A stretch of DNA of 42,760 bases from Candidatus Acetothermia bacterium (lineage in GTDB: Bacteria > Bipolaricaulota > Bipolaricaulia > Bipolaricaulales > Bipolaricaulaceae). The notes beneath the pieces were generated by a model. The model was not told the origin of the DNA, did no database searches, and worked only from the letters and a program-made list of their open reading frames with translations. The stretch spans positions 1 through 42,760 of the forward strand of contig PWTL01000008.1 of the NCBI GenBank assembly GCA_003562845.1. Reading direction: 5' to 3'. This document shows positions 1 to 42,760 of the stretch, piece after piece (positions within the stretch are counted from its first letter, which is position 1; every line of letters starts with the position of its first letter). The position numbers and the translations under genes were made by a program.

Positions 1-45
1 CCTGCGAAGCGCGTGCACTGCGAGCTTGCCGAAAGCGTTTCCCAT
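1..45 (-). CDS. 5' end of an unidentified gene running off the window edge (MGNAFGKLAVHALRR...); an in-frame ATG at about 60 is an alternative start
   Basis: Minus-strand ATG at 45 preceded by GGAGGAGG; lies directly downstream of a GEMM-I-like riboswitch; only 15 codons visible. Confidence 0.5.
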   Translation of the reverse strand, partial: MGNAFGKLAVHALRR

Positions 46-61
46 GGCTTCCTCCTCCATG

Positions 62-138
62 TACGCTTCGGCAACCGGGCGGCCTCACGGAGGCCCACGG
101 CTTTGCGCCCCGCCCTCACGGGTGGTTCGCCGTTATCG
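62..138 (-). ncRNA. c-di-GMP-I (GEMM-I) riboswitch-like aptamer
   Basis: Minus strand reads GGCGAACCACCCGTGAGGGCGGGGCGCAAAGCCGTGGGCCTCCGTGAGGCCGCCCGGTTGCC: GGCRAACC, GNRA-capped stem, GGGRCGCAAAGCC core, P3 hairpin and GGTTGCC closing strand. Confidence 0.8.
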
Positions 139-163
139 GCGTACTGTGCTTGTTACCTAAGTG

Positions 164-487
164 CTAACTGTCTTTCCGAAACCGGCCCTGTATCGTCAGG
201 GCCCGATCCACGTGCGATGCGTCAACAAGACCCTCTTCGACCAGAATCTCACCGAGCTGGCGATTGCTATCCTTGGAGCGCTGGCGTTCCAGCGCGGCTT
301 CCAGCTCCCTGGCGTTAAGCGTCCCCAGGTCCATCAGGATCTCGCCAATCCGTTTGCCTTGCTCGAAGTGCTCCTCCAGAATGGACAACACGACCGAGGA
401 GCGGGACTTGCGCTCGCGCAAGGCCTTCTGGTCCACAAGATCCATCAAGTACTGGTCTTCATCGCTGTAATACAACGTTACCTGCAT
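164..487 (-). CDS. Small protein with N-terminal ribbon-helix-helix-like segment and two tandem MshEN/GspE-N-like motifs
   Basis: 107 aa; RIGEILMDLGTLNARELEAALERQ and QLGEILVEEGLVDASHVDRALTIQ match the 24-residue MshEN-type pattern; preceded by riboswitch, terminator and promoter. Confidence 0.75.
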   Translation of the reverse strand: MQVTLYYSDEDQYLMDLVDQKALRERKSRSSVVLSILEEHFEQGKRIGEILMDLGTLNARELEAALERQRSKDSNRQLGEILVEEGLVDASHVDRALTIQGRFRKDS

Positions 488-528
488 GTTCTCCCCCAGC
501 TATCTGTACGGGCGGCCGGCAAGACAGC

Positions 529-549
529 AAAAAACCGGACCACCGGTTT
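529..549 (-). terminator. Intrinsic terminator directly after the riboswitch aptamer (expression platform)
   Basis: Minus strand AAACCGG-TGGT-CCGGTTT followed by a T run. Confidence 0.8.
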
Positions 550-624
550 CGTCCCGGCAGCCCGGCAGCCCGATCTGGGTCCGCGGCTTTGCGCCCTCAC
601 CTTCCAGTGAGTTTGCCCTTTACA
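549..624 (-). ncRNA. c-di-GMP-I (GEMM-I) riboswitch
   Basis: Minus strand AAAGGGCAAACTCACTGGAAGGTGAGGGCGCAAAGCCGCGGACCCAGATCGGGCTGCCGGGCTGCCGGGA: conserved GGGCAAAC, GNRA hairpin, GGGCGCAAAGCC, GCTGCCGGGCTGCC. Confidence 0.85.
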
Positions 625-646
625 GGACCTCTAAACCCTACAATAC

Positions 647-675
647 ATCATATGGGCGCAGGGGAGACCTGTCAA
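647..675 (-). promoter_or_regulatory. Sigma-70 type promoter for the riboswitch/MshEN-like gene
   Basis: TTGACA (675-670), 17-nt spacer, TATGAT (652-647) on minus strand. Confidence 0.75.
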
Positions 676-750
676 TGGGACACATGTCTGTGATGGACGC
701 TACCGCGAAGTGGGACTTCCAATCTGTCACTCAAGACGCGCCCTACCGGT

Positions 751-1800
751 TCACCGCCCCGCCGCAGCGCCAGTGGCGGCAGCCGTGTCCACAAGACCTG
801 CCCCGGTGTGCTGGTCGCCGGGGGAACGTCCCACGTCAGCAGCGGTGGACTGGAGCATGGACCTGAGTTCGCTCGGGGAAAGCTCTGGGTTCAGCGACAG
901 CATCAGCGCGGCAGTGCCCGAAACGTGCGGGGCGGCGAACGACGTTCCCGATCCCGTGCGGACACTTCCTCCTGGGTAGCTGGAGAGAACGTGCACTCCG
1001 GGAGCTGTCAGATCCACCTCAGGCCCCCAGTTGGAAAACGAAGCCGGCTGGCCCTCCTGGTCCACGGCGCTCACGGTGAACACTTCTGGGTAACGTCCGA
1101 AGTACCCTACTCTGGCGCCATCATTTCCGGCTATTCCCACGATGAACACGTTTTCTTGCGCTGCTCTGTGTAGAGCCTGGCGGACGATGGTCGGAGGCTC
1201 TATCTTCGCGTAGATGGACAAGTTGATGATGCGGGCACCGTTATCCACAGCATAGTCGATGGCCTGGGCCAGCTTCGGCCAGTCCGAGGCAAAAAACAGC
1301 CCCCGCGAGTCCAAAAACCGCAAGTCCATTATCTTAATCTGCGGGGCGACTCCGCCCGCGCCGGACTCCGCATCGAACGCCGCCGCGATGAGGCCGGCGA
1401 CGAACGTCCCGTGCCAGTTCAGCCGCGAACCCTCCAGCGAGTCGGCGTTCCCGTCCCGAAAGTCCCAGCCGTGGACGTCATCAACGTAGCCGTTGCCGTC
1501 ATCGTCACGACCAGTGCCGGCCTGTTCGCCGGGGTTTATCCACATACAGTCGGCCAAGGCCAGGACGGTACGATCGATGCCAGAGTCGATCACTGCAACG
1601 ACTATCTCCTCCGTCCCTCGGGTGATCTCCCAGGCCTCCGGGGCGCGTACTGCGGACAAGCCCCAGCTTGGCTGCGAACCAGACGGGAGGATGAACCCCG
1701 CTGCACCGCCTGCCAACCGCGGGCCCTCACCTACACCCAGACTGAGAATCAGAAGAACTGCTGCGGCTAGCACCCAGAACAACCTGTTCATCGTATTCAC
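751..1800 (-). CDS. S8 (subtilisin) family serine peptidase, secreted
   Basis: Signal peptide; catalytic motifs VIDSGID, WHGTFVAG, GTSFAAPHVSGTAALM. Confidence 0.95.
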   Translation of the reverse strand: MNTMNRLFWVLAAAVLLILSLGVGEGPRLAGGAAGFILPSGSQPSWGLSAVRAPEAWEITRGTEEIVVAVIDSGIDRTVLALADCMWINPGEQAGTGRDDDGNGYVDDVHGWDFRDGNADSLEGSRLNWHGTFVAGLIAAAFDAESGAGGVAPQIKIMDLRFLDSRGLFFASDWPKLAQAIDYAVDNGARIINLSIYAKIEPPTIVRQALHRAAQENVFIVGIAGNDGARVGYFGRYPEVFTVSAVDQEGQPASFSNWGPEVDLTAPGVHVLSSYPGGSVRTGSGTSFAAPHVSGTAALMLSLNPELSPSELRSMLQSTAADVGRSPGDQHTGAGLVDTAAATGAAAGR

Positions 1801-1943
1801 CCCTGCTAACGGATGGTTGCACTTATGTTATGCCTGGGGTGAGACTCGCCTAGACAGGCAGTGCGGATGTGCAATAGAGAAGACGCCGCACGGCCAGTGC
1901 GGCGTCAGCATCGCTACAACTTCTGGCTCTGGGAGAGGTGTGC

Positions 1944-2792
1944 TTACTCTTCGGAGGGGAGAGGTCTTCCTTTCTCTTCAAGAAGCCGGCGGGCGTCCTG
2001 CTTAGCCAGGGCATTCCACAAGGGCACCGGCTCCAAAGGCGCCTGCAACACATAGTGGAGGAGACCGTCGAACAGCTCCCACTCATTGCGGGGACCGGCA
2101 AGATGATTGGCGTATTCTATGTAGTTCATCAGGTACTCAGGCGCGAGCTCCAAAGCCCTCTCCAAATGAGCCCGTGCCTGTTCCACAGTGCCCCCGAACA
2201 TCCAGCGGGCGATAGTATTCAACGATACGTTAGCCTCCAAAGCACCCAAAGAACGGTGGCCTGCCGCTCCGAAGAAATGCTCATCCACCTCCACCAGACG
2301 CCCGTACAGCAGCCGCAGCTTGGAGACGGAGCCCACTCGGAAGGCGTGCAGCTGGTGATCGGCCAAGATCTTCCCCCACGAGTCGCCCGCCCACAGAAGC
2401 GCCCCCGGATTGTTCACCCCCGCCAGGTGTTCTTCCAGCTGAGAAACGGTCATTCGTTCCAGGGGCAGGTAACTATCCAGGCCCATGGCGCGGCAGGCAT
2501 GATCCGCGGCTTTCTTCAGGGAGGCCAGTCGCTGTGAACCGTTGTGTTTCCCTCCCTCGACCAAAACAGCGTGCTCGTGCCACAGCTGTGCAAGCAGAAC
2601 CAGAATATCGGGGTCGCCTGGGGCGAGAGACAACGCCTCCTCTCCCAGGGCAAGGCACCGTTCCAACACGGGCAGCTCGTCCCGATGAGGGAGAAGCTCT
2701 TCGATCTGTTCCCGAATAGGGATCACTGGCTCGGCCGCTATTGCCCCCGCCACCGCCGCCCAGCTGAACAAAACGAGAAACAGCTCGCGCAC
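1944..2792 (-). CDS. TatT-like (TRAP transporter T-component) TPR family protein, exported
   Basis: GTG start at 2792 with AGGAGG; signal peptide; GALLWAGDSWGKIL and TPR-like ERALELAPEYLMNYIEYANHLA; listed ORF start at 2960 overlaps a tRNA and is not credible. Confidence 0.65.
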   Translation of the reverse strand: MRELFLVLFSWAAVAGAIAAEPVIPIREQIEELLPHRDELPVLERCLALGEEALSLAPGDPDILVLLAQLWHEHAVLVEGGKHNGSQRLASLKKAADHACRAMGLDSYLPLERMTVSQLEEHLAGVNNPGALLWAGDSWGKILADHQLHAFRVGSVSKLRLLYGRLVEVDEHFFGAAGHRSLGALEANVSLNTIARWMFGGTVEQARAHLERALELAPEYLMNYIEYANHLAGPRNEWELFDGLLHYVLQAPLEPVPLWNALAKQDARRLLEEKGRPLPSEE

Positions 2793-2921
2793 GATTCCTC
2801 CTTTTTGCCCGCTCCACGCAGATGATAGCGGACAAGTCGCATGCTCACGACAGTAAAGGATCCGTCGGCGGGCCCGAGGTTGAGCACACGTACAGGAGGG
2901 GGCTATAATCGCCGCGTACAG

Positions 2922-2997
2922 GGTCCCGTCGTCTAGCGGCCTAGGATACCGGGCTCTCATCCCGGCGACACGGGTTCAAATCCCGTCGGGACCACCA
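2922..2997 (+). tRNA. tRNA-Glu (CTC)
   Basis: Acceptor GGTCCCG/CGGGACC, anticodon loop CTCTCAT in a CCGGG/CCCGG stem, T-arm ACGGG-TTCAAAT-CCCGT, encoded CCA. Confidence 0.95.
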
Positions 2998-3067
2998 GAA
3001 AGGGAGCACCCTCTAACCCCGCCTCCTTGTTGACCCTGCCCCTTTTGGAGGTAGACTGCGAACTAGG

Positions 3068-3508
3068 ATGCGCCTGTGGAAAGCCATATCTCTTGCTCTG
3101 GTTGTTCTGGTCTTGGATCAGCTGACCAAATGGGTGGCGCAGTCCTATTTGACGACGGGAGAAACGCTGCCCGTACTCGGCAACGTAGTGCGTCTTGCGC
3201 TGGTGCACAACCCTGGGGGAGCGTTTGGGCTGTTTGCGGGGTACAGCACAATACTGCTCGGGCTTTCCTCGGCAGTAACTGTGGCCGTGGGCTGGCTGCT
3301 GCTCAAAGGAAGACCTCGGTGGGCGCCCCGAACAGGGATGGCTTTGCTGTGGGCGGGCACTGCAGGGAATCTGATAGACCGTGTTCGCTGGGGCTACATC
3401 TTGGACTTCGTGCAAGTGCCTTTCTGGCCGGTGTTCAACGTGGCCGACAGCGCTATCGTGATCGGCACCGCGTTGATCGCGTGGGGACTTGTGAGGAGGG
3501 CGAACTAG
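3068..3508 (+). CDS. lspA: Signal peptidase II (prolipoprotein signal peptidase)
   Basis: VLDQLTKW, HNPGGAFGLF, GNLIDRVRWGYILDFV, FNVADSAI motifs. Confidence 0.95.
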   Translation: MRLWKAISLALVVLVLDQLTKWVAQSYLTTGETLPVLGNVVRLALVHNPGGAFGLFAGYSTILLGLSSAVTVAVGWLLLKGRPRWAPRTGMALLWAGTAGNLIDRVRWGYILDFVQVPFWPVFNVADSAIVIGTALIAWGLVRRAN

Positions 3509-3512
3509 GCTC

Positions 3513-4103
3513 ATGTTCATTGTGCTGGAAGGACCGAACGCCTCAGGAAAGAGCACCCAGCTGGAGCTTCTGGCCAGTGCTTTGCAGGAGCGAGGGATCT
3601 CCCCGCTGATCACCCGCGAACCGGGAGGGACAGCACTTGGAACGGAGCTTCGCCAGCTCCTCTTGTCCCCGAGGAGCAAGATGAGGCCGCTGACGGAGCT
3701 ACTGCTTATGGTCGCCGACCGCCACGAACATGTACAGGAGGTCATCCGGCCTGCCCTTGCTGAGGGCCGTTGGGTGATCTGCTCTCGGTACACCATGTCC
3801 AGTGTGGTGTACCAAGGAGCCGCCCGAGGTCTGGGGGTGCACAGAGCTCGTGAGCTGAACCGCCTGGCCACGGGTGGATTGGAGCCCGACTACACGTTCC
3901 TGTTGGATCTCCCTGCGAAGATGGCTTACGAACGCACCTCGCACCCAGAGCGCATTGAAGAAGAGGGGATGGCCTTCTTCGGCAGAGTTCGCGATGCCTA
4001 CCTAGAGCAGGCTAGAGAGAAACCCGGTGCTCACATAATCGACGCCACCCTGCCCCCGCAACAAGTGTGTCAGGCCATCCTGGCCCGCCTGCCGCTCCCC
4101 TGA
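3513..4103 (+). CDS. tmk: Thymidylate kinase
   Basis: FIVLEGPNASGKSTQ P-loop, TREPGGT, DRHEHV, SRYTMSSVVYQGAARG. Confidence 0.95.
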   Translation: MFIVLEGPNASGKSTQLELLASALQERGISPLITREPGGTALGTELRQLLLSPRSKMRPLTELLLMVADRHEHVQEVIRPALAEGRWVICSRYTMSSVVYQGAARGLGVHRARELNRLATGGLEPDYTFLLDLPAKMAYERTSHPERIEEEGMAFFGRVRDAYLEQAREKPGAHIIDATLPPQQVCQAILARLPLP

Positions 4104-4131
4104 TATGATCCTTCCAAGCTCACAGTGAGGG

Positions 4132-4175
4132 CAAAGCTTGCGAGGGCCGGGGGACGGGATCGCAAGGAGGCTTTG
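4132..4175 (+). promoter_or_regulatory. Stem-loop in the dnaN leader
   Basis: CAAAGCTTGCGA (4132-4143) pairs with TCGCAA (4160-4165) and GCTTTG (4170-4175), leaving a GGAG bulge and a G-rich loop. Confidence 0.5.
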
Positions 4176-4193
4176 GTGATGACAGGAGGGGAA

Positions 4194-5333
4194 ATGGAGA
4201 TTGTTTGCGCCCGTGAAGACCTAATCTTCGGCGTCAGGGCAGTTGGTTATGCACTGGCCACTCGGAGTTCCATGCCCATCTTGGGAGGGATCCGTCTGCA
4301 GGCTCAGGGAGGGGGCTTGGAATTAGGGGCTACTGACCTCGAGCGTTCGATCCGCTGCCAGGTTCCGGCGAAGATCTCCTCGGAGGGTACCGTGGTCTGC
4401 CCCGGACAGGTCCTGACACAGCTCTCCAGCCGCCTGCCTGAGGACGCAGAGATCACACTGACTGAGAGCGACGGCCAGGTGCGACTGCGCTGTGGGGAAG
4501 CGGACTTCGAGCTTCTGTCCTTCCCTGCCGAGGAGTTCCCTCAGCTTCCTCAGCCTCCGGAAACGCCACGCTGCCGTATTCCCCGCGACCGCCTTATGCA
4601 GGCTATCACCCAGACCTCCTTCGCCGCGCTGAAGGCCTCGGAGACCACACGACTGGCCCTCACTGGAGTGGATCTCCTGTTCTCTGGAGAAGGGCTGAAA
4701 CTGGCCGCTACCAACGGGTACCGCCTGGCGGTGAAACGCGTCAGCGCTTCTGACCTTCCAGAAGACTACGAAGGGTCGTTCCTCGTCGATGCCCAGATCC
4801 TGGGCGATCTGCAACGCGCGCTGAGCAATGTAGGCACCGACGAAGTGGTACTGTACGAGGATCAAGGGCAGCTTCACTTTGAGGCCGGTCCAGTAGTTTT
4901 CTCCAGCCGGCTCGTACAGGAGCAGTTCCCGGATTTCCAGCGAGTGATTCCCAACGACTCCGATCTAGGGTTGTTCCTGCCCCGGGAGCCACTGTTGGAG
5001 ACTCTGCGGCGCATGGAGATCACCGCGGCCGAGGAATCGGGGGCCGTTACTCTCAAAGTAACGGCAAAGGAGTCCGCGGTGGAGATCTCGTCGGCCTCCA
5101 AGGAGAAGGGGACAGGAAAAGAGCGCGTAAGGCTGGCCAAGCCCGCGGAGAAAGATCTGGAGATCGCGTTCAAGGCGGAGTACCTGATCGACGCCCTGCG
5201 GCGCATGAACTCCGAGCAGATCGCCTTGTGGCTGTCGGCTTCCGATCGAGCAGGCCTTGTGGAACCCTCAGGGGAGATCGCCGCCAGCGATGAGGGGTTT
5301 ATCTACGTGTGCATGCCTGTCAGGCTGATCTGA
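4194..5333 (+). CDS. dnaN: DNA polymerase III beta subunit (sliding clamp)
   Basis: ATG at 4194 after AGGAGG; MEIVCAREDL..ATRSSMPILGGIRL..GATDLE; ends IYVCMPVRLI. Confidence 0.95.
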   Translation: MEIVCAREDLIFGVRAVGYALATRSSMPILGGIRLQAQGGGLELGATDLERSIRCQVPAKISSEGTVVCPGQVLTQLSSRLPEDAEITLTESDGQVRLRCGEADFELLSFPAEEFPQLPQPPETPRCRIPRDRLMQAITQTSFAALKASETTRLALTGVDLLFSGEGLKLAATNGYRLAVKRVSASDLPEDYEGSFLVDAQILGDLQRALSNVGTDEVVLYEDQGQLHFEAGPVVFSSRLVQEQFPDFQRVIPNDSDLGLFLPREPLLETLRRMEITAAEESGAVTLKVTAKESAVEISSASKEKGTGKERVRLAKPAEKDLEIAFKAEYLIDALRRMNSEQIALWLSASDRAGLVEPSGEIAASDEGFIYVCMPVRLI

Positions 5334-7932
5334 GCTGCGCCCGCGCGTAGTCCAGCGCGCTCTCCACAGCTTGGGACAGGGCTGCTACCTCGGGACCGCC
5401 CCCTTGGGCGAACGTGCGCCGGCCTCCTCCTTTGCCCCCTACGGCCTGAGCAGCGACGCGCACGAGGTCCCCGGCGGAAAGAGCCGGAACATCGGCTACT
5501 TTGGCTACCAGCACCGCACGCCCCCCCGCATCCGTCCCCAGAACGACAGCACAGCACCCCAGGCGAGCCGCCAACGCGTCGGCAAGCATCTTCGCCCGTT
5601 CCGCTCCGCCGTCCACAACCGCCCCGAGCAGGCTCACTCCGTCCACTTGCTCGACTTGGCCGGCCAGCTGCTCAGCTTGGATAGCGCTCATTCTCTCCTC
5701 TAGAGCAAAACACTGCTTTCGCGCCTGCTCCAGCTCAGAGATCGTGCGCTCCACCCCTGCCTCGACCTCTCCCTCGGGGACTCCCAATAGTCGGGACACA
5801 CGTATCCTCTCCTCCCTGACAGAGACGAAGTGCTGCCGCGCCCTCTCTCCGACCAGCGCACGGATCCTCCTCGTACCGGAGCCCACAGCCTCCTCGCTCA
5901 TGATGACCACGGGCCCGATCTCCCCCGTACGGCGCACGTGCGCCCCTCCACACAGCTCGCAGGAGACTCCCGGCACTTCCACCACCCGCACCTGGCTCTT
6001 CCCCCGGTACTCCTCCTCGAAGTGGGCGATGGCACCGGCGGCAACCGCCTCCTCCAGCGGCATCCACCGCTTGCAAAGCTCCAAATCTTCCAGGACGGCA
6101 GCGAATGCCCTCTTTTCCACCTGCTCTCGCTCCCCTTCAGACAAGGCCGCGAAGTGGGTGAAGTCGAACCGCACCTCCTCGGGGCCAACCCAGGATCCGG
6201 CCTGGATGGCGTGCTCTCCCAGCGTCTCCCTCAACCCGGCGTGAAGAAGGTGAGTGGCCGTGTGGGCGCGCTCGATAGCCCTCCGCCGCTCCTCGTCAAC
6301 CTGAAGACTACAGTTGTCCCCCTGTCGGAACTCCCCCTCGACGACCCGCACAAAGTGAATTGTCCCCTGCGGCGTCCGCTGGACGTCACCGACTTGGGCT
6401 CGGCCGGAGCGGGACAGGTTCTCCACCAGTCCTGTGTCCGCAAGTTGGCCTCCAGCCTCGGGGTAGAATGGCGTCTCCGGGAAGAAAAACTGCCACTCCC
6501 CCTCCCCGGCCTGCTCGTGCGCCGAACCGGTGGCGGCAGTGATCGCCGCCAACTCGGCCTCGGCCTCCAGTCGGTCGTAGCCGACAAAGACAGTCTCCAC
6601 TACCACTTTCGCCCCGCCCGTTGCAGCGGACGCCCCATCTACATGTGCTGCCTGTCGCGAACGAGTCCGCTGCCGCTCCATCTCTTGCTCAAACCCAGCC
6701 CGATCTACTGCCACTCCGGCCTCGGCAGCGATCTCCTCGGTCAACTCGACCGGGAAACCATAAGTATCGTACAGCTCGAAGACGACGTCCCCCGGGAGTC
6801 GGGCCCGTGCCTCAAGCTTCTCTAGCTCACCGCGCAGCTGCTCCTCGCCGCTGCGCAGCGTACGGCGGAAGGCCTGTTCCTCGCGGGAGATGACTTGCTC
6901 GGCCAACACGCGTCGCTCCACGATCTCCGGGTAGGAGTCGCCCAGCGAGTCGGCAACCGCGGGCACCAGCTCCGCCAGTACTCCGGGGGGAAGCGACAGG
7001 CGGTCCGCCGCCCGCACGGTCCGCCGGAGGATCCGGCGCAACACGTACCCTTGCGCCTCGTTCGCCGGGAGCACCCCATCGGCTACCAAGAACACCAGCG
7101 CCCTGAGGTGATCGGCGACCACGTTGCGCGGGGTCAGCTTCTCCCCTCGGCAATCCCCGCCGGCCAACTCCTCCACGGCCGCCACCACCGGAGCGAACAG
7201 ATCCGTATCGAAGTCACTCAACACTCCCTGCAGTACAGCGGCAGTACGCTCCAAGCCCATTCCGGTGTCGATGCCCTTCTGTGACAGGTCGGCCAAAGTA
7301 CCGTCAGGCTGAGCATCGAACTGCATGAACACCAAGTTCCATATCTCGCTGAACCGCGCACAGTCGCAGGCCGGTCCGGAGCAACCGGGCCCACAGGAGA
7401 GCTCCTCCCCCCAGTCCCAGAAGATCTCGCTATCGGGACCGCACGGCCCACGGTCCCCGACCGGACCCCACCAGTTGTCCTCTTTTCCCAAGCGGACTAC
7501 CCTCTTCGGCGGCACTCCTACCCCGTCCACCCAGATGCTCCGGGCTTCGTCGTCCTCTTCGTACACAGACACCCACAGTTTCCCAGGATCCAAACCGAGC
7601 TCTCCAGTGAGGAACCTCCAGGCACGCTTTATCGCTCCTTCCTTGAAGTAGTCCCCAAAGGAGAAGTTCCCCAGCATCTCGAAGAAGGTGTGGTGATAGG
7701 CCGTGGTGCCCACCCGTTCGATATCGGTGGTACGCATGCACTTCTGACAGGTCACAGCCCGGGGGTAGCGGGGGGAGACCTTTCCCCAGAAGATATCCTT
7801 AAACTGCACCATCCCTGCCGACGTAAACAGCAGAGTAGGATCGTCCGGAACCAGACTGGAAGAAGGGACGATCTCATGCCCTTCACTCCTGAAGAACTCC
7901 AGGTACTTCCTGCGCAACGTGTGCCCGTCCAT
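5320..7932 (-). CDS. alaS: Alanyl-tRNA synthetase
   Basis: RRKYLEFFRSEGHEIVPSSSLVP, HTATHLLHAGLR, CELCGGAHVRRTGEIG, GGKGGGRRTFAQGGG. Confidence 0.98.
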   Translation of the reverse strand: MDGHTLRRKYLEFFRSEGHEIVPSSSLVPDDPTLLFTSAGMVQFKDIFWGKVSPRYPRAVTCQKCMRTTDIERVGTTAYHHTFFEMLGNFSFGDYFKEGAIKRAWRFLTGELGLDPGKLWVSVYEEDDEARSIWVDGVGVPPKRVVRLGKEDNWWGPVGDRGPCGPDSEIFWDWGEELSCGPGCSGPACDCARFSEIWNLVFMQFDAQPDGTLADLSQKGIDTGMGLERTAAVLQGVLSDFDTDLFAPVVAAVEELAGGDCRGEKLTPRNVVADHLRALVFLVADGVLPANEAQGYVLRRILRRTVRAADRLSLPPGVLAELVPAVADSLGDSYPEIVERRVLAEQVISREEQAFRRTLRSGEEQLRGELEKLEARARLPGDVVFELYDTYGFPVELTEEIAAEAGVAVDRAGFEQEMERQRTRSRQAAHVDGASAATGGAKVVVETVFVGYDRLEAEAELAAITAATGSAHEQAGEGEWQFFFPETPFYPEAGGQLADTGLVENLSRSGRAQVGDVQRTPQGTIHFVRVVEGEFRQGDNCSLQVDEERRRAIERAHTATHLLHAGLRETLGEHAIQAGSWVGPEEVRFDFTHFAALSEGEREQVEKRAFAAVLEDLELCKRWMPLEEAVAAGAIAHFEEEYRGKSQVRVVEVPGVSCELCGGAHVRRTGEIGPVVIMSEEAVGSGTRRIRALVGERARQHFVSVREERIRVSRLLGVPEGEVEAGVERTISELEQARKQCFALEERMSAIQAEQLAGQVEQVDGVSLLGAVVDGGAERAKMLADALAARLGCCAVVLGTDAGGRAVLVAKVADVPALSAGDLVRVAAQAVGGKGGGRRTFAQGGGPEVAALSQAVESALDYARAQLRSA

Positions 7933-8069
7933 AGAGAGGATTGTAGCGACGAACGCCGCAGGGCGCAGGTCAGCCCGCTGTGCAGTGCTAGTAACTGTTC
8001 CTGCTATCTCATCTTGTCTTTCGAAGTGCCCAGGCTCTATAGTGCTTGAGTTGTGAGTTGCGGCGTGGG

Positions 8070-8103
8070 CCTGGGTGAACCGCTGACCTGGGTTAGCTGC
8101 TGA
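8070..8103 (+). repeat. Imperfect 17-bp tandem direct repeat
   Basis: CCTGGGTGAACCGCTGA / CCTGGGTTAGCTGCTGA, contiguous, 14 of 17 identical. Confidence 0.6.
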
Positions 8104-8189
8104 GTTGAAAGGGGGTGGTCAGAGGGCGGACACCGATAGTTAGGTTAGTTCTGTACACACGTTATGTTGCCCAAAGTAGGAGGTAGCAC

Positions 8190-9734
8190 ATGAGAGTGAG
8201 ATTATTGGTTGGATTACTATTGTGCGCGGCCCTGGCGAGCGTCGGTGCCCTGGCCGCGGAGCCCCAGTACGGGGGCCGGTTGGTGATCGCCATCGGTGTG
8301 GAGCCGGAGTCTTTGGACCCCATCGGGATGTCCTCCGCTCCGGCGGCCACGGTTAGCGAGCACATCTCCCAGCCTCTGATATACCTCGATGTGGACGGGA
8401 CACTTCAGCCCAGCCTGGCTGTGGACTGGGAAGCGTCCGAGGACGGTCGGGTGTGGACGCTGCATCTCAGGGAAGGAGTCACCTTCCACGACGGGACGCC
8501 GTTCAACGCCGAGGCCGTGAAGATGAACCTGGATCGGTTCCTCGATCCTGCCAGCGGTGCTCCCTTCCGCTTTTTGATCGCGCGGGTCACCGAGGTGGAG
8601 GTAGCGGGCGAGTACACTGTGAAGTTGTACACGGATGAGCCCTTTGCGCCGATGCTTGCCCATCTATCTCACAGCTTCATCGCCATGGTCAGCCCCGAGC
8701 AGCTCCGTGCCCTGGAGCCGGGCGACGCGATCACCCATCCTATAGGGACGGGGCCGTTCAAGCTCGAGCGGTGGAACCGCGGAGAGCAGGTCATCTTGAC
8801 GGCAAACGAGGACTACTGGGGCGACCGGCCGTACTTGGACGAGGTAGTGTTCAAGTTCGTCCCTGAGGACTCGGCGCGCGTGGTCATGCTGGAGACAGGT
8901 GAGGCGGACGCCATCATGCGCGTACCCCCGCTGGACGTGCCGCGCCTGGATGCGCACGCTGACGTTGAGGTGGTACATGCCACCAGCGTCCGTGTGATCT
9001 ACATCGGCTTCAACAACCTGCGTGAGCCGTTCACGGACGTGCGGGTACGCCAAGCGCTCAACTACGCCATCGACAAGCAGGAAATAGTCGACGTCATCCT
9101 GGGCGGAGCCGGCGAGCCCTCCACCGCACCGATCGTGCCGGCTGTGTTTGGCTACTACGAGGCCGGACCCTACGAGTACAACCCGGAGAAGGCTCAGGAG
9201 CTGCTGGCCGAGGCCGGCTATCCGGACGGCTTCAGCGCTACATTGTACCATCCCACCGGACGGTACATGATGGACGCCACCATCGCCGAGACCGTGCAGA
9301 GCTATCTCATGGACATCGGCATCGACGCCGAGCTCATCACTATGGAGTGGGCAGCTTACCTCGCCCATCTTCAGGAGCCGCCGGAGACCGCCGACTACGA
9401 CATGTACATGCTCGGTTGGGGTACGGTAACCCTCGACGCAGACTACGGCCTGTATGCGCTGCTCCACTCCTCGCAGTGGCCCCCGGCAGGTTGGGCGGTG
9501 GGCTTCTACAAGAACGCAGCCGTCGACGCCGCGTTGGATCTGGCGAGAGTGACGCCGCCGCTGGACGTGCGCCAGGCGTTGTACGAAACTGCTGTCAAGG
9601 GCATCTGGCACGATGCACCTTGGCTGTACTTGCACGACGAAGTGCAGATTAACGGCGTGCGCGAAGGCGTACACGGCCTGATCCACCACCCGCTGGAGAA
9701 CATCTCCGCCTGGGAGGCGTGGATCGATCGGTAG
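8190..9734 (+). CDS. ABC transporter substrate-binding protein, family 5 (peptide/nickel type)
   Basis: Signal peptide; PESLDPIG, VRQALNYAIDK, AGYPDGF motifs. Confidence 0.93.
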   Translation: MRVRLLVGLLLCAALASVGALAAEPQYGGRLVIAIGVEPESLDPIGMSSAPAATVSEHISQPLIYLDVDGTLQPSLAVDWEASEDGRVWTLHLREGVTFHDGTPFNAEAVKMNLDRFLDPASGAPFRFLIARVTEVEVAGEYTVKLYTDEPFAPMLAHLSHSFIAMVSPEQLRALEPGDAITHPIGTGPFKLERWNRGEQVILTANEDYWGDRPYLDEVVFKFVPEDSARVVMLETGEADAIMRVPPLDVPRLDAHADVEVVHATSVRVIYIGFNNLREPFTDVRVRQALNYAIDKQEIVDVILGGAGEPSTAPIVPAVFGYYEAGPYEYNPEKAQELLAEAGYPDGFSATLYHPTGRYMMDATIAETVQSYLMDIGIDAELITMEWAAYLAHLQEPPETADYDMYMLGWGTVTLDADYGLYALLHSSQWPPAGWAVGFYKNAAVDAALDLARVTPPLDVRQALYETAVKGIWHDAPWLYLHDEVQINGVREGVHGLIHHPLENISAWEAWIDR

Positions 9735-9747
9735 GATACTTCGCAGG

Positions 9748-9780
9748 GGCGGGCCCGGCGCGGACGCTGCCGGGCCTGCC
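9748..9780 (+). other. Strong intercistronic stem-loop between SBP and permease genes
   Basis: GGCGGGCCCGGC / GCCGGGCCTGCC 12-bp stem, 9-nt loop. Confidence 0.7.
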
Positions 9781-9814
9781 TCCTGTTTCGTCCGGACAGT
9801 GGGAAGGTTGACAC

Positions 9815-10735
9815 ATGGTGTGGTACTTTTTTCGCAGGCTGTTCTTGGTGATCCCCACGTTGGTGGGAGTGTCCATAGCCGTGTTCGCCATGGTCCGTCT
9901 GATCCCCGGTGATCCCGCGCTGGCGATGGCCGGGCCGCACGCCACGCCGGACTATGTGCAGCAAATCCGCCTCAGGTTGAGTCTTGATGAGCCATTGCAC
10001 GTGCAGTACGACCGGTTCATGTCAGGACTGCTGCAGGGCGACCTGGGGAGGTCCACGCGAACCCAACGTCCGGTGACCGCCGAGCTGTGGGACAAGTTCC
10101 CCCACACCGTGGAGCTAACCTTGGCCAGCCTGTTGATCGCCACAGCGTTCGGCCTTCCGGCGGGGATCATCTCCGCGGCCAAACGCTACAGCATCTTCGA
10201 CAACCTGAGCATGCTGATAGCACTCCTCGGAGTGTCCATGCCCGTGTTCTGGCTGGGACTGATGCTGATGCTCCTGTTCTCGGTGACCCTGGGCTGGCTC
10301 CCTTCGGTGGGGAGAGGATCGTTGCTGCATCTCATCCTCCCGGCTCTCACCCTGGGCGCCTCCTCCATGGCGTTCGTGGCACGGATCACCCGGTCCAGCA
10401 TGCTGGAGGTATTGAGGCAGGACTACGTGGTGACAGCGCGAGCCAAGGGCCTACGGGAGCGACGGGTCATCTACGAGCACGCACTGAAGAACGCGCTCAT
10501 ACCAGTGGTGACCGTAATGGGATTGCAGCTGGGAATTCTTCTGGGTGGAGCGGTGCTCACGGAGACCGTGTTCGCCTGGCCGGGCGTGGGACGGTTGATG
10601 GTCGACTCCATCCAGGCGCGGGACTATCCAGTGGTCCAAGGAGCTGTACTCCTTCTCGCCGTGTCGTTCGTGTTGGTCAACTTGTTGGTGGACATGACGT
10701 ACGCGCTGCTGGATCCACGAATTAAGTACAACTGA
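9815..10735 (+). CDS. ABC transporter permease, DppB/OppB type
   Basis: MVWYFFRRLFLVIPTLVGVSIAVFAMVRLIPGDPA; EAA-loop-like RAKGLRERRVIYEHALKNALIP. Confidence 0.95.
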   Translation: MVWYFFRRLFLVIPTLVGVSIAVFAMVRLIPGDPALAMAGPHATPDYVQQIRLRLSLDEPLHVQYDRFMSGLLQGDLGRSTRTQRPVTAELWDKFPHTVELTLASLLIATAFGLPAGIISAAKRYSIFDNLSMLIALLGVSMPVFWLGLMLMLLFSVTLGWLPSVGRGSLLHLILPALTLGASSMAFVARITRSSMLEVLRQDYVVTARAKGLRERRVIYEHALKNALIPVVTVMGLQLGILLGGAVLTETVFAWPGVGRLMVDSIQARDYPVVQGAVLLLAVSFVLVNLLVDMTYALLDPRIKYN

Positions 10736-10757
10736 CGATGTTGCTGAGAGGGAAACG

Positions 10758-11621
10758 ATGAGAAGATTGCTGGCCCGCGTCCGTTCGTGGGAGTTCGTGC
10801 GACAGTTACGTCGGAACCGCATGGCCGTCTTTGGTCTGGCCATAGTCCTCATCTTCCTGCTTGCCGCGCTGTTCGCCCCCTACTTGTCCCCGCACGATCC
10901 GCTGCAGAGGTCGTTGCGCCAAGCGTTGGACGGTCCCTCCTGGGAGTCGCCCTTCGGCAGGGACGAGCTGGGCCGGGACATACTCAGCCGCGTGCTCCAC
11001 GGGGCGAGGATCTCCCTGACAATTGGGCTCGTGTCGGTGGGTATCGGAGCTCTTGCGGGAGTTCCCGTCGGCGCTGTCTCAGGTTACTTCGGCGGAGCGG
11101 TGGACCTTCTGGTGCAGCGCCTTGTAGACATCATGCTCGCCTTCCCTGGCATCCTGCTGGCCATCATCGTGGTTAGCACCCTCGGGGTGGGCCTCACCAA
11201 CGCCATGATCGCCGTGGGAATCGGGACCATCCCCACCTACGTACGCCTGGTGCGGGGCTCAGTTCTGTCCATAAAAGAGTACGACTACATTTCCGCCGCC
11301 CGAGCTGTGGGAGCAGGGGATTTACGGATCATCTTCCGGCACGTTCTGCCCAACTCCATGGGCCCCATCGTAGTGCAGTCCACCCTGCAGTTCGCCGTGG
11401 CCATCCTCTGGGCTGCCGGCCTGGGCTTCCTCGGACTGGGGGCGCAGCGACCGACCCCAGAGTGGGGAGCGATGCTGGCCAACAGTCGCATGTACATCCG
11501 GGTGGGCGCGCACGCCACCATCTTCCCGGGAGTGGCCATCCTGCTCTCGGTGCTGGGTTTCAACCTGTTCGGGGACGGGCTGCGCGACGCCCTCGACCCC
11601 CGCCTGCGCGGGCGGATGTAA
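10758..11621 (+). CDS. ABC transporter permease, DppC/OppC type
   Basis: FGRDELGRDILSRVLHGARISL; YISAARAVGAGDLRIIFRHVLPN. Confidence 0.95.
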   Translation: MRRLLARVRSWEFVRQLRRNRMAVFGLAIVLIFLLAALFAPYLSPHDPLQRSLRQALDGPSWESPFGRDELGRDILSRVLHGARISLTIGLVSVGIGALAGVPVGAVSGYFGGAVDLLVQRLVDIMLAFPGILLAIIVVSTLGVGLTNAMIAVGIGTIPTYVRLVRGSVLSIKEYDYISAARAVGAGDLRIIFRHVLPNSMGPIVVQSTLQFAVAILWAAGLGFLGLGAQRPTPEWGAMLANSRMYIRVGAHATIFPGVAILLSVLGFNLFGDGLRDALDPRLRGRM

Positions 11622-11687
11622 CCCTCGCAGAAGGACACCTTTCCTTGGCCGCCGCTTCACCCGACGAGTACACTGTGTCACGGGTGA

Positions 11688-13239
<1,552 letters not shown>

Positions 13240-13241
13240 GG

Positions 13242-16200
13242 ATGGGGTTTGTCCACCTGCATGTGCACTCTGAATACTCTCTTCTGGACGCCACTTGTCG
13301 GGTAAGAGATCTCGCCCGCCGAGCGGCGGAGCTAGGAATGCCCGCCGTAGCCCTCACCGACCACGGGGTGGCCTCCGGCTTGGTGAAATTCGCCAGCGCC
13401 TGCCGCAGCCACAAAGTGAAACCCATTTTGGGCTGTGAACTCTATGTGGCAAGGGGAAAACGCCACGAGCGACGCAGCGGCACCGGAGAGGAGGCTTACC
13501 ACCATCTGGTGGTGTTGGCGGCGGACCGTACTGGCTGGCGAAACTTGACGACCCTCGTCAACAGAGGGCACACGGAAGGCTTCTACTACAAGCCACGCGT
13601 TGACCTAGATCTCCTGGAAGAGCACGCTGGGGGGCTCATCGCCCTCTCTGCCTGTGAATCAGGGCAGGTCCAACGGCGCCTCCGCTCCGGCGTGGACAAG
13701 GCGGCCCAGGCAGCAGGGAAGTTAGCGGAGATCTTCCCCGATCGTTTCTACCTCGAACTCCAAGAGCATGGTTTGGAGCGCAACCACAAGCTCATCAAGG
13801 GAGGCCTGGAACTGGCCAAGCGGCTGAACCTGCCGTATGTCGCCACGTCGGATGTGCACTATCTCCGCCCTGAGGATGCGGAGGCTCACCAAGTACTGAT
13901 CAACATTCAGGGTGGCAAACGAGTTGATGAGGACAGCGCTCGCTCCCTGGACGGCGACGGGTACCACTTCCTCACTGAAGAGGAGATCCGCGAGAGGTTC
14001 CGCGAGATCCCCAAGGCGGTAGAGCGCACTGTGGAGGTGGCTGAGCGCATAGAGTTCGATCTAGAACTGGGAGCCCGCTGGCTGCCTCGCTTTCCCGTGC
14101 CCGAAGGCTACCCTGATGCGCAGAGCTTCCTGGAGAGGCGCGCACGCGAAGGGGCGCAGCGCAAGTACGGTGACCCCCTGCCGGAGGCGGTCCAACAGCG
14201 CCTGGACTACGAACTGTCAGTCATCGGGCACAAGGAGCTCGGTGCCTACTTCCTCATCGTGGCCGACTTCGTCGATTACGCGCGGCAGAGTAACATCCCC
14301 GTCGGCCCGGGGCGGGGCTCTGCGGCGGGATCGCTGGTGGCCTACGTTTTGGGGATCACCAAGGTCGATCCATTGGAGTACGCGATTCTATTCGAGCGCT
14401 TCCTAAACCCCGATCGAGTCAGCCTTCCGGATATCGACATCGACTTCTGCATCAGGGGGAGAGATGCGGTCATCCGCTACGCGGCGGACAAGTACGGCCG
14501 CGATCACGTTGCACAGATTGGCACCTTCGACCGCATGGCTTCGCGCTCTGTCCTCCGCGACGTGTCCCGTGTTCTGGGAATCCCCTATGAGCGGGCCGAC
14601 AGGATCGCCAAGCTCGTCCCGTTCGGCATTCCTTTGGGCAGGGCTCTGGAACAGGTCCCCGAACTCAAGAGCGCAAGTGGAGAGGACGAAACGGCCCGGC
14701 GGTTGTTCACCATCGCCCGCAAGCTGGAAGGGCTTCTCAGAAACGCGTCTACCCACGCCGCCGGAGTGGTCATCACCCCTGAGCCCCTGGAGCGGTTTGT
14801 CCCCCTGCTGCGCCTGACCGACGGCGAGTACGTGACCCAGCTCGACATGCATGACCTGGAGGCCCTCGGGCTTCTGAAGATGGACTTCTTGGGGCTCAGA
14901 AATCTGACCCTGCTGGACGACGTGCGCAGACTGGTGACCGACCGCGAAGGTTCGGCCCCCGAGCTAGAGGAGATTCCGCTGAACGACGAGCCTACGTTCC
15001 AGCTCATCCGCGAGGCGGACACCACAGGAGTATTCCAACTGGAGTCGGCCGGAATCCGGGCCTTGGTTCGGCGCTTGGAACCCAGCGAGTTCCGCGACTT
15101 GATTGCTATTCTGGCGCTGTATCGTCCCGGTCCTCTGGAGTCGGGAATGGTGGAGGACTACATTGAGCGCAAACATGGCCGCCAAGCTCCTTCCCCTCCC
15201 CACCCCTCAGTAGAGGAGATCCTCGAGGAGACGCACGGCCTGCCCATCTACCAGGACCAGATCATGCTCATGGCGCAGAGGGTGGCCGGTTTCTCCCTGG
15301 CCGAAGCGGATAAGCTGCGAAAAGCCATGGGCAAGAAGAAACCACAGGTGATGGCGGAGATGGAGGCTCGTTTCCTTCAGGGGTGTGCCTCCAACGGCAT
15401 AAGCGAGGCGGAAGCAAAGCAGCTGTTCGGCCACATCGAGAAGTTCGCCGGGTACGGATTCGTCAAGGGCCACGCCGCTGCCTACGCGTTCGTCACCTAC
15501 TGGACTGCCTACTTCAAAGCCCACTACCCCACGGAGTTCATGGCGGCGCTTCTGTCGAGCGTCCTCGGCAATACAGACAAGCTGGCCTCGTACATCGGGG
15601 AGTGCCGGGACATGGACATCGAGGTGTTACCCCCAGACGTGAACGAGTCAGACGTCGACTTCACTCCAGTTGAGGCGGGTAAGATTCGTTTCGGCCTGGG
15701 AGCCATCAAACACGTCGGTAGAGCGGCGGTGGAGGCGCTGCTCGAAGCCCGAGGGACGGGGTTCGCGAGCTTCTTCGATCTAGCCAGGCGAGTAGACCCT
15801 GAACGGGTGGGGCGCGAGGCACTGGAGTGCCTGATCAAGGCCGGGGCGATGGACGCTCTGGCCGCTTCTCGCAAGGCCCTCCTCTCTCAGGTGGAAGAGG
15901 CGCTCAGGTTGGCCCACATATCCCGACGCGAGCGCCTCAGCGGACAGCAGTCCTTCTTCGGAGCGGACGAGCTCACACCTGCCCTTCGCGTGGACACTGA
16001 GGAATTCCCCAAAGAGACTATGCTGCGCTTCGAGCGGGAACTCCTGGGACTGTACCTGTCCGGACATCCCCTGGACGAGCACCGGGAACGACTACACGCA
16101 GCCGGGGCGGTTCCCCTAGCTGAAGCCCCGGAACGTGAGGGGTCGTTCATCGTCGCCGGCCGAGTGAAACGAACCAAGGTCATCTCCACCTCCGGCGGGG

Positions 16201-16634
16201 GAAGGATGGCCTTTGCCACGCTGGAGGATCGCACAGGAGAACTGGAAATCGTCGTCCCTCGCAAAATATTCGAGAACGCCCCCACGTTGTTCGTTGAGGA
16301 TGTCCTCCTCATGGCAAAGGTCAAGTCCTCCACTCGCAACGGGGGACGACGCCATGCAGCGGTGCACGTGGAGCCTCTAGGCGAAGCCCCCGAAAGATCG
16401 GTGACGGCATGCACCATAGTGCTCCCGGCAGAGCTCGCCGAGAGGCAGACACTGGAGAGGCTGGCCGAGCTCCTGGCTGACCATCCGGGACCCCTGCCCG
16501 CCCAAGTGCGAATATGCGAAAACGGCCGCACAGTGACCATTATGGCGAGCCCCCGTTACGGAGTGCGTCAGTGTGGCGAGTTGGCGGAGGAACTGGTCAA
16601 GCTGGGACCCGGCATCCGGTTAGACTGGCAATGA
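13242..16634 (+). CDS. dnaE: DNA polymerase III alpha subunit
   Basis: FVHLHVHSEYSLLDATCRV PHP domain; PVGPGRGSAAGSLVAY; LPDIDIDFCIRGRD; OB-fold C-terminus. Confidence 0.98.
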   Translation: MGFVHLHVHSEYSLLDATCRVRDLARRAAELGMPAVALTDHGVASGLVKFASACRSHKVKPILGCELYVARGKRHERRSGTGEEAYHHLVVLAADRTGWRNLTTLVNRGHTEGFYYKPRVDLDLLEEHAGGLIALSACESGQVQRRLRSGVDKAAQAAGKLAEIFPDRFYLELQEHGLERNHKLIKGGLELAKRLNLPYVATSDVHYLRPEDAEAHQVLINIQGGKRVDEDSARSLDGDGYHFLTEEEIRERFREIPKAVERTVEVAERIEFDLELGARWLPRFPVPEGYPDAQSFLERRAREGAQRKYGDPLPEAVQQRLDYELSVIGHKELGAYFLIVADFVDYARQSNIPVGPGRGSAAGSLVAYVLGITKVDPLEYAILFERFLNPDRVSLPDIDIDFCIRGRDAVIRYAADKYGRDHVAQIGTFDRMASRSVLRDVSRVLGIPYERADRIAKLVPFGIPLGRALEQVPELKSASGEDETARRLFTIARKLEGLLRNASTHAAGVVITPEPLERFVPLLRLTDGEYVTQLDMHDLEALGLLKMDFLGLRNLTLLDDVRRLVTDREGSAPELEEIPLNDEPTFQLIREADTTGVFQLESAGIRALVRRLEPSEFRDLIAILALYRPGPLESGMVEDYIERKHGRQAPSPPHPSVEEILEETHGLPIYQDQIMLMAQRVAGFSLAEADKLRKAMGKKKPQVMAEMEARFLQGCASNGISEAEAKQLFGHIEKFAGYGFVKGHAAAYAFVTYWTAYFKAHYPTEFMAALLSSVLGNTDKLASYIGECRDMDIEVLPPDVNESDVDFTPVEAGKIRFGLGAIKHVGRAAVEALLEARGTGFASFFDLARRVDPERVGREALECLIKAGAMDALAASRKALLSQVEEALRLAHISRRERLSGQQSFFGADELTPALRVDTEEFPKETMLRFERELLGLYLSGHPLDEHRERLHAAGAVPLAEAPEREGSFIVAGRVKRTKVISTSGGGRMAFATLEDRTGELEIVVPRKIFENAPTLFVEDVLLMAKVKSSTRNGGRRHAAVHVEPLGEAPERSVTACTIVLPAELAERQTLERLAELLADHPGPLPAQVRICENGRTVTIMASPRYGVRQCGELAEELVKLGPGIRLDWQ

Positions 16635-17956
16635 GAATACGTCCGGCGCTGCGGCTCCTCCTTCCGGGGATCAGGGTCAAGCGCTGGATGGCCTTGTCCC
16701 TCGCTTCAACAGCGCTCATCGTGTTCGGGGCTCTGTGTCTGGTGGGGCAAGAAGGCATGCGTGGCCTGTACGCGCTCCTCCTGCGCCATTTCCCGTTCCT
16801 GTGGAGGCCGGTGCTCGGAGGGGCGGCTCTGGCCGTGGGCGTAGGCGGAGCAGTGTTAGGTATGGCCATGGCAGTCCGCTCCATCACCGCTGCCTTCTCC
16901 ACGGGGAGAGCCGGCTCATTGGCCGAGGCAGTGTACCAGGCCCGGGTGCTTCCGGCCGCCCCCAATGTAGTGGCTGTGGGAGGAGGAACCGGCTTGCCCA
17001 CCGTCCTGCGCGGCCTGAAACACCACACCGCCAACATCACCGCCGTGGTCACGGTGATGGACAGCGGTGGGAGCTCAGGTCGGCTACGTCTGGAACTCGA
17101 TGTGCTTCCCCCTGGAGACGTGCGCAACTGTTTGCTCGCTCTGGCAGAGGACGAGGAGCGCATGAGTCGCTTATTCCAGTTTCGGTTTCACTCTGGGGAA
17201 GGGTTGGCTGGTCACTCCCTGGGCAACCTCCTCCTCGCCGGACTGGATCAGCTCTCGGGGGGACTGGACAGGGCAGTGGAGGAGGCCAGCTACTTGCTTA
17301 GCGTCCGGGGTCAGGTCCTGCCTGCTACACTCGATAGCACCAACCTCACTGCGCGGATGCATGACGGAGCACGAGTCGAGGGGGAGGAAGCCATCGCCGA
17401 GGATCCCCGGCGCATCGAACTCGTCGGCTTGAATAGCCCTGCCCGTCCCTATCAACCTGTGCTCCAAGCGCTCGACCAAGCGGGGCTGATCACGCTGGGC
17501 CCGGGGAGCCTGTTCACAAGCGTCGTGCCCAGTCTGCTCGTGGAGGGAATGCCGGAGGCCATCGTGTCCTCCCCCGCCGAACGATTTGTGATGATGAATC
17601 TCATGACCCAGCCTGGGGAGACGGACGAGTTCACCGCACACGACCATCTGCGGGTGCTCGGCGATTATGTCGATCTCTCCCGCTTCCACGCGGTGGTGAT
17701 TAACAACCAGGAACCCCCCGAGGAGCTCCTCTCCCGATATCGTGAGGACGGGAGCATCCCCGTCCAGGATGACCTCGCCGGGGGACGCGCATTCGACCTG
17801 CGAGTGATCCGGGCGCCCCTACTTTCGGTCACAGAAATCTCCGGCAAACCTACCATCAAGCACGACTTCGCCGCCCTCGCCCGGGTGCTCACCTCCGAGG
17901 CGCGCTGCTTTCGGCGCTCCTGGACCCGCTGGTTCAACCCGCAACCACCCAACTAG
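16631..17956 (+). CDS. yvcK: YvcK/GlmR family (CofD-like) protein with N-terminal TM segments
   Basis: VVAVGGGTGLPTVLRGLK, VTVMDSGGSSGRLR, PPGDVRNCLLAL; ATGA overlap with dnaE. Confidence 0.92.
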   Translation: MRIRPALRLLLPGIRVKRWMALSLASTALIVFGALCLVGQEGMRGLYALLLRHFPFLWRPVLGGAALAVGVGGAVLGMAMAVRSITAAFSTGRAGSLAEAVYQARVLPAAPNVVAVGGGTGLPTVLRGLKHHTANITAVVTVMDSGGSSGRLRLELDVLPPGDVRNCLLALAEDEERMSRLFQFRFHSGEGLAGHSLGNLLLAGLDQLSGGLDRAVEEASYLLSVRGQVLPATLDSTNLTARMHDGARVEGEEAIAEDPRRIELVGLNSPARPYQPVLQALDQAGLITLGPGSLFTSVVPSLLVEGMPEAIVSSPAERFVMMNLMTQPGETDEFTAHDHLRVLGDYVDLSRFHAVVINNQEPPEELLSRYREDGSIPVQDDLAGGRAFDLRVIRAPLLSVTEISGKPTIKHDFAALARVLTSEARCFRRSWTRWFNPQPPN

Positions 17957-19401
17957 CCCTTCACACACACGAGGGGAAATACACGAGCAACTACGGCGTT
18001 CAACCCCGCTCGGACAGCCGCGTCGACCACGAGTTCGACGTCCTTGTACGCCCCGGGCGCCTCCTCGGCCACCCCCGGGGCCGAGTGGGCGCGCAGCTCG
18101 ATTCCCTGCCCCGCGAGATCCTTCGCCACCTGGTTGCCCCGCCACTTCTTCTTGGCCTTGGAGCGCGAGAGGGCACGTCCGGCACCGTGCACACCGGACC
18201 CAAACACCTCGGCCATGCCCTTCTCCGTTCCGCGCATGATGTAGGATGAGGTTCCCATGGTCCCTCCGACAAAGATCGGGTGGCCCACACTCTTGTACCG
18301 CTCAGGGTTCTCCGCCCGCCTCGGGCCGAAGGCGCGGGTGGATCCCTTGCGATGCACCAGAAGCTCGATCTCTCGGCCGTCCACCATGTGGCGTTCGAGT
18401 TTCACGTTGTTGTGGCCCACATCGTAGACGGTGCGGATCTGCTCGTGGGGAAGCGAGAACATGGGCGCCACGACCTCGCGCACCAAATGGCCAATCGTTT
18501 GCCGGTTGGCAAGCGCGCAGTTCACCCCGGCGGCAACCGCGGACAGGTAACGCTGCCCTTCCGGCGAACGGATAGGCGCACAGACCAGCTCTCGCTCTCT
18601 TATGGGGATCTCGTACTTCTTGCTGGCTCTCTCCAATTCCTGCAGGTAGTCTTGCCCGATCTGATGGCCCAGCGCCCGCGACCCACAGTGAATGGCCACC
18701 AGTATCTGGCCCTGTTCTATGCCATATGCTTCTGCTGCGTCCTGGTCCAGGATTTCCACTACTTCTTGAACCTCCAAGTAATGGTTCCCCGAACCCAAAG
18801 TGCCCACTTGCCGGAACTGTCGTTGCTTCGCCTTCAGCGATACCGCCTCGGGGTCAGCGCCCTCCATGCACCCCCCCTCTTCGGTGTACTCGAGGTCTTC
18901 CGGGACCCCGAATCCTCGTCCCACAGCAAACCGCGCTCCCTTGCGCAACACCTCGTCGATTCCCTCGACGGACAGCCGCACCTTCCCCTCGGAGCCCAGC
19001 CCCGCCGGGACCCCGCCGAACAGGCGATCGGCCAATTCCTCTTTCCGGGGGCGAACATCGTCCGCTGATAGCGGCGTAGCGAGGACGCGCACCCCGCAGT
19101 TGATGTCGAAACCCACCCCCCCCATGACCACAACCCCTTCGTCAAGCGTGAACGCCCCGACCCCACCGATCGGAAAGCCGTATCCTGGGTGTATATCGGG
19201 CATGGCAATGGACGCTTTGACAATGCCCGGAAGGCAGGCCACATTGCGCACTTGCCCGAGGGCGTTCCACTCCTGCCCACCGCGCGATTCTTCGAGCAGG
19301 GGAGCTAAGAGCTCTTCCGAGGCGTATATACGCCCGGGAACCAGCATCTCTCCTCTCCGCGGTATCTCCCATATGTAATCGCTTATCTTCCTATATTCCA
19401 T
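17953..19401 (-). CDS. rtcB: RNA-splicing ligase RtcB
   Basis: IAMPDIHPGYGFPIGGVGAF, GGVGFDINCGVRVLAT, GSGNHYLEVQEV, IHCGSRALGHQI. Confidence 0.98.
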   Translation of the reverse strand: MEYRKISDYIWEIPRRGEMLVPGRIYASEELLAPLLEESRGGQEWNALGQVRNVACLPGIVKASIAMPDIHPGYGFPIGGVGAFTLDEGVVVMGGVGFDINCGVRVLATPLSADDVRPRKEELADRLFGGVPAGLGSEGKVRLSVEGIDEVLRKGARFAVGRGFGVPEDLEYTEEGGCMEGADPEAVSLKAKQRQFRQVGTLGSGNHYLEVQEVVEILDQDAAEAYGIEQGQILVAIHCGSRALGHQIGQDYLQELERASKKYEIPIRERELVCAPIRSPEGQRYLSAVAAGVNCALANRQTIGHLVREVVAPMFSLPHEQIRTVYDVGHNNVKLERHMVDGREIELLVHRKGSTRAFGPRRAENPERYKSVGHPIFVGGTMGTSSYIMRGTEKGMAEVFGSGVHGAGRALSRSKAKKKWRGNQVAKDLAGQGIELRAHSAPGVAEEAPGAYKDVELVVDAAVRAGLNAVVARVFPLVCVKG

Positions 19402-19413
19402 GGGACGCCTCCC

Positions 19414-19842
19414 TCATAAGTCGAGAACACACTGGGCGACGGCGCAACCTTCGTCCATCTCCACACGTACACCGCAGTAGGTGGCGGCTTTCACCTCCAC
19501 CTGAGGACTATGTCGCCTCACGTCCAACGGTTCGCCCCAAGCCCTCCCTCTGAGCCGCCACGTTGCGCCAGCCGACTCGATGTCCACCTCGAAGCGGGAG
19601 AACACCATGCCCTCGATGTCGCGCTGGGCGAGCAGTTCTCCCAGCCAAGACACCAGCAAAGACTCGAGCGTATCTCCCTCAAGTTCTACCTCAACGGCTC
19701 TCTCCGGGCGCACAGCGGACAACGACACCATCAAGGAGAACATGCCCCGAGCAGCCTCCGCAAAGGCCTCGTCGAAGTCGGCACCGATACCCCGCACGCC
19801 TGCATCGGCAATGTGTTCCAGAATCTCGTAGGGCAAGCTCAT
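19414..19842 (-). CDS. Archease
   Basis: EHIADAGVRGIGADFDEAFAEAARGMF; C-terminal AATYCGVRVEMDEG...CVLDL; adjacent to rtcB. Confidence 0.93.
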   Translation of the reverse strand: MSLPYEILEHIADAGVRGIGADFDEAFAEAARGMFSLMVSLSAVRPERAVEVELEGDTLESLLVSWLGELLAQRDIEGMVFSRFEVDIESAGATWRLRGRAWGEPLDVRRHSPQVEVKAATYCGVRVEMDEGCAVAQCVLDL

Positions 19843-20387
19843 CCTCCCAAGGGCAACCGGGCAACCGGCCTGTACGTGGGGCCTCGCGGGCCGAGAACCG
19901 AGCTCATGAGTACCACCTCGTCCACCGGCACCGTGAGCGGGCCTCGGGGGAGGGGGGCGATCACGTGCGCCACGTCACAGGGGCTGCGGAAGCGGGCTAG
20001 CGTTGCGTGCGGCGATGGCCTACGGCGCTCGGGGGGAAGCCCCACCGCCTGCGCAACCTCCTCGAGCCCCTGCGCGATACTAGTGAAACGCTCGTCCCCT
20101 TCCGCAGCCCCGGCCCACAACACGCGGGCCCGTTCTGGGCGAGGGTAGGCGCCCAGGGTCGTCAGCTTGAGGTGAAAGGGCTCGAACTCCCCGGCTACGC
20201 CTGCGGCGAGCTGTTGAGCCTCCACGGCTGCGTCTTCCCCCATCTCTCCCAGGAAACGCAGCGTGATGTGTAAGTTCTCCGGGTTCACCCACTTGGCGCT
20301 CCCCAGCTTGCGCTTCAACTGGTTTCCTGTCTCCGCCAGTAGCCCTCTTACCTCATCGGGAAGCTCTACGCAGAAGAACAAACGCAT
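19839..20387 (-). CDS. thpR: RNA 2',3'-cyclic phosphodiesterase (ThpR/LigT family)
   Basis: Two HxT motifs: LHITLRFLGEM and PHATLARF; N-terminal MRLFFCVELPDEVR. Confidence 0.93.
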   Translation of the reverse strand: MRLFFCVELPDEVRGLLAETGNQLKRKLGSAKWVNPENLHITLRFLGEMGEDAAVEAQQLAAGVAGEFEPFHLKLTTLGAYPRPERARVLWAGAAEGDERFTSIAQGLEEVAQAVGLPPERRRPSPHATLARFRSPCDVAHVIAPLPRGPLTVPVDEVVLMSSVLGPRGPTYRPVARLPLGG

Positions 20388-20396
20388 GACGCCTTC

Positions 20397-20402
20397 ATTA
20401 TA
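20397..20402 (-). promoter_or_regulatory. -10 element for a near-leaderless thpR transcript
   Basis: TATAAT on minus strand, 9 nt upstream of the thpR ATG. Confidence 0.55.
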
Positions 20403-20455
20403 TCCGTTGGCGCTGCCCTGCCTTCCCCATTACCATGATACGGTGGAGCGTAAAC

Positions 20456-22744
20456 ATGGCTGAGGACAAGAAGACAGTCGCGTTGAAGGTCGCCGAGGCA
20501 CACCAGCAAGATGTGGGCAAGGGGATTGCTCGTATCTCCTCGCAACATCTGGCGGAGCTCGACGTCTCTCCCGGTGAGCCTGTGGAGATCAGGGGACGCA
20601 ATTCCGCCGGCGCCATAGCGGCCCCCGGCTATCAGGCGGACGAAGGGCTGGAGATCATCCGTGTCGACGGACTTGTGCGCTCAGCTGCCGAGGTGGGCGT
20701 AGGACACACCGTAGAGGTGGCCAAGGCCGAGTGGCGCCCGGCCGCGCAGGTGACGCTGGCCCCGGCCCGCAAAGGCGTCCGCCTCGTGGCCTCACCGGAG
20801 AGCCTGCAGAGGGCGCTGATGGGGCGAGTGGTGCAAACCGGGGACATTGTGTCCACGGCTGCACGGGTCCCCCAGACACCTCTCGGTGGAGACCTCCTCA
20901 CCGAACGCATCTTCCGCGAGTTCTTCGACGTAGGGCAGCAGTTCGGACTGGGCGAAGTCAGGCTGCGCGTGGTGAAAAGCAGCCCCAAAGGTCTGGTGCG
21001 GATTACCGAAGACACTGAGGTTGAGCTCCTTCCCGAGCACGTGGAGGCAGCCGAGAGCGAGCGCGACGTCCCCGAAGTGGCCTACGAAGATATCGGCGGC
21101 CTGCACCCCGTGATTCAGAAGATCCGAGAGATGGTCGAGCTACCGCTCAAGAAGCCCGAACTTTTCGACCGCATGGGCATCGAACCTCCCCGCGGAGTAC
21201 TCTTGCACGGCCCGCCCGGCACCGGTAAGACCCTGCTGGCGAAGGCCGTGGCCCACGAGACCGACGCACACTTCATATCTCTGTCCGGTCCCGAGATCAT
21301 GTCCCGTTACTACGGGGAGTCCGAACAGCGACTGCGAGAGATCTTCGAAGATGCGGAGAAGAACGCGCCGTCGATCGTGTTCATAGATGAGCTGGACTCC
21401 ATCGCCCCCAAGAGAGCAGAGGTCACCGGCGAGGTGGAACGCCGGGTCGTATCCCAGCTACTCACTTTGATGGACGGGCTGCAAGAACGTCGCAATGTCA
21501 TCGTCATGGGCGCGACAAACCGCATAGAGGCCATCGACCAAGCCCTGCGCCGGCCCGGCCGCTTCGACCGCGAGATCGAGGTACGTGTGCCTGACCGCGA
21601 GGGACGCAGCGAGATCTTCATGATCCACACCCGAGCCATGCCGTTGGCGCAGGACGTCGATCTGGCCGAGTACGCCGAGCTGACCCATGGATTTGTGGGC
21701 TCGGACATCGAGGCTCTGTGTCGCGAGGCGGCCATGAACGCCCTGCGCCGGGCCCTCCCCCGCATCAACCTAGAGGAGGAAGGCATCCCTGCCGAACTCA
21801 TGGAGGAGCTGGTAGTACAGCGTACAGACTTCGAGCAGGCGATGAAGGAGGTACGCCCCTCGGCCATGCGGGAGGTGCTGGTGGAGGTGCCCCGAGTAAC
21901 CTGGGACGATATCGGCGGTCTGGCGGAAGTGAAGCAGCTTCTCAGCGAGGCAGTGGAACTCCCGCTGAAGCGGCCCGAAGTTTTCCGTCGCGTGGGGATC
22001 ACCCCACCCAAGGGGGTACTCATGTACGGCCCTCCGGGAACGGGAAAAACACTGCTGGCCAGGGCCGTGGCCAACGTGTCTTCGGCGAACTTCATCTCCG
22101 CAAAAGGCTCGGAGCTTCTGTCCAAATGGTACGGGGAGTCGGAACAGCTGGTGGCCGAAGTGTTTCGTAAGGCCCGTCAGGTGGCCCCGGCGGTGATATT
22201 CATGGACGAGCTCGATTCCCTGGCCCCGCGGCGGGGGTCGGCCGCAGGGGAGCCCCATGCCACTGAGCGGATAGTGAACCAGCTTCTGGCAGAGCTTGAC
22301 GGACTGGAGGAGCTCCGCGGGGTGGTCGTCATCGGAGCCACGAACCGGCCCGACCTCCTGGATCCGGCTCTTCTCCGCCCGGGACGGCTGGGAGAGCTCA
22401 TCTACGTGCCGGTGCCCGATGCAGAGGCTCGTCTGGCAATCTACCGCGTGCACACGCGGGACATGAGCCTGGGAGAGGACGTAGCGTTGGAGGAGCTGGC
22501 CCGGCACAGCGAGCGGTTCTCCGGAGCCGACATCGCCGAGGTTTGCCGCAAGGCAGGGCGGTTGGCCCTGCGGGAGAGTCTGGAGACGGAGAAGGTGGAG
22601 ATGCGGCATTTTCGCGAGGCACTGCAGGACACGCAGCCCTCCATCACCCCCAAGCTCGAGGAGCGCTACCGGAAACTACGACAAGAACTACGTCACGCCA
22701 CGCGACGGATCGGTTTTTTCGTGGAGGATGAACAGACCCCTTGA
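20456..22744 (+). CDS. CDC48/p97 (VCP)-type AAA ATPase with N-domain and two AAA modules
   Basis: Two Walker [12 protein letters not shown] motifs, Walker B FIDELDS / FMDELDS, IGGL linkers, N-terminal CDC48-N-like region. Confidence 0.95.
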
Positions 22745-22777
22745 CAGCGGGTCCCCCCCGTCGTATATAAGGAGTGT

Positions 22778-22800
22778 GGCCCGCAGTCGCGGGCCTTTTT
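22778..22800 (+). terminator. Intrinsic terminator downstream of the CDC48-like gene
   Basis: GGCCCGC-AGTC-GCGGGCC-TTTTT. Confidence 0.9.
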
Positions 22801-22836
22801 GTTTGCTCGGTCAGAATAGAGACCGCAAGCGATAAG

Positions 22837-23108
22837 GTCCGTGCGGACCGCCGTCGCGGGAGGGCCGCCGGGCGCACCCAGATCGCGGGCTCAGGCCAAG
22901 GTTTCCCCTATCACCCACAGGGACCGGCTTACCGCTGCTCCCTTCCGGGTCTGACGGGATTCACCAGTGTGTGTCGCAGGGGGCTCAGCCGTCAACGCCC
23001 CGGTTTCCAGGCCGCTTCCAACTCCCGCTCCCTCTCGGGCAGTCCATCGGCCCCACATATAGCGGGTTTTGGGTGCAGGGGACCGCTAGCCCCCCGCCGT
23101 GCACGGAC
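22837..23108 (-). ncRNA. ffs: Signal recognition particle RNA, large (Bacillus-type, with Alu domain)
   Basis: Minus strand has GTCAGACCCGGAAGGGAGCAGC (domain IV), Alu-type GCGGGGGGCTAGCGGTCCCCTGCACCC...GGGGCCGA at the 5' end, and GTCCGTGC/GCACGGAC pairing the ends. Confidence 0.93.
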
Positions 23109-23248
23109 CCACCAAGGAGTTTATGGACCGAAGAGCTCGGCGTCAAAGATGCCCCTCGCCAGCGGTACAAAGAGCCGCGCACCCGGGCCAAGAGGGAGAA
23201 AACCGATCGCGTTGTTGGTCTATAAACCACGAACCACCAACCGAACTC

Positions 23249-23338
23249 TGGCGGAGGGGGTGGGATTCGAACCCACGGCACCCTTGCGAGTGCACCGGTT
23301 CTCCAGACCGGTGGTTTAGACCGCTCGCCCACCCCTCC
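23249..23338 (-). tRNA. tRNA-Ser (GGA), class II with long variable arm
   Basis: GGAGGGG/CCCCTCC acceptor, loop CTGGAGA (anticodon GGA), variable arm GCACTCGCAAGGGTGC, GGTTCGAATCC T-loop, encoded CCA. Confidence 0.95.
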
Positions 23339-23390
23339 GTAGTCAGGAATTCTAAGTCCCCGCAAGCATGCCGGCAAGCAGTCATCCGTA

Positions 23391-24332
23391 CTAACCGGGA
23401 AGAGCCCAGCCCACGGCCAGCCAGAATAGCGCCCCCACCACACCCGCGAGGACAGGGGTCAACACCCAACCCAAACCGATAGAGGCCATCTGCCTCACGT
23501 TCACCGTCTGTACGCCCCGTACAAGGCCGATGCCCAGCACAGCACCCACCACAGCCTGGGACGTGGAAACGGGGACACCCACATAGGCGAACAGCCGCAG
23601 TATGGCCGCCTGCGAGATGGCGGCAAACAAAGCTGGGAGCAAACCCAGATGCACAAGCCTCTCCCCCACCGTCTCCATCACCCGTCGGGAGTAGGTGAGG
23701 ACACCCAGGGCAATGCTCGCTGCCCCGATAACCGCCGCCACAGGAACAGAGAGCAGCCCCGCCCCCACGTAGACGCCGGTGACGTTGGCTACGCTGTTGG
23801 CTCCCAGAGCATACGAGCCCAACACGCCGACCAACACGATCCCCCAGCGCAGCACGGTATTGTACACCGCCAGGCCGCTCAGCCAGCGTTCAAGAACTGG
23901 GCTCAAGAAGCGGTGAAGGGTGTAGGCGATGATGAGGCTTCCCAAAGGAGAAGTCACCCAGGAGGTGCCTATTCGCACGAGCACCCCCCACTCCACCGGG
24001 CGCCCCGCTACAAGTGCCACACCGATAATCGCCCCCACTGCCGCCTGTGTGGCTGATACCGGGATGCCTCGAACGGTCATCAGGGTTACGGTGAGCCCGG
24101 CCGCCAGACCAACGCAGAACGCAGTCGCCAGATCGTGCCCCGCCAGTGCCCCGTAGGTAGCCATGCCCCGCGCTCCCCCCAGGTACGCTCCGAGGATGAC
24201 GAACATGCCTGTCAAGACCACTGCGGCACGGTAGGAGATGGCACGCGCACCTACTCCGAGACCAAACACGTTGGCCGCGTCGTTGGTCCCTAGAGACCAA
24301 CCCATCAGGATACCTGGCAATAATGCCCACAT
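23391..24332 (-). CDS. PiT family inorganic phosphate transporter
   Basis: MGWSLGTNDAANVFG and internal repeat PVSTSQAVVGAVLGIGLVRG; multiple TMs. Confidence 0.9.
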   Translation of the reverse strand: MWALLPGILMGWSLGTNDAANVFGLGVGARAISYRAAVVLTGMFVILGAYLGGARGMATYGALAGHDLATAFCVGLAAGLTVTLMTVRGIPVSATQAAVGAIIGVALVAGRPVEWGVLVRIGTSWVTSPLGSLIIAYTLHRFLSPVLERWLSGLAVYNTVLRWGIVLVGVLGSYALGANSVANVTGVYVGAGLLSVPVAAVIGAASIALGVLTYSRRVMETVGERLVHLGLLPALFAAISQAAILRLFAYVGVPVSTSQAVVGAVLGIGLVRGVQTVNVRQMASIGLGWVLTPVLAGVVGALFWLAVGWALPG

Positions 24333-24431
24333 TTCGCGCCCCCAGCGGTAGTATGGAGGAGTTTATACGCCTATGTATACTGGCGGTCAAGGCCGAGAGT
24401 GGCTTGTGAAGCGAGGTTCTGGGGCACCCTT

Positions 24432-26804
24432 TCAGTTTGGGGCCCCGTGCTCGGTACGGCTGATAATCTCCTCCTGGAGGTCGCGTCCGAGGTCACAGAA
24501 GTAGTCGCTGTAGCCGGCCACCCGCACAAGCAACCCCCGGTGCTCCTCCGGACGAACCTGTGCCTCTCTGAGAACCTGCACGCCAACTACGTTGAACTGG
24601 ACGTGATGGCCGCCCAGAGCGAAGTACCCCCGGACAAGGGCAGCCAGCCGCTCTATCCCCTGTTCACCGGAGAGCGCTTCCGGGGAAAACTTCATGTTGA
24701 GGAGCGTCCCCCCGGTCTTGGCGTGGTCCATCTTCGCCGCCGAGTGCATCACGGCGGTCGGTCCGTTCCTATCGGCACCCTGAACGGGGGAGATCCCTTC
24801 GGAGAGAGGATGCCCCACCCTCCGCCCGTCCGGAGTCGCCCCAGTGAGCGACCCGAAGTGAATGTGGCTGGTCGTGGGGAGCATGTTTATGCGGTAGGTG
24901 CCCCCCCGCGGCGCAGGCCGCTCGTCCACGAGGCGAAAGAACGTCTCGAACGCCTGCCTCATCAGCTCATCCGCCCGCTCGTCATCGTTTCCGTAGCGAG
25001 GGGTCCTGTTCACAAGGAGCTGACGCAGTGGCTCCCGTCCGCGGAAGTCCTCGCGCAAGGCAGCGAGGAGGTCCTTCATCTCCACCACCCCGCGCCGGAA
25101 GACGTGTTCCGCCAGCGCCGACAGGCTGTCGGCCAAGGTGCCGATACCTACCCCTTGGATGTATGTGGTGTTGTATCGAGCACCTCCACTATTGTAGTCC
25201 ACTCCCTTGGCAAGGCAGTCATGTATGAGAAGTGACAGGTATGGTGCCGGCATCTCCGAGGCGAACAGGTCCTGGATCAGCGCATTCCCCCAGATCTTGA
25301 CTTCCAGGGCATGCTGAAGCTGGGCCTCCCATGCGGCCAGCAGTTCCTCAACCGATGAGAACCGCTCAGGATCACCAGTCTTCGGCCCACACTCAACGCC
25401 GGTGTGCGGATCAACGCCGTCGAACAGCGCCAGCTCGAGGGGCTTCACCAAGTTGAGGTACCCAGACAAGATGTACGCCTCCTTGCCGAACGCTCCCGTT
25501 TCCACACAACCACTTGTCCCGCCTTGGCGGGCGTCCTCCAGGCTCTTCCCCTGCCGAAGCAGCTCTTCCACAACGAGGTCGGCGTTGAACAGCGCCGGAA
25601 AGCCGTGGCCCTGGCGTACAACGCGGCACGCTGCCTCAAGGAGCCCCTCCGGGGTGCACCGCGAGAGCTGCAGGTTGAACTGAGGCTGCAGAAGACACAT
25701 CTCCTCGGCCACCTCCAGTATCAGCTCTGACACTTCCCCCGACCCGTCGCTCCCGTCCTTCCGCACCCCTCCCAGGTTGATATTCACGAAGTCGTTGTAC
25801 GTACCGCTCTCGGCGGCCGTCACTCCCACCTTGGGGGGAGCGGGCTGGTTGTTGAACTTGATCCACAGACAAGCCAAGAGTTCCTTGGCGTCGTCCCGCG
25901 TGAGCCGCCCCTCGGCCAGGTCTCGCTGGTAGAAGGGCTCCAAATGCTGGTCCAAATGCCCCGGGCTGAACGCGTCCCAACCGTTGAGCTCCGTGATGAC
26001 CGCCAGATGGTGGAACCAGTACGCCTGCAGTGCCTCCCAGAAGTCGCGCGGAGGATTCGCCGGCACTCGTCGGCACACCTGTGCAATGCGCTGGAGCTCT
26101 CGCTGACGCCCCGGGGCCTGCTCCTCCTGAGAGAGAGTCTCCGCCAAGTCGGCGTGACGCTGCGCCAGCAGCACAGCTGCCTCAGCGGCGATGTCCATGC
26201 CCCTAAGCTGATCGTTCTTCCTCGCCGCAAACGGGTCCCCCTCCCAGTCCAGCGAAGCTCGCCGCCTGGCGATCTCGGACCTGAGGTCCTCCAGCCCCAG
26301 GCGGAATGGCTTGTCATCTGCGGCTGTATGTCCCGGGGCGCGCTGTTCCATGAACTCCGTGAACAACCCCCCCTCGTAAGCTCTCCTCCAGGACTCGCCG
26401 AGTTCCTCGAATAGACGGTCACGCAGTGACCGGCCCCGCCAGTAGGGGATCACCTCTTCTTCGTAAGCCCTCAGGACGTCCGCCGACGCCTCATACCTCG
26501 TCTTCTTGCGGTCGGCCAGCGCCTGCAAGTCATCTAGGCTGTGACAGGTTAGTTCAGGATATGTCGGGCAGGCTTTGGGCGCTGGACCTCGCTCCCCGAC
26601 GATGAGCTCGCGCGGGCCTATGTACAGGCTCTTGTGCCGGCAGATATGCCGGAAGCAGAGCGCCCGCAGAACGGCCGGGCCGTGCTTTCCTGCGTTCTGC
26701 TTGTAGAAACGGGTCACAAGCAATGCACGCTCGGCCGAAACGCTCGGCTGCGCAGTGACTGATCCTTCTCCAAGCAAGCGCACTCGCTCGCGCATCCTGC
26801 TCAC
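24432..26804 (-). CDS. Glycyl radical enzyme, trans-4-hydroxy-L-proline dehydratase (HypD)-like
   Basis: Cys motif GGTSGCVETGAFGKEAYILSGY, glycyl radical loop VRVAGYSDYF, FTEFMEQRAPGHT, KFNNQPAPPKVG, GGARYNTTYIQGVG. Confidence 0.88.
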   Translation of the reverse strand: MSRMRERVRLLGEGSVTAQPSVSAERALLVTRFYKQNAGKHGPAVLRALCFRHICRHKSLYIGPRELIVGERGPAPKACPTYPELTCHSLDDLQALADRKKTRYEASADVLRAYEEEVIPYWRGRSLRDRLFEELGESWRRAYEGGLFTEFMEQRAPGHTAADDKPFRLGLEDLRSEIARRRASLDWEGDPFAARKNDQLRGMDIAAEAAVLLAQRHADLAETLSQEEQAPGRQRELQRIAQVCRRVPANPPRDFWEALQAYWFHHLAVITELNGWDAFSPGHLDQHLEPFYQRDLAEGRLTRDDAKELLACLWIKFNNQPAPPKVGVTAAESGTYNDFVNINLGGVRKDGSDGSGEVSELILEVAEEMCLLQPQFNLQLSRCTPEGLLEAACRVVRQGHGFPALFNADLVVEELLRQGKSLEDARQGGTSGCVETGAFGKEAYILSGYLNLVKPLELALFDGVDPHTGVECGPKTGDPERFSSVEELLAAWEAQLQHALEVKIWGNALIQDLFASEMPAPYLSLLIHDCLAKGVDYNSGGARYNTTYIQGVGIGTLADSLSALAEHVFRRGVVEMKDLLAALREDFRGREPLRQLLVNRTPRYGNDDERADELMRQAFETFFRLVDERPAPRGGTYRINMLPTTSHIHFGSLTGATPDGRRVGHPLSEGISPVQGADRNGPTAVMHSAAKMDHAKTGGTLLNMKFSPEALSGEQGIERLAALVRGYFALGGHHVQFNVVGVQVLREAQVRPEEHRGLLVRVAGYSDYFCDLGRDLQEEIISRTEHGAPN

Positions 26805-27742
26805 CCCCCAACTTGCACGTGCAGCCCGGCTCCCCGCAACCGCTCGGCCAGCACTTCCACAGCGGCCGCCTCAGGCGGGGATGCGTCCTGTAAAGGATAG
26901 CCCCGCCCCAGCCGGGCGTACTTGGCGGCGCCCGCCCGGTGATACGGAAGAAGGCACACCAAAGGACGCCGCCGCATTCCCCCGAGAAGACTCGCCAGCT
27001 GTTCTATGGTAGCACGATCGTCGTTGAACCCCGGGATCAGGGGGATTCTGATCCACAGTTTCGCTCCCGCTTCATCTAGTGCATACAGGTTCTCCACGAT
27101 CGGCCTCAGCGGGACTCCGAGAGTCTGCTCATGACGCCTTTCGTCCACATGCTTGATATCCAGGAGCACAAGATCGCACAATCCCGCAGCCCGAAGAACC
27201 ACTTCCTTCGGCGCATATCCCGAGGTATCCACCGCCGTGCGAAGCCCGGCCTCCCGGCAGCCTCGCAGTGCTTGCATTAGGAAGTCGGCCTGCATGAGCG
27301 GTTCGCCTCCGGAGAACGTCACGCCACCGCCCGAGGTCTCAAAGAACACGCGGTCGCGGGCGAGCTCGCGCACAAGCTCGCCAGCACTCACAGTGAATCC
27401 CACGATGGTTCGTGCCCCCGCCGGGCAGACATCGACGCAACGGCCGCATACAGTGCACAAACCGCGGTCGGGCAAGCGGTCGCCCCGCGTCCCGGGGGCA
27501 ATGGCTCCCTCGGGACAAGCCTCAACACAAGCCCCGCATCCTATACAGCGCAAGTGAAGGAACCAGACTTCGCTCTCCGGAGAGACCCCCTCTGGGTTAT
27601 GACACCATGGGCACTGCAGGGGGCATCCCTTCAAGAACACAGTGGTCCGGAGCCCCGGCCCGTCATCCACCGCGCCCCTCTTCACCTCGAACAGCATTCC
27701 TTCCACTGCTTCGTCCGGAATTGCCTTTGCTCCCTGGCCCAT
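26801..27742 (-). CDS. Radical SAM glycyl-radical-enzyme activating protein
   Basis: ATG at 27742 after GGAGGA; DGPGLRTTVFLKGCPLQCPWCHNPE CxxxCxxC; two 4Fe-4S motifs; TFSGGEPLMQ. Confidence 0.95.
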   Translation of the reverse strand: MGQGAKAIPDEAVEGMLFEVKRGAVDDGPGLRTTVFLKGCPLQCPWCHNPEGVSPESEVWFLHLRCIGCGACVEACPEGAIAPGTRGDRLPDRGLCTVCGRCVDVCPAGARTIVGFTVSAGELVRELARDRVFFETSGGGVTFSGGEPLMQADFLMQALRGCREAGLRTAVDTSGYAPKEVVLRAAGLCDLVLLDIKHVDERRHEQTLGVPLRPIVENLYALDEAGAKLWIRIPLIPGFNDDRATIEQLASLLGGMRRRPLVCLLPYHRAGAAKYARLGRGYPLQDASPPEAAAVEVLAERLRGAGLHVQVGG

Positions 27743-27880
27743 TTTCCTCCATTCACCAGTACAGCATACTCCCCAGAGCTGCGCACCGGACAGGGTGCTC
27801 GTAGCGTTTCTCATCTGCCCGTGTGTGGTTGTAGTATTGGGGGATTGAACACAGTCTCGCAAGGAGAGTGAGGCGTCCTG

Positions 27881-29749
27881 ATGACGAACAAGAGCCCGGA
27901 TCTGGTAATGAAGAGGCGCTGGCTGTTCACGGCGATCATGTGCGCGGTTGTGGCTTTGGCGTTTTCCCCTCGAGAAAGCGCAGAGGCGGCAGAACAAAGC
28001 GCTGAGCTCTACTTCACCATCCTGCACACCAACGACGAACACTCCGCCCTGCTTCCCCACTCCCCTGCTGTGGACTACCACCAAGAGAAAGAGGACTCCA
28101 CGGTTGGTGGGCTCGCACGCTTGGCCACCGCAATCGAAGGCATCAGGAATGCCAAGACAGAGGAGAATGAGCCGGTGCTTCTGTTCAACGCTGGCGACTT
28201 CCTGGGGGGGAGCGCCTTCGGTTGGCTCGCCCCCCAAGGGCACTCCGCAGAACTCTCCCTGCTGCAGGCCATGGGCTACGATGCAGTAGCCATCGGAAAT
28301 CACGAGTATGACTATGGTCCCGATGTCCTCGCCCAGTACTTGGACGGAGCGGGCTACCCGGACGCCCACGAGGACATGCTGCTCCTGGCCACCAACACTC
28401 TGCCCCCTGATGATCACCCTCTGGCAGCCAAGGGACTGTTCCGCCGCACGGGCCTTTTCAAACTGGAGAACGGTCTTACAGTGGGGGTGTTCGGGCTGAT
28501 CGGCAAGGATGCCATCGAGGTGACCCACGACACAGGCAGGCTGGAATTCCTGGATCAGCATCAGGAAGCGCAACGGGCAACTGCTCAGCTGAAGGACGCG
28601 GGAGCCGACGTCATAGTGGCGATCACCCATTCCGGCGTCGAGGAGGACAAAGCCCTGGCCCTGGCGGTGCCCGAGATCGACGTGATCATAGGCGGACACT
28701 CCCACGACGCCCTCCAAGAGCCTGTCGAACAAGGGGACACCCTCATCGTCCAGGCGGGTTCACTTGGACGCCATTTGGGGCGGTTGGAGTTAGCGTACAA
28801 CCCCGAGACCGGCAGGACCCGCACGCGCAACCACGAAGGAGATCACACGTTCTTGATCCCCATCGATGGGCGGTTCGCACCCCATCCGAAGATCGAATCA
28901 ATTGTGCGAGAGTACACTACGCTTCTGAACACCTACATCAGCGAGGTGACCGGCGGAGACTTCGACGACATCATGGCTACAGTGGCTCTGTCAGAGTTCG
29001 TTCTGCCCAACCACCCTCCTCTCAAGGAAACCCCCATGGCCAACTTCGTCACCGACGCCATGCGGCTGGTAACCGAGGAGTTGACCGGAGAGAAGGTGCA
29101 TGTCGCCATTCAGGCAAACGGCAGTATCCGAGACAGCATAATTCCCGGATCGTTGGAGCACTCTGAGGGCGAAGTGTCTTTCTACGACATTGCCGAGGTG
29201 GTCGGGCTAGGCTACGGCGGAGACGGACACGCGGGGTACCCCATTGTCTCTGCCTACCTCACCGGCGAAGAACTGTACCGCCTCCTGTACGTAGCGGTGG
29301 CGCTGGAGGTTTTCATGGGGGACAGCTACTTCCTGCAATTCTCCGGGCTGCGTTTCCGCTACCGGCCGGCTGCTTTGTCGGTGATCGCCGGCGAGCTGTA
29401 CACGGGCGAGGGTGTCCAGCCGGCGGACGGGAGTGAAGGTTTTGTCTCCTTAAGGCGTGGCGATCGAGATCTGTACCACGTCGTGACAGACGCTTACGTT
29501 TACTCGTTCCTCCCTCTGGCCGCAGAACTCCTTCCTCACCTCACTATCTCTCCCAAGAACGCCGCCGGTGAACCTATCCCTCCGGAGAGGATGCACGAGC
29601 TCTTCGTCCGCCACGACGACGCCCGGGAGCTGAAGGTCTGGGAGACGGTCATCACCTACGCTGCCAACCAGCCCCCTTCCGAGGTAGGGATACCCCAGAT
29701 CCCCGACTACCACGCGGACACCTCCGGGCGCATCGTCCCCGAGAGGTAG
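27881..29749 (+). CDS. 5'-nucleotidase/UshA family metallophosphoesterase, exported
   Basis: Signal peptide; ILHTNDEHS, FNAGDFLGGSA, AIGNHEYDYG, GGHSHD; C-terminal 5'-nucleotidase domain. Confidence 0.93.
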   Translation: MTNKSPDLVMKRRWLFTAIMCAVVALAFSPRESAEAAEQSAELYFTILHTNDEHSALLPHSPAVDYHQEKEDSTVGGLARLATAIEGIRNAKTEENEPVLLFNAGDFLGGSAFGWLAPQGHSAELSLLQAMGYDAVAIGNHEYDYGPDVLAQYLDGAGYPDAHEDMLLLATNTLPPDDHPLAAKGLFRRTGLFKLENGLTVGVFGLIGKDAIEVTHDTGRLEFLDQHQEAQRATAQLKDAGADVIVAITHSGVEEDKALALAVPEIDVIIGGHSHDALQEPVEQGDTLIVQAGSLGRHLGRLELAYNPETGRTRTRNHEGDHTFLIPIDGRFAPHPKIESIVREYTTLLNTYISEVTGGDFDDIMATVALSEFVLPNHPPLKETPMANFVTDAMRLVTEELTGEKVHVAIQANGSIRDSIIPGSLEHSEGEVSFYDIAEVVGLGYGGDGHAGYPIVSAYLTGEELYRLLYVAVALEVFMGDSYFLQFSGLRFRYRPAALSVIAGELYTGEGVQPADGSEGFVSLRRGDRDLYHVVTDAYVYSFLPLAAELLPHLTISPKNAAGEPIPPERMHELFVRHDDARELKVWETVITYAANQPPSEVGIPQIPDYHADTSGRIVPER

Positions 29750-29771
29750 GGGCAAACGCTGGAGGAGAGCT

Positions 29772-30509
29772 TCACACAATCCAGCGGCGTCGTATGTTGC
29801 GCAGACTCACGAGGAACAGGACTGCACAGAAAGCGGCCAGCACTCCGAAATTCAGCGCGAGCGGGAGGGCCTGCTGTGTGCCAACGGCACCGTGCAGTAT
29901 GTCTACCCCGTAGGTGAGGGGAAGCGCATAGGACAGCGGGCGCAAGAACAAAGGAAGGCTGGCGATGGGAAAGAACAGGCCACAGAGGAAGACCATAGGG
30001 AACCGCAAGAAATTGGAGAAAGTCTGCGCTTCGAACACCTCGCTCACCGACACGGCGATAAACAGCCCGAGGAAGGTGGAGGTCACAGCGATGAGGACCA
30101 CAGCCGGGGCAAGGGCTGCCCAGTTTACGCTGGATACATCTGCCAACAGCGCCGCCAAGCCGATGGGCACGAGCGCGTTGGCCGTTCCGAACATGATGGC
30201 TCCGGCTGTCTTGGCGAGCATCAACAGCTCGAGCGGTAACGGCGCCAACAGGAGCCGCTCAAAGGACCGGTGACGTTTCTCGAAGGTGACCGTGACTGCG
30301 AGCATGGAGGTCGTCCCGAACAAAACAGAGATCGCCACAACACCCGGGAGTAGCTCGAGCACGCTGTCCATACCCCGGCCGGAGCGGATGAAGAACATGC
30401 CCGTCCAAGCAATGGGAAAGATGAGCCCCCAGCTAATGTTGGGCGGCTTGAGGTAGTAAGCGCGCAGGTCCTTGACGATAACGGCCCAGAAGGCGATCCA
30501 CCGAGTCAT
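29772..30509 (-). CDS. ABC-2 type transporter permease
   Basis: Six TM-like segments; FFPIASLPLFLRPLSYALPLTYGVDILHG signature region. Confidence 0.9.
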   Translation of the reverse strand: MTRWIAFWAVIVKDLRAYYLKPPNISWGLIFPIAWTGMFFIRSGRGMDSVLELLPGVVAISVLFGTTSMLAVTVTFEKRHRSFERLLLAPLPLELLMLAKTAGAIMFGTANALVPIGLAALLADVSSVNWAALAPAVVLIAVTSTFLGLFIAVSVSEVFEAQTFSNFLRFPMVFLCGLFFPIASLPLFLRPLSYALPLTYGVDILHGAVGTQQALPLALNFGVLAAFCAVLFLVSLRNIRRRWIV

Positions 30510-31480
30510 GAGGTTCCCCCCGCGTGGTTCCTGTTTCCCCCCATGCCCTCCTTTTCTATACCGGTTATCTCTACGAAAACGTCCTCAAGAGAAGGGCGAA
30601 CAGCTCGCGCCTCGACCACCGTCAACCCCTGCTCCTCCAGAAACTTCACAATTGGGCCGATGCGCACCGGCGTGGATGCCGTAACGCGGAGCCTGTCCAC
30701 GGCCCATTCGCAGCGCGCCTCGGGAAGCGAAGCCCTCAGCTCGCCTATGTTGGGACGGGGCCCCCCGCTCACCACGAACTCCAGCACATGTTTCCCCGCA
30801 ACGGGACGCATCAACTCCTCCACCGTGTCCAGCCGGACGACTACTCCCTCTACCAAGAACGCGATTCGCTCGCACAGGCGCTCCGCCTCTTCAATGTAGT
30901 GTGTAGTGAGGAGTACAGTGGTGCCTTGATGATTAAGGGTGGAGACGAGCTGGCGAATTTGCCGGGCGCTGGCGACGTCAATCCCAGTCGTGGGCTCGTC
31001 CAGGAACAGAATGCTGGGTAGATGGACTATTCCTGCTGCAATGGTCAGTTTACGCTTCATGCCTTTGGAATATGTGGAAAACTTGCGGTCGGCCGCCTCG
31101 GTCAGACCGAACTGAGAGAGGAGTTCGTCGGCCCGTGTGCGGCGCGCCCTCTTGCGCATCCCGTAGAGCGCTCCGCAGAATCGCAGGTTCTCCCGTCCGG
31201 AGAGCTCCGGATACAGGTTGCTCTCGTCCGGAACAACACCTAACAGGTACTGAGCGGCTTTCGGACGGTCAGTGCAGTCGACACCCCCGACATACATTCG
31301 GCCCCTGTCGGGCCTGGCCAGCCCGGTCAGCAGGTTGATCGTGGTCGTCTTTCCCGCACCGTTGGGCCCCAGGAGCCCGAACAGTTCGCCGGAACCGATC
31401 TGAAAGCTGATGCCGTCCACAGCGGACACCTCTCCAAAGCGCTTGGCCAGGTCTTCTACGACAACTGCGTCAACTGCCAT
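30506..31480 (-). CDS. ABC transporter ATP-binding protein (ABC-2/DrrA type)
   Basis: GLLGPNGAGKTTTINLLTG, YSKGMKRKLTIAAGIVH, LFLDEPTTGID. Confidence 0.95.
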   Translation of the reverse strand: MAVDAVVVEDLAKRFGEVSAVDGISFQIGSGELFGLLGPNGAGKTTTINLLTGLARPDRGRMYVGGVDCTDRPKAAQYLLGVVPDESNLYPELSGRENLRFCGALYGMRKRARRTRADELLSQFGLTEAADRKFSTYSKGMKRKLTIAAGIVHLPSILFLDEPTTGIDVASARQIRQLVSTLNHQGTTVLLTTHYIEEAERLCERIAFLVEGVVVRLDTVEELMRPVAGKHVLEFVVSGGPRPNIGELRASLPEARCEWAVDRLRVTASTPVRIGPIVKFLEEQGLTVVEARAVRPSLEDVFVEITGIEKEGMGGNRNHAGGTS

Positions 31481-31585
31481 GCAACTCCCGTCCTTCCGCT
31501 TCCCACGCCCTATACCCAGCGGAGTGCCCCCGCCGTCCGATCAGCAGGGTGTTCTCCTCTTGCGCCCCTGTGCGTTAGGATAAGC

Positions 31586-31624
31586 GCGGGCCCCGAGGAA
31601 GGCAGCGCTCCGCTCGGGGCCCGC
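31586..31624 (-). terminator. Strong GC hairpin downstream of the Cys-rich small ORF (terminator or transcript boundary, no clear U-tract)
   Basis: GCGGGCCCCGAG/CTCGGGGCCCGC 12-bp perfect stem, 15-nt loop. Confidence 0.6.
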
Positions 31625-31649
31625 CTGTAGATCCAGAAGCAGTACAAGC

Positions 31650-31781
31650 CTACTTCTCCTGCTTCACGCAAGGATGGCTCTTGTCGGAGCCGTGGCACTT
31701 CTCTATTTGCTCGGGAGTGCACTCACTGGGCTTCCCCTTAAGGCTCTCCGGCTTCTGACAGCCTTTCTTGTCCACACTCAT
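31650..31781 (-). CDS. 43-aa Cys-rich protein MSVDKKGCQKPESLKGKPSECTPEQIEKCHGSDKSHPCVKQEK (not in ORF track)
   Basis: ATG at 31781 preceded by AAAGGAGGTGG; four Cys with CxPEQIxKCHG..HPC pattern; ends in TAG at 31650. Confidence 0.8.
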   Translation of the reverse strand: MSVDKKGCQKPESLKGKPSECTPEQIEKCHGSDKSHPCVKQEK

Positions 31782-32133
31782 GGTCCACCTCCTTTCGTTT
31801 TCTGGCACAGGATGCAGCCGTAGTCGACGGCTCCTGCAGTTCCCGAAACAGCGAGTCCACTGCGGCCCACCACTGGCTGAGGGCCTCGTTGTTCAGGCTA
31901 TAGTGGACGAAGTGCCCCTGCCTGTTTGCCGTAACCAGCTCCAGGTCGCGGAGCACGCGCAGGTGTTGGGAGACCGCGGCAGCAGTAATCCCTAAGGAGC
32001 GGCCTAATGCCCCCACACACATGGACCTTCCCCTCAACAGCAAGAGCATCCGCACCCGTGTATCCACAGACAGCGCCCTGAACAGCCGCGCCTGCTGTTC
32101 CACTCCCGCTGGTCCCAGGCCGAAATTAAGCAT
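31738..32133 (-). CDS. ArsR family transcriptional regulator
   Basis: LFRALSVDTRVRMLLLLRGRSMCVGALGRSLGITAAAVSQHLRVLRDLELVTANRQGHFVHYSL wHTH. Confidence 0.9.
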   Translation of the reverse strand: MLNFGLGPAGVEQQARLFRALSVDTRVRMLLLLRGRSMCVGALGRSLGITAAAVSQHLRVLRDLELVTANRQGHFVHYSLNNEALSQWWAAVDSLFRELQEPSTTAASCARKRKEVDHECGQERLSEAGEP

Positions 32134-32147
32134 CTGCGCATATACTT
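32128..32147. promoter_or_regulatory. Imperfect palindrome, candidate ArsR operator
   Basis: AAGCATCTGC|GCATATACTT, half-sites match 8 of 10; overlaps -10 and start codon of the ArsR gene. Confidence 0.5.
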
Positions 32148-32172
32148 TAGCACTCGCCCCGCACCTGGTCAA
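32144..32172 (-). promoter_or_regulatory. Promoter of ArsR gene
   Basis: Minus strand TTGACC (32172-32167), 17-nt spacer, TAAAGT (32149-32144). Confidence 0.5.
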
Positions 32173-32303
32173 GCGCCGTCTTCCCCGACCGCGCCTTCGT
32201 GGCTGGGAGGTGTTCGCCAACCACACTGTCCACGCATGCACGCCACGATGACTGTCGCTTGTGCGTGTTCTTGTCGAGTCACTGCCCCGGCTATACTTGC
32301 CCC

Positions 32304-32654
32304 ATGCCTCGTCCTCCGAAGCGGCGCTGGTGCCAGGGGAAGCCCCCGCAAGAGGTGTTCAAACCAGCTGGTCTACCCATGGCCGAATTGGAGCGGGTGG
32401 TACTCCATCTGGACGAGCTGGAGGCCCTACGTCTGTGCGACCAGCTCGACCTGGACCAGGAACAGGCCGGCGTGCGCATGGGAATCTCCCGCGGAATCGT
32501 ACAGCGCCTCCTGGCTAGCGCGCGGCACAAAGTGGCAGACGCGTTGGTGAGCGGGAAAGCCTTGGCAATAATCCGACCTGATCACGTGGAGCTTCATCCG
32601 CACTATGGCCGGCATCGGCACGGGCAGGGCATGGCTGACAAGCAGGGCGAATGA
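32304..32654 (+). CDS. DUF134 family protein
   Basis: MPRPPKRRW..., LDELEALRLCDQLDLDQEQAGVRMGISRGIVQRLLASARHKVADALVSGKAL. Confidence 0.92.
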   Translation: MPRPPKRRWCQGKPPQEVFKPAGLPMAELERVVLHLDELEALRLCDQLDLDQEQAGVRMGISRGIVQRLLASARHKVADALVSGKALAIIRPDHVELHPHYGRHRHGQGMADKQGE

Positions 32655-32818
32655 ACGCCCGCCGCGGCCTGGCCTCCTTCCCCGGACCCAACCAGAAGCG
32701 CTGACAAGCTTGGTGCCCCCTTGCCCACATAGCGCACAGCGTTCTGCTCGAAGCCAAAGACGGCGACCGAGTCTGCCAATACTGGACCTGACTTGCCCGA
32801 CCTGTTAGGCGCGACCCC

Positions 32819-34567
32819 CTACCGGCAGAGCTCCTCGAACCTCGACACCCGCCCCTCGAGCACGGCCAGTCCGCCCTCCCAGAAAGCTCGCGACTCCAGG
32901 TCAAACCCGAACTGAGCGGCCAACTCGTCCGCAGGCGACACGCCGACGGAAGCCAAAAGATCATCGTAGCTGCTCACGAACGCCTCGCCCTCGTTGACAT
33001 AGCGCTGGTAAAGGGCAAGACCGAACAAAAGTCCGAACGTGTAAGGGAAGTTGTAGAAGTTGGTACTATAGTAGTGCGGCTTCACGGCCCACATGTAGGG
33101 GTGGTAGGTCGCGAGTGCCTCCCCGAAGGTTTCCTTCTGAGCGTCGAGCATCAACGAGCAAAACTCGTCGGCGGACAGCTCTCGTTTGGCCCGCCGTTCG
33201 AACACGGCGTTCTCGAACAGAAACCGTGAGTGGATGTCGACCACAACCTGGGCCGCTCCTTGGAGGTCGGCTTCCAGGATCGGCAGCTGCTCTCGTTCTG
33301 GAAGCACCCGCAACGCGGCCTGCACGACAATCGTCTCGTTCATGATGCTTGCCGTTTCGGCCAGCGTCATCGGGTACATCCGCAGCAGCGGTGGCTGCTG
33401 GCGCAGGCAGTGGTTGTGATAGGCGTGACCCAGCTCGTGGGCGATAGTGGACACAGAGTCGAAGCTCTGTTCGAAGTTGGCAAGGATCCGGCTCTTCCCT
33501 TGGCCGATGGGCATGCAATACGCGCCGCCGCGCTTGCCCTTGCGGGGATCGGCGTCGATCCACCTCTCGCGGAACGCGGTCTCGGCCACCCCAGCGGCGG
33601 ACCGAGAGAAAGTGCCCAACTGTTCGGTCACAAAAGAAGCGCACTCCTGCCACGTCCACTTCTTCTCGCTCTCACCCACCGGGGCAAAGAGGTCCCACCA
33701 ATCGAGTCTTGCCTTCCCCAGGAGGCGTGCCTTGGCCTCAAAGTAGCGTCTCCAGAAGGGGAAACTCGCCACCACAGCGTCTTGCATCACGCTGAGGACC
33801 TTAGAGGTGATCCGGTTTCTGGCCAGCACGGGCTCCAGATCGCTGGCCCAGCTGCGCTTGCGGTTGAGCGTAGACGCCTCCCCCTTGACCCCGTTCAGCG
33901 CGGCGGCCAGGGGCACAGCGTTCTCCTTCCAGGCGGCGATCTCAGCGTCGTACGCTCCTTGTCGCACTTTCGGGTCAGGGTTGTGCGCGCGGTTACGAAC
34001 AGCAGTTATAGGAACCTCCTTGCCCCCTACGGTCGCCGTAATGAGGCTGGAAACGTTCCCGTGTAGCTTCGCCCACGCACCGCCTCCTGACAGGCGCAGC
34101 TCGGCAGCAAGAATCTCCTCGGGCTCGCTCATCATGTGTTCGGCCTGGACACGGGCCTCGTCGAGCATCAACTTGTATGGGCCGGCGTTGACCTCACCGG
34201 GGTCCAAACGAGCATACCACGCGGTGAGCCGAGGGCGGAGGCGCTCCACAGAGAGGAACATCTGTTCCAACTCAGAGAGCCGCGCCTGAGCCGCCTGGTT
34301 CGTGCTGTCCGTGTCCACCTGGCCAGACACGAACGCCCGAACCGGGAGAAACGCGTCCAGCATATCGTTCATGGCACCGGTTACTTCTTCGAAAGCAACC
34401 TGATCCCCGTCCCGCATCGGTCGCGGGCCAACCTCGTGCCTTTTCAGAAGAGGTTCCAGTGCTTGAATACGGGCCTCAAGGTCTTCCCACGCCGCCCGGA
34501 GCTCCTGAGAGTCCAGACTGGGGAAAAGGGGAGATAGATCCCAGCGCGGCAACTTGTTATCGTTCAT
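32819..34567 (-). CDS. pepF: M3 family oligoendopeptidase (PepF-like)
   Basis: Zinc motif TIAHELGHAYHNH; WDLSPLFPSLDS N-terminus; FPYTFGLLFGLALYQRY. Confidence 0.93.
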   Translation of the reverse strand: MNDNKLPRWDLSPLFPSLDSQELRAAWEDLEARIQALEPLLKRHEVGPRPMRDGDQVAFEEVTGAMNDMLDAFLPVRAFVSGQVDTDSTNQAAQARLSELEQMFLSVERLRPRLTAWYARLDPGEVNAGPYKLMLDEARVQAEHMMSEPEEILAAELRLSGGGAWAKLHGNVSSLITATVGGKEVPITAVRNRAHNPDPKVRQGAYDAEIAAWKENAVPLAAALNGVKGEASTLNRKRSWASDLEPVLARNRITSKVLSVMQDAVVASFPFWRRYFEAKARLLGKARLDWWDLFAPVGESEKKWTWQECASFVTEQLGTFSRSAAGVAETAFRERWIDADPRKGKRGGAYCMPIGQGKSRILANFEQSFDSVSTIAHELGHAYHNHCLRQQPPLLRMYPMTLAETASIMNETIVVQAALRVLPEREQLPILEADLQGAAQVVVDIHSRFLFENAVFERRAKRELSADEFCSLMLDAQKETFGEALATYHPYMWAVKPHYYSTNFYNFPYTFGLLFGLALYQRYVNEGEAFVSSYDDLLASVGVSPADELAAQFGFDLESRAFWEGGLAVLEGRVSRFEELCR

Positions 34568-34898
34568 GGGGCTAGTGTATCGGAGTTCGCGTTCCCCGGG
34601 AACCCAGAGAGTTGTCTCGTGCAAGATGAGCATGAAGGCTACCCGTGTTTCTCGTAGTAAGCGACGCCCTCACCTTCTGTTTCCGACCACCTACAGCCGG
34701 GTGCACCAGGTGCCGCTTGCCAAGGTGGATCACGGGTCCAGAGAGGACTGCAGTTACTGCCTTTCCCCAACGGCGACTGCCGTGCTCCAGGCGTGATTGA
34801 ACCAGCTTTAGTGCTCTCTCGTGCCATGACGTCTACGGCAATCTTGAAATGCGAAAGCACGCGCAGCTTCGTGTTGAGAACAAAACGCAGAAGCATGC

Positions 34899-34926
34899 TT
34901 GCCTATCTCGTGCATATGTCTATAAT
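34899..34926 (+). promoter_or_regulatory. Promoter of the DUF5320/NifX/Mrp operon
   Basis: TTGCCT, 16-nt spacer, TATAAT. Confidence 0.65.
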
Positions 34927-34945
34927 GTGCGCGGAGGTGGTTTCT

Positions 34946-35260
34946 GTGCGGTGGCGAAATATGTACTACATGACCGGGCAACCTGGATGGATGCGCTTTG
35001 GGTATTCCCCTGGCTGGGGCTGTATGCCCCCGGGTGCCCAGTACCTAGCCCAGACGGGCCAGGTTCCCGCATTTCAATCTTGGATGGGAGGGCAAGCGCC
35101 GATGCCGCCCTGGGGCGCCGCGGCCCCCACGTCGTGGGCAGCTCAAGGCGTGAGCCGGGAGGAGGAGCTGACCTGGCTGACAGCACAAGCAGAGAGCTTG
35201 GAAGCCCAGCTGGCCGATATCAAGCAGCGAGTAGACGAGCTCTCTCAGGAGGAGGCATGA
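34946..35260 (+). CDS. DUF5320-like protein (Gly/Pro/Trp/Met-rich N-terminus, coiled-coil C-terminus)
   Basis: GTG at 34946 after GGAGGTGG; C-terminal EEELTWLTAQAESLEAQLADIKQRVDELSQ. Confidence 0.65.
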   Translation: MRWRNMYYMTGQPGWMRFGYSPGWGCMPPGAQYLAQTGQVPAFQSWMGGQAPMPPWGAAAPTSWAAQGVSREEELTWLTAQAESLEAQLADIKQRVDELSQEEA

Positions 35261-35877
35261 GCGAGCGCCTGGTGGCGGCGACGGGAGAAGGGGGGCTCGA
35301 GGATCAGGTGTCAGCGGTGTTCGGCCGCGCTCCCACATTCACTGTTGTAGAGCTCCAAGACGGCAAGATCGCCAACGCCTCAGTCGTCCCCAACCCTCAC
35401 AAGGATGCCCCCTCCGGAGCCGGAATACAGGCTGCGCAGTTGGTGGCAAGCAAGGCGCCGCGCGTAGTGCTGGCGGGGAACTTCGGTCCCAATGTGTCCG
35501 GAGTCCTGTCGCAGGCGGGGGTAGACATGCTCCCCTTTTCTGGAATGACCGTTGCTGAGGCAGTGGACGCGTATGTGGCCGGACGGTTGTCTTCCTCAGC
35601 GGGCCCGTCGGGGGCCGTCGGAAGTGGTCCGGGAAGCACGGGAAGCAGCCCTGGCAACGCCCAAGGTGTGGGGCGCGGCGCCGGCCGCGGCATGGGCCGT
35701 GGAGCGCGGAGGGGACAAGGACTGGATACGCAGGGCACTACGTGGAGCAGCGGTGGCGGCCCAGCAACACAGGCGCAGCCAGAAGCCCCACAGGACCTCA
35801 CGTCGAAGCTGGTGCAACTGCAATCAGACCTTGAGCAGGTCAAGCGGAGGCTCGCACAGTTGGAGGGAGGTGCATAG
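35257..35877 (+). CDS. NifX/NifB-type (MTH1175-like, dinitrogenase Fe-Mo cofactor biosynthesis) domain protein with Gly-rich linker and DUF5320-like coiled-coil tail
   Basis: LEDQVSAVFGRAPTFTVVEL, GAGIQAAQLVASKAPRVVLAGNFGPN; tail LTSKLVQLQSDLEQVKRRLAQLEGG. Confidence 0.85.
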   Translation: MSERLVAATGEGGLEDQVSAVFGRAPTFTVVELQDGKIANASVVPNPHKDAPSGAGIQAAQLVASKAPRVVLAGNFGPNVSGVLSQAGVDMLPFSGMTVAEAVDAYVAGRLSSSAGPSGAVGSGPGSTGSSPGNAQGVGRGAGRGMGRGARRGQGLDTQGTTWSSGGGPATQAQPEAPQDLTSKLVQLQSDLEQVKRRLAQLEGGA

Positions 35878-35878
35878 T

Positions 35879-36115
35879 ATGCCTTGGGATTCCTACGGTC
35901 GGGGACGAGGATTTTCGGGGAGAGGACGCGGTCTTGGCAACCCGCGTCCCTTCTGCCGCTTCTACCCATGGCTTCCTCGGGGGTGGTGGCGGTTTGGTTC
36001 CGCTCCCTATGGCGGTTATGCGGGCTACCGTCAGCCGCCGTTTGGTCGACAGCAACGGCGCACACCGTACGGACCACCCATGGACGATCCGTACGCCTAT
36101 CCGCCGCACTGGTGA
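35879..36115 (+). CDS. 78-aa Gly/Arg/Tyr/Pro-rich DUF5320-like protein
   Basis: ATG at 35879 after GGAGGGAGG; MPWDSYGRGRGFSGRGRGLGNPRPFCRFYPWLPRGWWRFG... Confidence 0.65.
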   Translation: MPWDSYGRGRGFSGRGRGLGNPRPFCRFYPWLPRGWWRFGSAPYGGYAGYRQPPFGRQQRRTPYGPPMDDPYAYPPHW

Positions 36116-36125
36116 GGAGAGGAAA

Positions 36126-36491
36126 ATGAGGCTATGCATTCCCACCGCTGGGAGAGGGGGCTTGGACGACCATGTGGGGGAGCACTTTGGTCGCGTCCCC
36201 ACCTACACAATCTACGACACCGATACCCGACAGGTAGAGGTCCTCCCCAACCATTCGGAGCACATGGGCGGAACGGGACTTCCCGCGGAACACTTGGCTG
36301 CAGCGGGCGTGGACGTGGTTCTGTGCGCCGGGCTCGGCCGTCGGGCGGTCGCGCTGCTTTCCGAGAGCGGAATCGAGGTGTGTAGCGGAGCTTCAGGCAC
36401 AGCAGGCAACGCAGTCCAGGCATGGCAGGAGGGGCGTCTCGCCGGAGCCGAACCCTGTACGCGGCATGCCTTCCATGATCGACACGACTGA
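36126..36491 (+). CDS. NifX/MTH1175-like domain protein
   Basis: MRLCIPTAGRGGLDDHVGEHFGRVPTYTIYD...GTGLPAEHLAAAGVDVVLCAGLG. Confidence 0.9.
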   Translation: MRLCIPTAGRGGLDDHVGEHFGRVPTYTIYDTDTRQVEVLPNHSEHMGGTGLPAEHLAAAGVDVVLCAGLGRRAVALLSESGIEVCSGASGTAGNAVQAWQEGRLAGAEPCTRHAFHDRHD

Positions 36492-37350
36492 GAAGGGCGT
36501 GCGCATCGCCATCGCCTCGGGCAAAGGGGGCACGGGCAAGACCACCGTGGCCGTGTCCCTAGCCCTGGCCTTGCGAGAAGCAGGACCGGTACAGCTTGTG
36601 GACTGCGACGTGGAAGAACCAAACGACCATCTGTTCCTCAGCCCCGAGCTCATTGAGCGAGAACCAGTAGAAACCATGGTCCCTCGGGTTGATGAGGACA
36701 AGTGCACCCGTTGTGGGGCCTGCGCCGCCGCCTGTCGCTTTGGGGCGTTGGCTGTAATCGGAAAGGGCGTGCTGGTTCATCCCGAGCTTTGCCACGGCTG
36801 CGGCCTCTGTGCCATGGTCTGTCCGGAACGGGCCATCACGGAGACCCCGCGGACCAGCGGATGGATAGAGCGGGGGCGGGGGAAAGGTATCGATTTTCTG
36901 CGCGGTGTGCTCAACGTGGGAGAACCGATGGCTGCGCCGATCATCGAACAACTGAAGGATCGGAGCAACCCTGACCAGTTGACGGTCTTGGACGTGCCCC
37001 CGGGGACTGGCTGTCCGGTGATTGCTGCCCTAAAGGGAGCCGACTTTGTCTTGCTCGTGGCCGAGCCGACGCCTTTTGGCCTTCATGACCTCCAGGCCGC
37101 AGTGGAAGTCAGCCGTGCCTTGGCGCTCCCGGTCGGAGTAGTAGTCAACCGATATGGAATCGGTACCGACCAGGTGGAGCGCTATTGCGAACAAGAAGGG
37201 CTCCCCTTGCTCCTACGTATCCCCATGGACCGCCGCATCGCCGCCGCTTACGCTCGAGGCGTGCCTCTGGTGGAGGCGTTCCCCGAGTGGAAAGCGCCGC
37301 TGGCCGAGCTCCACCGTTCCATCATGAGCCACGTGGCTGTGACGCGATGA
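36466..37350 (+). CDS. MinD-superfamily P-loop ATPase with inserted 2x[4Fe-4S] ferredoxin domain
   Basis: IASGKGGTGKTTVAV; CTRCGACAAACRFGA; CHGCGLCAMVCPERAI; DVPPGTGC. Confidence 0.93.
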   Translation: MPSMIDTTEKGVRIAIASGKGGTGKTTVAVSLALALREAGPVQLVDCDVEEPNDHLFLSPELIEREPVETMVPRVDEDKCTRCGACAAACRFGALAVIGKGVLVHPELCHGCGLCAMVCPERAITETPRTSGWIERGRGKGIDFLRGVLNVGEPMAAPIIEQLKDRSNPDQLTVLDVPPGTGCPVIAALKGADFVLLVAEPTPFGLHDLQAAVEVSRALALPVGVVVNRYGIGTDQVERYCEQEGLPLLLRIPMDRRIAAAYARGVPLVEAFPEWKAPLAELHRSIMSHVAVTR

Positions 37351-38234
37351 TCGAGCTCGTGGTGATATCGGGCAAAGGAGGCACGGGCAAGACCACCGTA
37401 GTAGGCTCCCTGGCAGCGCTGGCCGTGAACAAGCTGACCGCCGACTGCGACGTGGACGCGGCAAACCTAAATCTACTGATGAGAAACCAAGTTCAGGACA
37501 TAGAGCGCTACGAGGGGTCAGAGCTCGCTGTGATCGACCCGCTGAAATGCACAGACTGCGCGATCTGCCAGGAGGCCTGCCGCTTCAGAGCGATCGCCCG
37601 TGTAAACGAAACCTGGGCGGTGGATCCCCTGTCCTGTGAGGGATGCGGGGTGTGCGCCTACGTGTGTCCGGCCGGGGCGGTCACGCTGACACCACGGCTG
37701 TCCGGTCACGTCTACGTCTCCTCGACGCCCTACGACACCTTGGTCCACGGGGAACTCCGCCCGGGTGAGGAAGCCACCGGAAAGCTCGTGGCTCAGGTAA
37801 AGCGGCGGGCGCGGGAGAGAGCCGCCTCGGAGGGACGGAAACTCCTCCTGGTCGATGGTGCCCCGGGTATCGGCTGCACGGTCATCGCGTCGTTGGCCGG
37901 GGCCACGGCCGTGCTAGTGGTGACCGAGCCTTCGCTGTCGGCGCTCCACGACCTTGAACGCGCCGTCGCGCTCGCGCGACACTTCGGTCAACAGATCTAC
38001 TTGGCCATGAACAAGGCCGACCTGGAGACGACCGCCGCTCAGGAAACGCGGAGGTGGGCGGCGGAGCAAAGGTTGCCGCTCCTCGGGTGGATCCCTTACG
38101 ACGAGGAGGTCACGCGCGCACAAGTAGCCGGGTGCCCGCTCGTGACATGTTCGCACGGGCCGGCAGCCCGTGCGCTGCGAAGCCTGTGGCGGCGCCTAGA
38201 GCGCGACCTCATTTTCGCAGCAAAGGACGGATGA
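37347..38234 (+). CDS. MinD-superfamily P-loop ATPase with inserted 2x[4Fe-4S] ferredoxin domain (paralog of upstream gene)
   Basis: VISGKGGTGKTTVVG; CTDCAICQEACRFRA; CEGCGVCAYVCPAGAV; ATGA overlap with upstream gene. Confidence 0.93.
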   Translation: MIELVVISGKGGTGKTTVVGSLAALAVNKLTADCDVDAANLNLLMRNQVQDIERYEGSELAVIDPLKCTDCAICQEACRFRAIARVNETWAVDPLSCEGCGVCAYVCPAGAVTLTPRLSGHVYVSSTPYDTLVHGELRPGEEATGKLVAQVKRRARERAASEGRKLLLVDGAPGIGCTVIASLAGATAVLVVTEPSLSALHDLERAVALARHFGQQIYLAMNKADLETTAAQETRRWAAEQRLPLLGWIPYDEEVTRAQVAGCPLVTCSHGPAARALRSLWRRLERDLIFAAKDG

Positions 38235-39013
38235 TGAAACAAGCCAAGCACGTGCTCCTGGTGATGTCCGGGAAGGGCGGCGTGGGCAAGACGACGGTCG
38301 CCGTGAACATCGCGACAGCCCTCGCCAGGTCTCTGCGCGTAGGGTTACTCGATGCTGACCTGCACGGCCCTAACGCGCCCAAGATGCTGGGCATCGAAGG
38401 GGCGACAATGCCCGTCGAAGACGGGAAAATCATGCCGGTGGTGACGCCCCAGAACCTGTCCGTGGTCTCCATAGCCTTCGGACTCCCTGATGCTGACGCT
38501 CCGGTGATCTGGCGGGGCCCGCTGAAAATGAAGGCCATCCAACAGTTCATCGAGGAGGTAGCGTGGGGAGAGCTGGACCTTCTGATCGTGGATCTCCCTC
38601 CCGGAACAGGCGATGAGGCGCTCTCGGTGGTCCAGATCCTGAGCGCGGTCGACGCTGCCCTGATCGTCACGACTCCACAACAGGTCGCGCTGCTCGACGC
38701 CCGCAAGGCCGTGCGCTTCGCACGGCAGGTGGGAGTGAAGAAGACAGCCGTCGTGGAGAACATGTCGGTGCTCACCTGCCCGCACTGCGGCGGGGAGATT
38801 GAGCTGTTCGGGCAGGGAGGGGGGAAGCGTATGTCATCTCAAGTCGGAGCAACGTTCCTCGGCACATTGCCAATTTTCCCCGATGTAGTGAAACAGGGGG
38901 ACGCCGGCAAACCCCCCGTGCTCGGAGGGGGCGTGTCAAGTATACCGTTCGCCACCCTTGCTGAGCGTGTATGGGCGTTCATCACGGGCCCGACGGGGGC
39001 ATCCACATCTTGA
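38231..39013 (+). CDS. mrp: Mrp/NBP35 family iron-sulfur cluster carrier ATPase
   Basis: VMSGKGGVGKTTVAVNIA, DADLHGPNAPKMLG, IVDLPPGTGDE, CPHCGG. Confidence 0.95.
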   Translation: MMKQAKHVLLVMSGKGGVGKTTVAVNIATALARSLRVGLLDADLHGPNAPKMLGIEGATMPVEDGKIMPVVTPQNLSVVSIAFGLPDADAPVIWRGPLKMKAIQQFIEEVAWGELDLLIVDLPPGTGDEALSVVQILSAVDAALIVTTPQQVALLDARKAVRFARQVGVKKTAVVENMSVLTCPHCGGEIELFGQGGGKRMSSQVGATFLGTLPIFPDVVKQGDAGKPPVLGGGVSSIPFATLAERVWAFITGPTGASTS

Positions 39014-39285
39014 GCCCGCGCCCAGCCACACCGATCTGACCAACTCCAAACTGCTGTCACTGCCTGCAGATTGAGCCAACAGAGAATGGCTCGAAATCCT
39101 CGCGGTATGTACGCGAGTCTGCACCAGCAAGCAGAAGAAGGAAAGTCGAGCTGGTAACGGTTGTTGGGCAGGCCTTCCACGGTGTCGTAACGAGCGTTGT
39201 ACCAGCCTCAGTTACAGGCAAGCCCGCTGCAAGCCGGCCTGGTTCAACCGCCGAATGCGCGCCTCCTGAACCAACGCACGCTCCA

Positions 39286-40278
39286 CTATGTGCCTCGACC
39301 CTTCCCCGAATCTGTGATCTCCACGAGTTTTTGGGGGTAGGGGGCGAACACAGACTGTTGGGCCAGGTACGACACGTCGAACCTGGCGACCCAGGAACCC
39401 AGCAAGGTCAGCGGCACGCTCTGCGGGAGTTTCCCCACGCGAAATGCCTCTAAGACGTCGAGGAAGTGCGCCTTCTCTTCCTGCACAAGCTCGTCGGAGA
39501 CGTAACCGAAGGCATGCAGGCAGACGTTGATCATGGAGGTAGGACGGGCCGGCCGGGAGAACAATCGCAGCAGGCCGTCGCGGTAATCAGCGATGATCTC
39601 CGACCAGGGCCGACCCTTGGCGTTGGCTACGATGCGCCCCAACGCTCTGAGTCCTGTTTGCCCGTAGGCCATGAACAGGAGTTTGTGGCGCGCCTGAAAG
39701 GCCACAAGCTCCCTCATCTGCTCAGAGGCTTCCACTCGGCGCAGCGCCGCAAGGGTGAAGACTTTGGTGAGGAAGTGCTCGCGGATGCGGAAATTGGTGA
39801 GCCGGCCTTCATCTTCGACGGCGCGCTCACCGTAGCGGGCGATGACCTCTCTTCCGAACAGCCCAGCCGTCTTCCCGAGAGGAGGAACCTTATCCATGCT
39901 GGGGTACGCTTTCGCATCCGTGAGGCCGCAGGAAGGAGAACGTCCCTTGAGCACAAAACCTTCCACGGGACCCAGTTCACCAAGAAAGCGGTCGGCGAAG
40001 AGTCTAATCTCCTCGGTGACGTCTCGCCCTGTGGTGTACTGGACCAACCGATCGTCTTCACCCAGCCGAACGATGCGCACAGGAACGCGAGGGACGCCCA
40101 GGCCGATCTCCACCTCCGGGCAGACGGGCACAAACTCCACATGCGAACCCATCATGTCCACCGCCTCCGAGCGGATTGTCAGGCCGTTGTACCGACAGTG
40201 GTCAAACCCCAGACAACGGCTTACTACAATGCACGGACGCTCATACCCTTCCAATGTCGGCCTCCTCCTATCAGCCAC
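39286..40278 (-). CDS. DUF523-DUF1722 fusion protein (TudS/YbgA-like)
   Basis: SRCLGFDHCRYNG, VCPEVEIGLGVPR, LKGRSPSCGL; C-terminal LVAFQARHKLLFMAYGQTG DUF1722. Confidence 0.9.
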   Translation of the reverse strand: MADRRRPTLEGYERPCIVVSRCLGFDHCRYNGLTIRSEAVDMMGSHVEFVPVCPEVEIGLGVPRVPVRIVRLGEDDRLVQYTTGRDVTEEIRLFADRFLGELGPVEGFVLKGRSPSCGLTDAKAYPSMDKVPPLGKTAGLFGREVIARYGERAVEDEGRLTNFRIREHFLTKVFTLAALRRVEASEQMRELVAFQARHKLLFMAYGQTGLRALGRIVANAKGRPWSEIIADYRDGLLRLFSRPARPTSMINVCLHAFGYVSDELVQEEKAHFLDVLEAFRVGKLPQSVPLTLLGSWVARFDVSYLAQQSVFAPYPQKLVEITDSGKGRGT

Positions 40279-40521
40279 CGCCTACCGTTTGCATCAAGGC
40301 AACCAGCCCCGCCCTGTCGCGATGCGCTCGGCAGCATGGCCTCTTTCCCTGGCACCGTGGGGCGCGCCCGCGAACATGCGCCTCCCGCCGTCGGGCTCAG
40401 CGGAGCAAACCCAAGTGTCCCCGCCATCGCCACCACGTCTTCACCCAGGTCATGCCCTCTGGCGTTGAGTTCACGATTCGGCGATTAGATTATACTAGCA
40501 TACATATGCATAGCCTAATAG

Positions 40522-40845
40522 GTGGCCACGTTGATCCGTAGAGTGGCAGTGCTCATCCTATCGTTTGTTTCGATGCTCGGTGTTGTACACGGCTCCGACT
40601 TCCAGCAGCCCGGACCCGTGGGAGGTGGAGATCCGGCACGAACACCTGCAAATACCGCGAGAACGTCAGCCACTGGAGATCATACTGGCACTCCCCGTGA
40701 AAGGCGATGCTGGCGCTGCACCATTGGTTGTGTTCAGCCATGGCTACTTGCTAAAAGGGAGCGACTATTTCTCGTACGGGGTACATCTGGCCTCCCACGG
40801 AGTAGCTGTCGCCCTACCCACCTATCCTATGACCTTGCTGGGGGC
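40522..40845 (+). pseudogene. Truncated, probably frameshifted alpha/beta hydrolase-type gene
   Basis: Signal-peptide-like segment in frame of 40522; [44 protein letters not shown] in the next frame; homology-like signal stops at about 40845. Confidence 0.65.
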
Positions 40846-41017
40846 CGATCACCTTGTGTGGACTCACCTTCCTCAAGCGCATCCCGATCAGGGTGCCCGG
40901 GCCTACCGGCACCCCAGCAGTAAGCGCCGAGATCCACAGTCCCACAGGAACGAAGTAGAAGAACATCCAAACAATAAGTAAGGCGATCCCTGCTGCTACA
41001 AAGACCATCGCGCTCAT
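40840..41017 (-). pseudogene. floA: 5' fragment of a flotillin-like floA gene
   Basis: [59 protein letters not shown] resembles the FloA N-terminus; reading then diverges and stops at 40814. Confidence 0.7.
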
Positions 41018-41327
41018 CTGTTTGCTCCCTGGTTATCGCTCGCTCCCACCCTGTGGCAGCCCCCCTTACGGTAGCCCCTCTCTCGGACTGTCTTGCGGGG
41101 TGTCCCCTTGGGGAAGGATCTCGCTTCACACCAGACATCAGCCCCACAGGGGGACCGATCGGAGAACGCGTCTCGGATCCCCTCATGCCAGACTCCGCCG
41201 GGAAGCTTCCCGTGCGCCCGACCGCGCTTCGCTCGTGCCCGAACTCCCGTATCAGCCGTGCCCATCAGACAAAGCCCATCCTCCCTCTCCTCGTCCCATG
41301 GGAGAAGGGGGAATCGCTCGTGCGGAT

Positions 41328-41882
41328 TCAGTTCAACCGCCGGATCTGATCAACGTGGAGCTGTGAACCCACGACGATGCCCATGCTGGAGAGCATTCCC
41401 TCCTTGGCCGCCAACACCCACCGGTGCGGGTCGGTCACCACAACAGAAATAGCGTCCTGGGCCACCACCTGAACGGAGGACACCGTGCCATCGGTCTGTA
41501 TGACAGCAAACTCCAGCGGGGCACGCAAGCCGCGCATGTTGTAGGTGGTGCGCGTGGTTACACCCCGACGCTGGTCGTACAACAACACGGTGGTGGCCAG
41601 TGCTGCTGGACCCACCTCGCGGAGCCCCCAGGTGCGCGCGTCCGCCGAGTCGGCGACGCGCACCGCAAGCACGGCAGAGGTGTCGTCAGGGTTGGTGACC
41701 GTGATCAGAAAGGCAGGCATCTCAGCCAGCGCCTCAGGGATGTACGTGTCCGCACCTCGCTGGAAGTACGGGGAGATGGCGTACAGCCCTACCAGGAACG
41801 CCACCCCAGCGGCCACTAGGGCGAGGGTGCTCAGCTTGCCGATCTTCCGCCAGTCTCGTGTTTTGTTAGCCTGGTCAGTCAT
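41328..41882 (-). CDS. DUF192 family protein with N-terminal TM anchor
   Basis: ATG at 41882 after AGGAGG; VRVADSADARTWGLREV...YNMRGLRAPLEFAVIQTDGTVSSVQVV...RWVLAAKEGMLSSMGIVVGSQL. Confidence 0.7.
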   Translation of the reverse strand: MTDQANKTRDWRKIGKLSTLALVAAGVAFLVGLYAISPYFQRGADTYIPEALAEMPAFLITVTNPDDTSAVLAVRVADSADARTWGLREVGPAALATTVLLYDQRRGVTTRTTYNMRGLRAPLEFAVIQTDGTVSSVQVVAQDAISVVVTDPHRWVLAAKEGMLSSMGIVVGSQLHVDQIRRLN

Positions 41883-41914
41883 TGTACCCTCCTGATGGCC
41901 GTGTTTTTGTACCC

Positions 41915-41943
41915 TTGCACAGTCAGCCATCTGCACATATAAT
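41915..41943 (+). promoter_or_regulatory. Promoter upstream of second ArsR gene, overlapped by an inverted repeat
   Basis: TTGCAC-N17-TATAAT; GCCAT(41926-41930)...ATGGC(41944-41948). Confidence 0.65.
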
Positions 41944-42033
41944 ATGGCGTTGGGTATCGTTTGTCAAGAAGCTCTGTGATAGACGGCGCCTCGCACGGAC
42001 GCGTTGCTCGAGCTCGGGGATTAAGGAGGGGAC

Positions 42034-42390
42034 ATGCCAGAGCAATACGCTGCTTTCTTCAAGTGCTTCAGTACCTCGTCGCGCAATCGCATGCTGCAGT
42101 TGTTGGCTCAACAGGGTGAGCTCTCAGTGGAGGAGCTGGCGCGGCGGATTGGGCTCAAAGAGACCACCGTTTCCCGGCACCTGCAGCTCCTGGGGCAGCA
42201 AGGCATCGTGAGGGTCCGGCCCGTGCATCCGGCGCGCTACTACTCCCTCAACGAGGATCTTGTTGCTCGGAAGTTCGCGCAGTTCCTTCAGTTCTTGGGG
42301 ACAGCCTCGGATGATGCTCGGCTGAACCTCGGCCGCCGGCCTGCAGCCAAACCGGATGGCCTGCCTGTCAAGTCCAGGGCGCAAGGATGA
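42034..42390 (+). CDS. ArsR family transcriptional regulator
   Basis: FKCFSTSSRNRMLQLLAQQGELSVEELARRIGLKETTVSRHLQLLGQQGIVRVRPVHPARYYSL; SD AAGGAGGGG. Confidence 0.9.
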   Translation: MPEQYAAFFKCFSTSSRNRMLQLLAQQGELSVEELARRIGLKETTVSRHLQLLGQQGIVRVRPVHPARYYSLNEDLVARKFAQFLQFLGTASDDARLNLGRRPAAKPDGLPVKSRAQG

Positions 42391-42439
42391 TCATCCATCC
42401 GAGGGTTTAGCGGATGCAACTACGCGTACAGGGGGTGTT

Positions 42440-42760
42440 ATGCGGACAAAGAATGATACACAGTGCATAACCAAACTAACGCTTGACAAAGGGCAGATCG
42501 GAGGGTCCCCGGAAGAGCTGCTCGATACTCTACCCCTTCTGGAGAGGCTGGCCGAGTCCAGCGATCCGGAACCCCACGAATGGGGAGATGATGAGCCTCA
42601 GGAGAGGGGACGAGACCTTGAATGTGCCTACCTCCGAGAGATCGGACGTGTTCCGCTTCTCTCCCGAGAGCAGGAAGTGGATCTGGCCCAGGCCTTTGAG
42701 GCAGGGCAGGAGGCTGAAGCGAATCTTAAGCGGGACGAGCTATCTCCGGATGAGACCGAA
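42440..42760 (+). CDS. Sigma-70 family RNA polymerase sigma factor (RpoD-like), 3' truncated by window end
   Basis: Open from ATG 42440 to the end; region 1.2-like CAYLREIGRVPLLSREQEVDLAQAFEAGQEA. Confidence 0.85.
   Translation, partial: MRTKNDTQCITKLTLDKGQIGGSPEELLDTLPLLERLAESSDPEPHEWGDDEPQERGRDLECAYLREIGRVPLLSREQEVDLAQAFEAGQEAEANLKRDELSPDETE

Follow-up and report, generated by a model that had tools for sequence, protein, structure and literature searches.

The RHH-MshEN gene and its neighborhood

The window examined here is a stretch of 42,760 nucleotides that makes up the whole of contig C82, from an assembly (1.45 Mb, 85% complete) of a Candidatus Acetothermia bacterium, Acetothermia being an older name of the phylum Candidatus Bipolaricaulota. 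Near its start, a small gene on the minus strand encodes a protein in which a ribbon-helix-helix (RHH)-like N-terminus is fused to a pair of MshEN motifs. This gene lies between two predicted c-di-GMP-I riboswitches, here called RS1 and RS2, and the features of the locus are as follows, in the direction of transcription.

679–688, minus strand: dyad GACATGTGTC abutting the −35 element, a candidate operator (conservation; part of a wider family motif)
647–675, minus strand: sigma-70-like promoter TTGACA-17-TATGAT, upstream of RS1 (11/12 matches; 0.3 expected in shuffles)
552–626, minus strand: RS1, predicted c-di-GMP-I (GGC-type) riboswitch aptamer (RF03167, 59.2 bits; RF01051, 59.1 bits; own covariance model, 80.8 bits)
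534–566, minus strand: predicted intrinsic terminator of RS1, with a 13-bp stem whose 5' arm overlaps the 3' strand of the aptamer
164–487, minus strand: RHH-MshEN gene, 107 aa (ATG-start open reading frame; 65-member family alignment; class-wide presence)
359–487, minus strand: RHH-like domain, residues 1–43 (invariant Q2, T4, R26, S28, S30 and E38; Y6 98%; profiles, model)
281–352, minus strand: MshEN motif I, residues 46–69, RIGEILMDLGTLNARELEAALERQ (PDB profile, NF053729, conservation, Foldseek)
188–259, minus strand: MshEN motif II, residues 77–100, QLGEILVEEGLVDASHVDRALTIQ (PDB profile, NF053729, conservation, Foldseek)
67–141, minus strand: RS2, a second predicted c-di-GMP-I riboswitch, 22 nt past the stop codon (RF01051, 50.7 bits; own covariance model, 70.3 bits)
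89–93, minus strand: CCUCC in the P3 5' strand of RS2, a possible anti-Shine-Dalgarno sequence (leader comparison; weak in folding)
1–45, minus strand: start of the downstream gene, 15 codons (a 2013-aa secreted repeat protein in a near-identical relative)

A protein 99% identical to the window RHH-MshEN protein is encoded by Candidatus Acetothermia PXEP01000228.1. Directly upstream of the RS1 promoter lies a gene for a secreted subtilase (751–1800, minus strand; Peptidase_S8, E = 7e-48). Subtilases adjoin the RHH-MshEN gene in several relatives as well, with a riboswitch of their own at one locus (L055) and a position directly upstream on the same strand at another (L059). Elsewhere the window holds a large bacterial SRP RNA (22839–23106, minus strand), tRNA-Ser(GGA) (23249–23338, minus strand) and tRNA-Glu(CTC) (2922–2997, plus strand).

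The C-terminal half is an MshEN domain

A sequence-only reading of this DNA had proposed tandem 24-residue MshEN motifs separated by a short linker and followed by no ATPase domain. Both stretches are present as it wrote them, and there is no ATPase after them. The window protein matches the NCBIfam model for the MshE-related c-di-GMP motif (NF053729) at 60.2 bits (E = 1.2e-16; cut-off 38), as do 65 of 65 homologues at E ≤ 1, and the only NF053729 proteins of its own genome, which also encodes at least five GGDEF domains, are two RHH-MshEN paralogues. A PDB search with the family profile likewise retrieved PilF, PilB and MshE (best 2.1e-21; 3.2e-6 for 5htl). No MshEN-type model was reached in a Pfam search of the window protein at E ≤ 10; its match to FumaraseC_C (5e-5, under the cut-off of that model) we put down to resemblance to the LGEIL repeat.

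We modeled the window protein with AlphaFold as a monomer, template-free, from a two-sequence alignment of near-identical sequences (mean pLDDT 79, pTM 0.63). The C-terminal half of the model has the four-helix bundle fold of MshEN, its best PDB match in Foldseek being MshE with c-di-GMP (5htl; probability 0.99, 1.2 Å over 53 residues, E 0.59). Across the family alignment, Gly3 and Gln24 are invariant in both motifs (65/65), and Leu21 has a single exception overall (65/65 in motif I, 64/65 in motif II); these three are ligand-touching residues in MshE (PMC5013675). The linker between the motifs measures 7 residues in the window protein versus 5 in MshE. Motif position 1 is Arg in motif I and Gln in motif II, unlike most relatives, in which motif II begins with P, L, R or K. 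The assignment of the C-terminal half to MshEN is strongly supported.

The N-terminal domain is likely RHH

For the N-terminus, support comes at the level of the family and is weaker than for MshEN. PF01402 (RHH_1) matches 46 of the 65 family members at E ≤ 1 (best 4.4e-5, residues 1–45) and 17 of 22 members when the N-terminus is searched alone, and CopG-like and Arc-like PHROGs match the N-terminus of some members weakly. The window protein itself matched no RHH model, either at full length or with its N-terminus alone, and a PDB search with the N-terminal profile found no RHH relative. In the 65-member alignment, conservation alternates at Q2, T4 and Y6, the pattern expected of an RHH DNA-reading strand, and R26, S28 and S30 are invariant at a turn (RKSRS). 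The AlphaFold monomer has two helices in this part, with a beta-strand pLDDT below 50, and its weak Foldseek matches include Arc, CopG and CdbA. The RHH-like N-terminus put forward from the sequence is thus supported for the family, by profile and by the helix-helix topology of the model. We consider the domain likely, though not proven, to be RHH. Its second helix runs unbroken into the first MshEN helix in the model (residues 29–53), a continuity that could couple c-di-GMP binding to DNA binding.

RHH-MshEN proteins form a conserved family in one class

The fused RHH-MshEN protein is a conserved family. Within the class (Candidatus Bipolaricaulota), the N-terminal domain is present in 71 of 100 genomes, and there are often several RHH-MshEN copies per genome. 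Outside the class, in about 480 genomes (about 289 of 389, plus 195 from another phylum), there was no full-length match among the matches listed, all of which span the MshEN half only. A phage or plasmid origin was considered and rejected, there being no plasmid match and one viral contig with the MshEN half only. A second small family (about 107–115 aa; L078, 4325–4672; L045, 97–420) carries a tandem MshEN-like motif behind a different, non-RHH N-terminus.

Predicted riboswitches flank the gene on both sides

The c-di-GMP riboswitch that had been claimed ahead of the gene is recovered as the predicted aptamer RS1, which lies barely above the gathering score of RF03167 (c-di-GMP-I-GGC; 59) and also exceeds that of RF01051 (35). 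RS2, which also clears the RF01051 score of 35, and the giant surface protein downstream were absent from that earlier account. By eye, we matched alignment columns to G20, A47 and C92, the ligand-contact nucleotides of c-di-GMP-I aptamers; these columns are kept in both RS1 and RS2, and across an alignment of 35 aptamers they vary little or not at all.

We then surveyed 68 family genes for riboswitches on the same strand with our own covariance model, upstream within 400 nt; some of these genes come from closely related genomes, so the events are not independent. A riboswitch lies upstream in 38 of the 68 (typically 40–65 nt away), downstream in 31 (typically 2–45 nt away) and on both sides in 26, the window included, while about 44% have none within 400 nt upstream. 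Genes with both riboswitches span at least three taxonomic families. Because a genome holds only about five such riboswitches, the pairing of gene and riboswitch is far beyond chance. At many loci, including this one, RS2 stands too close to the stop codon for an ordinary promoter to fit between, and RS2 is therefore probably read from the same transcript as the RHH-MshEN gene. Among family members without a detected riboswitch, three (L039, 2457–2801; L044, 2386–2724; L064, 4253–4573) lie near a gene reading like a PlsY-type acyltransferase. At a further locus (L040, 3116–3255), a tandem pair of c-di-GMP-I riboswitches precedes a protein of 134 aa that starts with a signal-like stretch and matches nothing in Pfam.

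Expression platforms and the downstream gene

In many RS1 leaders, from many genera, the 3' strand of the aptamer doubles as the 5' arm of a terminator, and we therefore predict that RS1 platforms are ON (antitermination) switches, with read-through when c-di-GMP holds the aptamer. When the window RS1 was folded as free RNA, the 13-bp terminator beat the aptamer; a residual hairpin and U-run could nevertheless cause termination once the aptamer has formed, which weakens the ON prediction here.

Tight-type RS2 leaders are free of terminators, and a Shine-Dalgarno sequence comes within a few nucleotides. Among 22 such cases, the P3 5' strand almost always contains CCUC(C), versus CCC in most RS1 aptamers, and in the window RS2 the pairing to the Shine-Dalgarno sequence is only weak in folding. 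Comparison of the leaders suggests that RS2 may act by translational control. The 2013-aa protein downstream of RS2, as seen in the near-identical relative, is secreted and contains DUF7507, DUF11 and Big (Ig-like) domains, and comparable giant repeat proteins occur at other RHH-MshEN loci. Judging from this domain make-up, the giant Ig/DUF11 repeat protein is probably a surface adhesin.

Proposed mechanism and alternatives

Taken as a whole, the locus is best explained, with a probability of about 0.6, by a c-di-GMP-responsive RHH-MshEN transcription factor encoded in a doubly riboswitch-gated operon. The RHH domain would dimerize and read DNA, and the minimal 55-residue MshEN domain, joined to it by the continuous helix, would bind c-di-GMP. 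With the RHH-MshEN gene first in the operon, antitermination in the RS1 leader would let c-di-GMP turn the operon on, while RS2, just past the stop codon, would control translation of the giant secreted repeat protein. The RHH-MshEN protein, in turn, would adjust the promoter of its own operon or other promoters. One signal would be read three times per operon, by RS1 at transcription, by RS2 at translation and by the protein product. More tentatively, at a little short of even odds, we suggest that MshEN-sensor/RHH-reader transcription factors and two riboswitches together form a three-layer c-di-GMP gate on a giant surface protein.

A feedback loop had been suggested for this gene from the sequence, and a negative one would operate if RS1 were an OFF switch, or if the c-di-GMP-loaded protein repressed its own promoter, damping the regulator. 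RHH proteins commonly autoregulate, which is in favor of such a loop, as are the residual terminator-like hairpin of the window RS1 and the dyad adjoining the −35 element, which is strongly conserved across seven genera of the taxonomic family. However, the sharing of one strand by aptamer and terminator in many RS1 leaders predicts the opposite direction, and the dyad is part of a wider motif, GGACRRATGTCC, that is present in almost every genome of the taxonomic family (100 sites in 40 genomes, versus 5 for a reversed control) and is kept in five genomes with no detected RHH-MshEN match. Read by eye, the genes that follow this motif (e.g. G000:C56:16117, L116-L205) include those for an ECF-like sigma factor, a TauE-like permease and a secreted protein. 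Since it stands before unrelated genes and in genomes with no detected RHH-MshEN match, we set aside autoregulation through the −35 dyad and do not claim the motif as the RHH-MshEN operator; its sites form a candidate regulon. We consider negative feedback unlikely; because RS1 platforms look ON, a feed-forward operon is better supported than the suggested loop.

We also find it improbable that the protein plays a nucleoid-type role, occupying many DNA sites and being released by c-di-GMP, as for CdbA of Myxococcus. A small protein with several copies per genome would suit this role, but MshEN is a separate ligand domain, whereas CdbA binds c-di-GMP via the RHH fold itself, and the riboswitch in the leader speaks for conditional expression, not for constitutive expression. 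There is little to be said for an RHH-like part that serves as a dimerization module only, making the protein a c-di-GMP adaptor for another protein and not for DNA. The weak RHH profile scores and the lack of a solved RHH relative by sequence would agree with such an adaptor, but it is at positions like the conserved Q2, T4, Y6 and RKSRS turn that RHH proteins contact DNA, and matches to the RHH_1, CopG-like and Arc-like families turn up repeatedly among the members. Least credible is an MshEN half that persists as a structural remnant with no c-di-GMP binding, as in Xcc XpsE: motif II position 1 and the linker deviate, but the Gly, Leu and Gln contacts, which drift would erase, are essentially invariant in both motifs of 65 members, and PilF GSPII-B, with Lys and Leu at motif position 1, binds at 6 nM without arginines (PMC11731258), so that Arg at this position is dispensable.

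If the preferred reading of a c-di-GMP-responsive transcription factor in a riboswitch-gated operon is true, the MshEN domain, for which enzymes and signaling domains are listed as partners (ATPase, glycosyltransferase, REC, HD-GYP, CheA, CheX, cyclase and kinase; PMC5013675), gains a DNA-binding output, and the locus is an operon that stacks RNA and protein receptors of one second messenger. It would then be possible to test how one signal acts on the initiation and the termination of transcription and on translation, and which functions c-di-GMP governs in this little-studied bacterial phylum, most of which is uncultured.

Comparison with known systems

In the literature searched, mostly openly available papers, two articles mention MshEN as well as ribbon-helix-helix, and an RHH-MshEN protein was not found. 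The layering of RNA switches and a protein for one signal on one operon likewise looks to be undescribed. The nearest proteins on the MshEN side are the MshEN/GSPII domains of MshE, PilB and PilF (PDB 5htl, 8pdk), which share the tandem 24-residue motifs, the four-helix bundle and the c-di-GMP contacts. Compared with these, RHH-MshEN proteins have no ATPase, a 7-residue linker and an RHH-like fusion, and they are without the C-terminal subdomain that provides one ligand contact in MshE.

On the RHH side, NikR has an N-terminal RHH domain followed by a separate ligand domain. Ligand control of an RHH DNA-binding domain would be shared with NikR/MetJ-type proteins, which respond to a metal or to S-adenosylmethionine and not to a cyclic dinucleotide. 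CdbA and CdbB of Myxococcus xanthus (PDB 6sbw) are also RHH-type proteins tied to c-di-GMP; CdbA binds it without an MshEN domain (PMC7156744).

The RNA elements share their aptamer family, and a terminator or Shine-Dalgarno platform, with c-di-GMP-I and c-di-GMP-I-GGC riboswitches (RF01051, RF03167), among which tandem arrangements are known (PMC12452182). Those known tandem riboswitches are stacked in one leader, whereas RS1 and RS2 are separated by the gene of a protein that itself carries c-di-GMP motifs.

Follow-up and report, generated by a model that had tools for sequence, protein, structure and literature searches.

The end of a 42.8-kb contig from a metagenome-assembled genome of the Bipolaricaulota (OP1/Acetothermia) carries a locus that quite probably combines an antitermination riboswitch of the ON type, a probable regulator composed of ribbon-helix-helix (RHH) and MshEN-type domains, and a translational riboswitch, all directed at c-di-GMP. 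The genome comprises 1.45 Mb in 127 contigs and is 85% complete; the contig, analysed over its whole length, is referred to below as the window. On the minus strand, the order of elements is promoter, first aptamer (RS1), terminator, a gene for a 107-aa protein, second aptamer (RS2) and the start of a surface-protein gene. RS1 (626–552) is a genuine riboswitch of a known class, as the first-pass annotation had proposed: the Rfam covariance model for c-di-GMP-I (GEMM-I) riboswitches, RF01051, gives 59.1 bits (cut-off 35, E value 2.7e-11). The minus-strand interval assigned to it there, 529–675, was exact; RS2 was absent from that annotation. What is new is the layout, in which a predicted ON switch, a probable RHH-MshEN regulator and a further switch ahead of a surface-protein gene occur together and are conserved in the phylum.

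The 107-aa protein is encoded at 487–164 on the minus strand, beginning 65 nt past the RS1 aptamer. It comprises a predicted RHH domain (approximately residues 2–42) and a domain built from MshE-type c-di-GMP motifs (residues 46–100). The gene had previously been read as MshEN-like, and that part of the reading is borne out by NCBIfam model NF053729 (60.2 bits, cut-off 38), which matches 23 of 23 homologues. The predicted RHH character of the N-terminal half had been missed; Pfam RHH_1 was found in 14 of 23 homologues, with a best E value of 4.4e-5, whereas the window protein, searched singly, gave no such match. Pfam alone detected neither domain in the window protein, the best match being FumaraseC_C, below threshold, and the MshEN part was found by NCBIfam and profile searches. 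A profile search of PDB sequences matched PilF, PilB and MshE.

The conserved N-terminal half reads MQVTLYYSxEDxYLxxLVDxxAxRERKSRSAVILSILEEYFE. The C-terminal half contains two copies of the 24-residue MshE motif (RLGxx..LxxxLxxQ) with its conserved Gly and Gln, and all 58 sequences compared share G48, Q69, G79 and Q100. The opening Arg of motif II is replaced by Q77 in the window and is present in only 9 of 58 sequences, and the spacer between the motifs is of 7 residues, not 5, in 51 of 58. An AlphaFold2 model (pLDDT 88.8) places helices at residues 9–25 and 29–42; the strand of an RHH fold would need a dimer. In Foldseek comparisons, the C-terminal half resembled MshE with bound c-di-GMP (5htl) with a probability of 1.00, at 1.1 Å over 56 columns. 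Matches to Arc, CopG and CdbA, which presumably arise from the N-terminal half of the model, had probabilities of 0.5–0.9 for the most part and E values above 1. To judge from sequence and model, the protein has an MshE-type fold with most of the ligand contacts, and is predicted to bind c-di-GMP. The fusions of MshEN named in the main text of PMC5013675 are with ATPase, glycosyltransferase, REC, HD-GYP, CheA, CheX, cyclase and kinase partners, and RHH is absent from those named there. A literature search for RHH and MshEN together returned incidental co-mentions only.

The 107-aa product is probably a small c-di-GMP-responsive DNA-binding regulator, with an RHH domain and an MshE-type pocket. 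It is possible, though unlikely, that it serves instead as a nucleoid-associated protein resembling CdbA, or as a buffer of c-di-GMP, rather than as a gene-specific regulator. Here the predicted RHH part is joined to a distinct domain for c-di-GMP, whereas CdbA is not known to have an MshEN domain, and both the linkage to a surface-protein operon and the promoter dyad described below suggest local regulation. Such a role would nevertheless be in keeping with the presence among the Foldseek matches of CdbA, itself a c-di-GMP-binding RHH protein (PMC7156744), and, concerning the protein only, it would be compatible with an ON switch at RS1. The genome of the window also encodes a paralogue of the RHH-MshEN protein, at G000:C98:2490–2798, with no c-di-GMP-I aptamer nearby.

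If the product is a local regulator, its own promoter is one place where it might act. As had been claimed, a sigma-70-type promoter (minus strand, 675–647) precedes RS1, with TTGACA at 675–670, a spacer of 17 and TATGAT at 652–647; 11 of the 12 positions match the consensus. No second promoter-like site was found within positions 1–2000 of the window (shuffled sequences yield 0.3), and the aptamer is preceded by a matching promoter in 27 of 31 leaders. An inverted repeat, GACATGTGTC (GACA-N2-TGTC; 688–679, minus strand), is positioned just ahead of the −35 box. The pattern GAC[AG]NN[TC]GTC occupies that position in 16 of 30 RS1 leaders, compared with 0.125 occurrences per kb in the background; the leaders that carry it are related sequences, and it is shared though much of the flanking sequence differs.

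Genome-wide, strict copies of the dyad were not enriched (three sites vs five for a reversed control), and the dyad was essentially absent upstream of other riboswitch promoters. One strict copy is situated at the start of a gene for an ECF-type sigma factor (G000:C33:61702–61713; L155). The dyad is also missing from homologues without riboswitches, with the exception of L106. Two of these loci, L105 and L106, have decayed aptamer-like leaders (CCTGATCAAGGCCAACCCATCGCGAAGGTGGGG...), below the Rfam thresholds and approximately 60–130 nt before the RHH-MshEN gene, in which the promoter persists together with the dyad or a sequence close to it. The comparison with riboswitch-less homologues was dropped as uninformative because of these leaders, which indicate that the dyad follows the RS1-type promoter. 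From its sequence and position, the repeat at 688–679 may be considered a candidate operator, for the RHH protein or for another factor.

The sign of regulation by RS1 depends on its terminator. The conserved terminator (minus strand, 566–529) has its 5′ arm at 566–554, its loop at 553–547, its 3′ arm at 546–534 and a T-run at 534–529. The stem, of 13 bp and followed at once by the T-run, was chosen both by folding and by a terminator scan. The 5′ arm, GCCGGGCTGCCGG, doubles as the 3′ strand of the RS1 aptamer. Relatives strikingly have the same overlap, with ...GCCGGGCTGCCAGG in the aptamer and, later, ...CCTGGCAGCCCGG-TTTT. The terminator had earlier been taken to be a separate hairpin, AAACCGG-TGGT-CCGGTTT; that hairpin exists (549–532, minus strand) as a weaker and non-conserved alternative, and the conserved terminator is the overlapping stem instead. 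In the window, the predicted free energies are −25.0 kcal/mol for the overlapping stem and −8.9 kcal/mol for the local hairpin (−5.5 kcal/mol without the U-tract), and when the U-tract is left out, the values are −24.8 kcal/mol for the long stem and −5.0 kcal/mol for the local hairpin's core. All 30 leaders are predicted to have this overlap of aptamer and terminator, with medians of −26.2 kcal/mol for the overlapping stem and −3.2 kcal/mol for the best hairpin wholly after the aptamer.

The overlapping stem is also supported by covariation. When 25 leaders were aligned, 91% of cells could pair, compared with 24–57% in slid controls. The score for pairing and covariation lay above every shuffled and every slid control. 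Compensatory changes on both sides were seen in 12 cells, a figure reached by none of 500 shuffles; since the leaders are related, this should not be taken as a probability, although relatedness is preserved in the slide control. The covarying pairs include a change from C-G to U-A in six sequences and a change from A-U to G-C carried by the window. Taken together, the shared strand and the compensatory changes argue that the aptamer and the terminator exclude each other, as they do in the pilM riboswitch of Geobacter metallireducens, and the predicted sign of RS1, from sequence and by analogy, is thus ON. The proposal of a full transcription-control riboswitch with its own promoter can be retained; the separate hairpin would suggest an OFF switch or no switch, and ON is predicted here instead. 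The terminator fold of the window is favoured over the aptamer fold (−51.4 vs −42.5 kcal/mol), a difference that could be made up by tight binding of the ligand.

An antiterminator formed by extension of P1 (5′ GGUUU with AAACC) would be possible in the window (−34.9 kcal/mol). It was dropped, as the 5′ leader of the sister genome G001 differs (L067 starts GTTATAGAGG, at a contig end), and the pairing is superfluous given the overlapping terminator.

The local hairpin shares its 3′ arm with the long stem and can form beside the folded aptamer, so that ligand-bound RNA may terminate in part in this species. In the extreme case, c-di-GMP would be bound with little response because either hairpin terminates, as has been reported for Bacillus thuringiensis Bc1, whose response is hidden by a second terminator (PMC11218506). 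One 3′ arm and one U-run are indeed common to both hairpins here. Such weak responsiveness appears improbable, as the local hairpin is held by only four G-C pairs on top of its A/U pairs, most relatives have the overlap but no strong local hairpin, and neither the sequence nor the promoter is damaged. An OFF switch, in which the ligand-bound aptamer coexists with the hairpin at 549–532 and the long stem (566–534) is the alternative fold, must be regarded as quite improbable. Aptamer and terminator do coexist in the OFF switch Cd1 of Clostridioides difficile (PMC9262584), and the local hairpin is real and can fold beside an intact aptamer. Against this, the U-run directly after the long stem marks that stem as a terminator, not an antiterminator; the long stem is much the stronger of the two without the U-tract; and most relatives, as the median above indicates, have no strong local hairpin. 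An antitermination ON switch is accordingly the reading retained for RS1.

The bases that contact the ligand were examined in both aptamers. The P2 loop of RS1 is GGAA, and G20, A47 and C92 (Vc2 numbering) are canonical in RS1 and RS2 alike. The base aligned with Vc2 position 20 is G, in agreement with the first-pass annotation, and the A20 of cGAMP (GEMM-Ib) riboswitches is absent from RS1. Among 60 switches (RS1, RS2 and 58 others beside homologous genes), G20 is present in 59, and A47 and C92 in all 60. Hypr-type cGAMP synthases are expected to have Ser in place of the Asp of the GHxxGD motif. The five GGDEF domains of the genome are all of the GG[DE]EF type and all have the Asp of GHxxGD; the Hypr-type Ser occurs in none of the five. 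The G at position 20 and the normal GGDEF domains favour c-di-GMP over cGAMP and, with the canonical contact bases, make c-di-GMP the likely ligand of RS1. It is highly improbable that RS1 is instead a c-di-GMP-I-GGC variant or a cGAMP-type (GEMM-Ib) switch: although its best cmscan match is RF03167 (c-di-GMP-I-GGC; 59.2 bits, cut-off 59, E value 1.3e-11) and MshEN is described in the main text of PMC5013675 as binding cGAMP too, more weakly, RF01051 scores almost the same for this stretch, position 20 is G and not A, no Hypr-type Ser was seen, and the GGC label is rejected in view of the A at position 47 of RS1 and RS2, where the RF03167 consensus, as read from its name and model, has G. The upstream switch at L101:5850–5947 has A20 (GAGCAAAC), a cGAMP-type GEMM-I signature unlike the 59 others, and its ligand may differ from theirs.

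RS2 (minus strand, 141–67; 50.7 bits, cut-off 35) lies 22 nt past the stop codon of the 107-aa gene. The gene behind it is cut by the contig end, and its Shine-Dalgarno sequence GGAGGAGG (58–51) and first 15 codons occupy 58–1 of the minus strand. The sister genome G001 has this aptamer too, and there the gene behind it encodes a giant secreted protein of at least 1964 aa (locus L067) with DUF11/DUF7507 repeats. In other families, the genes behind RS2 encode secreted proteins with Ig, DUF11, cadherin or PKD repeats. Across the family, RS2 is mostly found 12–65 nt past the stop codon and 15–27 nt before the next start, with no U-run. It usually contains CCTC or a longer match at aptamer positions 46–49, complementary to the Shine-Dalgarno sequence; in the window, this is CCTCC at 93–89 on the minus strand, by which translation would be switched. 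Longer matches occur in relatives (e.g. GACCTCCC in L068), but several of these complementarities are no longer than in shuffles. In L076, L079, L081 and L122, the gap after the aptamer is wider and the translational model does not fit. The spacing, the lack of a U-run and the complementarity together suggest, less firmly than in the case of the RS1 terminator, that RS2 is an intercistronic switch which acts on translation and shares one message with RS1.

Of the 100 Bipolaricaulota genomes searched, 75 encode the RHH-MshEN protein, as do 33 of the 38 of high quality. In Rfam scans of homologues with enough flanking sequence, an upstream c-di-GMP-I aptamer, 44–70 nt before the start codon, was present in 29 of 56, a downstream aptamer shortly past the stop codon in 24 of 56, and both in 20 of 54. 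With only six c-di-GMP-I aptamers in the 1.45 Mb of the window's genome, the association of riboswitch, gene and riboswitch is far from chance. Just upstream in the window is a gene for a predicted secreted S8 subtilase (minus strand, 1800–751). This neighbour is kept in part of the family, often with a riboswitch of its own, although no aptamer was detectable for the subtilase gene in the window. At eight loci (L073, L082, L085, L087, L088, L090, L093 and L095), a third c-di-GMP-I aptamer is situated approximately 1.2 kb upstream; at the loci checked, it precedes the S8 subtilase gene. Other arrangements were also observed. At L103:3223–4086, two RHH-MshEN genes are in tandem with a riboswitch in between, and at G000:C46:5615–5753 (L001 and L006), in the genome of the window, two c-di-GMP-I aptamers approximately 7 nt apart form a contiguous tandem switch before the gene for a 134-aa secreted protein.

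These features can be combined in a model. Without ligand, the 3′ strand of the RS1 aptamer would pair downstream to form the strong terminator, and the 107-aa gene would be off. With c-di-GMP bound, P1 and P3 of the aptamer would hold that strand, and polymerase would read through. The RHH-MshEN regulator might then act on its own promoter at the dyad (688–679). The message would continue into RS2, where c-di-GMP probably frees the Shine-Dalgarno sequence of the giant surface protein. One signal would in this way gate transcription, regulator activity and translation of the surface protein, and this signal seems to be sensed two or three times along one message, with the switching-on of surface proteins as the outcome. 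The fuller proposal of a phylum-wide circuit, in which c-di-GMP is sensed by the antitermination riboswitch, by an RHH-MshEN protein that binds GACA-N2-TGTC at its own promoter and by the intercistronic translational riboswitch, is put forward tentatively, as somewhat less probable than not.

At this locus, a single operon would sense the same signal both through an RNA and through a protein, in an uncultured phylum on whose riboswitches a literature search returned nothing. If the RHH-MshEN protein binds DNA in a c-di-GMP-dependent manner, it would represent a compact (approximately 107 aa) new class of transcription factor among c-di-GMP effectors. Sensing c-di-GMP twice or three times offers a testable explanation of how graded input could be turned into a sharp switch to the surface-attached state.

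Several known systems may be compared with the one described here. The RS1 aptamer resembles Vc2 of Vibrio cholerae (RF01051) in its score, in G20, A47 and C92, and in the GNRA loop on P2; the difference from members of that family such as Vc2 is that the aptamers here flank the gene of a protein with a c-di-GMP domain, one before and one after it. The pilM riboswitch is a cGAMP-responsive ON switch in which terminator and aptamer are mutually exclusive (PMC9262584). RS1 shares with it the GEMM-I fold, a terminator likewise formed from the 3′ strand of the aptamer and, by prediction, the ON sign. Its ligand is cGAMP and its target a pilus gene, whereas RS1 has G20, and a regulator and a surface protein as targets. 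Tandem c-di-GMP-I riboswitches (PMC9481103) similarly place several aptamers for the same ligand on one message, but the known doublets and triplets are contiguous, while here a gene lies between the aptamers and the second switch seems to be translational. With the MshEN proteins, as presented in the main text of PMC5013675, the 107-aa protein has in common the two 24-residue motifs, the NF053729 score above cut-off and the fold of c-di-GMP-bound MshE; it differs in the 7-residue spacer, in a motif II without the first Arg and in the predicted fusion to RHH. Finally, CdbA of Myxococcus xanthus (PMC7156744) is an RHH protein linked to c-di-GMP, as is predicted for the 107-aa protein, in which, by contrast, the ligand domain is a separate fused module.
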